From contig JACSRQ010000080.1 in NCBI GenBank assembly GCA_014879675.1, positions 1-35,873 of the forward strand: a stretch of DNA of 35,873 nt. Direction: 5' to 3'. The position numbers and the translations under genes are program-made. This DNA is from Ignavibacteria bacterium. GTDB lineage: Bacteria > Bacteroidota > Ignavibacteria > Tepidaquicellales > OLB5. The notes under the pieces are model-generated. The model had not been told where the DNA came from, did no database searches, and was given only the letters and a program-made list of their open reading frames with translations. How positions within the stretch are numbered: the first letter of the stretch is position 1; each line of letters begins with the position of its first letter. This document shows positions 1-35,873 of the stretch, piece by piece.

Positions 1-2798
1 AAACTGCCGCTTGTAAGCCTGTAAAAATATACACCGCTGGAAAGCTCAGAAGCGTTGAAATTGATTTCATGATAACCTGCCTCAAGATCTGATTCTACCA
101 TTGAAGCAACTTCCTTACCGGCAATATCATAAACTTTTAAAGTTGTCACTCCGCCTACAGATAATGCGAATTTTATCATTGTCTGCGGATTGAACGGATT
201 CGGATAGTTCTGAGTGAGATTGAATTCCGTTGGCATTTCATTTAAAGTTCTGCCCGAGGTGCCTGTTTGCAGATATTTTATTGCGGCAAAATCATAAGTG
301 TTGGAGCTTGATCCGAAGCTGAGGCCTGCAACATATACTTTGAAAGCAGCATCAACCGCAACGGATACAGCCCCGTCAACACCGCCTGTCCCCGGACCAT
401 CATACCTTGTTGCCCACAATTGTGTACCTGCAGAATTATATTTTATAGTTGCAAAGTCACTGCTTGTGGATGTTCCGTTACTTGAACCTGTTACATATAT
501 ATTCCCGAGTGCGTCAATGGCAAGATCTCTTGCGCCATCGCCGCTGTTTGCGGGACCGTTATATCTTGATGCCCACTGCTGAATTCCGGCAGCATTATAT
601 TTTACTGTAGCGTAATCTGTGCTAGTACCAAGGCCAACGCTGCTTCCGGTTACGTAAACATTTCCTGCTGCGTCTAAAGCAAGGGCCGCTGCCATATCTT
701 CCGCGCCGCCGTTTCCGTTATATTTCCCGGTCCATTGCTGAACACCCGATGTGTTGTATTTTATCGTAACATATTCAATATCCGAAACTGTGCGGGAGCT
801 CCATCCGGTAACGAAAACATTTCCTGCTGCGTCTGTTTTTAATGCTGAAGCTACATCACTCATGTTGCCTGTGCCGTTAAAAATTGCAGCCCACTGGAAA
901 GTGCCTGATGAATTGTATTTTACTGTAGTATAATCTAAGCCTGATGTATTGCCTGTGCAGCTTCCTGTAACATAAACATTCCCCGAGCCATCCAGCGCTA
1001 ATGAGTAAGCGTCATCTGCTGCATTCAGGGGACCATTGTATCTTTGTACCCACTGCTGTGTGCCGTTTAAATTGTATTTAACGGTCGCGTAGTCCATACC
1101 TGCCGTACCCCTGCTGGAACCGGTTACATAAACATTCCCTGAATTATCCACCGCTATAGAACGTGCTTCATCACTGCCGTTGCCCGTTCCGTTATACAGC
1201 GCCACCCACTGCCTTACGCCGGTTGAATTGTATTTGATAGTTGCATAATCCGCGCCCGAAGTTGTGTTAACGGCAACACCGGTTACATATATATTCCCCG
1301 AAGCATCAACTACCGAAGCGTTAACTTTATCATCACCGTTTGCTGTGCCGTTATGGGTTCTCGTCCATTGCACGCCGCTTGGAGTATATCTAACAACGCC
1401 CATATCTTTGCCGGAACTAATACCTGTTACTATCCCGGAAACTACAGTGTATCCTGAGTTATCAACCACCATAGATCTTGCCTCGTCATAGTCACTTCCC
1501 GTACCCTGGTATGTTGTGTTCCACTGAAATAAGCCGGCCGAACTATACTTAACGGTTGTGAAATCCAGTCCGGAACTTGTGGATAAAGTACTGCTGGCAA
1601 CTATAACGTTTCCGGTGTTATCCAGCTTTAATTTAACTTTATCGAGATAAGGTGCCCCGTTATAATTGCGGAACCATTGTTGTACACCTGTTGTGTTATA
1701 TTTTACTATAGCCTGCGTGCCTGCGAAAAAAATTGTGCCTGATGCGTCTACAATCATTGAATAAGCAAATTCCGTTGTTGCTTGCGACCATTGCAGGGTT
1801 CCTGAGCTGTTATATTTTAGTAATACAGACTCTACGTTTCCGTTTGAAAGATTGTCTCTCAAGCCTGCTACGTAAACATTACCTGCTGCATCCGTTTTTA
1901 CCTGGCAATCTGGATAACCGCCCCTATAGATATCAACACCTATTACACTTCTAATCCATGCAACACTTCCGGAAGAAGTATATTTTATCGTTGTAATCGA
2001 ATCTTGTACATTATTTGATAAACCATCTCTGGAAGAATATCCTGTAACATAAACATTCCCTGATCCGTCGAGCGACATTTTACCAGCATGTTTACCTATA
2101 CTGTACGCTTTTAGCCATTGCAGGGTACCTGATGAGTTAATTTTTATGGTAAAAAAATCACCGTTCGTACGTGAATCACCGAAAATATAACCATAACCGC
2201 TTGCATCAATTAACAAGTCGCTAATTCTATCGATATCCACGTTATATGTCTGCATCCAGGTCTGAGTGCCGGATGAACTATATTTTATAGCTACAAAGCG
2301 CCCTGAAGATTCGCCAACAACTAAAACATTGCCTGATTGGTCTATTGATATATTACTAATGGACTTTAAACCGGAAGGATATTTAACCCACTCCTGTAAA
2401 CCTGCCGCATTATATTTTACAACTATACCTTGTCCTGAAAGAACTCCGGATGTTATACCATATCTAAATCCTGCTATGTATACATTTCCCGAAACATCTG
2501 CAGCTATTGTAAGAACATTATAAATACATGTATCGGAAGGTGCAAATCTAGCGACCCATATCCGTGTACCATTTGGGTCATATTTTACAGTAGCAATTGC
2601 CTTTCTGTATGGTGATTCAGAAATTACAATGTCACCAGTAACATATGTATTCCCTGAAGCATCAACAACCATATCTTTTTCTGCATCATTCCCTGTACCG
2701 GCAGGTCCATTATACCTTTTAGCCCACTCCTGCACAACCTGTGAGTTAATAGCATCGTAGCAGCTAAAGAGCATCAGAATTAATATTAGCTTTTTCAT
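1..2798 (-). CDS. T9SS-secreted SBBP-repeat (beta-propeller-like) protein, 3' end cut by window edge
   Basis: Absent from the ORF track because the frame has no stop inside the window. I read it on the minus strand from ATG at 2798 and found no stop at the points checked to base 1 (about 932 codons). It opens with a signal peptide (MKKLILILMLFS...) followed by about 16 repeats of the G-N-V-Y-V-T-G type (SBBP-like). Spacing is about 157-160 bp over the C-terminal half and more irregular in the N-terminal third. The visible end reads NASELSSGVYFYRLTSGS, which is the T9SS type A sorting domain. By comparison with the next gene only about 12 residues are missing. The family is exported across the outer membrane by T9SS and then released or anchored; the role of the propeller is unknown. 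The frame was verified at six separate repeats. Confidence 0.9.
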   Translation of the reverse strand, partial: MKKLILILMLFSCYDAINSQVVQEWAKRYNGPAGTGNDAEKDMVVDASGNTYVTGDIVISESPYRKAIATVKYDPNGTRIWVARFAPSDTCIYNVLTIAADVSGNVYIAGFRYGITSGVLSGQGIVVKYNAAGLQEWVKYPSGLKSISNISIDQSGNVLVVGESSGRFVAIKYSSSGTQTWMQTYNVDIDRISDLLIDASGYGYIFGDSRTNGDFFTIKINSSGTLQWLKAYSIGKHAGKMSLDGSGNVYVTGYSSRDGLSNNVQDSITTIKYTSSGSVAWIRSVIGVDIYRGGYPDCQVKTDAAGNVYVAGLRDNLSNGNVESVLLKYNSSGTLQWSQATTEFAYSMIVDASGTIFFAGTQAIVKYNTTGVQQWFRNYNGAPYLDKVKLKLDNTGNVIVASSTLSTSSGLDFTTVKYSSAGLFQWNTTYQGTGSDYDEARSMVVDNSGYTVVSGIVTGISSGKDMGVVRYTPSGVQWTRTHNGTANGDDKVNASVVDASGNIYVTGVAVNTTSGADYATIKYNSTGVRQWVALYNGTGNGSDEARSIAVDNSGNVYVTGSSRGTAGMDYATVKYNLNGTQQWVQRYNGPLNAADDAYSLALDGSGNVYVTGSCTGNTSGLDYTTVKYNSSGTFQWAAIFNGTGNMSDVASALKTDAAGNVFVTGWSSRTVSDIEYVTIKYNTSGVQQWTGKYNGNGGAEDMAAALALDAAGNVYVTGSSVGLGTSTDYATVKYNAAGIQQWASRYNGPANSGDGARDLAIDALGNIYVTGSSNGTSTSSDFATIKYNSAGTQLWATRYDGPGTGGVDGAVSVAVDAAFKVYVAGLSFGSSSNTYDFAAIKYLQTGTSGRTLNEMPTEFNLTQNYPNPFNPQTMIKFALSVGGVTTLKVYDIAGKEVASMVESDLEAGYHEINFNASELSSGVYFYRLTSGS

Positions 2799-2852
2799 TT
2801 TCTTTATCTTTAGTTGTTTTTATGATTTTATTGAATTTATATTTTATTCAGG

Positions 2853-2869
2853 TGCACTTTGATTGTGCA
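2853..2869. promoter_or_regulatory. TGCAC-N7-GTGCA palindrome just downstream of the -7 box
   Basis: On the plus strand this reads TGCAC, seven bases, GTGCA. It lies exactly 6 nt downstream (in minus-strand sense) of the candidate -7 element of the gene ending at base 1. The gene at 3058-4656 has the same palindrome at the same distance. It could be a repressor operator over the transcription start or a 5' stem-loop in the mRNA. A related TACAC-N7-GTGCA copy lies at 2885-2901, inside the promoter spacer. The function is inferred; the sequence match is direct. Confidence 0.5.
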
Positions 2870-2875
2870 ACGGTA

Positions 2876-2908
2876 CGAAGATAGTACACCGATACCGTGC
2901 ACAGCAAA
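2876..2908 (-). promoter_or_regulatory. Bacteroidota-type promoter of the first T9SS gene
   Basis: Minus-strand reading: TTTG (2908-2905), 21 nt spacer, TATCTTCG (2883-2876). This resembles the known Bacteroidota sigma-ABfr consensus (TTTG about 19-21 nt before TAnnTTTG). An A/T-rich block upstream of the TTTG is shared almost unchanged with the promoter of the second T9SS gene. The leader to the ATG would be about 70 nt. Confidence 0.5.
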
Positions 2909-3020
2909 GAAAGTTTTATTTATATTTAAACAGGGTTTGATGCTGGTTAACAGAAATACCTTTGATTTTGTCCCGGAATCAGCATTTTGTCTCCACTTTT
3001 TTAAACAAGTTTCTTGTAAA

Positions 3021-3043
3021 ACAGGCGGGCTTTACCCGCCTGT
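3021..3043 (-). terminator. Rho-independent-like terminator after the second T9SS gene
   Basis: A perfect 9-bp stem, ACAGGCGGG / CCCGCCTGT, with a 5-nt loop. On the minus strand it is followed by a short T run. It begins 15 nt past the stop codon of the gene at 3058-4656, which is the position expected for its terminator. The T tract is short (TTTTAC), so termination strength is uncertain. Confidence 0.65.
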
Positions 3044-3057
3044 AATTATAAAACCGG

Positions 3058-4656
3058 TTACTTTACCAGCATCATTTTCTTTATATCGGTGAAGCTGCCG
3101 CTTGTAATCCTGTAGAAATATGTGCCGCTCGATAGCTGTGAAGCATTAAAGTTAACTTCGTGATTGCCCGCCTCAAGATCTGCTTCAACCAGTGAGGCAA
3201 CTTCTTTACCCGCGATATCATAAACTTTAAGCGTAGTCATCCCATTTACAGGCAAAGCAAATTTTATGGTGGTAGCAGGGTTGAACGGGTTTGGATAGTT
3301 TTGGGTAAGAGAAAATTCAGCAGGAGCTTCAACCGGTTCTATAACAGGTTTAGATAAACTGCCAGCTATGCTGTATTTAGCAAGGATCATGTTAAGGTTA
3401 ACACCGGAATTGAAGTTTGAACCGCATATTACAAGATGGCCGGAATTTAAATACTTAATTCTATATCCGTGTTTGTCCCAATCCCATGCGCCATACCAGC
3501 TAACAACGCCCGAAGATGTAAGTTTTGCAAAGTACTTGCCGTAAGCACTCTTTCCGCTCACATATATATTATTAGAAGCGTCAGAAGTCATACTGTGTAC
3601 ATGGCTGAGACCCTCAGGCTCTTTTGTCCACTGTAATACCCCAGAGCTGTTATACTTAATAACAATACTTTTCACTCCCGGAGCAGTTGAAGTTCCGTGA
3701 AAACCACCACATATCAGATTTCCGGAATTATCCGTAATAGCTTTTGTTTCAATACCTCGTGCTCCTGTAACGTCTAACCTGCGGTACCAGTTAAGACTGC
3801 CATCTGAAGTATTTAACTGCATTGCAACAAATCTACAGTTTGCAAAAGTTCCACTCCATGCCTGTCCGGTTATGTATAACTTGTTACCGCTTATCACATT
3901 TCCATCATAGGTATAGAGTTGACTTCTCGTTGTATCAGAAAATGTTTTAGCCCAAACCGTACTAAGCGCAATAGTGAATTTAACGGCCAGAGCATTTAAA
4001 CCGGATCTACCCGTAACATAAACGGAATTAGCGGCATCAATTGTAATTGCTGTAGTCCCTTCAATAACACCAATGGACCCATACCATCCCGATATATAAG
4101 AGCCAGTTGGTGTCAATCTGAAAACTACAACCTGAGAACCTGTACCACCAGGTTCTGTCATATCACCGGCAACAAACAGGTAATTACTCTTGAAGATTGG
4201 TTTATCACCAATAATAGTTGAATACGGTGTAACGCCTGAAAAAAGAAGCCTTCGTGCCCAATAAAAAGTACCGTCAACTCCATACTTTAGCACCCAAACA
4301 CTTTTTATCCCCCCGGGAGTATCCTGGCTTCTGCAAGTTACGTAGACATACCCTTTTATATCATAATTAATATAAAGTCCATTACCGCCAATACCAGACC
4401 AGTCATAAGTTCTTGTCCATAGTCTTGTTCCATCCGGTGCATATTTTACGATTATAGCGTATCCGGTAGCGGAAGAATTTGAATCAGACGTGCCGGTACA
4501 ATATATATTACCTGAACCGTCGGTTTCAAAATCATTAAAACCTTCATAATAGCCTGTTCCCCTTGAATATTCCCTGGTCCACTCTGTAACAGGCTGCGAG
4601 TTTACAAACATTGTTAAAGCGATTGAAAAAAACATACAGATAATTATTTTTTTCAT
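3058..4656 (-). CDS. T9SS-secreted SBBP/beta-propeller-like protein
   Basis: A 532-residue secreted protein. The ORF track starts it at a TTG (4671), but that codon precedes the Shine-Dalgarno GGAG. The ATG at 4656 sits 7 nt after that SD and opens a good signal peptide (MKKIIICMFFSIALTMF), so I take 4656. The body has about eight degenerate repeats of the type NSVYVTGRS / NNIYVSGKS, as in beta-propeller SBBP proteins. The last 80 or so residues are a T9SS type A sorting domain: QNYPNPFNPATTIKFALP, then KVYDIAGKEVASLVE, then SSGTYFYRITSGSFTDIKKMMLVK. The C-terminal domain is clearly homologous, also at DNA level, to that of the neighbouring gene. They share a promoter type, so both are probably co-regulated extracellular proteins. 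Ligand or enzymatic role unknown. Confidence 0.9.
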   Translation of the reverse strand: MKKIIICMFFSIALTMFVNSQPVTEWTREYSRGTGYYEGFNDFETDGSGNIYCTGTSDSNSSATGYAIIVKYAPDGTRLWTRTYDWSGIGGNGLYINYDIKGYVYVTCRSQDTPGGIKSVWVLKYGVDGTFYWARRLLFSGVTPYSTIIGDKPIFKSNYLFVAGDMTEPGGTGSQVVVFRLTPTGSYISGWYGSIGVIEGTTAITIDAANSVYVTGRSGLNALAVKFTIALSTVWAKTFSDTTRSQLYTYDGNVISGNKLYITGQAWSGTFANCRFVAMQLNTSDGSLNWYRRLDVTGARGIETKAITDNSGNLICGGFHGTSTAPGVKSIVIKYNSSGVLQWTKEPEGLSHVHSMTSDASNNIYVSGKSAYGKYFAKLTSSGVVSWYGAWDWDKHGYRIKYLNSGHLVICGSNFNSGVNLNMILAKYSIAGSLSKPVIEPVEAPAEFSLTQNYPNPFNPATTIKFALPVNGMTTLKVYDIAGKEVASLVEADLEAGNHEVNFNASQLSSGTYFYRITSGSFTDIKKMMLVK

Positions 4657-4704
4657 TTTTTTCTCCTTCAATTTATATTTTTGTATTTTTACTTACTTTT
4701 TTAA

Positions 4705-4721
4705 TGCACCGTATCTGTGCA
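4705..4721. promoter_or_regulatory. Second copy of the TGCAC-N7-GTGCA palindrome
   Basis: TGCAC, seven bases (cgtatct), GTGCA, placed 6 nt downstream of the -7 box of the 3058-4656 gene in minus-strand sense. Spacing and arm sequence match the copy at 2853-2869. Conservation against a diverged background suggests an operator or a functional 5' hairpin. Confidence 0.5.
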
Positions 4722-4727
4722 ACACTG

Positions 4728-4760
4728 CGAAATTACTACATTAGGTATGTACACTTCAAA
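4728..4760 (-). promoter_or_regulatory. Bacteroidota-type promoter of the second T9SS gene
   Basis: Minus-strand reading: TTTG (4760-4757), 21 nt spacer, TAATTTCG (4735-4728). It is preceded by an A/T-rich block (aaagttttattta on the plus strand) that is nearly identical to the one at the first T9SS gene. The leader to the ATG at 4656 is about 65 nt. The spacer length is the same as in the paralogue. Confidence 0.5.
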
Positions 4761-4811
4761 GAAAGTTTTATTTAGTTTTAAACAGGTTTCTGTGTGTCAT
4801 TGTGAAATAAA

Positions 4812-4842
4812 TTGAGTTTACATGCTATTTTGGGTATTTTGG
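4812..4842 (+). promoter_or_regulatory. Candidate promoter for the 474-aa gene
   Basis: TTG at 4812-4814, a 20 nt spacer, then TATTTTGG at 4835-4842, one base off TAnnTTTG. It would give a leader of roughly 20 nt to the ATG at 4868. A single instance with a mismatch, so weak. Confidence 0.3.
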
Positions 4843-4867
4843 GGCAGCTTCTTTAAACGGGATTTTT

Positions 4868-6292
4868 ATGAAAGATAACAAGCTTTACCGCCTGCTCAAA
4901 TCGCTTTCTGATGAAGAATGGAAGGCTTTCGAAAAATTCACCGCATCACCCTATTTCAACATGGGCAGAAACTACCTGCCGCTGTTCAGGCTGTTGAAAG
5001 CATTCGTATTAAAAGATAGCCCCGTTTGGCCGGATGATGAAAAGATATACTCAAAGCTCTTTCCCGGAAAACTATTCAACAAAAGTGTAGTGGCAACAAT
5101 GCTCAGCGGCTTCGCCAGGCTGACCGAAAAATTCCTCTTACAGATTGATTACGATACTTCGGCGGAAGGGAAGGAAGTATCACTTTTAAGGCAGCTTGAA
5201 AAAAGAAATTGTGATGACCTGCTGCTAAAAGAAGTTGCCCTGTGTGTTAAAACCAACGAGACCAGGCCATTTGATATGTATAAGCTTGAATTCTCGAAAT
5301 CGATCCAGGATTACATAGTCAGGTCGGCATATAAATCCATTTACGATAAAAAGATCGAAAGCCCTGTTATCAGGCGGGCCGATTATTCTTTTTTTATTTT
5401 TTATCTCAACATGCTGAATGAAGAGCGTGACCTCAGGGTTATGAAGAACATGCTTAACAAGAGTAACCCGGGGAGGCTCTCAGCGCTTACCGTAGAAAAG
5501 ATCGACAGCAATTACGTGCTTTCATATATTGAGGAGAACTATCCTTCGCTTTCGGGCACCCTTGGCCTGCTTATCCGATGTTATGTAAGCCGTGACTACT
5601 ACCTGCTCAGGAAACTGTTTTCGGATAACTATCACAAATTTGATCCGGCAATGGCAAGAAATATCTCTTATGTAATTGAGGGATTGCTTTTTGATCTGCT
5701 GGCCGAGGGGAAACGGGAATACCTGCGGGAGAGATATTTATTCATAAGGTTTTGCATCGAAAACGATCTGCTTATAGATAAACGAAGCGGTACCATTCCC
5801 GCCCAGCCGGTTGATAATGCAGTTTATTACGCACTGTGGAATAAAGACTTCGACTGGATAAACTTTTTCAGTGATAGATACATGAGTTCATTTCCGCGCG
5901 AGCTTGCCGGCGACCTTTCGCGTTATGCAAATGCCTGCGTTCTTTATGGCAGAAAAAAATACGCTGAGGCGCTTAAAGAGATCAAGATGATAGGTAATGT
6001 GCCATTTATGATAAAATGGAAATTAAGAAGCATCGAGCTGCAGATACTATTTGAAATGAAAGACTATGATTCTGTTTATTTTGCGATCGATAACTTTCAA
6101 AAATTCATGAATAACGAAATAATATCCGTCTACTTCGATAAAATGCTCCGGGCAAACATCAGCGCATACAAGGCCTTTGTTAAAGCATTCCCTGAAAATA
6201 ACAGAGTTGAATACAATTCAATCAGGAAAAAACTTGAGAGGGAAACTCCATCGCAATTTGGAGACTGGATGCTTGAAAAAATGGCAGAATAA
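4868..6292 (+). CDS. Uncharacterised 474-residue helical protein
   Basis: I do not recognise a named family with confidence. The protein is soluble, rich in charged and aromatic residues, and looks mostly alpha-helical, possibly a TPR-like solenoid in its C-terminal half (for example YGRKKYAEALKEIKMIG). The opening KLYRLLKSLSDEEWKAFEKF followed by SPYFNMGRNYLPLF resembles conserved hypothetical proteins of Bacteroidota-like genomes, recalled rather than searched. There is no signal peptide or membrane segment. It is transcribed divergently from the T9SS gene, and the noncoding stretch after it suggests a single-gene unit. The ATG at 4868 is the natural start; upstream is A/T-rich with no strong Shine-Dalgarno. 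Confidence 0.85.
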   Translation: MKDNKLYRLLKSLSDEEWKAFEKFTASPYFNMGRNYLPLFRLLKAFVLKDSPVWPDDEKIYSKLFPGKLFNKSVVATMLSGFARLTEKFLLQIDYDTSAEGKEVSLLRQLEKRNCDDLLLKEVALCVKTNETRPFDMYKLEFSKSIQDYIVRSAYKSIYDKKIESPVIRRADYSFFIFYLNMLNEERDLRVMKNMLNKSNPGRLSALTVEKIDSNYVLSYIEENYPSLSGTLGLLIRCYVSRDYYLLRKLFSDNYHKFDPAMARNISYVIEGLLFDLLAEGKREYLRERYLFIRFCIENDLLIDKRSGTIPAQPVDNAVYYALWNKDFDWINFFSDRYMSSFPRELAGDLSRYANACVLYGRKKYAEALKEIKMIGNVPFMIKWKLRSIELQILFEMKDYDSVYFAIDNFQKFMNNEIISVYFDKMLRANISAYKAFVKAFPENNRVEYNSIRKKLERETPSQFGDWMLEKMAE

Positions 6293-6975
6293 CATTCATA
6301 ATTGCTCCACACTATATTGTGGTTGTCACAGTTACCGCATTTATAAGCTCTAAGTATAACCGGGGGTCAGCTATGGCCCCGCCGGTGAAGAAACAATCCT
6401 GCGGCATAATTTGTTATCTATGTATGTATTGCTGTGCATTTCCCGGTGCAATTCGGCATAACAGCATCTTAACAATTAGGTAACACTAAATTTAAATAAT
6501 TTCGGGAAATTGTATTATTATTTAACTATTTATTAATTATCTTTAATTAATGCAAAATTTGACAGTTTCTTTAAACGCCCCTCAAAATATCCAATCAGGT
6601 TCAGGGATCTTAAGATTTATCAGGTTCTTCAAGAGTGAACTTTTGAAGGTATTCATATTCCTTGTTATCTTCTTTGCTTCTGTTTTTTATGCAAATAGCC
6701 AAAGCAAAGAGTACTACAACTCCAATAAGAGCAGCTTAGATAACGCGCTTGTGCGCTGATAATACAGCTCTGTTTTTTCTAAATTTGTTTGATCTATCAC
6801 AAATTAACAAAAGCTCTCTATCAAATACGTGTCTTTGCTCTTGCCTTCTGCCAGCCAATAAATACATTCCGCTTAATATACAAAATGGGGTAATTTAACG
6901 CCCTATTCCCGCAATTTTTTTCAAATTGTATTTAAATACTATCTTTCGTAATTTTCTTGAAATTATGGTCTAAAT
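6293..6975. other. Gene-poor interval between the 474-aa gene and lemA
   Basis: About 680 bases without a convincing gene. Near 6360-6387 there is an imperfect GC-rich hairpin (ACCGG...CCGGT enclosing GGGG/CCCC) with no T run after it. This could be a terminator relic or a small structured RNA, but it fits no riboswitch consensus I know. The rest is A/T-rich. A small ORF at 6550-6759 is listed separately. The 200 bases upstream of lemA should hold its promoter, but no clear TTTG/TAnnTTTG pair at the right spacing was found. Confidence 0.5.
6550..6759 (+). CDS. Doubtful small exported/membrane protein (69 aa)
   Basis: Starts with ATG in an A/T-rich context, with no Shine-Dalgarno. It has one hydrophobic stretch, LLKVFIFLVIFFASVFYANS, which looks like a signal peptide or membrane anchor, then only about 19 polar residues. 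It could be a genuine small membrane protein, the truncated start of a secreted protein, or chance. No continuation was seen in other frames downstream. Confidence 0.25.
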   Translation: MQNLTVSLNAPQNIQSGSGILRFIRFFKSELLKVFIFLVIFFASVFYANSQSKEYYNSNKSSLDNALVR

Positions 6976-7593
6976 ATGTCTAAAATCAAATTTCCGGCTA
7001 ACTTAGCAATTCTTATTCTGTTCGTTTTTACAGTTTCAGGCTGCGGGTATAACTCGCTCGTTGAACAGGATGAAAAAGTAAACCAGGCGTGGGCACAGGT
7101 TGAAAACCAGTACCAAAGGCGCGCTGATCTTATCCCAAACTTAGTGAAAACGGTACAGGGATATGCAGATTTCGAAAAGGGAGTGTTAACTGAAGTTACA
7201 GAGCTCCGTTCACGCGTGGGACAGATAAAGCTCTCGACCGATGACCTTGCAGATGAGGAAAAATTCAAACAGTTCCAGGATGCGCAGGATAAGCTATCGG
7301 GCGCACTTTCAAGGCTGCTTGTTGTGGCAGAAAATTACCCGCAGCTTAAAGCCAATGAGAACTTCCTGCAGCTTCAGTCGCAGCTTGAAGGCACTGAAAA
7401 CAGGATAGCCGTTGAACGCAAAAAGTTCAATGAAGCCGTTCAGGAGTATAACACTTCAGTTAGAAGATTCCCAATGCTCATCACAGCCAAGATCATGGGC
7501 TTTAAGGAAAAGCAATACTTCAAATCTGCACCCGGCACCGATAAAGCACCGGATGTGAACTTTGACTTCGATAAAAAGAAGGAAAACAAGTAA
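6976..7593 (+). CDS. lemA: LemA family lipoprotein
   Basis: A 205-residue LemA protein, the usual length for the family. The N-terminus is a lipoprotein signal ending in a lipobox (VSGC, Cys23), so it is probably anchored in a membrane facing the periplasm. The diagnostic LemA core follows: EQDEKVNQAWAQVENQYQRR, then ADLIPNLVKTVQGYA, then the coiled-coil-like NRIAVERKKFNEAVQEYN and a final FPMLITAKIMGF. LemA proteins are long helical bundles of unclear function. They often sit next to TPM-domain (YgcG) or M48 peptidase genes, but here it stands alone. The C-terminus is a charged tail ending in KKKENK. Start: ATG with no strong Shine-Dalgarno, chosen because the lipoprotein signal begins there. 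Confidence 0.95.
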   Translation: MSKIKFPANLAILILFVFTVSGCGYNSLVEQDEKVNQAWAQVENQYQRRADLIPNLVKTVQGYADFEKGVLTEVTELRSRVGQIKLSTDDLADEEKFKQFQDAQDKLSGALSRLLVVAENYPQLKANENFLQLQSQLEGTENRIAVERKKFNEAVQEYNTSVRRFPMLITAKIMGFKEKQYFKSAPGTDKAPDVNFDFDKKKENK

Positions 7594-7858
7594 GCAGAAA
7601 CGTGAAATGTGAAACGTCAAACGTGATCCCGCAAGCGGGATTTCGCTGCGCTCAAAATGTGAAACGTATCGCGTATTGAAGGTTAATAATTTTTATGCAT
7701 CTCCTCCCTCCGGCGCTTTTTGCCGTCCCGCTGTTTTTTGGGCGGGATCCAGAAGTGTTAAATGGGCGGGGGTGAGGTTAAAATAATTTTGCTTTTTGCT
7801 TCTCTTCGGAGTGCACTGACTGTGTCAGTGCTATGTAAATAATTAAAAGAAAAATCAT
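7594..7858. repeat. Intergenic repeat and hairpin cluster downstream of lemA
   Basis: Contains several short copies of a GTGAAACGT-like unit (7600-7675), a perfect TCCCGC-aa-GCGGGA hairpin (7627-7640), a second TCCCGC/GCGGGA pair around a T-rich loop (7726-7747), and a perfect 8-bp hairpin GCACTGAC-tgt-GTCAGTGC (7813-7831) that ends 27 nt before the next ATG. This looks like accumulated repetitive intergenic DNA. The last hairpin could affect expression of the guanylyltransferase gene, but nothing proves it. Confidence 0.5.
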
Positions 7859-10318
7859 ATGCAGGCAGTTGTAATGGCAGGCGGGTTCGGCACAAGGCTA
7901 AGACCGCTGACGGCGAATATTCCAAAACCAATGACACCCCTACTTAACAAGCCTATCATAGAGCACATTATACAGCTGCTCAAAAAAAATGATATAACCG
8001 ATATTGTTATGATTCTCTACCACCAGGCTGAGATCATAAAAGAATATTTTAAAGACGGCAAGAAGTTCGGAGTTAAGATACAGTATGTTAAACCGGATGC
8101 CGACTATGGAACCGCAGGCGCAGTTTACTGCGGCTATGAGCTTATCAAGGATAGGTTTATCATCATCAGCGGTGATGTTGTAACCGATTTTGATCTCTCA
8201 CAGGCATTAAAATTCCACGAAAAAAGAAAGTCTGTTTCAACACTAGTCCTCACCCGCGCTAAAAATCCGCTGCAGTTCGGCATTGTGCTCACTGATAAAG
8301 AGGGCAAGATCACAAAGTTTTTCGAAAAACCATCGTGGAGCGAAGTATTCAGCGATACTATCAATACCGGGATCTACGTTCTCGAAAAAGAAACACTCGG
8401 TCTGGTTCCAAAAGCCCGCGGCAACAAAGCTGATTGTGACTTTTCCAAAGATCTTTTCCCCTACCTGCTGAAGCACAAAATGCCGCTTTACGGCGCAACG
8501 CTCAGCGGTTACTGGCGCGATGTTGGTTCGCTGGATGATTACATTAAAACTAACCTCGAGGCGCTGAAAGGCAAAATTAACCTGCCGCTTGCAAAAGGTT
8601 TGTTAAAAAATGGAAGTATAATTGATCCCTCGTCAAAAGTATCGCGCACGGCAAAAGTTATAAACTCCGTAGTAGGCTCAAAGTGTTATATCGCGCCGGG
8701 TGCCGTAGTTAAAGATTCCATCATTTGGAACAACGTAACCATTGAAGATAATTCAAAGATCCACCATGATGTTATCTGCAACAGCGTTAAGATAAGGCCC
8801 AACTGCAGGATCAATGAAAATGTATTTATCGGCAGCAACGTAACCGTGGGCAGCAACGTTTCTATCCGCAGCGATGTGAAGATATGGCCGCAGAAATCCG
8901 TTGACAGTAATTCAATAGTAACAAAGAACCTTATATGGGAAGAACGCTGGAAAGATACACTGTTCACCGATTCGCGTATTACGGGAATATCAAACATCGA
9001 AATAACGCCTGATTTCAGCGCAAAGCTGGGCATGGCATACGGCGTATTTTCCGGACTGGAATCAAAAATCCTCATTTCAAGGGATATCGATAATGTTTCG
9101 CTGATGATAAAGGGCTCCATTACCAGCGGACTTCTTTCAAGCGGAGTAACCGTGCTTGATTACCAGACTACGCCTATCCCTATACTCAGACAGGAGCTTG
9201 GCAAAGGCAAAGCATCCGGCGGAATTTTCGTGCGTAAATCACCATTCGATTCTTCAAGATGCGATATCATATTTTTCGACGCTAACGGCAAGGACCTTTC
9301 ATCAGCGAAAATAAAATCAATTGAGCGCCTGGTTATATCAAACGATGCCCGCCCAATTCCTTTCGATAAGATCGGCACGATAAATTATGCAGAAAGAACA
9401 TACGAAAGTTACAAAGAGCGGTTCATTTCGCTGCTTGATAAAGAAATAATAAACCGCAGAAAATTCAAAATAGCTATCAATTTTTCACACGGCATTACTT
9501 CAACTATACTTCCGAACATACTTGGCGATTTTAATATAGAGCTTGTAACGCTTGATTCACACCTGGATGCGGCAAAACAATCACGCTCGCCCGAAGAGTT
9601 CCGTACTGCGCTGCAGCAGCTATCGTATATAGTAACATCACTTAAATATGATGCGGGTTTCCTTATCGATGCAGGCGGTGAGAAGATATACCTTGTTGAT
9701 GATAAAGGTAAGATACTCAGCTACGATAGGTTCCTGAGCCTGGTGGTTTTTATGTATCTCAGCCTGTATCCCAAAACCAGGAAGATCGCCGTGCCCATTC
9801 AGGCATCAGGTGAAATAGATATTGTAGCAAAAAAATACTTCACTGATATTGTACGCGTTAAAGATTCTCATTTTGCGATCATGAATTCAACAGCCGATCC
9901 TGATGTTGACCTTGCCGGCGGAACAAAGGGCGGAGTGATATTCCCTGAGTTTTCCTTTGCTACAGATGGAATGTTTTCGATAATGAAGATACTCGAGCTT
10001 GCGGCCAGATCGCACAGGAAGCTCAGCGAAACTGAAGAAAAAACCCCGCGCCTGCACATGGCTAAGAACAACGTATTCTGTTCGCTGGATCTTAAAGGCA
10101 AAATAATGCGCAGGTTGGTTGAAGATTCCGAGGGCCAGAGAAGGCAGATGATAGACGGTATAAAGATATTTTTTGATGACCTTACGTGGGTGCTTTGCAT
10201 CCCCGATAGCGAACGGGAGATATTTCACGTTAACGCAGAAGCTAAAACCCGGAAAAAAGCGGAAACACTTGTGAAGGAGTATTCCGCAAAAATAAAGAAG
10301 TACCAGGAAAGCCTGTAG
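7859..10318 (+). CDS. Mannose-1-phosphate guanylyltransferase / phosphomannomutase-like fusion
   Basis: An 819-residue three-part protein. Residues 1-230 are a nucleotidyltransferase with the NTP signature GGFGTRLRPLT and the KPMTPL lysine; it should make GDP-mannose or a related NDP-sugar from sugar-1-phosphate in the cytoplasm. Residues about 245-345 are hexapeptide (left-handed beta-helix) repeats. Residues about 370-819 match the phosphoglucomutase/phosphomannomutase fold, but the active-site serine loop TASHNP is replaced by ASGGIFVRKSPFDSS, and the metal loop and sugar loop (GGTKGGVIFPEF) are not canonical. This layout matches the roughly 830-residue guanylyltransferase/PMM-like proteins known in cyanobacteria and other phyla. 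The mutase half may be regulatory or have a different activity. It heads the polysaccharide locus; the next ORF begins directly at its stop. Confidence 0.88.
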   Translation: MQAVVMAGGFGTRLRPLTANIPKPMTPLLNKPIIEHIIQLLKKNDITDIVMILYHQAEIIKEYFKDGKKFGVKIQYVKPDADYGTAGAVYCGYELIKDRFIIISGDVVTDFDLSQALKFHEKRKSVSTLVLTRAKNPLQFGIVLTDKEGKITKFFEKPSWSEVFSDTINTGIYVLEKETLGLVPKARGNKADCDFSKDLFPYLLKHKMPLYGATLSGYWRDVGSLDDYIKTNLEALKGKINLPLAKGLLKNGSIIDPSSKVSRTAKVINSVVGSKCYIAPGAVVKDSIIWNNVTIEDNSKIHHDVICNSVKIRPNCRINENVFIGSNVTVGSNVSIRSDVKIWPQKSVDSNSIVTKNLIWEERWKDTLFTDSRITGISNIEITPDFSAKLGMAYGVFSGLESKILISRDIDNVSLMIKGSITSGLLSSGVTVLDYQTTPIPILRQELGKGKASGGIFVRKSPFDSSRCDIIFFDANGKDLSSAKIKSIERLVISNDARPIPFDKIGTINYAERTYESYKERFISLLDKEIINRRKFKIAINFSHGITSTILPNILGDFNIELVTLDSHLDAAKQSRSPEEFRTALQQLSYIVTSLKYDAGFLIDAGGEKIYLVDDKGKILSYDRFLSLVVFMYLSLYPKTRKIAVPIQASGEIDIVAKKYFTDIVRVKDSHFAIMNSTADPDVDLAGGTKGGVIFPEFSFATDGMFSIMKILELAARSHRKLSETEEKTPRLHMAKNNVFCSLDLKGKIMRRLVEDSEGQRRQMIDGIKIFFDDLTWVLCIPDSEREIFHVNAEAKTRKKAETLVKEYSAKIKKYQESL

Positions 10319-11764
10319 GTGCAGAAGATCTTTGCACATAGTTTCCGCAGCAGGCGGAAAGGGGCATTCGAACCTTCGACTTTAAAAAAAGAAAAAACTA
10401 CCGTACTTTACAGCGAAAACTTCCTCAAGGAAGAGCTTGTAACTAATATGCGGGCAAGAGTGCTTGCCATTGGTATATTCCTTTATTACTTCGTTGAAAA
10501 CGGCACGCTGGGTCTGGTCCCTTCAAAGTTCTACCTTGTTTACAGGAATATGAGGATATCTGACTTTCTACTCTATGGAATGACCTTATACTCGCTTTTA
10601 AGATACAAAGAATATAAAGATCTGTTCAAAAGCAAACCTTTCCTCATAGCGAAGATTATAATTCTTTATTTTCTTTTCGAGTTTGCAGTCAGCGCATTCA
10701 GGTACGGCTTTAACCCCGTTGAGTATTTTTTTAGGCTCAAAGGCATATGGACATCATTCCTGGTTTTTCCTTATATGCTTCTCATCAAGAGAGGAGGCTT
10801 GCCGTTCCTTATCAAAATCATTTTCCCGGTCGCGGTCATATCAAACCTGCTCTACCTCTTAACTGCGCTGACCGGTATTCCATTCCTGCCTGATGTATCT
10901 ATAGTGCGGCAAAGATTGCCGGGTGATATAGAAGTTTTCAGGGTGTTTGGCGGCACCTTTTTTGGAGAGGTTTTCTTCCTCGGAATAGTTTATTACTGGA
11001 TAACCAAACGTTTCCGGGCGTGGCAGCTAGGGCTGGTAGCGCTGTTTGTTATACCTCACATTCTCGCTTTCGGAAGGCTTGCATGGGTTGGATTCGCTTT
11101 TACTATCCTTATTATGATCCTGCTTAATTCTTTGAACAAGAAGAACTACCAAATACTATTTCGGCAGGCAATGATGCTGATAGCAATGGGCTTATTCCTT
11201 ATGTTCGCATTTATAAAGTTTATTCCTGAATCTGATTTTTATATTGACGCCCTCAATGCCAGAATTTTCCAGGGGCAGGATGATGTTAAATATGGGGAAG
11301 GTACTTACGGCACCCGAACAATTATGCAGAACGGAGCGCTGGTCCAGCTTTGGCTGAACAGCGATATATTGATCGGTGTGGGCATGCATCCTATGTGGGT
11401 TTTAGGCCCGGATTCAAGGGAGGAGATGGTGTATTACGGCGCCTTCTGCGATGTAACCTGGCCGGGGGTACTGGCTGCATACGGACTTATCGGGTTCTCT
11501 CTTGCGTTTTTCCTGCAATTGTATTACATAGTTCTGGCATTCAGACTGCTTAAGCGATCAAAAGAAAGCACTCTATATACGCTTCTGCTGACGCTTATGC
11601 TTTCTAAATTACTGTTCGATTGTACAGTAGGATTTTCGTATGTATTTCTTTCAACCGGCCTGTGGGGATTTTTCCACAGCATGAATTTGTATATACCGAT
11701 ATTTATTTACCTGTATGAAAAAGACAAGCAAGACAGGGCAAACCTGGAAGCTATTCAGCACTAA
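10319..11764 (+). CDS. O-antigen ligase/polymerase-like membrane protein (Wzy/WaaL type), copy 1
   Basis: A polytopic membrane protein of about 10-11 hydrophobic segments with a large loop between the late helices, as in the O-antigen ligase/polymerase superfamily that joins or polymerises lipid-linked glycans at the periplasmic face. HILAFGRLAWVGF corresponds to the Ser/Arg-rich helix usually seen in Wzy_C domains, and GVGMHPMWV marks the loop. The track start is a GTG adjoining the previous stop; an in-frame ATG at 10448 (MRARVLAIG) is a serious alternative. The first 43 residues contain a 7-bp DNA hairpin and low-complexity charge, although weak similarity to the paralogue reaches a little upstream of that ATG. 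It is closely related to the next gene. Confidence 0.8.
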   Translation: MQKIFAHSFRSRRKGAFEPSTLKKEKTTVLYSENFLKEELVTNMRARVLAIGIFLYYFVENGTLGLVPSKFYLVYRNMRISDFLLYGMTLYSLLRYKEYKDLFKSKPFLIAKIIILYFLFEFAVSAFRYGFNPVEYFFRLKGIWTSFLVFPYMLLIKRGGLPFLIKIIFPVAVISNLLYLLTALTGIPFLPDVSIVRQRLPGDIEVFRVFGGTFFGEVFFLGIVYYWITKRFRAWQLGLVALFVIPHILAFGRLAWVGFAFTILIMILLNSLNKKNYQILFRQAMMLIAMGLFLMFAFIKFIPESDFYIDALNARIFQGQDDVKYGEGTYGTRTIMQNGALVQLWLNSDILIGVGMHPMWVLGPDSREEMVYYGAFCDVTWPGVLAAYGLIGFSLAFFLQLYYIVLAFRLLKRSKESTLYTLLLTLMLSKLLFDCTVGFSYVFLSTGLWGFFHSMNLYIPIFIYLYEKDKQDRANLEAIQH

Positions 11765-11784
11765 ACTTAAGAAAATTCCAAAAA

Positions 11785-13170
11785 TTGGTTGTACGTTTAG
11801 CAAATAATTCCAGGGTAACTAAGAATAAGGAGAATCTCACTTACACTGAGGTCCTGCATAAAACCAATTACCTCACGCAGAACGCAAAGTTGCTGGCGTG
11901 GGGCTTGTTTCTCTTTTTCTTCATTGAAAACGGCACGCTGGGGCTGGTCCCAAAGTCGTTTTATTTCGTTTATCGGAATATGCGTATTTCCGATTTTCTG
12001 CTTTACGGGCTGACATTGTACTCACTCTATAATGCCAAGGAATATGAATCGCTGCTGAAGAGCCGCGCTTTTCTCATCCCTAAACTCCTGTTGCTCTATT
12101 TTATTTTTCAGTTCCTGCTGAGCTTTTTACTTTATGATTACAATATTCTTGAGTTCTTTTTCAGGCTTAAGGGGTTATGGATGTGCTTTCTTGTCCTCCC
12201 TTTTATGCTGTTGTTAAAAAGAGGCGGGCTCGGCTATCTTATAAAATTAATGCTGCCTGTAGCGATCGTTTCGAATGTACTGTATATTATGAGCGCGCTG
12301 ACAGGTATCGCCTTTCTTCCTGATATCGGCATTGCGGAACAGAACCTTCCGGGAGGCCTGAAGGTGTTCCGCGTTTATGGCGGTACCTTTTACGGTGAAC
12401 TGTTTTTCCTTGGTTTCATTTACACGTGGATAACCAGGAAATTCAAGACCTATCAGCTTTTCCTGGCGATCCTGTTTATTATTCCCCACATCCTGGCTTT
12501 CGGAAGATCTGCCTGGATATATTTTTCCTTCACCGCGATGGTAATGCTGATATGGCATGCTTTGAGGGAGAAGGAATTCCGCGCTGTTTTCAGACAGATC
12601 ATTATTGTGGCAATACTCGGCGGCGGCCTGATCTACGGCTTCATAAAGTTCGTTCCTACTTCAGATTACCTTGTGAACGCTATAGATGCCAGGATAACCC
12701 AGGGACAGGATGACCTGAAGTATAAAGAAGGTACATACGGTTCAAGACTAGCCAATATTGCAGCAATGCTCACGCTTTGGGAAAACAACAATATATTCTT
12801 CGGAATTGGTATGCATCCGCTCTGGGTTGTGAGCCCCTTAACAGTAGAAGAAACCATATACGCATGGGGCTTTTCCGATGTCGGATGGGCCTCGGTGCTT
12901 GTAGCATACGGACTAGTAGGATTCGCCCTCGCTGTACTGTTCCAGATATTCTTCCTGATCAATTCATTTAAAATAATGAAGAATACCCGGTACAAAGATA
13001 TTCTTGTTTTTCTAATCCTCGTTTTTTTCACAAAGCTGTTTTACGATAGCGTTATCAATTATTCTTATATGGGGCTTACAGTCGGCTTATGGGGTTTCTG
13101 GTCGGTTTCTATTTCAATCGCGGCGCTTGTGTATAAATATGAATTCCCCGATGAAGAATTCAAGCTCTGA
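11785..13170 (+). CDS. O-antigen ligase/polymerase-like membrane protein, copy 2
   Basis: A tandem paralogue of the preceding gene. Shared blocks include ENGTLGLVP, FYFVYRNMRISDFLLYG, EFFFRLKGLW, PHILAFGRSAW, DARITQGQDDLKYKEGTYGS and GIGMHPLWV. It is similarly polytopic with a long periplasmic-type loop. Two such proteins side by side may be a polymerase/ligase pair or a recent duplication being specialised. The track start is TTG at 11785; an in-frame TTG near 11890 would put the first membrane helix at the N-terminus, so the true start is not settled. Spacing of 20 nt from copy 1 suggests co-transcription. Confidence 0.8.
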   Translation: MVVRLANNSRVTKNKENLTYTEVLHKTNYLTQNAKLLAWGLFLFFFIENGTLGLVPKSFYFVYRNMRISDFLLYGLTLYSLYNAKEYESLLKSRAFLIPKLLLLYFIFQFLLSFLLYDYNILEFFFRLKGLWMCFLVLPFMLLLKRGGLGYLIKLMLPVAIVSNVLYIMSALTGIAFLPDIGIAEQNLPGGLKVFRVYGGTFYGELFFLGFIYTWITRKFKTYQLFLAILFIIPHILAFGRSAWIYFSFTAMVMLIWHALREKEFRAVFRQIIIVAILGGGLIYGFIKFVPTSDYLVNAIDARITQGQDDLKYKEGTYGSRLANIAAMLTLWENNNIFFGIGMHPLWVVSPLTVEETIYAWGFSDVGWASVLVAYGLVGFALAVLFQIFFLINSFKIMKNTRYKDILVFLILVFFTKLFYDSVINYSYMGLTVGLWGFWSVSISIAALVYKYEFPDEEFKL

Positions 13171-13203
13171 AGCCGTTAGGCTTTCAATCTTGGAAACCGT
13201 TAG

Positions 13204-13507
13204 CCTCTCAAACTAAAGTATATAAAAGATCCCGGCGTGAAGTTCTTTAAGCGCAGGGGATTCAAAGATCCGCTCAGCATATTTACCGAGCTGAAACTGC
13301 TGCCTTATATCCGCAGGCAAAAACCTGATGTGATGTGGTTCAACATATTTTCACTGGTGCAGAGTGTGCTGGTGCAGAGTGTGCTGTTAAGGAATGTAAT
13401 TGTTAACGTGCATGATATTTGAGCTTCATCCCGGGGAAAAAAAGCCGGCGGTCAAAGCTAGCTTCCATTCTTACACAACTACAGGTCATAACGCCATGTC
13501 TATTTAG
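13204..13507 (+). pseudogene. Frameshifted, truncated GT4 glycosyltransferase remnant
   Basis: The frame FFKRRGFKDPLSIFTELK...KPDVMWFNIFSL...VNVHDI aligns with EFVKRRRFKNPLSFIGEI...KADVVWFNTLTI...VMHDVDIHPE of the intact gene at 15280-16356. The frame stops at ATT TGA. Dropping one T restores DIELHPGEKKPAVK and runs on to FHSYTTTGHNAMSI before a stop at 13505. The N-terminus (Rossmann start) and the whole nucleotide-binding half are missing. It also contains a 15-bp tandem duplication. The remnant is thus broken at both ends and shifted inside. Confidence 0.75.
13356..13385 (+). repeat. 15-bp exact tandem duplication inside the GT remnant
   Basis: The unit ggtgcagagtgtgct occurs twice in immediate succession, giving the peptide repeat VQSVLVQSVL. 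The intact homologue has only one such segment, so this is an in-frame slippage event in a decaying gene. Confidence 0.9.
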
Positions 13508-13603
13508 AGTGCAAATCTCCCATTACAGCCTTTTTGACCCAAATACTTAAAATAGCTAAAATTACATTTATTCTTTGAATATATTATATGATATTTACGT
13601 GAA

Positions 13604-14803
13604 ATGTCCGAAAAACCAAAGAAAATTGTTGTAATTTGCCATAATTACGAACCGGTGAACACACCCAGAGAACCCGATGCACAGGACCGTTACTTTACGT
13701 ACGGATTTGGCGGCACGATGGGTAAAAGCCTGAAAAAATATATACCTGAGTATGAGGTTGAAGTATGGCGGCTTGATGGCTACTCAAAAAGCTACAATGA
13801 AAAAGTGGTGGACGGGGTTAAGTTTAGGATATTCCCTTCTATTCACAAAGTGAATATTATTGAAGTATCGTTTAAACTGATCCGCGATTTGAAAAAGGAA
13901 GTTAAGCTCACCGATCCGATATTGGCCGTTATACATACACACTTCTGGGTGGCATACCAGATCTTGTGCTTTTTCAAAAATTCAAAGATTGTTACCACGC
14001 ATCACGGGGATTGGTCGCCGTTCTACAGGATCACAAACACGAAAGGACTGCGCAAACTGAAGGCAAGAATTGATATGTTTGTTGAAAAGCGTGTATTCAA
14101 AAATATTGATATGATATTTACTGCCGAGCTGAAACAGATGGCATACTTCCGGATGGCAAACCCGGATATAAAGTGCAAGCTGTGGACAATGGGTGTGAAT
14201 ATTGATAATATGGAAATCATTTCCCGCGAAGATGCGCGAAGGGAACTTGGCTGGGATCCGCAGAAGAAATACATACTTTATGTAGGCAAGCTTTATAAGT
14301 ACAAACAGGTTGATGAGATGATAAAAACCTGGCTGGAGATCCGCAAAGAGCGGCCGGAAGTTGAGCTGGTGGTTATAGGCAATACCCCGAACGATCCGTG
14401 GGAAGATTTCCATGATATGGCGGAGAAGGCCGGCGCAACGCTGCTTGGCCGCGTGCTGAATAAAGATTTGTACAGATATTATTCCGCTGCAGATGTGTAT
14501 GTTCTGTTTTCGATACGTGATGATTTCTTCGGCGGTACGGGTATCGCTCCGCTTGAAAGCCTTGCATGCGGCACGCCTGTGGTAAGCAACGCCATGCGCA
14601 ATTACTTAGGCGAAAACATCCACGAAATTGCCGAAGTGCCTGAAACTATTGAAGCGCACAAGGCGGCAATACTGAAGGTTATTGATAATCCGGGTAACTA
14701 CAGGAACATGCGCGAGAGTATATTGAAGTATTACAGCTTCGAAGCAAGCTTTATAAGGACTAAGGATATACTGGAAGAGTTGTTTGCTTCGCGGAAAAAA
14801 TAG
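13604..14803 (+). CDS. GT4-family glycosyltransferase
   Basis: A 399-residue GT-B fold enzyme that transfers a sugar from an NDP-sugar to the growing glycan on the cytoplasmic face. N-terminal half: CHNYEPVNTPREPDAQDRY, a glycine-rich turn FGGTMGKSL and the conserved HTHFW / THHGDWSP segment. C-terminal half: KKYILYVGKLYKYKQVDEMI, then the donor-site block GTGIAPLESLACGTPVV with Glu318. The first Glu of the usual E-x7-E is replaced by Gly (Gly310/311 region). It lies between two coding remnants, so its original neighbours have been lost. ATG start at 13604; no convincing Shine-Dalgarno. Sugar specificity cannot be told from sequence. Confidence 0.9.
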   Translation: MSEKPKKIVVICHNYEPVNTPREPDAQDRYFTYGFGGTMGKSLKKYIPEYEVEVWRLDGYSKSYNEKVVDGVKFRIFPSIHKVNIIEVSFKLIRDLKKEVKLTDPILAVIHTHFWVAYQILCFFKNSKIVTTHHGDWSPFYRITNTKGLRKLKARIDMFVEKRVFKNIDMIFTAELKQMAYFRMANPDIKCKLWTMGVNIDNMEIISREDARRELGWDPQKKYILYVGKLYKYKQVDEMIKTWLEIRKERPEVELVVIGNTPNDPWEDFHDMAEKAGATLLGRVLNKDLYRYYSAADVYVLFSIRDDFFGGTGIAPLESLACGTPVVSNAMRNYLGENIHEIAEVPETIEAHKAAILKVIDNPGNYRNMRESILKYYSFEASFIRTKDILEELFASRKK

Positions 14804-14833
14804 ATTTAGATCCGCAATAATACAGGAAGAATA

Positions 14834-15189
14834 CATTTTGAAAGAACATCAACCGTAAGGTTAAAAGATATACAATATCTTTACAAAGCCTGTTTTAACG
14901 AAGATGTTGAGAAGGATTTCATTTCAAAAAAATATGAGACTTAAAACCAAGGTCCGAAAACACAGGTTTCACTGCAGACAGCTTCAAAAGTGACCCCGGG
15001 ACTTTTGGTGTTTTCAACCGCCGGGTTTTAGCTAAGGGTAGAACTGTTTTAGCCACATAGTTCCATGAAGATTCTGTTGTATCAATTTCCTTAACTGTAT
15101 TCACATCTGATTCACCGTACTTTGATTTCGCAACAACACTGGGAAAGATAGTTTATTCAGATAAGGTTGACTGTCTTTGCTGTAAATGA
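14834..15189 (+). pseudogene. Degraded coding remnant, possibly a GNAT-like acyltransferase
   Basis: In the 476-base gap, one frame reads FERTSTVRLKDIQYLYKACF...DFISKKYET without a start codon before a TAA at 14942. Another frame, open from about 14983 except for one TAG at 15058, reads DPGTFGVFNRRVLAKGRTVLAT, then FHEDSVVSISLTVF...YFDFATTLGKIVYSDKVD to a stop at 15187. The style of both pieces (an R-LKDI-YLYK opening, a GxFGVF-RxV--G--VLA segment) recalls GNAT-like proteins of polysaccharide loci, but that is recollection rather than a search. The minus-strand ORF at 14919-15104 is its shadow. Identity is uncertain, but non-functionality seems clear. Confidence 0.35.
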
Positions 15190-15279
15190 ATAAATGCTGA
15201 AAAACCATTACCTCTAAGTATACCATAAAAGCAGAAGATATTTCTGGATTATTAACGGGGGCAAATTAATATTGCATAA

Positions 15280-16356
15280 TTGAAAATAGTTTACTTAACT
15301 TCCGAAAGTTATATTGATCACAGCTATACTGTTTGCCGTGAGCTGGAAAAACATATTGAGATTAGGGTTTACCTCCAGGCAAAAGAAGAAACGGCAGAGA
15401 TCGAAAGCTGGTGCAAAAAAATCGGCGCAGAGTTTGTTAAAAGAAGACGTTTCAAAAATCCGCTCAGTTTCATTGGCGAAATAATTTTCCTTCTTAGAAT
15501 AAGGAAAATGAAGGCTGATGTTGTTTGGTTTAATACTCTGACTATTTACCAGGCGTTTCTGGTTAATATTTTACTGAAGAAATTTATGATTGTTATGCAT
15601 GATGTCGATATACATCCTGAAACCCGCGACAGGCACGGGTTGCTATCGGCTAAAATTACCATTAAGCTGGCATTAAAAAATATCTGCGCAGCAAGCCAAA
15701 CCCAGGCAGAAATATTCCAAAAGCAGCACGGATTCTATCCACCCGTTTTTCAGCTTCCGATAATAGATTATTACAAAGAGTGCGGTGAAGAAGCAGGGGA
15801 GACTGCCGGAAGAGATATGGTGCAATTCTTTTTCTTTGGTTCGGTTGAGAAGTACAAGGGAATTGAAATTCTTCTTGAAGCGGCAGAAATTCTGCAGGAG
15901 AAACACTTAGAGTTCGGGTTGAAAATATATGGCAGGCTGAAGTATGATTCACAAGAAATTTCAGGCAGGATACATGCCTTAAAAAACACAGTATTAATAA
16001 ACGAATTTATAGATTACCGCCGTATACACAGCATTTACTGTCAAAACGACATACTGGTTCTTCCATATAGACAAGTCACGCAATGCGGTCCATTGCTTAT
16101 TGGTTACAGCGAAGGAGTTCCTGCAATATGCAGCAGCCTGGATGGATTCAGAGAGTATGTTGACGATGGAATTGACAGCCTGTTATTTGATAATACTCCC
16201 GGAGGTCTTGCTTCGAGAATGGAAGAAATAATTAGGGATAAGAGTATAATTAAGAAGTTATCCAAAGGGATCGAAGTTAATACAATGAAGAAATTTTCAA
16301 TGGCCGCTCTGACTGATATGTATTTAGCTAATTTTAATAAATGCATGAATTCGTAA
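15280..16356 (+). CDS. GT4-like glycosyltransferase
   Basis: A 358-residue GT-B enzyme. The TTG at 15280 is the only start that preserves the family N-terminus KIVYLTSESYIDHSY. The first half carries KKIGAEFVKRRRFKNPLSF, DVVWFNTLT and MHDVDIHPETRDRHG; the second half carries FFFFGSVEKYKGIEILLEA, NDILVLPYRQVTQCGPLL and GYSEGVPAICSSLDGFREYV. It lacks the canonical E-x7-E: the position of the second Glu is occupied by IGYSEG. This type of variant GT4 is common in polysaccharide clusters. It is the intact homologue of the pseudogene at 13204-13507, so the locus once held two copies. It probably adds one sugar of the repeat unit; specificity unknown. Confidence 0.88.
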   Translation: MKIVYLTSESYIDHSYTVCRELEKHIEIRVYLQAKEETAEIESWCKKIGAEFVKRRRFKNPLSFIGEIIFLLRIRKMKADVVWFNTLTIYQAFLVNILLKKFMIVMHDVDIHPETRDRHGLLSAKITIKLALKNICAASQTQAEIFQKQHGFYPPVFQLPIIDYYKECGEEAGETAGRDMVQFFFFGSVEKYKGIEILLEAAEILQEKHLEFGLKIYGRLKYDSQEISGRIHALKNTVLINEFIDYRRIHSIYCQNDILVLPYRQVTQCGPLLIGYSEGVPAICSSLDGFREYVDDGIDSLLFDNTPGGLASRMEEIIRDKSIIKKLSKGIEVNTMKKFSMAALTDMYLANFNKCMNS

Positions 16357-16496
16357 AAGCAAAAAAATAATATAGTGTGAAGTGTGAAATAAATAAATTT
16401 GTATTTTGATGAACCTCAGATTGAGGAGATTTAAGTTATTTTAAATGCTTCAATATATGGCTATTTTAGCTGTTACAAATAAATTTAAGATCTTAA

Positions 16497-17402
16497 ATGA
16501 AAATTCTGGTTACAGGCGGGGCGGGATTCATAGGGTCACATGTTGTAGATGTGCTTTTAGAGCAAGGGCATGAAGTTGTTATTTATGATCTTGAGCCGCC
16601 TGTGTACGGCCAGAAATGCGAAAACATCCTGGCCGATGTGAACGATACTGCAAAACTTGAGGCAGCGGCCAAAGGAATCGATGCTATTTACCATATGGCG
16701 GCGCAGGCAAACGTAAATATATTTTTTAACGAGCCGGTAACTTCGAATTATAACACCTCAAACTCTACAATAAATGTGCTTGAAGCCGCACGGAAAAATA
16801 ACGTGAGGCGCGTTTTGCTTTCATCAACCGAGTGGATATACGGCAGCGTTGAAGGCGATGAGAGTACGCAAATTACAGAAGAGACGATATACGCGCAGAA
16901 TCCGGACCACCTGTACACTTCATCTAAAATAGCCGCGGAGATGTTCTGCAGGAATTACAAAACTCTATACGGGGTGAATTTTACCATAATGCGTTATGGC
17001 ATTCCTTTTGGCGAGCGCGCAAGAGCGGCAACGGTTACACCGATATTTATAGATAAGATACTAAACGGGGGCGAGATAACCATTCACGGCAGCGGAAGTC
17101 AAACCCGCCAGTTCATATATGTACGCGATCTAGCCGAAGGCAACGTAAGCTGCTTAAAGCCCGAAGGCGAGAATGAAATATTTAACATCAACGGCAGAGA
17201 AGTAATACGTGTAATTGATATTGTTACCACGCTTGAAGAGATACTTGGCAAAAAGGCGAATGTAAAGTTCGTAGAAGACAGGATGGGCAATTACAAAGGC
17301 AGGTTTATATCCAGCGAAAAGGCTGAAAAGCTGCTTGGCTGGAGGCCCAAATTTAAGTACAGAGAAGCGATGGAAAAATACGTTAACATATTTATAAAAT
17401 GA
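16497..17402 (+). CDS. NAD-dependent epimerase/dehydratase (extended SDR), UDP-glucose 4-epimerase-like
   Basis: A 301-residue nucleotide-sugar epimerase/dehydratase. It has the NAD-binding turn GGAGFIGSH (residues 7-15), the catalytic SST (109-111) within SSTEWIYGS, and the Tyr140-x3-Lys144 pair in HLYTSSKIAAEM, so all key residues are present. The substrate region RYGIPFGERARAATVTPIF and the HGSGSQTRQFIYVRDLAEG motif are typical of GalE/WbpP-like or RmlB-like enzymes acting on UDP- or dTDP-sugars. It probably prepares a sugar donor for the neighbouring glycosyltransferases. ATG at 16497; the upstream 140 bases are A/T-rich and could hold a promoter. Exact substrate not assignable. Confidence 0.92.
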   Translation: MKILVTGGAGFIGSHVVDVLLEQGHEVVIYDLEPPVYGQKCENILADVNDTAKLEAAAKGIDAIYHMAAQANVNIFFNEPVTSNYNTSNSTINVLEAARKNNVRRVLLSSTEWIYGSVEGDESTQITEETIYAQNPDHLYTSSKIAAEMFCRNYKTLYGVNFTIMRYGIPFGERARAATVTPIFIDKILNGGEITIHGSGSQTRQFIYVRDLAEGNVSCLKPEGENEIFNINGREVIRVIDIVTTLEEILGKKANVKFVEDRMGNYKGRFISSEKAEKLLGWRPKFKYREAMEKYVNIFIK

Positions 17403-17407
17403 ACGAA

Positions 17408-17435
17408 TTAGTAGCACAGACATTCTTGTCTGTGT
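17408..17435. repeat. 28-bp palindromic repeat, copy 1
   Basis: TTAGTAG followed by the palindrome CACAGACA-ttct-TGTCTGTG plus T. An identical 28-bp copy occurs at 18814-18841. The two copies flank the epimerase gene at 17497-18501. The hairpin could act as a bidirectional terminator or be a member of a short interspersed palindromic family. Confidence 0.85.
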
Positions 17436-17496
17436 TTCACGGAATTTATTGTGAGCAATTTATTGAATGGATACCCGATTGTGCGGGTGTAAAATA

Positions 17497-18501
17497 ATGA
17501 AAGAAAAAGTTTTGGTTATCGGGGGAGCTGGTTATCTTGGTTCAGTATTGACCGGGCGGCTGCTTGAAGAAGGTTACAATGTCAGGATACTCGACAGCTT
17601 CATTTACGGCAGGCGTTCTGTTGAAAAGTATGTGAATGATAACAGGGTAGAAATAATCGAAGGCGATATCCGCAATATCGAAACCGTGCACCTGGCAATA
17701 CGTGATTCCTCAAGCGTTGTGCTGCTGGCGGCTGTAGTGGGAGATCCGGCAAGCAAAGCCAGGCCCGAGCAGACGGTGGAGACAAATTTTCTTGCCGCGC
17801 AGGTGGTGGCTTCATCAGCAAAGCTTGCGGGGGTTAAACGTTTCCTCTATGCTTCAACATGCAGCGTTTACGGCGTGGGCAGCGAAATTCTTGATGAAGA
17901 AGCGCCGCTGAATCCGGTGAGCCTGTACGCTAAAACAAAAATTTCCAGCGAAGAGAGCATTATGGGTATCGCTGACAGGAATTTTAAGCCCGTCATAATG
18001 CGCATGTCAACGCTCTACGGCTGGTCGCCGAGGATGAGGTTTGACCTGGTTGTTAATACTATGACAATGACGGCCTTCACCGAAGGAAAGATAAACGTAT
18101 TTGGCGGCAACCAGTGGAGGCCGCTGCTTTCGTTAACGGATGCAGCCGAAGCGTATTTGAAGGTATTGCAATCCGGCCCCAAGCGTGAGTGTATTTACAA
18201 TGTAGGCTCGGAAGAACAGAATTTTATCATTGCCGATGTTGCGGCACAGGTAGCCGAGGGAATAAAGGCCGCGGGCGGGAAAGATATCCCCGTGAATATC
18301 GAAGGCGAAAGTGTTGATGCAAGGGATTACAGGGTATCGTTCAAAAAGATACAGGTGGAGCTTGGCTTTAAGGTTAAGGAAACTATCGCCGATGCGGCTG
18401 CAGAAATTTGGCGCAAGCTGGAATCAAAAGAGATCAAAGACCCGAAGCAGAAGGTTTACTATAATCATTATTTTGATCCAAGCGAAGAGCTGATAGGGTG
18501 A
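17497..18501 (+). CDS. NAD-dependent epimerase/dehydratase (extended SDR), second copy
   Basis: I start this at ATG 17497 rather than the track's 17467: the extra residues MDTRLCGCKI come from a small hairpin (ACCCG/CGGGT), and KEKVLVIGGAGYLGS is the natural N-terminus. The protein has 334 residues with GGAGYLG (9-15), a serine/threonine catalytic region ASTCSVYG and Tyr144-x3-Lys148 in LYAKTKIS, all intact. MRMSTLYGWSPRMRFDLVVN and GGNQWRPLLSLTDAAEAYL are characteristic of a WcaG-like subgroup found in polysaccharide loci. It is only distantly similar to the SDR at 16497, so it probably acts on a different NDP-sugar. It is flanked by a pair of identical 28-bp palindromic repeats. Confidence 0.9.
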   Translation: MKEKVLVIGGAGYLGSVLTGRLLEEGYNVRILDSFIYGRRSVEKYVNDNRVEIIEGDIRNIETVHLAIRDSSSVVLLAAVVGDPASKARPEQTVETNFLAAQVVASSAKLAGVKRFLYASTCSVYGVGSEILDEEAPLNPVSLYAKTKISSEESIMGIADRNFKPVIMRMSTLYGWSPRMRFDLVVNTMTMTAFTEGKINVFGGNQWRPLLSLTDAAEAYLKVLQSGPKRECIYNVGSEEQNFIIADVAAQVAEGIKAAGGKDIPVNIEGESVDARDYRVSFKKIQVELGFKVKETIADAAAEIWRKLESKEIKDPKQKVYYNHYFDPSEELIG

Positions 18502-18505
18502 AGAA

Positions 18506-18592
18506 TCAAATAGCAAATAACAAATAGCAATGAACAATGATCAATGAGCAGTTAACAATGAGCAATGTGCAATGAGCAATTGACAATTGACA
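18506..18592. repeat. Degenerate microrepeat tract (CAATGAGCA-like units)
   Basis: Right after the epimerase stop, about 87 bases consist of imperfect units such as AACAATGATCAATGAGCA, AACAATGAGCAATGTGCA and ATGAGCAATTGACAA. Unit length is about 9-10 and units vary, so this is not a CRISPR array. Likely replication-slippage DNA. Confidence 0.8.
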
Positions 18593-18620
18593 GATAATAA
18601 TTAGTTAACTTGATTTGGCT

Positions 18621-18688
18621 TTAGCTCCGTAGGAGCGTTATGTTTGTAGAGAGTATAAGCACCACGAATTTAGAGCTCCGTAGGAGCG
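18621..18688. repeat. Pair of GCTCC-gta-GGAGC hairpin repeats
   Basis: TAGCTCCGTAGGAGCG (18622-18637) and AGAGCTCCGTAGGAGCG (18672-18688) are two copies of the same 5-bp-stem palindrome, 50 bp apart. From memory, this motif is a widespread interspersed repeat in Bacteroidota-like genomes, similar to REP elements. No associated transposase (RAYT) is in the window. Confidence 0.75.
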
Positions 18689-18765
18689 AAATATAATTGT
18701 TTTAATAAAATCCCCATTTGAGTTTTGTGCGGAATTGAGATTGTGACCTCACCCCCGGCCCGCTT

Positions 18766-18795
18766 GACTGCCTTGGCAGTTCTCCCGGAGGGAGA
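18766..18795. repeat. Two adjacent perfect hairpins
   Basis: ACTGCC-tt-GGCAGT (18767-18780) directly abuts TCTCCC-gga-GGGAGA (18781-18795). A similar mosaic of a GACTGC hairpin with a TCC/GGA hairpin is found at 30277-30315, which suggests a shared repeat family in intergenic DNA. Confidence 0.7.
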
Positions 18796-18813
18796 GGGGA
18801 GAGAAGCAGAAAG

Positions 18814-18841
18814 TTAGTAGCACAGACATTCTTGTCTGTGT
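18814..18841. repeat. 28-bp palindromic repeat, copy 2
   Basis: Exact copy of the 28-bp sequence at 17408-17435 (CACAGACA-ttct-TGTCTGTG core), in the same orientation, 1,406 bp further on. It is part of a 465-base gene-free stretch (18502-18966) that is almost entirely repeats and hairpins. Confidence 0.85.
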
Positions 18842-18935
18842 AGAATGAGGTAATTGATTTTCAAAATCCCCATTTAGATTTAGCGCAGGATTATGATTAG
18901 GTAGAATCTGCAATTCACGATAATTAAAACTATCC

Positions 18936-18954
18936 TCCCCCTTTATAAGGGGGA
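18936..18954. repeat. TCCCCCTT-tat-AAGGGGGA hairpin upstream of the DegT gene
   Basis: A perfect 8-bp stem with a 3-nt loop, ending 12 nt before the ATG at 18967, inside what would be the 5' leader. It could insulate from or terminate upstream transcription, or restrict ribosome access. The hairpin is probably another member of the intergenic repeat set. Confidence 0.6.
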
Positions 18955-18966
18955 TTAAAAACAAAT

Positions 18967-19929
18967 ATGAATTTTTCAATCGGGTTTGATAAAAGAGATT
19001 TGCTGAAAGTACATGAAGCCTTCGATAAGATCGTAGCTTCGAACAAATGGACAGAAGGCTATTACACAGAGCTGTTTGAAAACAAATGGGCTGAGGTCAA
19101 TAACCTGGAGTCCGTGGCATTTTCAAGCTGGGCAGGCGCAGCGCTTGCAGCTTTGGATTTCTATAAAGTTAAAGGGAAAACGGTGCTTTGTCCCTCAAAC
19201 ACATTTATGGCAACTCCGCTGGCAACGCTGCAGGCGGGCGCCGAAGTGCAGTTTGTTGACTGCAACAGGTTCGACCTCTGCATGAGCTATAATGATATGG
19301 TAACCAAGGCTGAAAAATACAAACCCGCTGCTATTTGGGTTGTGCATATCGGCGGGCACTTGGCGTTTGAGATAGATAAAATTGCTGCTTATTGCAAAGA
19401 GCATAATATCGTGCTGCTTGAAGACTGCGCGCATTCACATGGCGCATCGTGGAACGGTAAGAATCCGGGCGAGTGGGGCGATGCGGGATTTTATTCATTC
19501 TACGCGACCAAAACCATCACCACCGGCGAAGGCGGAATGCTTGTATCGAAACACAAAGAGGTTATAGAGCATGCGAAGAAATTCCGCAACTACGGAAAGT
19601 TTGATTACGCTGTGCATGGATTGAATTACAGGATAACCGAGTTCCAGGCGGCAATTGGCGCAATCGAAACCGACAGGCTAAAGGAGATCATTGATTTCAA
19701 GAACGATCACGCCAAAAAGTTTGACTCGATTTACAGTAACCGTCTCAAGCTTCCCGATGGAATGATATCCGGTTATTACAAGTATATAGTATTTGATCCC
19801 ATAGAAAAATCTACAGGCAAAGTTTATGAGGAACAGTGCCACAGGATACTTAAGCATGATGTGGAGCTGACAAACAGTGATTGGGTCGCGGGGAATCACT
19901 GGTGCGTTCCGCTTTACTATAATCCGTAA
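18967..19929 (+). CDS. DegT/DnrJ/EryC1/StrS-family PLP sugar aminotransferase
   Basis: A 320-residue PLP-dependent enzyme that transfers an amino group to a keto-sugar nucleotide. The Schiff-base lysine is Lys182 in YSFYATKTITTGEGGM, and the PLP-ring aspartate is Asp153 in LLEDCAHSHGA. PSNTFMATPLATLQAGA corresponds to the usual PxxTFxAT segment, and FRNYGKFDYAVHGLNYRITEFQAA is the typical C-terminal-half motif. At 320 residues it is somewhat shorter than the usual 360-400, with a compact C-terminal domain. It starts at ATG 18967 just after a hairpin. It presumably uses a product of one of the SDR enzymes upstream. The specific aminosugar is not assignable. Confidence 0.9.
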   Translation: MNFSIGFDKRDLLKVHEAFDKIVASNKWTEGYYTELFENKWAEVNNLESVAFSSWAGAALAALDFYKVKGKTVLCPSNTFMATPLATLQAGAEVQFVDCNRFDLCMSYNDMVTKAEKYKPAAIWVVHIGGHLAFEIDKIAAYCKEHNIVLLEDCAHSHGASWNGKNPGEWGDAGFYSFYATKTITTGEGGMLVSKHKEVIEHAKKFRNYGKFDYAVHGLNYRITEFQAAIGAIETDRLKEIIDFKNDHAKKFDSIYSNRLKLPDGMISGYYKYIVFDPIEKSTGKVYEEQCHRILKHDVELTNSDWVAGNHWCVPLYYNP

Positions 19930-19967
19930 AAATCCGAGTGTTCTGAAGTAATCGCAAAAAAACAGAA

Positions 19968-21017
19968 TTGAACTATAATCAATACATAGAATTCCAGCCG
20001 CAAAAGTTTGATATGCACGGCGAGTATTACAGGGGGGAACACAACAAGATTCCCTGGCCGCACCTGTTCATGTATTTCGGGCTTTCGCTGGTATTCTGTT
20101 ACTTGTATCACCGCAAAATTGTTGCCCCCGTTGATTGGAACGCGCCGAACAGCCTGAATGCCGTTGGCACATTCGAAACATCTAAGCCATACCAGTTTCG
20201 CCTGTTGATGCCGCTGCTGTTCAGTTTTTTCAAGCCGCTGTCTGCTATATACGGCAAATATCTGTACAATGCTTATAATGTTATTGTAGTTTTTCTCACA
20301 GTTACAGTTTTTTATAAATTGCTGTGGGCTTATTTTGGCGGCCGTAAAATTCTGCTTTGGCTTGCGCCGGTTATATTGTACACGATGCTGTGGAATTATA
20401 TTCTGCTCAACGGTTCATTCCAGTATTACGATTTCACCACCATACTGTTAACCACTGCGGGATTGTATTTTATAGCGCGGCAGAATTTCGGGATGTTTTT
20501 GCTTATATTTATCATAGGACTGGTGAACAAAGAAACCATAGGTTACCTGATATTTTCATATGCCCTGTTCAACTACCGTGAGTTCTTCACCCGGAAGATA
20601 TTAATCCGGACAGCCATTATCTCGGTACTCTTCATAGGTTATAAGCTGCTGCTGGGGTATATATTCAGGAACAACCCGGGCGACCCGTTTGAGATTGGTT
20701 ACTACGAAAACATCCGTATTGTAGAGAATCTTACCAGCAACAAAACGCTGCTCCGGAATTTACTGCTGAACTTTGGCGGGCTGTATGTTTTTGTTATCCT
20801 GCTGTTCGTAACCGGTGCATGGAAAAAATTTCCAAACCGCAGGATGATATATATGAACCTGGCAATAATACCGTATTATATTTTCGGCATATACATAACT
20901 TATATCACCGAAGTGCGGGTTTATACAGAGCTTATACCGATGATCACTTCATTATTCATAATATATTTAAGCACCTTTAAATGGTTTGGGCTTATGCCCG
21001 GAAAGAAGACGGAGTAG
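19968..21017 (+). CDS. Polytopic membrane protein, uncharacterised (GT-C-like?), copy 1
   Basis: A 349-residue integral membrane protein with about nine hydrophobic helices and an N-terminal cytosolic-type segment. It opens with a TTG start (TTGAACTAT), with no better alternative. Recognisable blocks are KPYQFRLLMPLLF, LWNYILLNGSFQYYDF, LVNKETIGYLIF and LLLNFGGLYVFV. The same blocks occur in the gene at 21806-22846, so the two are paralogues. Uncharacterised membrane proteins with a QFR-L-PL motif recall GT-C-type or polysaccharide-assembly proteins, but no known family can be named. It lies between a sugar aminotransferase and a methyltransferase, so a role in glycan assembly is inferred. 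Confidence 0.8.
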   Translation: MNYNQYIEFQPQKFDMHGEYYRGEHNKIPWPHLFMYFGLSLVFCYLYHRKIVAPVDWNAPNSLNAVGTFETSKPYQFRLLMPLLFSFFKPLSAIYGKYLYNAYNVIVVFLTVTVFYKLLWAYFGGRKILLWLAPVILYTMLWNYILLNGSFQYYDFTTILLTTAGLYFIARQNFGMFLLIFIIGLVNKETIGYLIFSYALFNYREFFTRKILIRTAIISVLFIGYKLLLGYIFRNNPGDPFEIGYYENIRIVENLTSNKTLLRNLLLNFGGLYVFVILLFVTGAWKKFPNRRMIYMNLAIIPYYIFGIYITYITEVRVYTELIPMITSLFIIYLSTFKWFGLMPGKKTE

Positions 21018-21022
21018 AATAT

Positions 21023-21760
21023 TTGCTTCAGGATAAAGAAAAAGAAAGTAAAAAAGAGTTAGCCGTAAAGAGCGATGTAAGCTTCGATGACTACGTTGAA
21101 ACCTACCGCGCGGAAATTGAGGATTCAATCGGATTCATCGGGCAGGATGTTGATTTTTTTATTGAGATCAAAGCTGATATGCTTCTGGATATTGCGCGCA
21201 GATATATTGGTCCCACCGAAAAGATCAAAGCACTTGATATTGGCAGTGGGGTTGGACTGGTGGATAGATTCCTCAAAAGCAGCATCGGACAGCTTTACGG
21301 AGTGGATGTTGAAGATGGCGTTGTGCAGAAGGCAAAGGTTAATAATCCCGAAGTGGATTACCGCAAATACGACGGCGAGAATCTGCCATTTGAAGATAAC
21401 AGTTTTGATCTGTGTTTCGCCATAAATGTAATGCATCACGTACCGCCTGCATTGTGGGAAAACTTTTCGCGTGAGATGAACCGTGTTCTCGGGCCGGGCG
21501 GAATAGCCGCGGTGTTTGAGCATAATCCGATAAATCCGCTCACGCGTATTGCTGTTGCAAGGTGCGAGTTCGATAGGGATGCTGTGTTGCTTACTCACTC
21601 AAAGCTGAAATCGCTTTTTAAAGGAGCAAATCTGGAAATAGCAGAAGATAAATATATTGTTTTTTTTCCATTCAAATCCGGCATGTTCAGGGGCATTGAA
21701 AAAGGATTGGGATGGCTTCCCCTTGGCGCGCAGCATTGTGTTGCAGGCAGGAAACGCTGA
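21023..21760 (+). CDS. SAM-dependent methyltransferase (class I, Methyltransf_11-like)
   Basis: A 245-residue Rossmann-fold methyltransferase. SAM motif I is ALDIGSGVGLVDRFL, motif II is YGVDVEDGVVQKAK, and the catalytic-region motif is NSFDLCFAINVMHHVPP. It probably methylates a sugar or lipid carrier intermediate in the cytoplasm. The track gives ATG at 20981, which overlaps the previous gene by 37 nt without a Shine-Dalgarno. I prefer TTG 21023, which has GGAG 8 nt upstream and follows the previous stop by 5 nt; 20981 remains possible (259 aa). It sits between two paralogous membrane proteins, and all three are probably co-transcribed. Confidence 0.88.
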   Translation: MLQDKEKESKKELAVKSDVSFDDYVETYRAEIEDSIGFIGQDVDFFIEIKADMLLDIARRYIGPTEKIKALDIGSGVGLVDRFLKSSIGQLYGVDVEDGVVQKAKVNNPEVDYRKYDGENLPFEDNSFDLCFAINVMHHVPPALWENFSREMNRVLGPGGIAAVFEHNPINPLTRIAVARCEFDRDAVLLTHSKLKSLFKGANLEIAEDKYIVFFPFKSGMFRGIEKGLGWLPLGAQHCVAGRKR

Positions 21761-21805
21761 GAATTGAAGAACTAATAGGAATACAATAATTAAACCGTAT
21801 TTAAA

Positions 21806-22846
21806 TTGATAAAATACCTTAATAAGAAATATCCGAATGATGACTATCCCTCGATACTCATTCATTTGTATTATTTCATGATATCGCTTACGCTTTGTTA
21901 TTTGTATTATCATAAATTTATATCGCGAGCTGATTTTTTCTCGCCAACTTCCAGCGGCGCGATTTATGCAGTACTGGATGGCAGCGCGATCAAGCCTATT
22001 CAGTTCAGGATACTTATTCCGCTAATATTCAAAGCAGTGCAGGCTGTAATTTTCGTGGTCAAAACTATACCCGATAAGGCGATCTTCTTCCTCATTACGA
22101 TCACGTTGTGCTACATGATCCTTTTTTCATTTTACCTGCTGCTTGGGCAGTATTTTAAAGGTAAGGCAATGAACTGCTGGCTTGCGGCCATAATCATCTA
22201 CCCAATGATATGGAATTTTGTAATTATGAACGGTCAGTTTTTTTATATGGATTTCAGCATCCTGCTCATTATAATTCTTGGGTTCTACAGCATCGTTTCT
22301 GAAAAATATAATTGGCTGCTTGTAGTCTTTTTCCTTGGCGTATTAAATCACCCGTCAGTTGGGTATCTGATACCGGCATTTCTGCTGTATAATTACCGGA
22401 AGCTGTTTAAGTTTAAAACCATAATTTATATAGTCGCCATGAGCGTGATGTATGTTGCAATATACAAGATCATGGATGCATATTTTCCCAGCACTGAGGG
22501 TTATTTTGTAATTTATAACCTGCCAAGGAATCTTAGCCTCTTTAGCTTTTTGCCGCTGCATATAATTATAAGGGACCTGCTTTTTAATTTCGGGGGATTG
22601 CATTTTCTTGTGCTATTTCTATTTCTATCCGGTGCATGGAGGCGTTTCCGCGGGCCGCTGCTCTACATTAACCTTGTAATTATTCCCTATGTGATATCTG
22701 TAATGATCAACTTCAGCATTGAAGAGATACGAAATTATATCACAATTATACCATTTGTGCTTATACTGGTATTGCTTTTCCTGAGTTCTTTTGAAAATTC
22801 TTTCCTGAAGCCGGTTGACAGGCTGTATAGCGAGAACAACAGATGA
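21806..22846 (+). CDS. Polytopic membrane protein, uncharacterised, copy 2
   Basis: A 346-residue integral membrane protein, paralogue of the gene at 19968-21017. Paired blocks: KPIQFRILIPLIF, IWNFVIMNGQFFYMDF, VLNHPSVGYLIP and LLFNFGGLHFLVLF. About nine helices are visible. It begins with TTG (TTGATAAAA), 45 nt after the methyltransferase stop. The conserved NxxxxGYLI and NFGGL blocks imply a shared function rather than mere hydrophobicity. The role is unknown; membrane-bound sugar transfer or glycan export is a reasonable guess from context. It is more diverged from copy 1 than a very recent duplication would be. Confidence 0.8.
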   Translation: MIKYLNKKYPNDDYPSILIHLYYFMISLTLCYLYYHKFISRADFFSPTSSGAIYAVLDGSAIKPIQFRILIPLIFKAVQAVIFVVKTIPDKAIFFLITITLCYMILFSFYLLLGQYFKGKAMNCWLAAIIIYPMIWNFVIMNGQFFYMDFSILLIIILGFYSIVSEKYNWLLVVFFLGVLNHPSVGYLIPAFLLYNYRKLFKFKTIIYIVAMSVMYVAIYKIMDAYFPSTEGYFVIYNLPRNLSLFSFLPLHIIIRDLLFNFGGLHFLVLFLFLSGAWRRFRGPLLYINLVIIPYVISVMINFSIEEIRNYITIIPFVLILVLLFLSSFENSFLKPVDRLYSENNR

Positions 22847-22888
22847 AGAAGCTCTGAAATATAATGAATTGATCTAATATATATAACT

Positions 22889-23533
22889 ATGCAAAATAGG
22901 AAAATAGCATTGATTGGCTACGGGGAATTGGGAATGCAGATAGAAAAGCTGTTAGTACAACAACTAAAGCAAAAAATTACATTTTATTATTTTGATGATA
23001 ATAGTTTTAAGCAAAAAAAACCAAACAGCTTTAAGTTCTCGCAATATGAAGAGGAACAGCATGCCAAACTTGAGTTTTATGTTTGTTTAGGTTATAAACA
23101 ATTGAAGAAAAAATCAGAAGTTCTTGATTCACTTAAGGATTTGAAGAGAAAGATCCCCTCTTTTGTACATAGAACTTCGTTTGTTAGCAAGTCAGCTATA
23201 ATTGAAGAAGGAGTAATCATTTATCCTATGTGTAATGTTGATAAGGATGTAATTATTGAAAAAGGTTCCCTATTAAACAATTCTGTAGTAATTTCGCACA
23301 ACAATATTGTAGGTGATTGTTCTTACATTTCTCCCGGTGTAACAACATCCGGGAATGTACAAATCGGGGCAGGCTCTTTTATTGGAACCGGCGTTTCAAT
23401 AAGTAATGGAGCAAGGATTGGAAAGAATTGCAGAATTGGAATTGGGACTATTGTTACATCAGATATTCAGTCAGGCAAATCTGCTATAGGTAATCCTATG
23501 AAAATCTTGAAAAAAAAGCTTACCTTAGTATAA
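22889..23533 (+). CDS. NeuD/PglD-like sugar O- or N-acyltransferase
   Basis: A 214-residue acetyltransferase of the NeuD/PglD type. An N-terminal Rossmann-like segment (IALIGYGELGMQI) binds the sugar nucleotide, followed by left-handed beta-helix hexapeptide repeats from about residue 95. The putative catalytic histidine is His137 in VVISHNNIVGD, followed by YISPGVTTSGNVQIG. The substrate is probably an amino- or hydroxy-sugar nucleotide, using acetyl-CoA. The gene is visibly richer in A+T than its neighbours (hand estimate mid-30s percent GC against low-to-mid 40s), which suggests recent acquisition. It is followed after 15 nt by the WbqC gene. ATG 22889 start. Confidence 0.88.
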   Translation: MQNRKIALIGYGELGMQIEKLLVQQLKQKITFYYFDDNSFKQKKPNSFKFSQYEEEQHAKLEFYVCLGYKQLKKKSEVLDSLKDLKRKIPSFVHRTSFVSKSAIIEEGVIIYPMCNVDKDVIIEKGSLLNNSVVISHNNIVGDCSYISPGVTTSGNVQIGAGSFIGTGVSISNGARIGKNCRIGIGTIVTSDIQSGKSAIGNPMKILKKKLTLV

Positions 23534-23548
23534 TATTTTATAGCCGAA

Positions 23549-24259
23549 TTGAAAAAAAAAGTCGCCATAATACAATCAAATTATATCCCCTGGAAGGGCT
23601 ATTTTGACATCATAAATGACTGCGATACATTTGTGTTTTATGATGACGTTCAGTTCACCAAAAACGACTGGCGGAACCGTAATAAGATTAAAATTGAAGG
23701 AGGCACACACTGGCTCTCGGTGCCGGTAGGCACAGAGCTCAACAGGCTTATAAAAGAAGTTAAGATACAGCCCGGTCCCTGGGGCCGGAAACATTTTAAA
23801 AGTATTGAACAGTTCTATTTGAAGACACCGTATTTTAAAATGTACAGGGATTTTTTCGCAGATGTTTACATGGATAAGAAATGGGAGTATCTATCTGAGC
23901 TGAACCATTATATTATCAAATCAATTGCCAAAGACTTCCTGAAGGTCGAAACCGAGTTTGTTTGTTCGGATACATATAATCCCGAAGGCAAACGCCTTGA
24001 GAGGCTTATAGACCTGCTTAAGAAATGCGGTGCGGAGGAATATGTTTCGGGTCCATCGGCACAAAGTTATATAGATGAGAATGAATTTTTGAAAAACGGA
24101 ATAGAAATAAAATTTAAAGATTACACAGGTTACCCGGAGTATCCACAGCTGCATCCACCATTTGAACATTCCGTGAGCGTGCTGGACCTGCTGTTTAATA
24201 CGGGTCCGGATGCACCTTATTACATTTGGGGCTGGAGAGAAGGGAGCACGAAACAATGA
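23549..24259 (+). CDS. WbqC-like family protein
   Basis: A 236-residue protein with the hallmark WbqC opening IIQSNYIPWKGYFDII, then FVFYDDVQFTKNDWRNRNKI, and a later HYIIKSIAKDFLKVETEF / SGPSAQSYID segment. WbqC proteins occur in O-antigen and capsule loci; an exact reaction is not established to my knowledge. The start is TTG (TTGAAAAAAAAAGTC), the only one that gives the conserved N-terminus. The stop overlaps the ATG of the next gene (ATGA), which indicates translational coupling with the WecE-like transaminase and suggests both serve the same amino-sugar. Confidence 0.92.
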   Translation: MKKKVAIIQSNYIPWKGYFDIINDCDTFVFYDDVQFTKNDWRNRNKIKIEGGTHWLSVPVGTELNRLIKEVKIQPGPWGRKHFKSIEQFYLKTPYFKMYRDFFADVYMDKKWEYLSELNHYIIKSIAKDFLKVETEFVCSDTYNPEGKRLERLIDLLKKCGAEEYVSGPSAQSYIDENEFLKNGIEIKFKDYTGYPEYPQLHPPFEHSVSVLDLLFNTGPDAPYYIWGWREGSTKQ

Positions 24260-25392
24260 AGTACCCGTTCAATAAACCGTTTTTAACAGGTAAGGAGATA
24301 GAGTATATTGTCCAGGCGGTCGCCTCGGGCAAGATCTCAGGAGACGGCAGCTTCACGAAGCTGTGCCACCGCTTTTTTGAAGAGCGGTTCGGATTCAGAA
24401 AAGTTATGCTCACAACTTCATGCAGCGATGCACTTGAAATGAGTGCCATACTTCTTGATTTCAAGCCGGGGGATGAAGTTATAATCCCTTCGTTTACCTT
24501 TGTATCAACAGCCAATGCGTTCGCGTTAAGGGGCGCCAAGATCGTTTTTGCCGATAGCGGAAAAGGTGACCCCAATATTGATCCTGAATTGATAGAAAGC
24601 CTTATAACTCCCGCAACCAAGGCTATAGTGCTTGTGCACTATGCAGGCATAGCCTGCGATATGGATGCCATCATGGATATTGCCTCACGCCATAAGCTGC
24701 ATGTTGTTGAAGACGCGGCGCACTCGGTTGATTCATATTACAAAGGCAAGCCGCTTGGTTCATTCGGAAGCCTTGCCGCATTCAGCTTCCACGAAACCAA
24801 AAATGTTATTTCGGGTGAAGGCGGAATGCTTGTAATAAATGATGAGCAGTTCATAAAACGCGCAGAAATTATACGTGAAAAAGGTACCAACCGTTCAGCA
24901 TTTTTCAGGGGCGAAGTTGATAAGTATAACTGGGTTGATATAGGTTCATCATTTCTGCCTTCGGAAATAATTGCGGCGTTCCTCTATGCGCAGCTTGAGA
25001 ATCTTGACAAAATTCAGAAGCGCAGAATATCGCTGTGGGAGCAGTATTATGAAGGCTTGAAGGGTGTGGCAGAAAAAGGATTTATTCAGCTTCCCGAAAT
25101 ACCCGATTACGCAACCAATAACGGACACATGTTTTATGTTCTTTGCCGCAGCCAGCAGGAAAGGCAGGAGCTGATCACGTTTATGAAAGAAGCGGACATC
25201 CTACCGACATTCCATTATTTGAGCCTGCATAAGTCGCCTTTCTTCGAAGGTAAACATGATGGCAGGGTACTGGTAAACTCTGATAATTACACCGATAAGC
25301 TGTTAAGAATGCCTTTATATTACGAGCTTCCGGATGAAGGAGTGAAGTTCATTACGGGAAAAATAAAGGAATTCTATGAAGGCCGGGAATAG
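24256..25392 (+). CDS. wecE: dTDP-4-amino-4,6-dideoxygalactose transaminase (WecE/RffA family)
   Basis: A 378-residue PLP transaminase that closely matches the WecE/RffA family along its length: SGKISGDGSFTKLCHRFFEE, LTTSCSDALEMSAILLD, IIPSFTFVSTANAFALRGAK, VPVHYAG-like VLVHYAGIACDMD, VVEDAAHSVDSYYKG and EIIREKGTNRSAFFRGEVDKY. Lys182 in FHETKNVISGEGGM holds PLP and Asp153 sits in VEDAAH. The track begins at 24226, but the ATG at 24256 with GGGAG about 8 nt upstream and the ATGA overlap fits better; the extra MGLERREHET is out of family. It converts dTDP-4-keto-6-deoxyglucose to the 4-amino sugar. No rmlA/rmlB is in the window to make that substrate. Confidence 0.92.
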   Translation: MKYPFNKPFLTGKEIEYIVQAVASGKISGDGSFTKLCHRFFEERFGFRKVMLTTSCSDALEMSAILLDFKPGDEVIIPSFTFVSTANAFALRGAKIVFADSGKGDPNIDPELIESLITPATKAIVLVHYAGIACDMDAIMDIASRHKLHVVEDAAHSVDSYYKGKPLGSFGSLAAFSFHETKNVISGEGGMLVINDEQFIKRAEIIREKGTNRSAFFRGEVDKYNWVDIGSSFLPSEIIAAFLYAQLENLDKIQKRRISLWEQYYEGLKGVAEKGFIQLPEIPDYATNNGHMFYVLCRSQQERQELITFMKEADILPTFHYLSLHKSPFFEGKHDGRVLVNSDNYTDKLLRMPLYYELPDEGVKFITGKIKEFYEGRE

Positions 25393-25418
25393 ATATTTCT
25401 CTACATATACTTCTCAGC

Positions 25419-25424
25419 AGGAGG
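25419..25424 (+). promoter_or_regulatory. Strong Shine-Dalgarno fixing a TTG start
   Basis: AGGAGG placed 7 nt before the TTG at 25432. It is unusually strong for this window, where most leaders lack a Shine-Dalgarno, and it supports TTG as a genuine initiator here. Confidence 0.8.
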
Positions 25425-25431
25425 ATGACCG

Positions 25432-26523
25432 TTGAAGGTACTTTACGTAAGCTCTAATGGCGGCATACATGATTACCGGTTCCTTAAAAAGCTGGTGGAA
25501 GACTACGAGGTCTTGTTCCTGCACTACGCATCCGGCGAGATAATAGATGAGATCGACAAACTTGATCATCTGCAGATAATTTCGAAGAAGCCGGCATTCC
25601 GATCCCTGCCAATTGCAAGCGAGCGCGGACATTTTCGGAGAGTATTAAATGAATTCAAACCCGATCTTATCCACAGCGGGTATGTATGGCAGGTGGGTAT
25701 TTTGGCGGCGGGCTCGGGATTTCATCCGCACTTATCAATGCCATGGGGCTCTGATATACTGATAGAACCGGATAAGAGCTTTTTCAAAAAAAAGCTTGTA
25801 GGAAAAGTGATAAAAACCTGTGATCATATACAGTGCGATGCAGAGTTTGTGAAACAGAAGATCATTTCAGATTACGGCAAACCAGCTGATGACATTACGG
25901 TTTTTCCCTGGGGAATAGACCTTAGTCTATTCAGCAGGAAGGATAAGTCCGAGGCACGGAAGCAGCTGAATCTAGACCCGGATAAGTTTATAATCATCTT
26001 CAACAGGCATTTTGAACCCGTTTACGGTGTAAGTTATCTGCTCGAGGCTTTCGCGAAATTTTCCCAAGGCAAAAATGATATTGAGATGTTAATGCTCTCT
26101 GAAGGCTCTGGTAAAACCGAAGCATTACGCTACATTACCGAAAAAGGGCTGGATGAAAAGATCCGAATACTTGGCAGGGTTCCTAATAAAGATCTGCCCT
26201 TGTTATTGAACGCATCGGATGTATATGTTTCCCCTTCGCTGAGTGATGGCACATCGCTCTCGCTGTTAGAGGCAATGGCATGCGGTCCGGGGCTGATAGT
26301 TACGGATGTACCGGCTATTAAAGAGTGGGTAACGGCTGAAAACGGCATAATGACAGCAAGAGGTAACTCCGCTGCGCTTGCCGAAGCTATGGAAAAATAC
26401 TACCGGTCGCCGGAGCTTGTGAGGGCTCATGGTGAAAAAAACTCGGTTATTGCGGCCGATAGAGCCGACTGGGATAAGAACTATCTGAAGCTGAAAGAGA
26501 TCTATTCAAAACTGCTCAGATAG
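25432..26523 (+). CDS. GT4-family glycosyltransferase
   Basis: A 363-residue GT-B enzyme. The TTG start at 25432 is supported by AGGAGG 7 nt upstream and by the N-terminus KVLYVSSNGGIHDYRFLKKL. N-terminal half includes KPDLIHSGYVWQVG and SMPWGSDILIEPDKS. The C-terminal half has FPWGIDLSLFSRKDKSEARK, IIIFNRHFEPVYGVSYLLEA, LGRVPNKDLPLLLNASDVYV and the donor-binding SDGTSLSLLEAMACGPGLIV; the first acid of the E-x7-E motif is Asp here. It acts on the cytoplasmic face. It is the last clear member of the plus-strand locus; the downstream hydrolase is 81 nt further on. Confidence 0.92.
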   Translation: MKVLYVSSNGGIHDYRFLKKLVEDYEVLFLHYASGEIIDEIDKLDHLQIISKKPAFRSLPIASERGHFRRVLNEFKPDLIHSGYVWQVGILAAGSGFHPHLSMPWGSDILIEPDKSFFKKKLVGKVIKTCDHIQCDAEFVKQKIISDYGKPADDITVFPWGIDLSLFSRKDKSEARKQLNLDPDKFIIIFNRHFEPVYGVSYLLEAFAKFSQGKNDIEMLMLSEGSGKTEALRYITEKGLDEKIRILGRVPNKDLPLLLNASDVYVSPSLSDGTSLSLLEAMACGPGLIVTDVPAIKEWVTAENGIMTARGNSAALAEAMEKYYRSPELVRAHGEKNSVIAADRADWDKNYLKLKEIYSKLLR

Positions 26524-26604
26524 ATCCGCTTGTTTTTTCTTCCCTAGTGTTTCCACTGTATGGATCCAAGATCAGTTAAATAGCTGTTACATAAGTGATT
26601 TTAT

Positions 26605-27294
26605 ATGAAACCAATTTTATTGCTGCACGGCGCGCTTGGCTCGAAAAGCCAGTTTGCGGAAATTTCGGAAATACTTTCTCAAAAGTATGAAGTATTTACT
26701 TTTGATTTCACGGGGCATGGCGCAAATCCACTTCCCGAAACTCAATTTACAATAGAAACATTTGCGCAGGATATTTCGGTTTTCATGCGCGCAAACGGAC
26801 TGGATGGTACGGATATATTCGGTTACAGTATGGGCGGGTATGCGGCCCTGTATGCCTCGGCTGCCGGATTGATAAACGCCGGCCGTATATTCACGCTTGC
26901 AACCAAATTTGAATGGAACGTAGAGATCGCCGCACGCGAAGCGAAGATGCTGGATGCGGGCAAGATCAAGCAGAAAGTACCGGCATTTGCCGAAGAGCTT
27001 GCCGCAAGGCATGGCAGCAGCAAGTGGGAATCATTGCTTGGGATGACCCGTGAAATGGTGAAACGTCTTGGTGATAAAAACCCGCTAAATAATGAAATGC
27101 TTGCAAAGGTGAATAATGAAGTACTTGTAAGCATTGGCGATAGGGATAAAATGGTGAGCCTTGAAGAAACAATAGCAGCCTACCGGGCGATAGAAAATGG
27201 ATCCCTGTTAGTGCTACCCAAAACAGAACACCCCATCGAAAGAGTTGATATTCAGCGACTAACCCATGAAATGAAGACTTTTTTTGGTAAGTAA
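26605..27294 (+). CDS. Alpha/beta-hydrolase fold protein
   Basis: A 229-residue alpha/beta hydrolase with a complete triad: nucleophile Ser75 in IFGYSMGGYAAL, acid Asp179 in SIGDRDKMV and His209 in KTEHPIE. The oxyanion HG occurs at residues 8-9 (LLLHGALGS). The fold is that of small esterases, thioesterases and BioH/MenH-like enzymes; the substrate cannot be told. It has no signal peptide, so it is cytoplasmic. It lies 81 nt after the GT4 gene and faces the minus-strand acetyltransferase, with only 16 nt between the two stop codons and no visible hairpin terminator. Confidence 0.9.
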   Translation: MKPILLLHGALGSKSQFAEISEILSQKYEVFTFDFTGHGANPLPETQFTIETFAQDISVFMRANGLDGTDIFGYSMGGYAALYASAAGLINAGRIFTLATKFEWNVEIAAREAKMLDAGKIKQKVPAFAEELAARHGSSKWESLLGMTREMVKRLGDKNPLNNEMLAKVNNEVLVSIGDRDKMVSLEETIAAYRAIENGSLLVLPKTEHPIERVDIQRLTHEMKTFFGK

Positions 27295-27310
27295 GGAAAA
27301 CAGATTAGAC

Positions 27311-27937
27311 TTATTTCAGCTTTGAAATATCATTCCCTGTCAGGTTGTGAACATTCCGTGTAATATTTTCTATGTCCCAATCCCACCACTTAATAGCAAG
27401 CAGTTCGCGTATCTTCTCAACCGAAAACCTTTTGCGAATCACTGCTGCGGGATTCCCGCCAACAATTGCATACGGCTCAACATCTTTGGTAACGGTGGAG
27501 TTGGCCGCAATAATAGCGCCATCGTGAACTGTGATACCCGCCATAAGAGTTGCATTATAACCTATCCAGACATCATTACCAATTACCAGGTCGCCTTTAT
27601 TTGGATAGCTGCGTCCCTCCATGGCACCCTCCCAGCCATTGCCGAAAATTGCGAATGGATATGCAGAGATTGAATCGTTAAGATGGTTTGCGCCGTTCAT
27701 TATGAACTTAACATCCGAAGCGATCATGCAAAATTTACCGATGATAAGCTTATCACCGGTAAAATCAAAATGATACTTAACATTCTTTTCAAAGTTGTGA
27801 ACATCTTCAAAATCATCGTAGTAGGTATAATCTCCAACAACAATGTTCGGATTTTCTATAATGTTTTTCAGAAAACAAAGCCTCTCGTATCCCGCAAGCG
27901 GGTAAATGGTATTTTTATCCGGACCGTTTTGTGACAT
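27311..27937 (-). CDS. Vat/CatB-like hexapeptide acetyltransferase (xenobiotic acyltransferase family)
   Basis: A 208-residue left-handed beta-helix enzyme. The full-length pattern fits the xenobiotic acyltransferase group (streptogramin Vat and CatB): NIVVGDYTYYDDFEDVHNFE, LIIGKFCMIASDVKFIMNGANH with the candidate catalytic His85, AIFGNGWE, GDLVIGNDVWIGYNATLMAG and AIVGGNPAAVIRKRF, ending IKWWDWDIE. Members acetylate hydroxyl groups of antibiotics with acetyl-CoA. Environmental homologues are often without proven resistance activity, so resistance is only a possibility. It follows the ion-channel-like gene by 17 nt on the same strand and is probably co-transcribed. ATG start at 27937. Confidence 0.88.
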   Translation of the reverse strand: MSQNGPDKNTIYPLAGYERLCFLKNIIENPNIVVGDYTYYDDFEDVHNFEKNVKYHFDFTGDKLIIGKFCMIASDVKFIMNGANHLNDSISAYPFAIFGNGWEGAMEGRSYPNKGDLVIGNDVWIGYNATLMAGITVHDGAIIAANSTVTKDVEPYAIVGGNPAAVIRKRFSVEKIRELLAIKWWDWDIENITRNVHNLTGNDISKLK

Positions 27938-27954
27938 AATAATATAAATATTTA

Positions 27955-28899
27955 TTAACTTGCTGCTCTCATTATTAAAAACACATTTAAAAGAGTGTAA
28001 ACTGCAACTACAGAATAAAAGCTGAGCCTATCAAGCTTCTTCGCTTTTTCGATATACACGGGTTTTTCGGTTTCATTCCACTTAAATGAAATAACAGCAA
28101 CCACAAGAACTACAAATATTGCAATAAATGTAATGTTGTGGATATTATCAAAAAGCGTATTTGATACAGTTGAAGGTACGGCTGATTCGACAATGTATTT
28201 GTTTCCAACCGCTGCAAATAATCCGCCTACACAAAGCCCGAGCCTGTCAGATGGCTTTACGAAGAATGCAAGCAGCACGATCGAAAAGGCAACATAAACG
28301 CCGGTCAGCATTTTGAACAGGGTGTTCCATGAATTTTCGCGGGTAAGATAAATATCAGCGGTAACAGAAGGGTATGTACTTGTGCCTTTTATGACCGGGT
28401 CACCGAATGTTGTATTATAAGTTTGGTTATTTACGTAAAATGCCAGTGAATCAATTTTCCAGTTGCTGAGAACAAGGTTAGAATCGATAGCGGAGTTGCC
28501 AATATCCGAAACAAACGCCAGCTTCTTTGTGTCATAAATAGTGTGATCAATATGGAGCGTGAGTTTCTGCTTATCGAAAGGAAATGCCGATACATCCCAC
28601 TCCTTAAAAACTACGGAATTGAATTTCATCATAACCCAATTAACGCCTTCCTTTTTCATTTGGGAATAATTTGAAAAAGAGGAGGACTTGGAGTTCGTTA
28701 CCTCAAGCGCATCATTGAACTGCAGGCTGTCATCTGAATAATTGACCCACATCCAGAAGTCTGCCGAAAAGCTCTGGTCGCTGATATTGAAATCAGTAAG
28801 AGAATTAAAGTATATGCCGATCTTACATGAATCTTCAGCTGATCTCAGCGGAGAGGAGATCAGAAATAATGCCATCAATATTAGCGGAATTTTTTTCAT
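27955..28899 (-). CDS. Pentameric ligand-gated ion channel-like protein (Cys-loop superfamily, prokaryotic)
   Basis: A 314-residue protein with the pLGIC plan. Signal peptide (about 1-21); an extracellular beta-sandwich of about 170 residues with the signature FPFDKQKLTLHI (106-117) and NWKIDSLAFYV; then four membrane helices at about 193-213, 219-238, 251-272 and 291-311. An ungapped match to the Gloeobacter channel GLIC, recalled from memory, covers KIGIYFNSLTDF, YPFD-like FPFD, the WxIxS strand and VESAVPST against VETNLPKT in the M2-M3 loop. It has no Cys-loop disulfide, as usual in bacteria. The predicted M2 is glycine-rich (GLCVGGLFAAVGNKY). The usual M1 proline is absent. Divergent from alkC, upstream of the acetyltransferase. 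Confidence 0.82.
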   Translation of the reverse strand: MKKIPLILMALFLISSPLRSAEDSCKIGIYFNSLTDFNISDQSFSADFWMWVNYSDDSLQFNDALEVTNSKSSSFSNYSQMKKEGVNWVMMKFNSVVFKEWDVSAFPFDKQKLTLHIDHTIYDTKKLAFVSDIGNSAIDSNLVLSNWKIDSLAFYVNNQTYNTTFGDPVIKGTSTYPSVTADIYLTRENSWNTLFKMLTGVYVAFSIVLLAFFVKPSDRLGLCVGGLFAAVGNKYIVESAVPSTVSNTLFDNIHNITFIAIFVVLVVAVISFKWNETEKPVYIEKAKKLDRLSFYSVVAVYTLLNVFLIMRAAS

Positions 28900-28908
28900 T
28901 AAATATCT

Positions 28909-28941
28909 CAGAATTAAACTTTAATTTTACGATTCTGCAAA
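28909..28941 (-). promoter_or_regulatory. Candidate Bacteroidota-type promoter of the ion-channel gene
   Basis: Minus strand: TTTG (28941-28938), 21 nt, TAATTCTG (28916-28909), one base off TAnnTTTG. Spacing equals that of the two T9SS promoters. The box lies only about 10 nt from the ATG, so transcription would give an almost leaderless mRNA, which makes the assignment less certain. Confidence 0.3.
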
Positions 28942-29016
28942 GTTAATAATGAGGTTGCTCAATTGTAAGATACTAATTTACGCAGATTTCAATAACTCTA
29001 AATAGAAAGTACCGAT

Positions 29017-30099
29017 ATGGCAGAACCGCTTAAAAATATGTATAGTAAAGCTTACCTGGCAAGATTCGCAGATGTTTTTGCGGAGCTTGAAACCGCATTC
29101 AGCAAAAAGAAATTCCTCACTCTTGTGTTTGATAACGAATGGGAACAGAAAGAACTGAAGCAAAGAATGCGCCACATCTCTATTTGTCTTCATAAATCAC
29201 TTCCCGGCGGATATGAAAAGAATATTTCCGTATTAATAAAGGCAGTTAAAAAATTCAGCGGATTTCTATCTATGACATTTCCGGACTATGTTGAAGTATA
29301 TGGACTTGATAACCCGAAGCTATCTGTAAAGGCACTTGAACTATTCACACAATACGGCAGCAGCGAATTTGCCGTGAGGCCGTTCATAATTAAATATCCC
29401 GCAATTCTGATGCCTCAAATGCTCAAATGGGCAGGACATAAGAATCACCACGTGCGCAGGCTTGCCAGCGAAGGCTCACGCCCAAGGCTGCCATGGGCAA
29501 TCGCACTGCCGGAGTTCAAAAAGGATCCCGCACCGGTGTTAAAGATACTGGAAGTTCTGAAAAACGATGAATCGGAATACGTAAGAAAAAGTGTTGCCAA
29601 TAACCTGAACGATATTTCAAAAGATAATCCGGATATTGCACTTAAGACAGCGGCGAAGTGGTATGGGAAGAATAAAAACACTAATTGGATAGTTAAACAC
29701 GGAATGCGCGGCCTGCTGAAGAAGGGAAACAAAACCGCCTTGAAGCTGTTTGGTTGGCACGGAGCCGAGGGAATAAAAGTGAGATCGCTGAAGCTTAGCG
29801 CAGAGAAAATAAAGCTAGGTCAAAAGTTTGAATTCATGTTTCAAATGCTGCCCGTCGATCCGGGTAATGGCAATGTAAGGATCGAGTACACTATTGATTT
29901 CCTTACATCAACAGGCAAAGTGAGCAGGAAAATATTCAAAATAACCGAAGGAAATTTTGAGAAAGGGAAAAAATACGGATTCAATCGTAAACATTCACTG
30001 AAGGATCTGACCACAAGAAAACATTTTAAAGGTGGCCATACACTGGGAATAGTCATCAATGGCGAAACACTGGCAGAGAAGAAATTCACTGTTGTTTAA
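29017..30099 (+). CDS. alkC: DNA alkylation-repair glycosylase, AlkC type (HEAT-like repeat plus Ig-like domain)
   Basis: A 360-residue protein. Residues 1-240 are HEAT-like repeats of the AlkC/AlkD DNA glycosylase superfamily, with the strongly conserved block NHHVRRLASEGSRPRLPWAI followed by DESEYVRKSVANNLNDISKD. These proteins excise 3-methyladenine and other alkylated bases. The remaining 110 residues form a beta-rich Ig-like domain (ending GGHTLGIVINGETLAEKKF), a feature of AlkC enzymes. ATG at 29017; it is transcribed divergently from the ion-channel gene with about 117 bp between. The 360-residue length is typical. It stands outside the polysaccharide function and is probably an independent gene. 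Confidence 0.85.
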   Translation: MAEPLKNMYSKAYLARFADVFAELETAFSKKKFLTLVFDNEWEQKELKQRMRHISICLHKSLPGGYEKNISVLIKAVKKFSGFLSMTFPDYVEVYGLDNPKLSVKALELFTQYGSSEFAVRPFIIKYPAILMPQMLKWAGHKNHHVRRLASEGSRPRLPWAIALPEFKKDPAPVLKILEVLKNDESEYVRKSVANNLNDISKDNPDIALKTAAKWYGKNKNTNWIVKHGMRGLLKKGNKTALKLFGWHGAEGIKVRSLKLSAEKIKLGQKFEFMFQMLPVDPGNGNVRIEYTIDFLTSTGKVSRKIFKITEGNFEKGKKYGFNRKHSLKDLTTRKHFKGGHTLGIVINGETLAEKKFTVV

Positions 30100-30149
30100 T
30101 GTTCGGGGTTTTGCATTCCTAAACTGGAGTATGGGAATGAGTAGAGAGG

Positions 30150-30216
30150 AATGAACTACTCACCAAATAGCCTACTCAACCACTTACTACTGAACTGCTT
30201 ACATACTCAACTATTC
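30150..30216. repeat. Degenerate CTACTCA-like microrepeat tract
   Basis: About 65 bases with irregular repetition of ACTACTCA / CCTACTCAAC / CATACTCAAC units separated by 3-8 bases. Irregular units and no fixed spacers rule out CRISPR. Confidence 0.6.
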
Positions 30217-30245
30217 AGATGCTTCAAGAGTACTAAACCACCCCA

Positions 30246-30315
30246 GCATCAGTTGACTGGCGTCAACTGATGCTTTCCCCTCCTTACGACTGCTGGCGCA
30301 GTCTCAAAGGAGGGG
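30246..30315. repeat. Nested perfect hairpins
   Basis: A perfect 12-bp stem GCATCAGTTGAC-tggc-GTCAACTGATGC (30246-30273) is followed by CCCCTCCTT...AAGGAGGGG (30277-30315) enclosing GACTGC-tggc-GCAGTC. The shared tggc loop suggests the pieces come from a common repeat family. It could also act as a bidirectional terminator for the convergent genes. Confidence 0.75.
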
Positions 30316-30401
30316 AGCTATTATTATGCGACCCACCGATTAATATTATTCCAAAACCGGAGTTTGGGAATGAGGACCCAATATAAATTCATGGTCTGAT
30401 T

Positions 30402-30522
30402 TGTAGAGACGATGCGCTGCATCGTCTCATAACTTGCAGGAATGCGTTAACTTTGAGACGACCCGCCCATGCCTTTGGTTTGTCAGGCGGGTCGCCTCAA
30501 CAGAAACAATTGAGTCTCTACA
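30402..30522. repeat. 121-bp composite palindromic element
   Basis: Bounded by inverted repeats TGTAGAGAC (30402-30410) and GTCTCTACA (30514-30522). Inside are a perfect GAGACGATGC-gct-GCATCGTCTC hairpin (30406-30428) and a second stem GAGACGACCCGCC / GGCGGGTCGCCTC (30455-30498) with one mismatch. Together they make a cloverleaf-like fold. No ORF lies inside, so a non-autonomous repeat element is likely. Confidence 0.75.
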
Positions 30523-30554
30523 GGATCAATTAAGGTGAGTAATGACCCTTAGTA

Positions 30555-31163
30555 TCAATCAAGGAACCAATACATATAATTTGGAGCAAACCGGAGTGCA
30601 GCGAAGATCAGCAGGTAAAACATTGCGGCATAAAGATACTTTCTGCTGATACCATTTTTCCGCATATCAAGTATTGCCAATATAATGGGAATGATAATAA
30701 GAAAAAATGCCAGCAGGTAAAAAAGCATTACTCCGGAATTCCACACAAAAGAAATATCATTGTGGGGCAGCAATGATTTCGGATCATACATCGAAGATGT
30801 TCCCGACCAGAAAACATGCTGAAGCCCGTTTGCCCAGTATGGAATACAAACCCATCCAAGGCAAAAAGTTAGAAGTAATATTGTGTAGTTAAGTATCTTA
30901 TCGGAAGCAGCTGCTTTTTTTCCTATGGCAGATTTTATGAAGATCAAAACCGAAAAAACGGAAAGGATCAACCCGGGATATATCAGCAGCCTCCGCAGCC
31001 AGTCAAGCCCATCGGGGTATGGATTCATTGATCCCGCCCCCACGAAGTTATCCACTTCGACGGGTTTATCTATTATTATAAATGCGAGAATTGAAGTAAG
31101 AATTACAGCGGCAAGAACCGAAAGCATGGAAATTGTGCTGATATGAATTTGCGGTTTTTTCAA
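30555..31163 (-). CDS. Uncharacterised membrane protein (202 aa)
   Basis: A 202-residue protein with about five hydrophobic segments: an N-terminal one after MKKPQIHISTISML, then DWLRRLLIYPGLILSV, NYTILLLTFCLGWVCI, VMLFYLLAFFLIIIPI and YLYAAMFYLLIFAALRF. No family recognised. The start is TTG at 31163 (an in-frame ATG appears 12 codons later). The gene is transcribed away from the GT operon, 130 bp past the cupin gene. It converges on alkC across the repeat-rich interval. Function unknown. Confidence 0.7.
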   Translation of the reverse strand: MKKPQIHISTISMLSVLAAVILTSILAFIIIDKPVEVDNFVGAGSMNPYPDGLDWLRRLLIYPGLILSVFSVLIFIKSAIGKKAAASDKILNYTILLLTFCLGWVCIPYWANGLQHVFWSGTSSMYDPKSLLPHNDISFVWNSGVMLFYLLAFFLIIIPIILAILDMRKNGISRKYLYAAMFYLLIFAALRFAPNYMYWFLD

Positions 31164-31295
31164 CGGGATAAATTTAGATTAGCAACCGGAAAGTTTCTTA
31201 GTATTATATGCTTATAGTCGTTCTCTTTTAATAATGTTCCTAATGTTTAAAAGCAAAATGCTGAATTTTAATGGTTTCCCGTAAGAAAGCAGCTA

Positions 31296-31799
31296 TCAAA
31301 TAAACAGATTAAATATCATTGAAACCATTTTTTGCAAAAAAACCGGGATCCCGGGATGATATATATTATACTTTCCGCACATACGCGCTGCCTGCAGGAA
31401 TGTGGGAGCTCCGTTTGGTTTTGTTTTGCCTGCTGTTGCGAGGGCGAACATTTCCACAAAAAAATCTTCAGTATTGGCGGCAGGCATAAAGCTTACAAGA
31501 AGTGTCGAAGTTGTTTCGGAATTGTTCCACCACCTGTGCGCAATTCCTTTTGGCATTACAGCCTTCTGGCCGGGCCTGATAACTATTGTTTGTTTTCCAA
31601 CTTCTACATTTACGCAGCCTGTTTGTACTTCAAAAACCTCATCCTGTTCGGTATGATGATGTTTCATCGGCACGGCGCTTCCCGGCGCAAGCGTGAGATG
31701 AAACTTCATGAGCTTGCCGCCTGTCATAGCCGCGGTTTCGGTAAAACGCAGCGTTTCTCCGGTAGCCGTGTTTATAATAACCTGGTCTTTAGCCGCCAA
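31296..31799 (-). CDS. Cupin-domain protein
   Basis: A 167-residue single-domain cupin. Motif 1 PMKHHHTEQDEVFEVQTG gives His47, His49 and Glu54; motif 2 GQKAVMPKGIAHRWWN gives His88. All four metal-ligand positions of the canonical cupin are present. It could be an isomerase, dioxygenase or sensor; specificity is unclear. A C-terminal hydrophobic tail (MVSMIFNLFI) is unusual. The start is TTG at 31799, 22 nt from the stop of the GT-C gene on the same strand, so it probably belongs to the minus-strand glycan operon, although a cupin also occurs in unrelated contexts. Confidence 0.82.
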   Translation of the reverse strand: MAAKDQVIINTATGETLRFTETAAMTGGKLMKFHLTLAPGSAVPMKHHHTEQDEVFEVQTGCVNVEVGKQTIVIRPGQKAVMPKGIAHRWWNNSETTSTLLVSFMPAANTEDFFVEMFALATAGKTKPNGAPTFLQAARMCGKYNIYHPGIPVFLQKMVSMIFNLFI

Positions 31800-31820
31800 C
31801 TATACTTTGCTCTATACTTG

Positions 31821-33410
31821 TTATTTAATTTCATGTACCGGTTCATAAACGAAGACTATCCATTTATCTGTTTCCATGGCTTTCTTCATGTCATTGCGGA
31901 CATAAGCGCGTGGTGCGGTAAGCTCAGTAAAGATCGTGTTCATTAGTGTGGGATTTTTCCTGAACATTATGATCCCCGAGGGATTCCGTTTCATGAAAGT
32001 TTTTACTTCAGCCGTCAACCCCTCTTTATCAACCGGCACGTTGTAGCTGCTGATAAGAATTTTTTCGGGCGGAGCAAGCCTGGTGCGGTATGGTACGTAC
32101 AGAATACTCGAGGCGTTATCATCCGCATCAAAAATGAGCGATGGATACTTACGGATGTTGTTATCAATGAAGCTGAGAAGCTTTGCGGTTTCATCCGGCT
32201 CATCGGCTGTAACAATAAACTCAATTACTTTCGGGAAAAGTTTGTTGTATTTTTCGGGCACCATTTCTTTAACATAAGAAAGCGGTACACACGAAGCAAT
32301 AACCACTGCAGCGATCGCGGTTTGCAGCATACCGGAGCGAATTTTTGAAAGCTGCAAATTAAGCCCGGCTGCGGCAAACACCGGCGCAAAAAAGAACACC
32401 AGGTATATATAGTGTGTAGTATGGTATATGGTTGATTTTGCACCCGCGGCACCATTTATAAGCGAAGGAGCCAAAATTGGTATCAACAGCGTTATGAGAA
32501 GCAGTTTAGGACGCTGCTTATAAAAATATATGAGCCCTTTAATGAAATACCAGAACAAAATCACCGTAAGCCCGAATACAAGGAAGTAGAACGGGAGGAA
32601 AAATCCTTTTAGCCTGAGGGCGGCATTCAGACCATGTATATTTATTGAATCAGTGTATTGATCCGCGGAGTTAATAGTTTTGAACGGTTCGCCGTACGCC
32701 TGGTAACTTATAACTATCCACAAAACCTGAAACAACAGTGTTAGAATGATATAGTAGCCTGCGCCCTTGCGGCGGGTAAGAAAAACAAGTAAACAAAAGG
32801 GAAGGAGCACAAAAATTGCTTCCGGCCTGGAAGCCAGTGCAATAAAAGAAAAGAAACCGGCGATAACAAAATACATTACGCTTTTTTCAGTATAGTGCGC
32901 TTTGACCAGGTAATAAACCATAATACAAACAGCCGCAAGAAAAGTTTGCTGCGCATAGGGTTCAAAGTTCAAACGGAATATCACGGGGTTCAGAGTTACT
33001 ATAATAAACGAGAGCATAGCGGTTTTGAAATCGGTAAGTATTAAAGAGAGCTTAAAGATATAAATGCATCCGATTGTCATTACTGCTATCATCGCAATGG
33101 CAGGGGTAAGGTATATTTCACCCGTCATTTTGATTATAGGTCCCATAAAGTAAAACCACAATGGGTGGCCTGATTCAGGCATGATAAAAAACGGATTTTG
33201 TGCCCACCATAAAGCATTCCAAACCCGTGTGGCAGAGTCACCCATATCCATCATGTTGTATGGAATGAGATATATCTTCGCAGCAATGGATATAATAACC
33301 GCTGCAATAAATACAGATACCTGTACGGCGGTAAGCTTTTCAGGTTTAAGCGTAAATTCTCCCGCGCCAAGAAGCTTTGGAAACAAAAACGGTTTTGAAG
33401 ATTGGTTCAT
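31821..33410 (-). CDS. GT-C-fold membrane glycosyltransferase (ArnT/PMT-like)
   Basis: A 529-residue protein with about 11 membrane helices followed by a roughly 120-residue soluble C-terminal domain. The first periplasmic loop has an acidic pair, MMDMGDSATRVWNALWW, as expected for the catalytic Asp of GT-C enzymes using polyprenyl-phosphate sugars. RPEAIFVLLPFCLLVFLTRR and FEPYAQQTFLAAVCI are typical of the ArnT/mannosyltransferase set. It would transfer a sugar at the periplasmic face to a lipid, protein or glycan. ATG at 33410; 37 nt separate it from the GT2 gene upstream, indicating an operon. Confidence 0.85.
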   Translation of the reverse strand: MNQSSKPFLFPKLLGAGEFTLKPEKLTAVQVSVFIAAVIISIAAKIYLIPYNMMDMGDSATRVWNALWWAQNPFFIMPESGHPLWFYFMGPIIKMTGEIYLTPAIAMIAVMTIGCIYIFKLSLILTDFKTAMLSFIIVTLNPVIFRLNFEPYAQQTFLAAVCIMVYYLVKAHYTEKSVMYFVIAGFFSFIALASRPEAIFVLLPFCLLVFLTRRKGAGYYIILTLLFQVLWIVISYQAYGEPFKTINSADQYTDSINIHGLNAALRLKGFFLPFYFLVFGLTVILFWYFIKGLIYFYKQRPKLLLITLLIPILAPSLINGAAGAKSTIYHTTHYIYLVFFFAPVFAAAGLNLQLSKIRSGMLQTAIAAVVIASCVPLSYVKEMVPEKYNKLFPKVIEFIVTADEPDETAKLLSFIDNNIRKYPSLIFDADDNASSILYVPYRTRLAPPEKILISSYNVPVDKEGLTAEVKTFMKRNPSGIIMFRKNPTLMNTIFTELTAPRAYVRNDMKKAMETDKWIVFVYEPVHEIK

Positions 33411-33447
33411 AAACTTGTTCTGAATTTTGTTATGATCTTATATAATT

Positions 33448-34395
33448 TCATTTCATAAAACTGAGGTTCGGCCTGCCCGAGTGGCCAAACAATCCGGCAT
33501 AAGTGCCTTTGAGATAGTAATACCCGAGCTTGAGATCGCAAACGCGCATAAACCAAAGCAATCTAACAGGGAATTTTAAAATATCCGTAAGATATGAGAT
33601 AAACATGTTAAGATAAAATTTGTGTTTTCGGAAGTACAGATATTTATTGCGCTGGATAAGGTAATACTCGAAGTAAAATCCCTGCTTGTTCTCCTTCACC
33701 CATTTGTGGTTATGCCACAGCACAGCCTTTTTGGTAACTATTGATGTGAAGCCTGCTTTTTTCAATCGTGCAGCCAGATCGATCTCATCGCCATAGGCGA
33801 AATATGCTTCTTCCCATAAGCCTGTTTTTTTCAGCGCTTCTGATCTTACAAGCATGGCCGCCCCGCTTACCATATCCACTTTCATGCTTGATGGTATATC
33901 CCTTTCAGATTCGGCAAGTTTTTTGCCTTCAAAGTATTTTGTAATACTGTACGTATCAAAATCTGCTTTAACGCCGTATTCCTGTATTACCGGATCCTTT
34001 TTATCAGCGGTGTAATACAGAATTAGAGGTGAAGATGCTGCTGTTTCCGGCGAGGCCTCAACGGCATTCACTAATTCCAGAAGGCAGTTTTCTTCAAGCT
34101 CGGTATCATTATTAAGGAATAGGATATATTTAAATCCATCTTTCATGGCCTTTTCTGCACCGAGATTATTGCCGCCGGCAAAGCCTGAGTTCTGCCCGGC
34201 AATGATGTATTCTATATCCATGCCTAGATTGCGGTTCAGCTCTGCGGAGTGATCCCTATCTATTGCATCGGGATTGTTATCCACGAAATAAATTTTGAAA
34301 TCTTTGTAGGTTTGCCTGTATAGTGAATTGTAAAGCAATTCCAGGTTATGCTTCTGGCGGAACATTACTAAAATGATCGCTGTTTGTTTTGCCAT
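33448..34395 (-). CDS. GT2-family glycosyltransferase (rhamnosyltransferase-like)
   Basis: A 315-residue GT-A fold enzyme. Nucleotide-binding start AIILVMFRQKHNLELLYNSL, FVDNNPD, QNSGFAGGNNLGAEKAM and the metal-binding DxD region LFLNNDTELEENCL; VSGAAMLVRSEALKKTGLW and YGDEIDLAARLKKAGF supply the acceptor-side acid. The pattern is common in rhamnosyltransferases of O-antigen loci, but the sugar is not fixed by sequence. It overlaps the upstream GT4 gene as ATGA (34395), implying translational coupling. No membrane helix is evident; it works at the cytoplasmic face. Confidence 0.93.
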   Translation of the reverse strand: MAKQTAIILVMFRQKHNLELLYNSLYRQTYKDFKIYFVDNNPDAIDRDHSAELNRNLGMDIEYIIAGQNSGFAGGNNLGAEKAMKDGFKYILFLNNDTELEENCLLELVNAVEASPETAASSPLILYYTADKKDPVIQEYGVKADFDTYSITKYFEGKKLAESERDIPSSMKVDMVSGAAMLVRSEALKKTGLWEEAYFAYGDEIDLAARLKKAGFTSIVTKKAVLWHNHKWVKENKQGFYFEYYLIQRNKYLYFRKHKFYLNMFISYLTDILKFPVRLLWFMRVCDLKLGYYYLKGTYAGLFGHSGRPNLSFMK

Positions 34396-35654
34396 CAGCC
34401 CTGTGAGCGGTTATGTTCTGAATACACCTTCTTGATGAGCCCTGTGTAGTAGGCGGAGACTTTTTCAATGGTATGGTTCTGTAAAACAAAATCCCTGCCC
34501 GCATCGCCAAGCTTTTTTGTTAAGCTGCGATCTGTAATGAGTTTTTCCATTGCCGAAACAACCGAATTGACCGAAAGCTCAACCAGTACTCCGTTTGAGC
34601 TGTTTATCAAAAGGCCGGTATCGCCGGTATTGCTTGCTATAACTGCATTGCCGCATGCCATTGCTTCTATCACACTTTGCGATGGGTAGTTTGTTCCCGA
34701 TTGCAGCGAAACAAATACAGAAGTGCCAGAGAAAATTTCCGGCGGATTTTTGTGGAACGTAAAGTTGATTTGCTCCTTCGGGCCGTTAGATGAAATAAAC
34801 TCGTTTACCGCGCTCACCAGGCTGCCTTCGCCGAGAATATGAAATTTAACGTCAGGGTACTTCTTCAGAATGATCAACGCTGCTTCAAGGTAAAGCATCG
34901 GATTTTTATCCGGTTCCAGCCTTGCTGCAAACGCAAACTCAAAACTCTCTTTACTGCCCGGTAAACACTTTGAATAATCTATGAATGAAGATGGAGCGAT
35001 ATTAATTTTATCTTCGCTTATTTTAACTCCGCGCTTTTTTACTCCCTCGGCAATGTATGGACTGAGGAAATCCACTGCATCAGCCTTTTCCAAAATACTG
35101 TTGAATGAGTAATATTTCCTGTACCAGAGCTTTTCGGTATCGGTCAACACATCGGTGAACCAGCTATCCATATCAGAAAAGATAACAGCGGGCCTTGAAG
35201 GCTGTTCAAAATAAAAAACCAATGGCGGCCCGCCAGCAAAGATGCCGATTAACACTTTTACATTATACTTTTTTACTAATGCGTCTATGCTATAGAATAA
35301 TTTCTTCTGCTTGAATTTGTTTTTGAAATACCAATAGTATTTCCTGGCAAGAGAAACCTGTTCATTCAGAATAAGCGGATCGGGAGAATTATCGTTATAT
35401 TGCACCGGTCCGGAAGAGTCAGTTGTTTCGTTTGCCCTTTCGCTTGTTTTCCCGATTACATCGATATAGTCAAATGTTTGAGCCGGAAAGATCCGCCGGA
35501 TGTGGCTTTCCATCAGTGGATTTATGAAGAGGCGGATATTATGCGGATGTTTTTGGCTCAGAAATGAGCTTAGATTCAGGAATCTTTTTTCAGCGCCGCC
35601 AAAAGCGCCGGTGCTGAAGATAACAAAAGCTGTATTTGGAAATCCGCTGTCCAA
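34395..35654 (-). CDS. GT4-family glycosyltransferase
   Basis: A 419-residue GT-B enzyme. N-terminal motif FVIFSTGAFGGAEKRFLNL; the second half has FEFAFAARLEPDKNPMLYLE, YPDVKFHILGEGSLVSAV and the donor-binding block SGTNYPSQSVIEAMACGNAVI with the conserved Glu. A long insert (about residues 65-110) is charged and low in complexity. The start is TTG at 35654; its codon follows a short A/T-rich leader and no ATG lies nearby. It is the first gene of the minus-strand GT4-GT2-GT-C-cupin series. A promoter must lie within the 164 bases before the adapter, but no convincing box pair was found. Confidence 0.9.
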   Translation of the reverse strand: MDSGFPNTAFVIFSTGAFGGAEKRFLNLSSFLSQKHPHNIRLFINPLMESHIRRIFPAQTFDYIDVIGKTSERANETTDSSGPVQYNDNSPDPLILNEQVSLARKYYWYFKNKFKQKKLFYSIDALVKKYNVKVLIGIFAGGPPLVFYFEQPSRPAVIFSDMDSWFTDVLTDTEKLWYRKYYSFNSILEKADAVDFLSPYIAEGVKKRGVKISEDKINIAPSSFIDYSKCLPGSKESFEFAFAARLEPDKNPMLYLEAALIILKKYPDVKFHILGEGSLVSAVNEFISSNGPKEQINFTFHKNPPEIFSGTSVFVSLQSGTNYPSQSVIEAMACGNAVIASNTGDTGLLINSSNGVLVELSVNSVVSAMEKLITDRSLTKKLGDAGRDFVLQNHTIEKVSAYYTGLIKKVYSEHNRSQG

Positions 35655-35818
35655 TTATAGATCAGTACTTAACAGAATTATGTTCAAACATAAATATATT
35701 TCCAAATATAGCTTACCTGCTGATTTATAGATAGTAAAAAATATAACGGAATCGGCATATGGCTTTCTAAACTCCCGTTTTTAGGGTATTAAAAAAGACT
35801 TGTAGTTATGATGATTGG

Positions 35819-35873
35819 CTGTCTCTTATACACATCTGACGCTGCCGACGACGGAGAGAGTGTAGATCTCGGT
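35819..35873. other. Illumina Nextera adapter and i5 index (non-biological)
   Basis: CTGTCTCTTATACACATCT followed by GACGCTGCCGACGA is the Nextera Read-1-side transposase adapter. It is followed by the 8-base index CGGAGAGA (reverse complement of the S511 index, from memory) and GTGTAGATCTCGGT of the P5 flow-cell adapter. Bases from 35819 on should be trimmed. Confidence 0.98.

Follow-up and report, generated by a model that had tools for sequence, protein, structure and literature searches.

GTGCAC boxes at the promoters of two T9SS cargo genes in an Ignavibacteria bacterium: probable operators of a small RHH-like repressor

Two paralogous T9SS cargo genes of an Ignavibacteria bacterium are preceded by a housekeeping-type promoter that is overlaid by copies of the self-palindromic hexamer GTGCAC. 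We consider it likely that these boxes are the operators of an autoregulated small RHH-like repressor, with the two cargo genes probably being targets in trans. The stretch of DNA analysed, referred to here as the window, comprises 35 873 nucleotides of contig JACSRQ010000080.1 (C1). The likely regulator is a small protein that is encoded directly behind the element in relatives and at other loci of the same genome. Little is known about the regulation of individual T9SS cargo genes, and the literature searched contained no comparable regulator for Ignavibacteria. The small-protein family and its GTGCAC boxes appear to be undescribed, and they look like a lineage-specific repressor family with surface-protein genes as targets. 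The candidate consists of an unannotated protein family and a defined DNA box, operon-linked to exported cargo; the presence of one shared box in a multi-copy family raises the question of coordinated or exclusive surface-protein display.

Promoters and cargo genes of the window

The full arrangement TTTG-N21-TAnnTTCG-N6-TGCAC-N7-GTGCA is found upstream of both cargo genes on the minus strand (Table 1), in the fixed register described in the initial annotation. TTTG-N21-TAnnTTCG at both genes corresponds to a promoter of the Bacteroidetes type (TTTG at -33 and TAnnTTTG at -7), and a -33/-7 promoter was recognisable at 60 of the 80 sites examined. The window proteins are 30–33% identical, yet the AAATAAAACTTTCTTTG block is identical between their promoters; its conservation thus exceeds that of the downstream genes. 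The palindrome TGCAC-N7-GTGCA, which is present at both genes as first reported, consists of two hexamer boxes (TTGCAC and GTGCAC/T), and the downstream pair of gene 1 is expected to lie over or just past the start site. The additional TACAC-N7-GTGCA that had been noticed in the gene 1 spacer is confirmed at 2885–2901 and again represents two boxes, GTGCAC and GTGTAC, the exact one starting at -19 from the -7 box, a position shared by 12 other promoters. All box copies of gene 2 are degenerate (GTGTAC, ATGTAG, TTGCAC and GTGCAT), and the two in its spacer align in register with GTGCAC of the other copies. The window leaders are about 50 nt long, and a search of them for a vestige of the small gene found none. 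Taken as stand-alone evidence, the palindrome was rejected: the window contains three one-mismatch matches versus 0.93 expected (four of 100 shuffles reach three), and the 17 TGCAC-N5–9-GTGCA sites genome-wide are mostly intragenic.

Table 1. Features of the promoter regions and adjoining genes (window coordinates)
Feature	Position	Strand	Remarks
Gene 1	1–2798	-	Signal peptide, beta-propeller-repeat-like cargo; 932 aa open to window end
Gene 1 downstream box pair	2852–2870	-	TTGCAC (2865–2870), 7 nt, GTGCAC (2852–2857)
Gene 1 palindrome TGCACAATCAAAGTGCA	2853–2869	-	6 nt after -7 element
Gene 1 -7 element TATCTTCG	2876–2883	-	TAnnTTTG variant
Gene 1 spacer box pair	2884–2902	-	GTGCAC (2897–2902), 7 nt, GTGTAC (2884–2889); within 21-nt spacer
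Gene 1 -33 element TTTG	2905–2908	-	Fits Bacteroidetes -33 TTTG consensus (PMC7366714)
Gene 1 A/T block (TTTAAATATAAATAAAACTTTC)	2909–2930	-	17-nt AAATAAAACTTTCTTTG identical in both window copies and C173
Gene 2	3058–4656	-	532 aa T9SS cargo; SBBP repeats, Por_Secre_tail
Gene 2 downstream box pair	4704–4722	-	TTGCAC (4717–4722), 7 nt, GTGCAT (4704–4709)
Gene 2 palindrome TGCACAGATACGGTGCA	4705–4721	-	6 nt after -7 element
Gene 2 -7 element TAATTTCG	4728–4735	-	
Gene 2 degenerate spacer boxes	4736–4754	-	GTGTAC (4749–4754), 7 nt, ATGTAG (4736–4741)
Gene 2 -33 element TTTG	4757–4760	-	21-nt spacer follows
Gene 2 A/T block	4761–4782	-	
Divergent partner ORF	4868–6292	+	474 aa; shares intergenic region with gene 2

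In the whole genome, the promoter-plus-palindrome pattern occurs twice on C1, at C173:184 and, with a 6-nt loop, at C81:2379. A sequence-only motif model built from these four copies gives five strong matches across the 3.8-Mb genome (E between 1e-22 and 2e-13, with the next match at 0.025), the fifth being C173:1989. The copies outside the window precede T9SS or exported cargo, directly or via a small gene, which agrees with the suggestion that a genome scan might lead to other T9SS cargo genes. Nor is the motif confined to two recent duplicates, since the same model finds further copies in most genus-mates, the hosts of which are named in a public collection as Ignavibacteria/Chlorobi MAGs (e.g. 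OLB5 and UBA2360). Most of the copies in relatives lie 9–30 nt ahead of a gene for a small protein of 55–75 aa, which is followed by exported, often T9SS, cargo. Two weak model matches (L084 and L085) without the box pair and without a small gene behind them were taken as chance. The motif is restricted to the genus or family and is therefore no general T9SS signal.

The gene 2 product has the C-terminal sorting domain of T9SS cargo (PF18962, E 1.5e-12; PF06739, E 2e-5). The end of gene 1 at the window edge is tail-like (YRLTSGS, ...RLTSGSF, window 1–20) and appears to be a C-terminal sorting tail cut by the window end, which probably continues as TDVKKMMLVK* at position 1 of C173 (L067:1–33). 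As C173 starts with this peptide and an intergenic region very similar to that preceding gene 1, it is probably the continuation of C1 (minus strand), with no overlap between the two contigs. Gene 1 and the C173 cargo gene are preceded by intergenic DNA that is largely shared in sequence, and the shared part includes a terminator-like hairpin; the hairpin ACAGGCGGG..CCCGCCTGT is located at window 3021–3043, after gene 2, and recurs at the start of C173. Joined in this way, the contigs would hold a tandem array in which gene 2 and gene 1 are followed by a third cargo gene and, behind it, by a small gene with cargo. C173 also contains a natural copy without operator (L067:6523–6650) at a close gene 1 paralogue with nearly the same signal peptide; its promoter has a comparable A/T block, TTTG and -7 region and lacks GTGCAC boxes altogether.

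The GTGCAC box and the small-protein family

What is conserved is the hexamer GTGCAC, present in one to three copies per promoter, which describes the sites better than TGCAC-N7-GTGCA. The boxes, their enrichment and phasing, their co-occurrence with the small family and the operon order can be read directly from the genome sequences. GTGCAC is found upstream of 70 of the 74 small-protein genes, compared with 2.2 expected (maximum of eight in 200 dinucleotide shuffles), and at least two boxes are present in 53 of these 74 regions versus 0.03 expected, so that the regulator candidate's own promoter bears the repeated palindromic sites typical of an autoregulatory operator. It is also the top palindromic hexamer in the 74 regions, followed by AAATTT with 34. 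Centre-to-centre spacings of adjacent exact boxes cluster at 11–12 bp (28 cases), 20–25 bp (12), 32–34 bp (7) and 44–45 bp (5), approximately multiples of 11 bp, or roughly a helical turn; the pattern derives partly from inherited promoter architecture and is thus supportive rather than independent. The spacing is not rigid (0–9 nt between boxes), and GTGCAC occupies at least six different placements relative to the -7 element: it lies between -33 and -7 in 28 of the 60 recognisable promoters and also occurs at +7 to +44, counted from the -7 box's first base.

As a control, 40 loci with the divergent partner (see below) and without the small gene contain a single GTGCAC in total across their facing 600-nt regions (70/74 versus 1/40, Fisher p ~1e-24, which is only indicative because the loci are related). 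Order-wide, GTGCAC-N4–6-GTGCAC is present in 13 of the 21 genomes with the small-protein family and in none of the 23 without it (p 4e-6). Directly ahead of a gene of this family lie 29 of the 31 paired-box sites in the order, and the remaining two (L246 and L247) directly precede exported-protein genes, as in the window.

The small protein (55–75 aa) carries the signature SKGYRLKxSTHxxIxxLQ, also read as SKGYRLKxSTHxxIKxLQ. Two to nine copies were found in every genus-mate and a few in the rest of the order, and among 396 genomes sampled across the phylum the family is confined to this genus; the genome of the window has five such genes (on C81, C173 and C207, and two on C141). Searches of Pfam, NCBIfam and PDB sequences gave no significant match, RHH families included; PHROG 3887 ('transcriptional regulator') weakly matches seven of 27 members, with a best E of 3e-5. 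RHH proteins comprise one beta strand and then two helices within ~45 residues, and they pair as intertwined dimers that place the beta ribbon in the major groove. The AlphaFold2 model, with a core pLDDT above 90, consists of an extended GYRLK/KGYRLK segment and two helices (residues 23–36 and 40–68); no strand is assigned to the extended segment of the monomer, where none would be expected without a dimer partner. The matches of this model to PDB entries in Foldseek are mostly RHH or RHH-like (ParD, PutA, NikA, MatP, CopG, AtaR, VapB and RHH-like TCP domains) with E-values of ~1–10, which are not significant; the fold assignment is therefore based on the kinds of protein that turn up repeatedly. 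The BFVD matches include phage proteins annotated as RHH, CopG or Arc (E above 0.1). Approximate sequences of CopG, Arc and omega matched the small protein no better than did their own shuffles. We therefore term the protein RHH-like rather than a member of the RHH family, as it has no sequence match to an RHH family profile. It is probably a DNA-binding protein, and a dimeric RHH fold is proposed for it. A mobile or phage origin was considered and rejected: plasmid sequences gave no match, and the phage matches were limited to two (E 0.008 and 0.05), both annotated as terminase.

In the operons of relatives, the exported protein is encoded second, often with a 4-nt overlap with the small ORF. 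These second genes mostly encode signal-peptide proteins of 150–900 aa, many of them T9SS-tailed. A type II toxin–antitoxin module was rejected on this basis, as the second gene product is exported and is not a small cytoplasmic toxin. At four loci (L134, L144, L158 and L165) the small RHH-like ORF and the downstream exported protein share one frame with no stop between them (open frames of 570–758 aa), which would reflect either a fusion or a translational restart at an internal Met.

The ORF divergent from gene 2 encodes an all-helical protein (AlphaFold2 pLDDT 89.7) with TPR-type Foldseek neighbours; its family is large and unannotated, with nothing more than weak TPR matches in Pfam/NCBIfam. 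Within 800 nt, 68 of the 76 small-gene operons are faced by a homologue of this partner. The partner family extends beyond the small family: many genomes of the order have at least 13 copies each, and it occurs with or without the small gene, often facing exported-protein genes that have other kinds of small ORF or none. At loci where the partner faces exported genes that have no GTGCAC boxes, unrelated ORFs of 65–80 aa, of a basic Lys-rich and a coiled type, often fill the place of the RHH-like gene (L287, L288, L291, L293, L295, L298 and L301, and also L270, L271 and L297). We can only guess at the role of the partner, perhaps that of a sensor or regulator acting on these operons.

Proposed regulation and alternatives

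In the proposed mechanism, a housekeeping-type Bacteroidota/Ignavibacteria promoter (-33 TTTG, -7 TAnnTTCG) is overlaid by operator boxes, each of which would accept one dimer of the small protein, with dimers on boxes one helical turn (11–12 bp) apart probably binding cooperatively. Protein bound over the -33/-7 spacer and the first transcribed bases would block RNA polymerase. Repression is expected because the boxes lie in these positions; activation is less likely for the same reason, and AmrZ, a regulator discussed below, does both. A small gene directly behind such a promoter, the position of most family members, would repress itself and the exported cargo that follows. The small gene is missing at the window genes, which are therefore most likely trans-repressed, probably by the paralogues at C173:2081, C81:2451 and C207 and the two on C141. 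DNA binding, repression, cross-regulation, the dimeric RHH fold and the action in trans on the window genes are what we infer for this system. A wider scheme is put forward only tentatively, and we are inclined to doubt it: the 2–9 RHH-like repressor paralogues per genome, sharing the recognition segment GYRLKxxTH and the GTGCAC box and each accompanied by an exported surface protein and a TPR-like partner, would form a genus network of modules that silence one another, as the box is common to all, giving switch-like or exclusive T9SS display with the partner as sensor or anti-repressor.

The initial annotation offered either an operator or a 5' mRNA hairpin, and of these the operator is favoured by the boxes in the spacer (28/60 promoters), by three-box arrays and by spacings near multiples of 11 bp. 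As a hairpin, TGCAC-N7-GTGCA would be the first transcribed stretch, with a 5-bp stem controlling mRNA stability or translation. The predicted leaders do fold into that stem (-6.4 and -5.3 kcal/mol; z -2.6 and -2.3), the expected start site falls between the two arms or ahead of them, the variation in loop length among loci would be tolerable and the stems at L156 and L079 are extended or compensated. However, since GTGCAC is self-palindromic, any pair of boxes folds as a stem automatically, and just one of the 19 box pairs that deviate from GTGCAC is compensated, although many of the deviations are at the stem ends. Furthermore, a spacer box is upstream of any transcript from this promoter, and three-box arrays and spacings of zero or one nt do not produce the same hairpin. 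We regard a functional hairpin as unlikely, and it is not needed.

An operator would equally be expected if it belonged to an unrelated regulator encoded elsewhere and the small protein travelled with the cargo as a co-regulated passenger. Such an arrangement would suit the lack of any significant match between the small family and known DNA-binding families, as well as the cargo genes that have boxes without a small gene. It is nevertheless improbable given that the boxes track the small gene both among genomes (13/21 versus 0/23) and among loci that share the partner (70/74 versus 1/40), and that the predicted topology of the small protein is RHH-like (AlphaFold2, Foldseek). That the shared block is merely a functionless leftover of recent tandem duplication, as the similarity of the upstream regions of gene 1 and the C173 cargo gene and the lineage restriction of the motif might suggest, is very improbable and already contradicted by the conservation pattern: the DNA upstream of gene 2 has diverged outside the promoter and boxes, the proteins are 30–33% identical, and other genomes have boxes at different positions in otherwise unrelated upstream DNA. 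Operators of an autoregulated RHH-like repressor remain our preferred reading.

Comparison with known systems

The Bacteroidetes housekeeping promoter has TTTG at -33 and TAnnTTTG at -7 (PMC7366714). The promoters described here resemble it in having TTTG, ~20–21 nt and TAnnTT(C/T)G, and differ from the consensus in the TAnnTTCG of the window copies and in the operator boxes that lie across the spacer and start region. Arc, CopG and MetJ combine a strand-helix-helix fold with palindromic sub-sites about one helical turn apart and autoregulation. CopG is among the fold neighbours of the small protein, although there is no match at the sequence level. A small, putatively autoregulating gene in first position of a two-gene operon is also reminiscent of RHH antitoxins (ParD, RelB and VapB types), and ParD and AtaR are fold neighbours as well; unlike in those systems, the second gene encodes an exported, often T9SS-tailed protein, mostly of 150–900 aa, rather than a small cytoplasmic toxin.

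Omega of pSM19035 is an RHH protein of the MetJ/Arc type that binds short repeats with one dimer per repeat, acts cooperatively on arrays and controls several operons (PMC4803016). The present system similarly combines a small RHH-like candidate regulator, for which binding is likewise proposed, with arrays of short boxes. The heptads of omega are contiguous, whereas the GTGCAC boxes are usually 11–12 bp apart, and the small family differs further in being chromosomal, multi-copy and linked to exported cargo, without detectable sequence similarity to omega. AmrZ of Pseudomonas aeruginosa is an RHH protein that occupies two half-sites as a dimer of dimers; it is autorepressed through two sites, and its control extends to unlinked virulence genes (PMC3325190), much as is proposed here for the small protein and the window genes. 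AmrZ recognises GGC half-sites separated by a 5-bp A/T-rich linker rather than GTGCAC, and AmrZ does not belong to a paralogous family coupled to secreted proteins, as the small protein does.

Follow-up and report, generated by a model that had tools for sequence, protein, structure and literature searches.

A Nextera i5 adapter at the end of an Ignavibacteria contig, and further mosaic ends at contig ends throughout the same assembly

The last 55 bases (35819–35873) of the 35,873-nucleotide stretch of Ignavibacteria DNA that we analyzed, referred to here as the window, are almost certainly an untrimmed synthetic Illumina Nextera or Nextera XT adapter that was carried into the assembly, probably by read-through of a short insert. 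These bases hold no biology and no biological novelty. The artifact is of an ordinary, already known type (PMC11536531, PMC3906532), and we found no evidence against it. An earlier note, made from the sequence alone, had described the same 55 bases as a sequencing adapter left in the assembly. Its coordinates proved exact, and its reading is borne out both by the same adapter and index at sibling contig ends and by relatives that have normal genomic sequence at this position.

All 55 bases are identical to the first 55 of the 70-base reverse complement of i5 primer 511 plus the mosaic end, with the transposase end, i5 index, and P5 in the correct order, at exact spacing, and with 0 mismatches. 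From the genomic ATGATGATTGG, the window passes directly into the reverse complement of the Nextera transposase mosaic end, CTGTCTCTTATACACATCT (35819–35837, + strand), which is an exact and single match to the published sequence (PMC3906532). The mosaic end is followed directly by GACGCTGCCGACGA (35838–35851, + strand), the i5-side (read 1) primer arm in reverse complement, which matches both the trimming sequence in PMC3906532 and the published primers exactly. For read 2 of Nextera XT, the published trimming sequence is CTGTCTCTTATACACATCTGACGCTGCCGACGA (PMC3906532). The next eight bases, CGGAGAGA (35852–35859, + strand), are the reverse complement of TCTCTCCG, the i5 index 511 (S511) of the published Nextera list. 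Primer 511 is published as AATGATACGGCGACCACCGAGATCTACAC-TCTCTCCG-TCGTCGGCAGCGTC (PMC8225968), and the index is also listed, as S511, in PMC7757419. The contig then closes with GTGTAGATCTCGGT (35860–35873, + strand), in which the P5 complement is matched exactly over its first 14 bases.

The earlier note had named a Nextera transposase end, an i5 index, and P5, and had proposed a comparison with the published adapter list; that comparison identified index number 511 with no mismatch. All three parts were present, although P5 extends to only 14 of its 29 bases, as its outer 15 bases (GGTCGCCGTATCATT) are absent because the contig ends at 35873. Compared with the full-length index-511 i5 adapter of Nextera or Nextera XT, the window copy is thus truncated but otherwise the same in sequence, order, and spacing. 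The 19-base mosaic end matched the window once, even when up to three mismatches were allowed, against an expectation of 0.00 from 100 shuffles. No second adapter was found in the window, its left end included; a search of the window for TruSeq adapter with up to one mismatch and a comparison of the window with Rfam likewise returned no match.

The genomic side of the junction was located by homology. The last genuine genomic stretch (35692–35818) is intergenic, and its homologues in same-genus relatives form the leader of a conserved gene that reads rightward; the start of that gene is lost here. Identity to these relatives was 75% for G002 and 70% each for G008 and G012, and G010 was 81% identical over the last 43 bases before the adapter. 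The alignments reach exactly 35818, where the query ended, and a query with the whole tail also stops there. In the reciprocal direction, the relatives' own continuation again matched this genome only as far as 35818, and longer pieces of their downstream DNA added only homologues located elsewhere. Past this boundary, the relatives continue with TTTTTAGATTTATA... into the conserved gene, whereas the window switches to adapter. Since homology stops at 35818 and the relatives continue differently, the sequence comparison places the last genomic base at 35818 and the first adapter base at 35819. By eye, the start of the conserved gene looks lipoprotein-like. No proper counterpart was found in this assembly, where the only match, located elsewhere, was 22% identical; the contig thus breaks off within the leader, and the bin appears to lack the gene itself.

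The adapter is not confined to this contig. We scanned the whole genome (3,787,316 bases, 255 contigs) and found 68 exact mosaic ends, compared with 0 matches to a reversed control pattern. None of the 68 (e.g., C3:19–37, C95:29–47, and C245:34–52) is more than 55 bases away from a contig end, and all point outward: the 38 reverse copies sit no more than 53 bases from the start of their contig, and the 30 forward copies no more than 55 bases from the end of theirs. In the four contigs that extend beyond the index (the window contig, C94, C95, and C245), the index is always CGGAGAGA, as a single library would predict. We read 40 other contig ends, and 38 of these continue as i5-type adapter as far as the sequence goes. 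In the remaining 2 of 40, the mosaic end is followed by the i7 arm CCGAGCCCACGAG(A). These i7 tails were found by direct reading of the ends; a 15-base i7-arm search of the genome gave no match because the two tails stop after 13 and 14 bases. More distant relatives show the same kind of contamination, with 27 mosaic-end copies in G014 and 4 in G033, and a single copy is present in G019.

Among the 40 ends read, the commonest adapter tails were exactly 19 bases (15/40) and exactly 37 bases (13/40) long. Nineteen bases is where the i5 arm and the i7 arm part, which would present a graph assembler with a fork. The 37-base tails end inside the index, after CGGA, and are strongly over-represented in this genome. 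We consider it a long shot that both lengths record assembler graph forks on shared adapter k-mers, in which case they could flag contig ends suitable for rejoining once trimmed.

Short-insert read-through would account for the adapter in a few steps. Tn5 tagmentation would have added mosaic ends and index primers to both ends of each fragment. At least one fragment ending at 35818 was presumably shorter than the read, so that the read entered the complement of the i5-side adapter. If the reads were then left untrimmed or were incompletely trimmed, the assembler may have kept adding adapter bases to the contig for as long as reads supported them. Inserts shorter than the read are the cause given for adapter read-through in Nextera XT data (Turner 2014, PMC3906532), and we infer the same cause here.

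Comparable cases are on record. Moeller et al. 2024 reported TruSeq adapters in MGnify genomes, concentrated at contig ends and with many copies per assembly (PMC11536531). As in those cases, many contigs of the present assembly are affected, the assembly is fragmented, and the adapter stands forward at right contig ends and as its reverse complement at left ends. In contrast, their screen was for the TruSeq universal adapter, while the sequence here is the Nextera mosaic end. We scanned public genomes with the 33-base arm, which gave at least 120 stretches, and with one viral contig added, at least 127 occurrences were read. Among the occurrences listed, the arm lay a median of 14 bases from the contig end, and almost all indices that follow it belong to the standard Nextera list. 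Entries 501–520 of that list agree with PMC8225968. Many unrelated public assemblies among the matches listed likewise have this motif at their contig ends, joined to different but valid indices.

Several of the public contigs are of separate note. One sequence (L174, IMGVR_UViG_3300028613_000024) has an identical adapter, again with index 511, and a contig of Ignavibacteriaceae bacterium BA9 (L111, JACSRR010000203.1) ends in a 37-base tail whose index starts with CGGA, as in the window. Both possibly come from sequencing projects related to that of this assembly, a connection that a shared index alone is insufficient to show. Four other contigs (L067, L082, L116, and L125) carry the Nextera adapter 136–466 bases in from the contig end, and behind it comes run-off rich in G or A, or index-like repeats; here dark-cycle or chimeric reads were built into genome assemblies.

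Two other origins for the terminal bases deserve consideration. The Nextera mosaic end derives from Tn5 end sequences and sits exactly at the genomic junction, as would the end of a genuine Tn5/IS50-type transposon inserted at 35819 and cut by the end of the contig. What lies behind it, however, is the sequencing primer arm, a listed index, and P5 bases, with neither the outside end nor the transposase gene of a transposon encountered there. The index and P5 bases refute the transposon end. Furthermore, all 68 copies in the genome are at contig ends, versions with the i7 arm also exist, and none of 12 same-genus relatives contains a mosaic end. We regard a genuine transposon as vanishingly improbable.

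Alternatively, the contig or a library molecule could be a chimera, in which an adapter dimer or ligation event joined two unrelated genomic pieces through the adapter and the contig was cut there by chance. A few public contigs do have adapter well inside the contig end, by up to 466 bases. In the window, by contrast, no sequence follows the adapter, which occupies the contig up to its final base; the other contig ends of this genome show the same arrangement, and the DNA preceding the adapter is normal sequence that relatives conserve. These observations make a chimera extremely improbable.

The significance of the finding is one of quality control only, namely that 68 contig ends of this assembly contain foreign synthetic bases. 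Such tails can yield false short open reading frames, false motifs common to unrelated genomes, and needless contig breaks. In the window, the adapter is crossed by three short open reading frames that run off the contig end (35789–35872 and 35806–35871, − strand; 35808–35873, + strand); these should not be annotated, in keeping with the earlier warning that any gene call there would be false. The trimming that the earlier note called for amounts to a cut after base 35818, which leaves 1–35818, and should be extended to the remaining contig ends, as the problem is assembly-wide rather than limited to the single end that it described. Trimming followed by reassembly is the published remedy, and adapter removal led to fewer breaks (PMC11536531).

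The glycosyltransferase gene at 34395–35654, like the rest of the window, is untouched by the adapter. Elsewhere in the window, a 314-residue protein encoded at 27955–28899 (− strand) matched Pfam PF02931 (neurotransmitter-gated ion-channel ligand-binding domain) weakly, though above the cutoff, and also matched models of ligand-gated ion channels below the cutoff. Judged by these profile matches, the protein is likely a relative of the bacterial pentameric ligand-gated ion channels.
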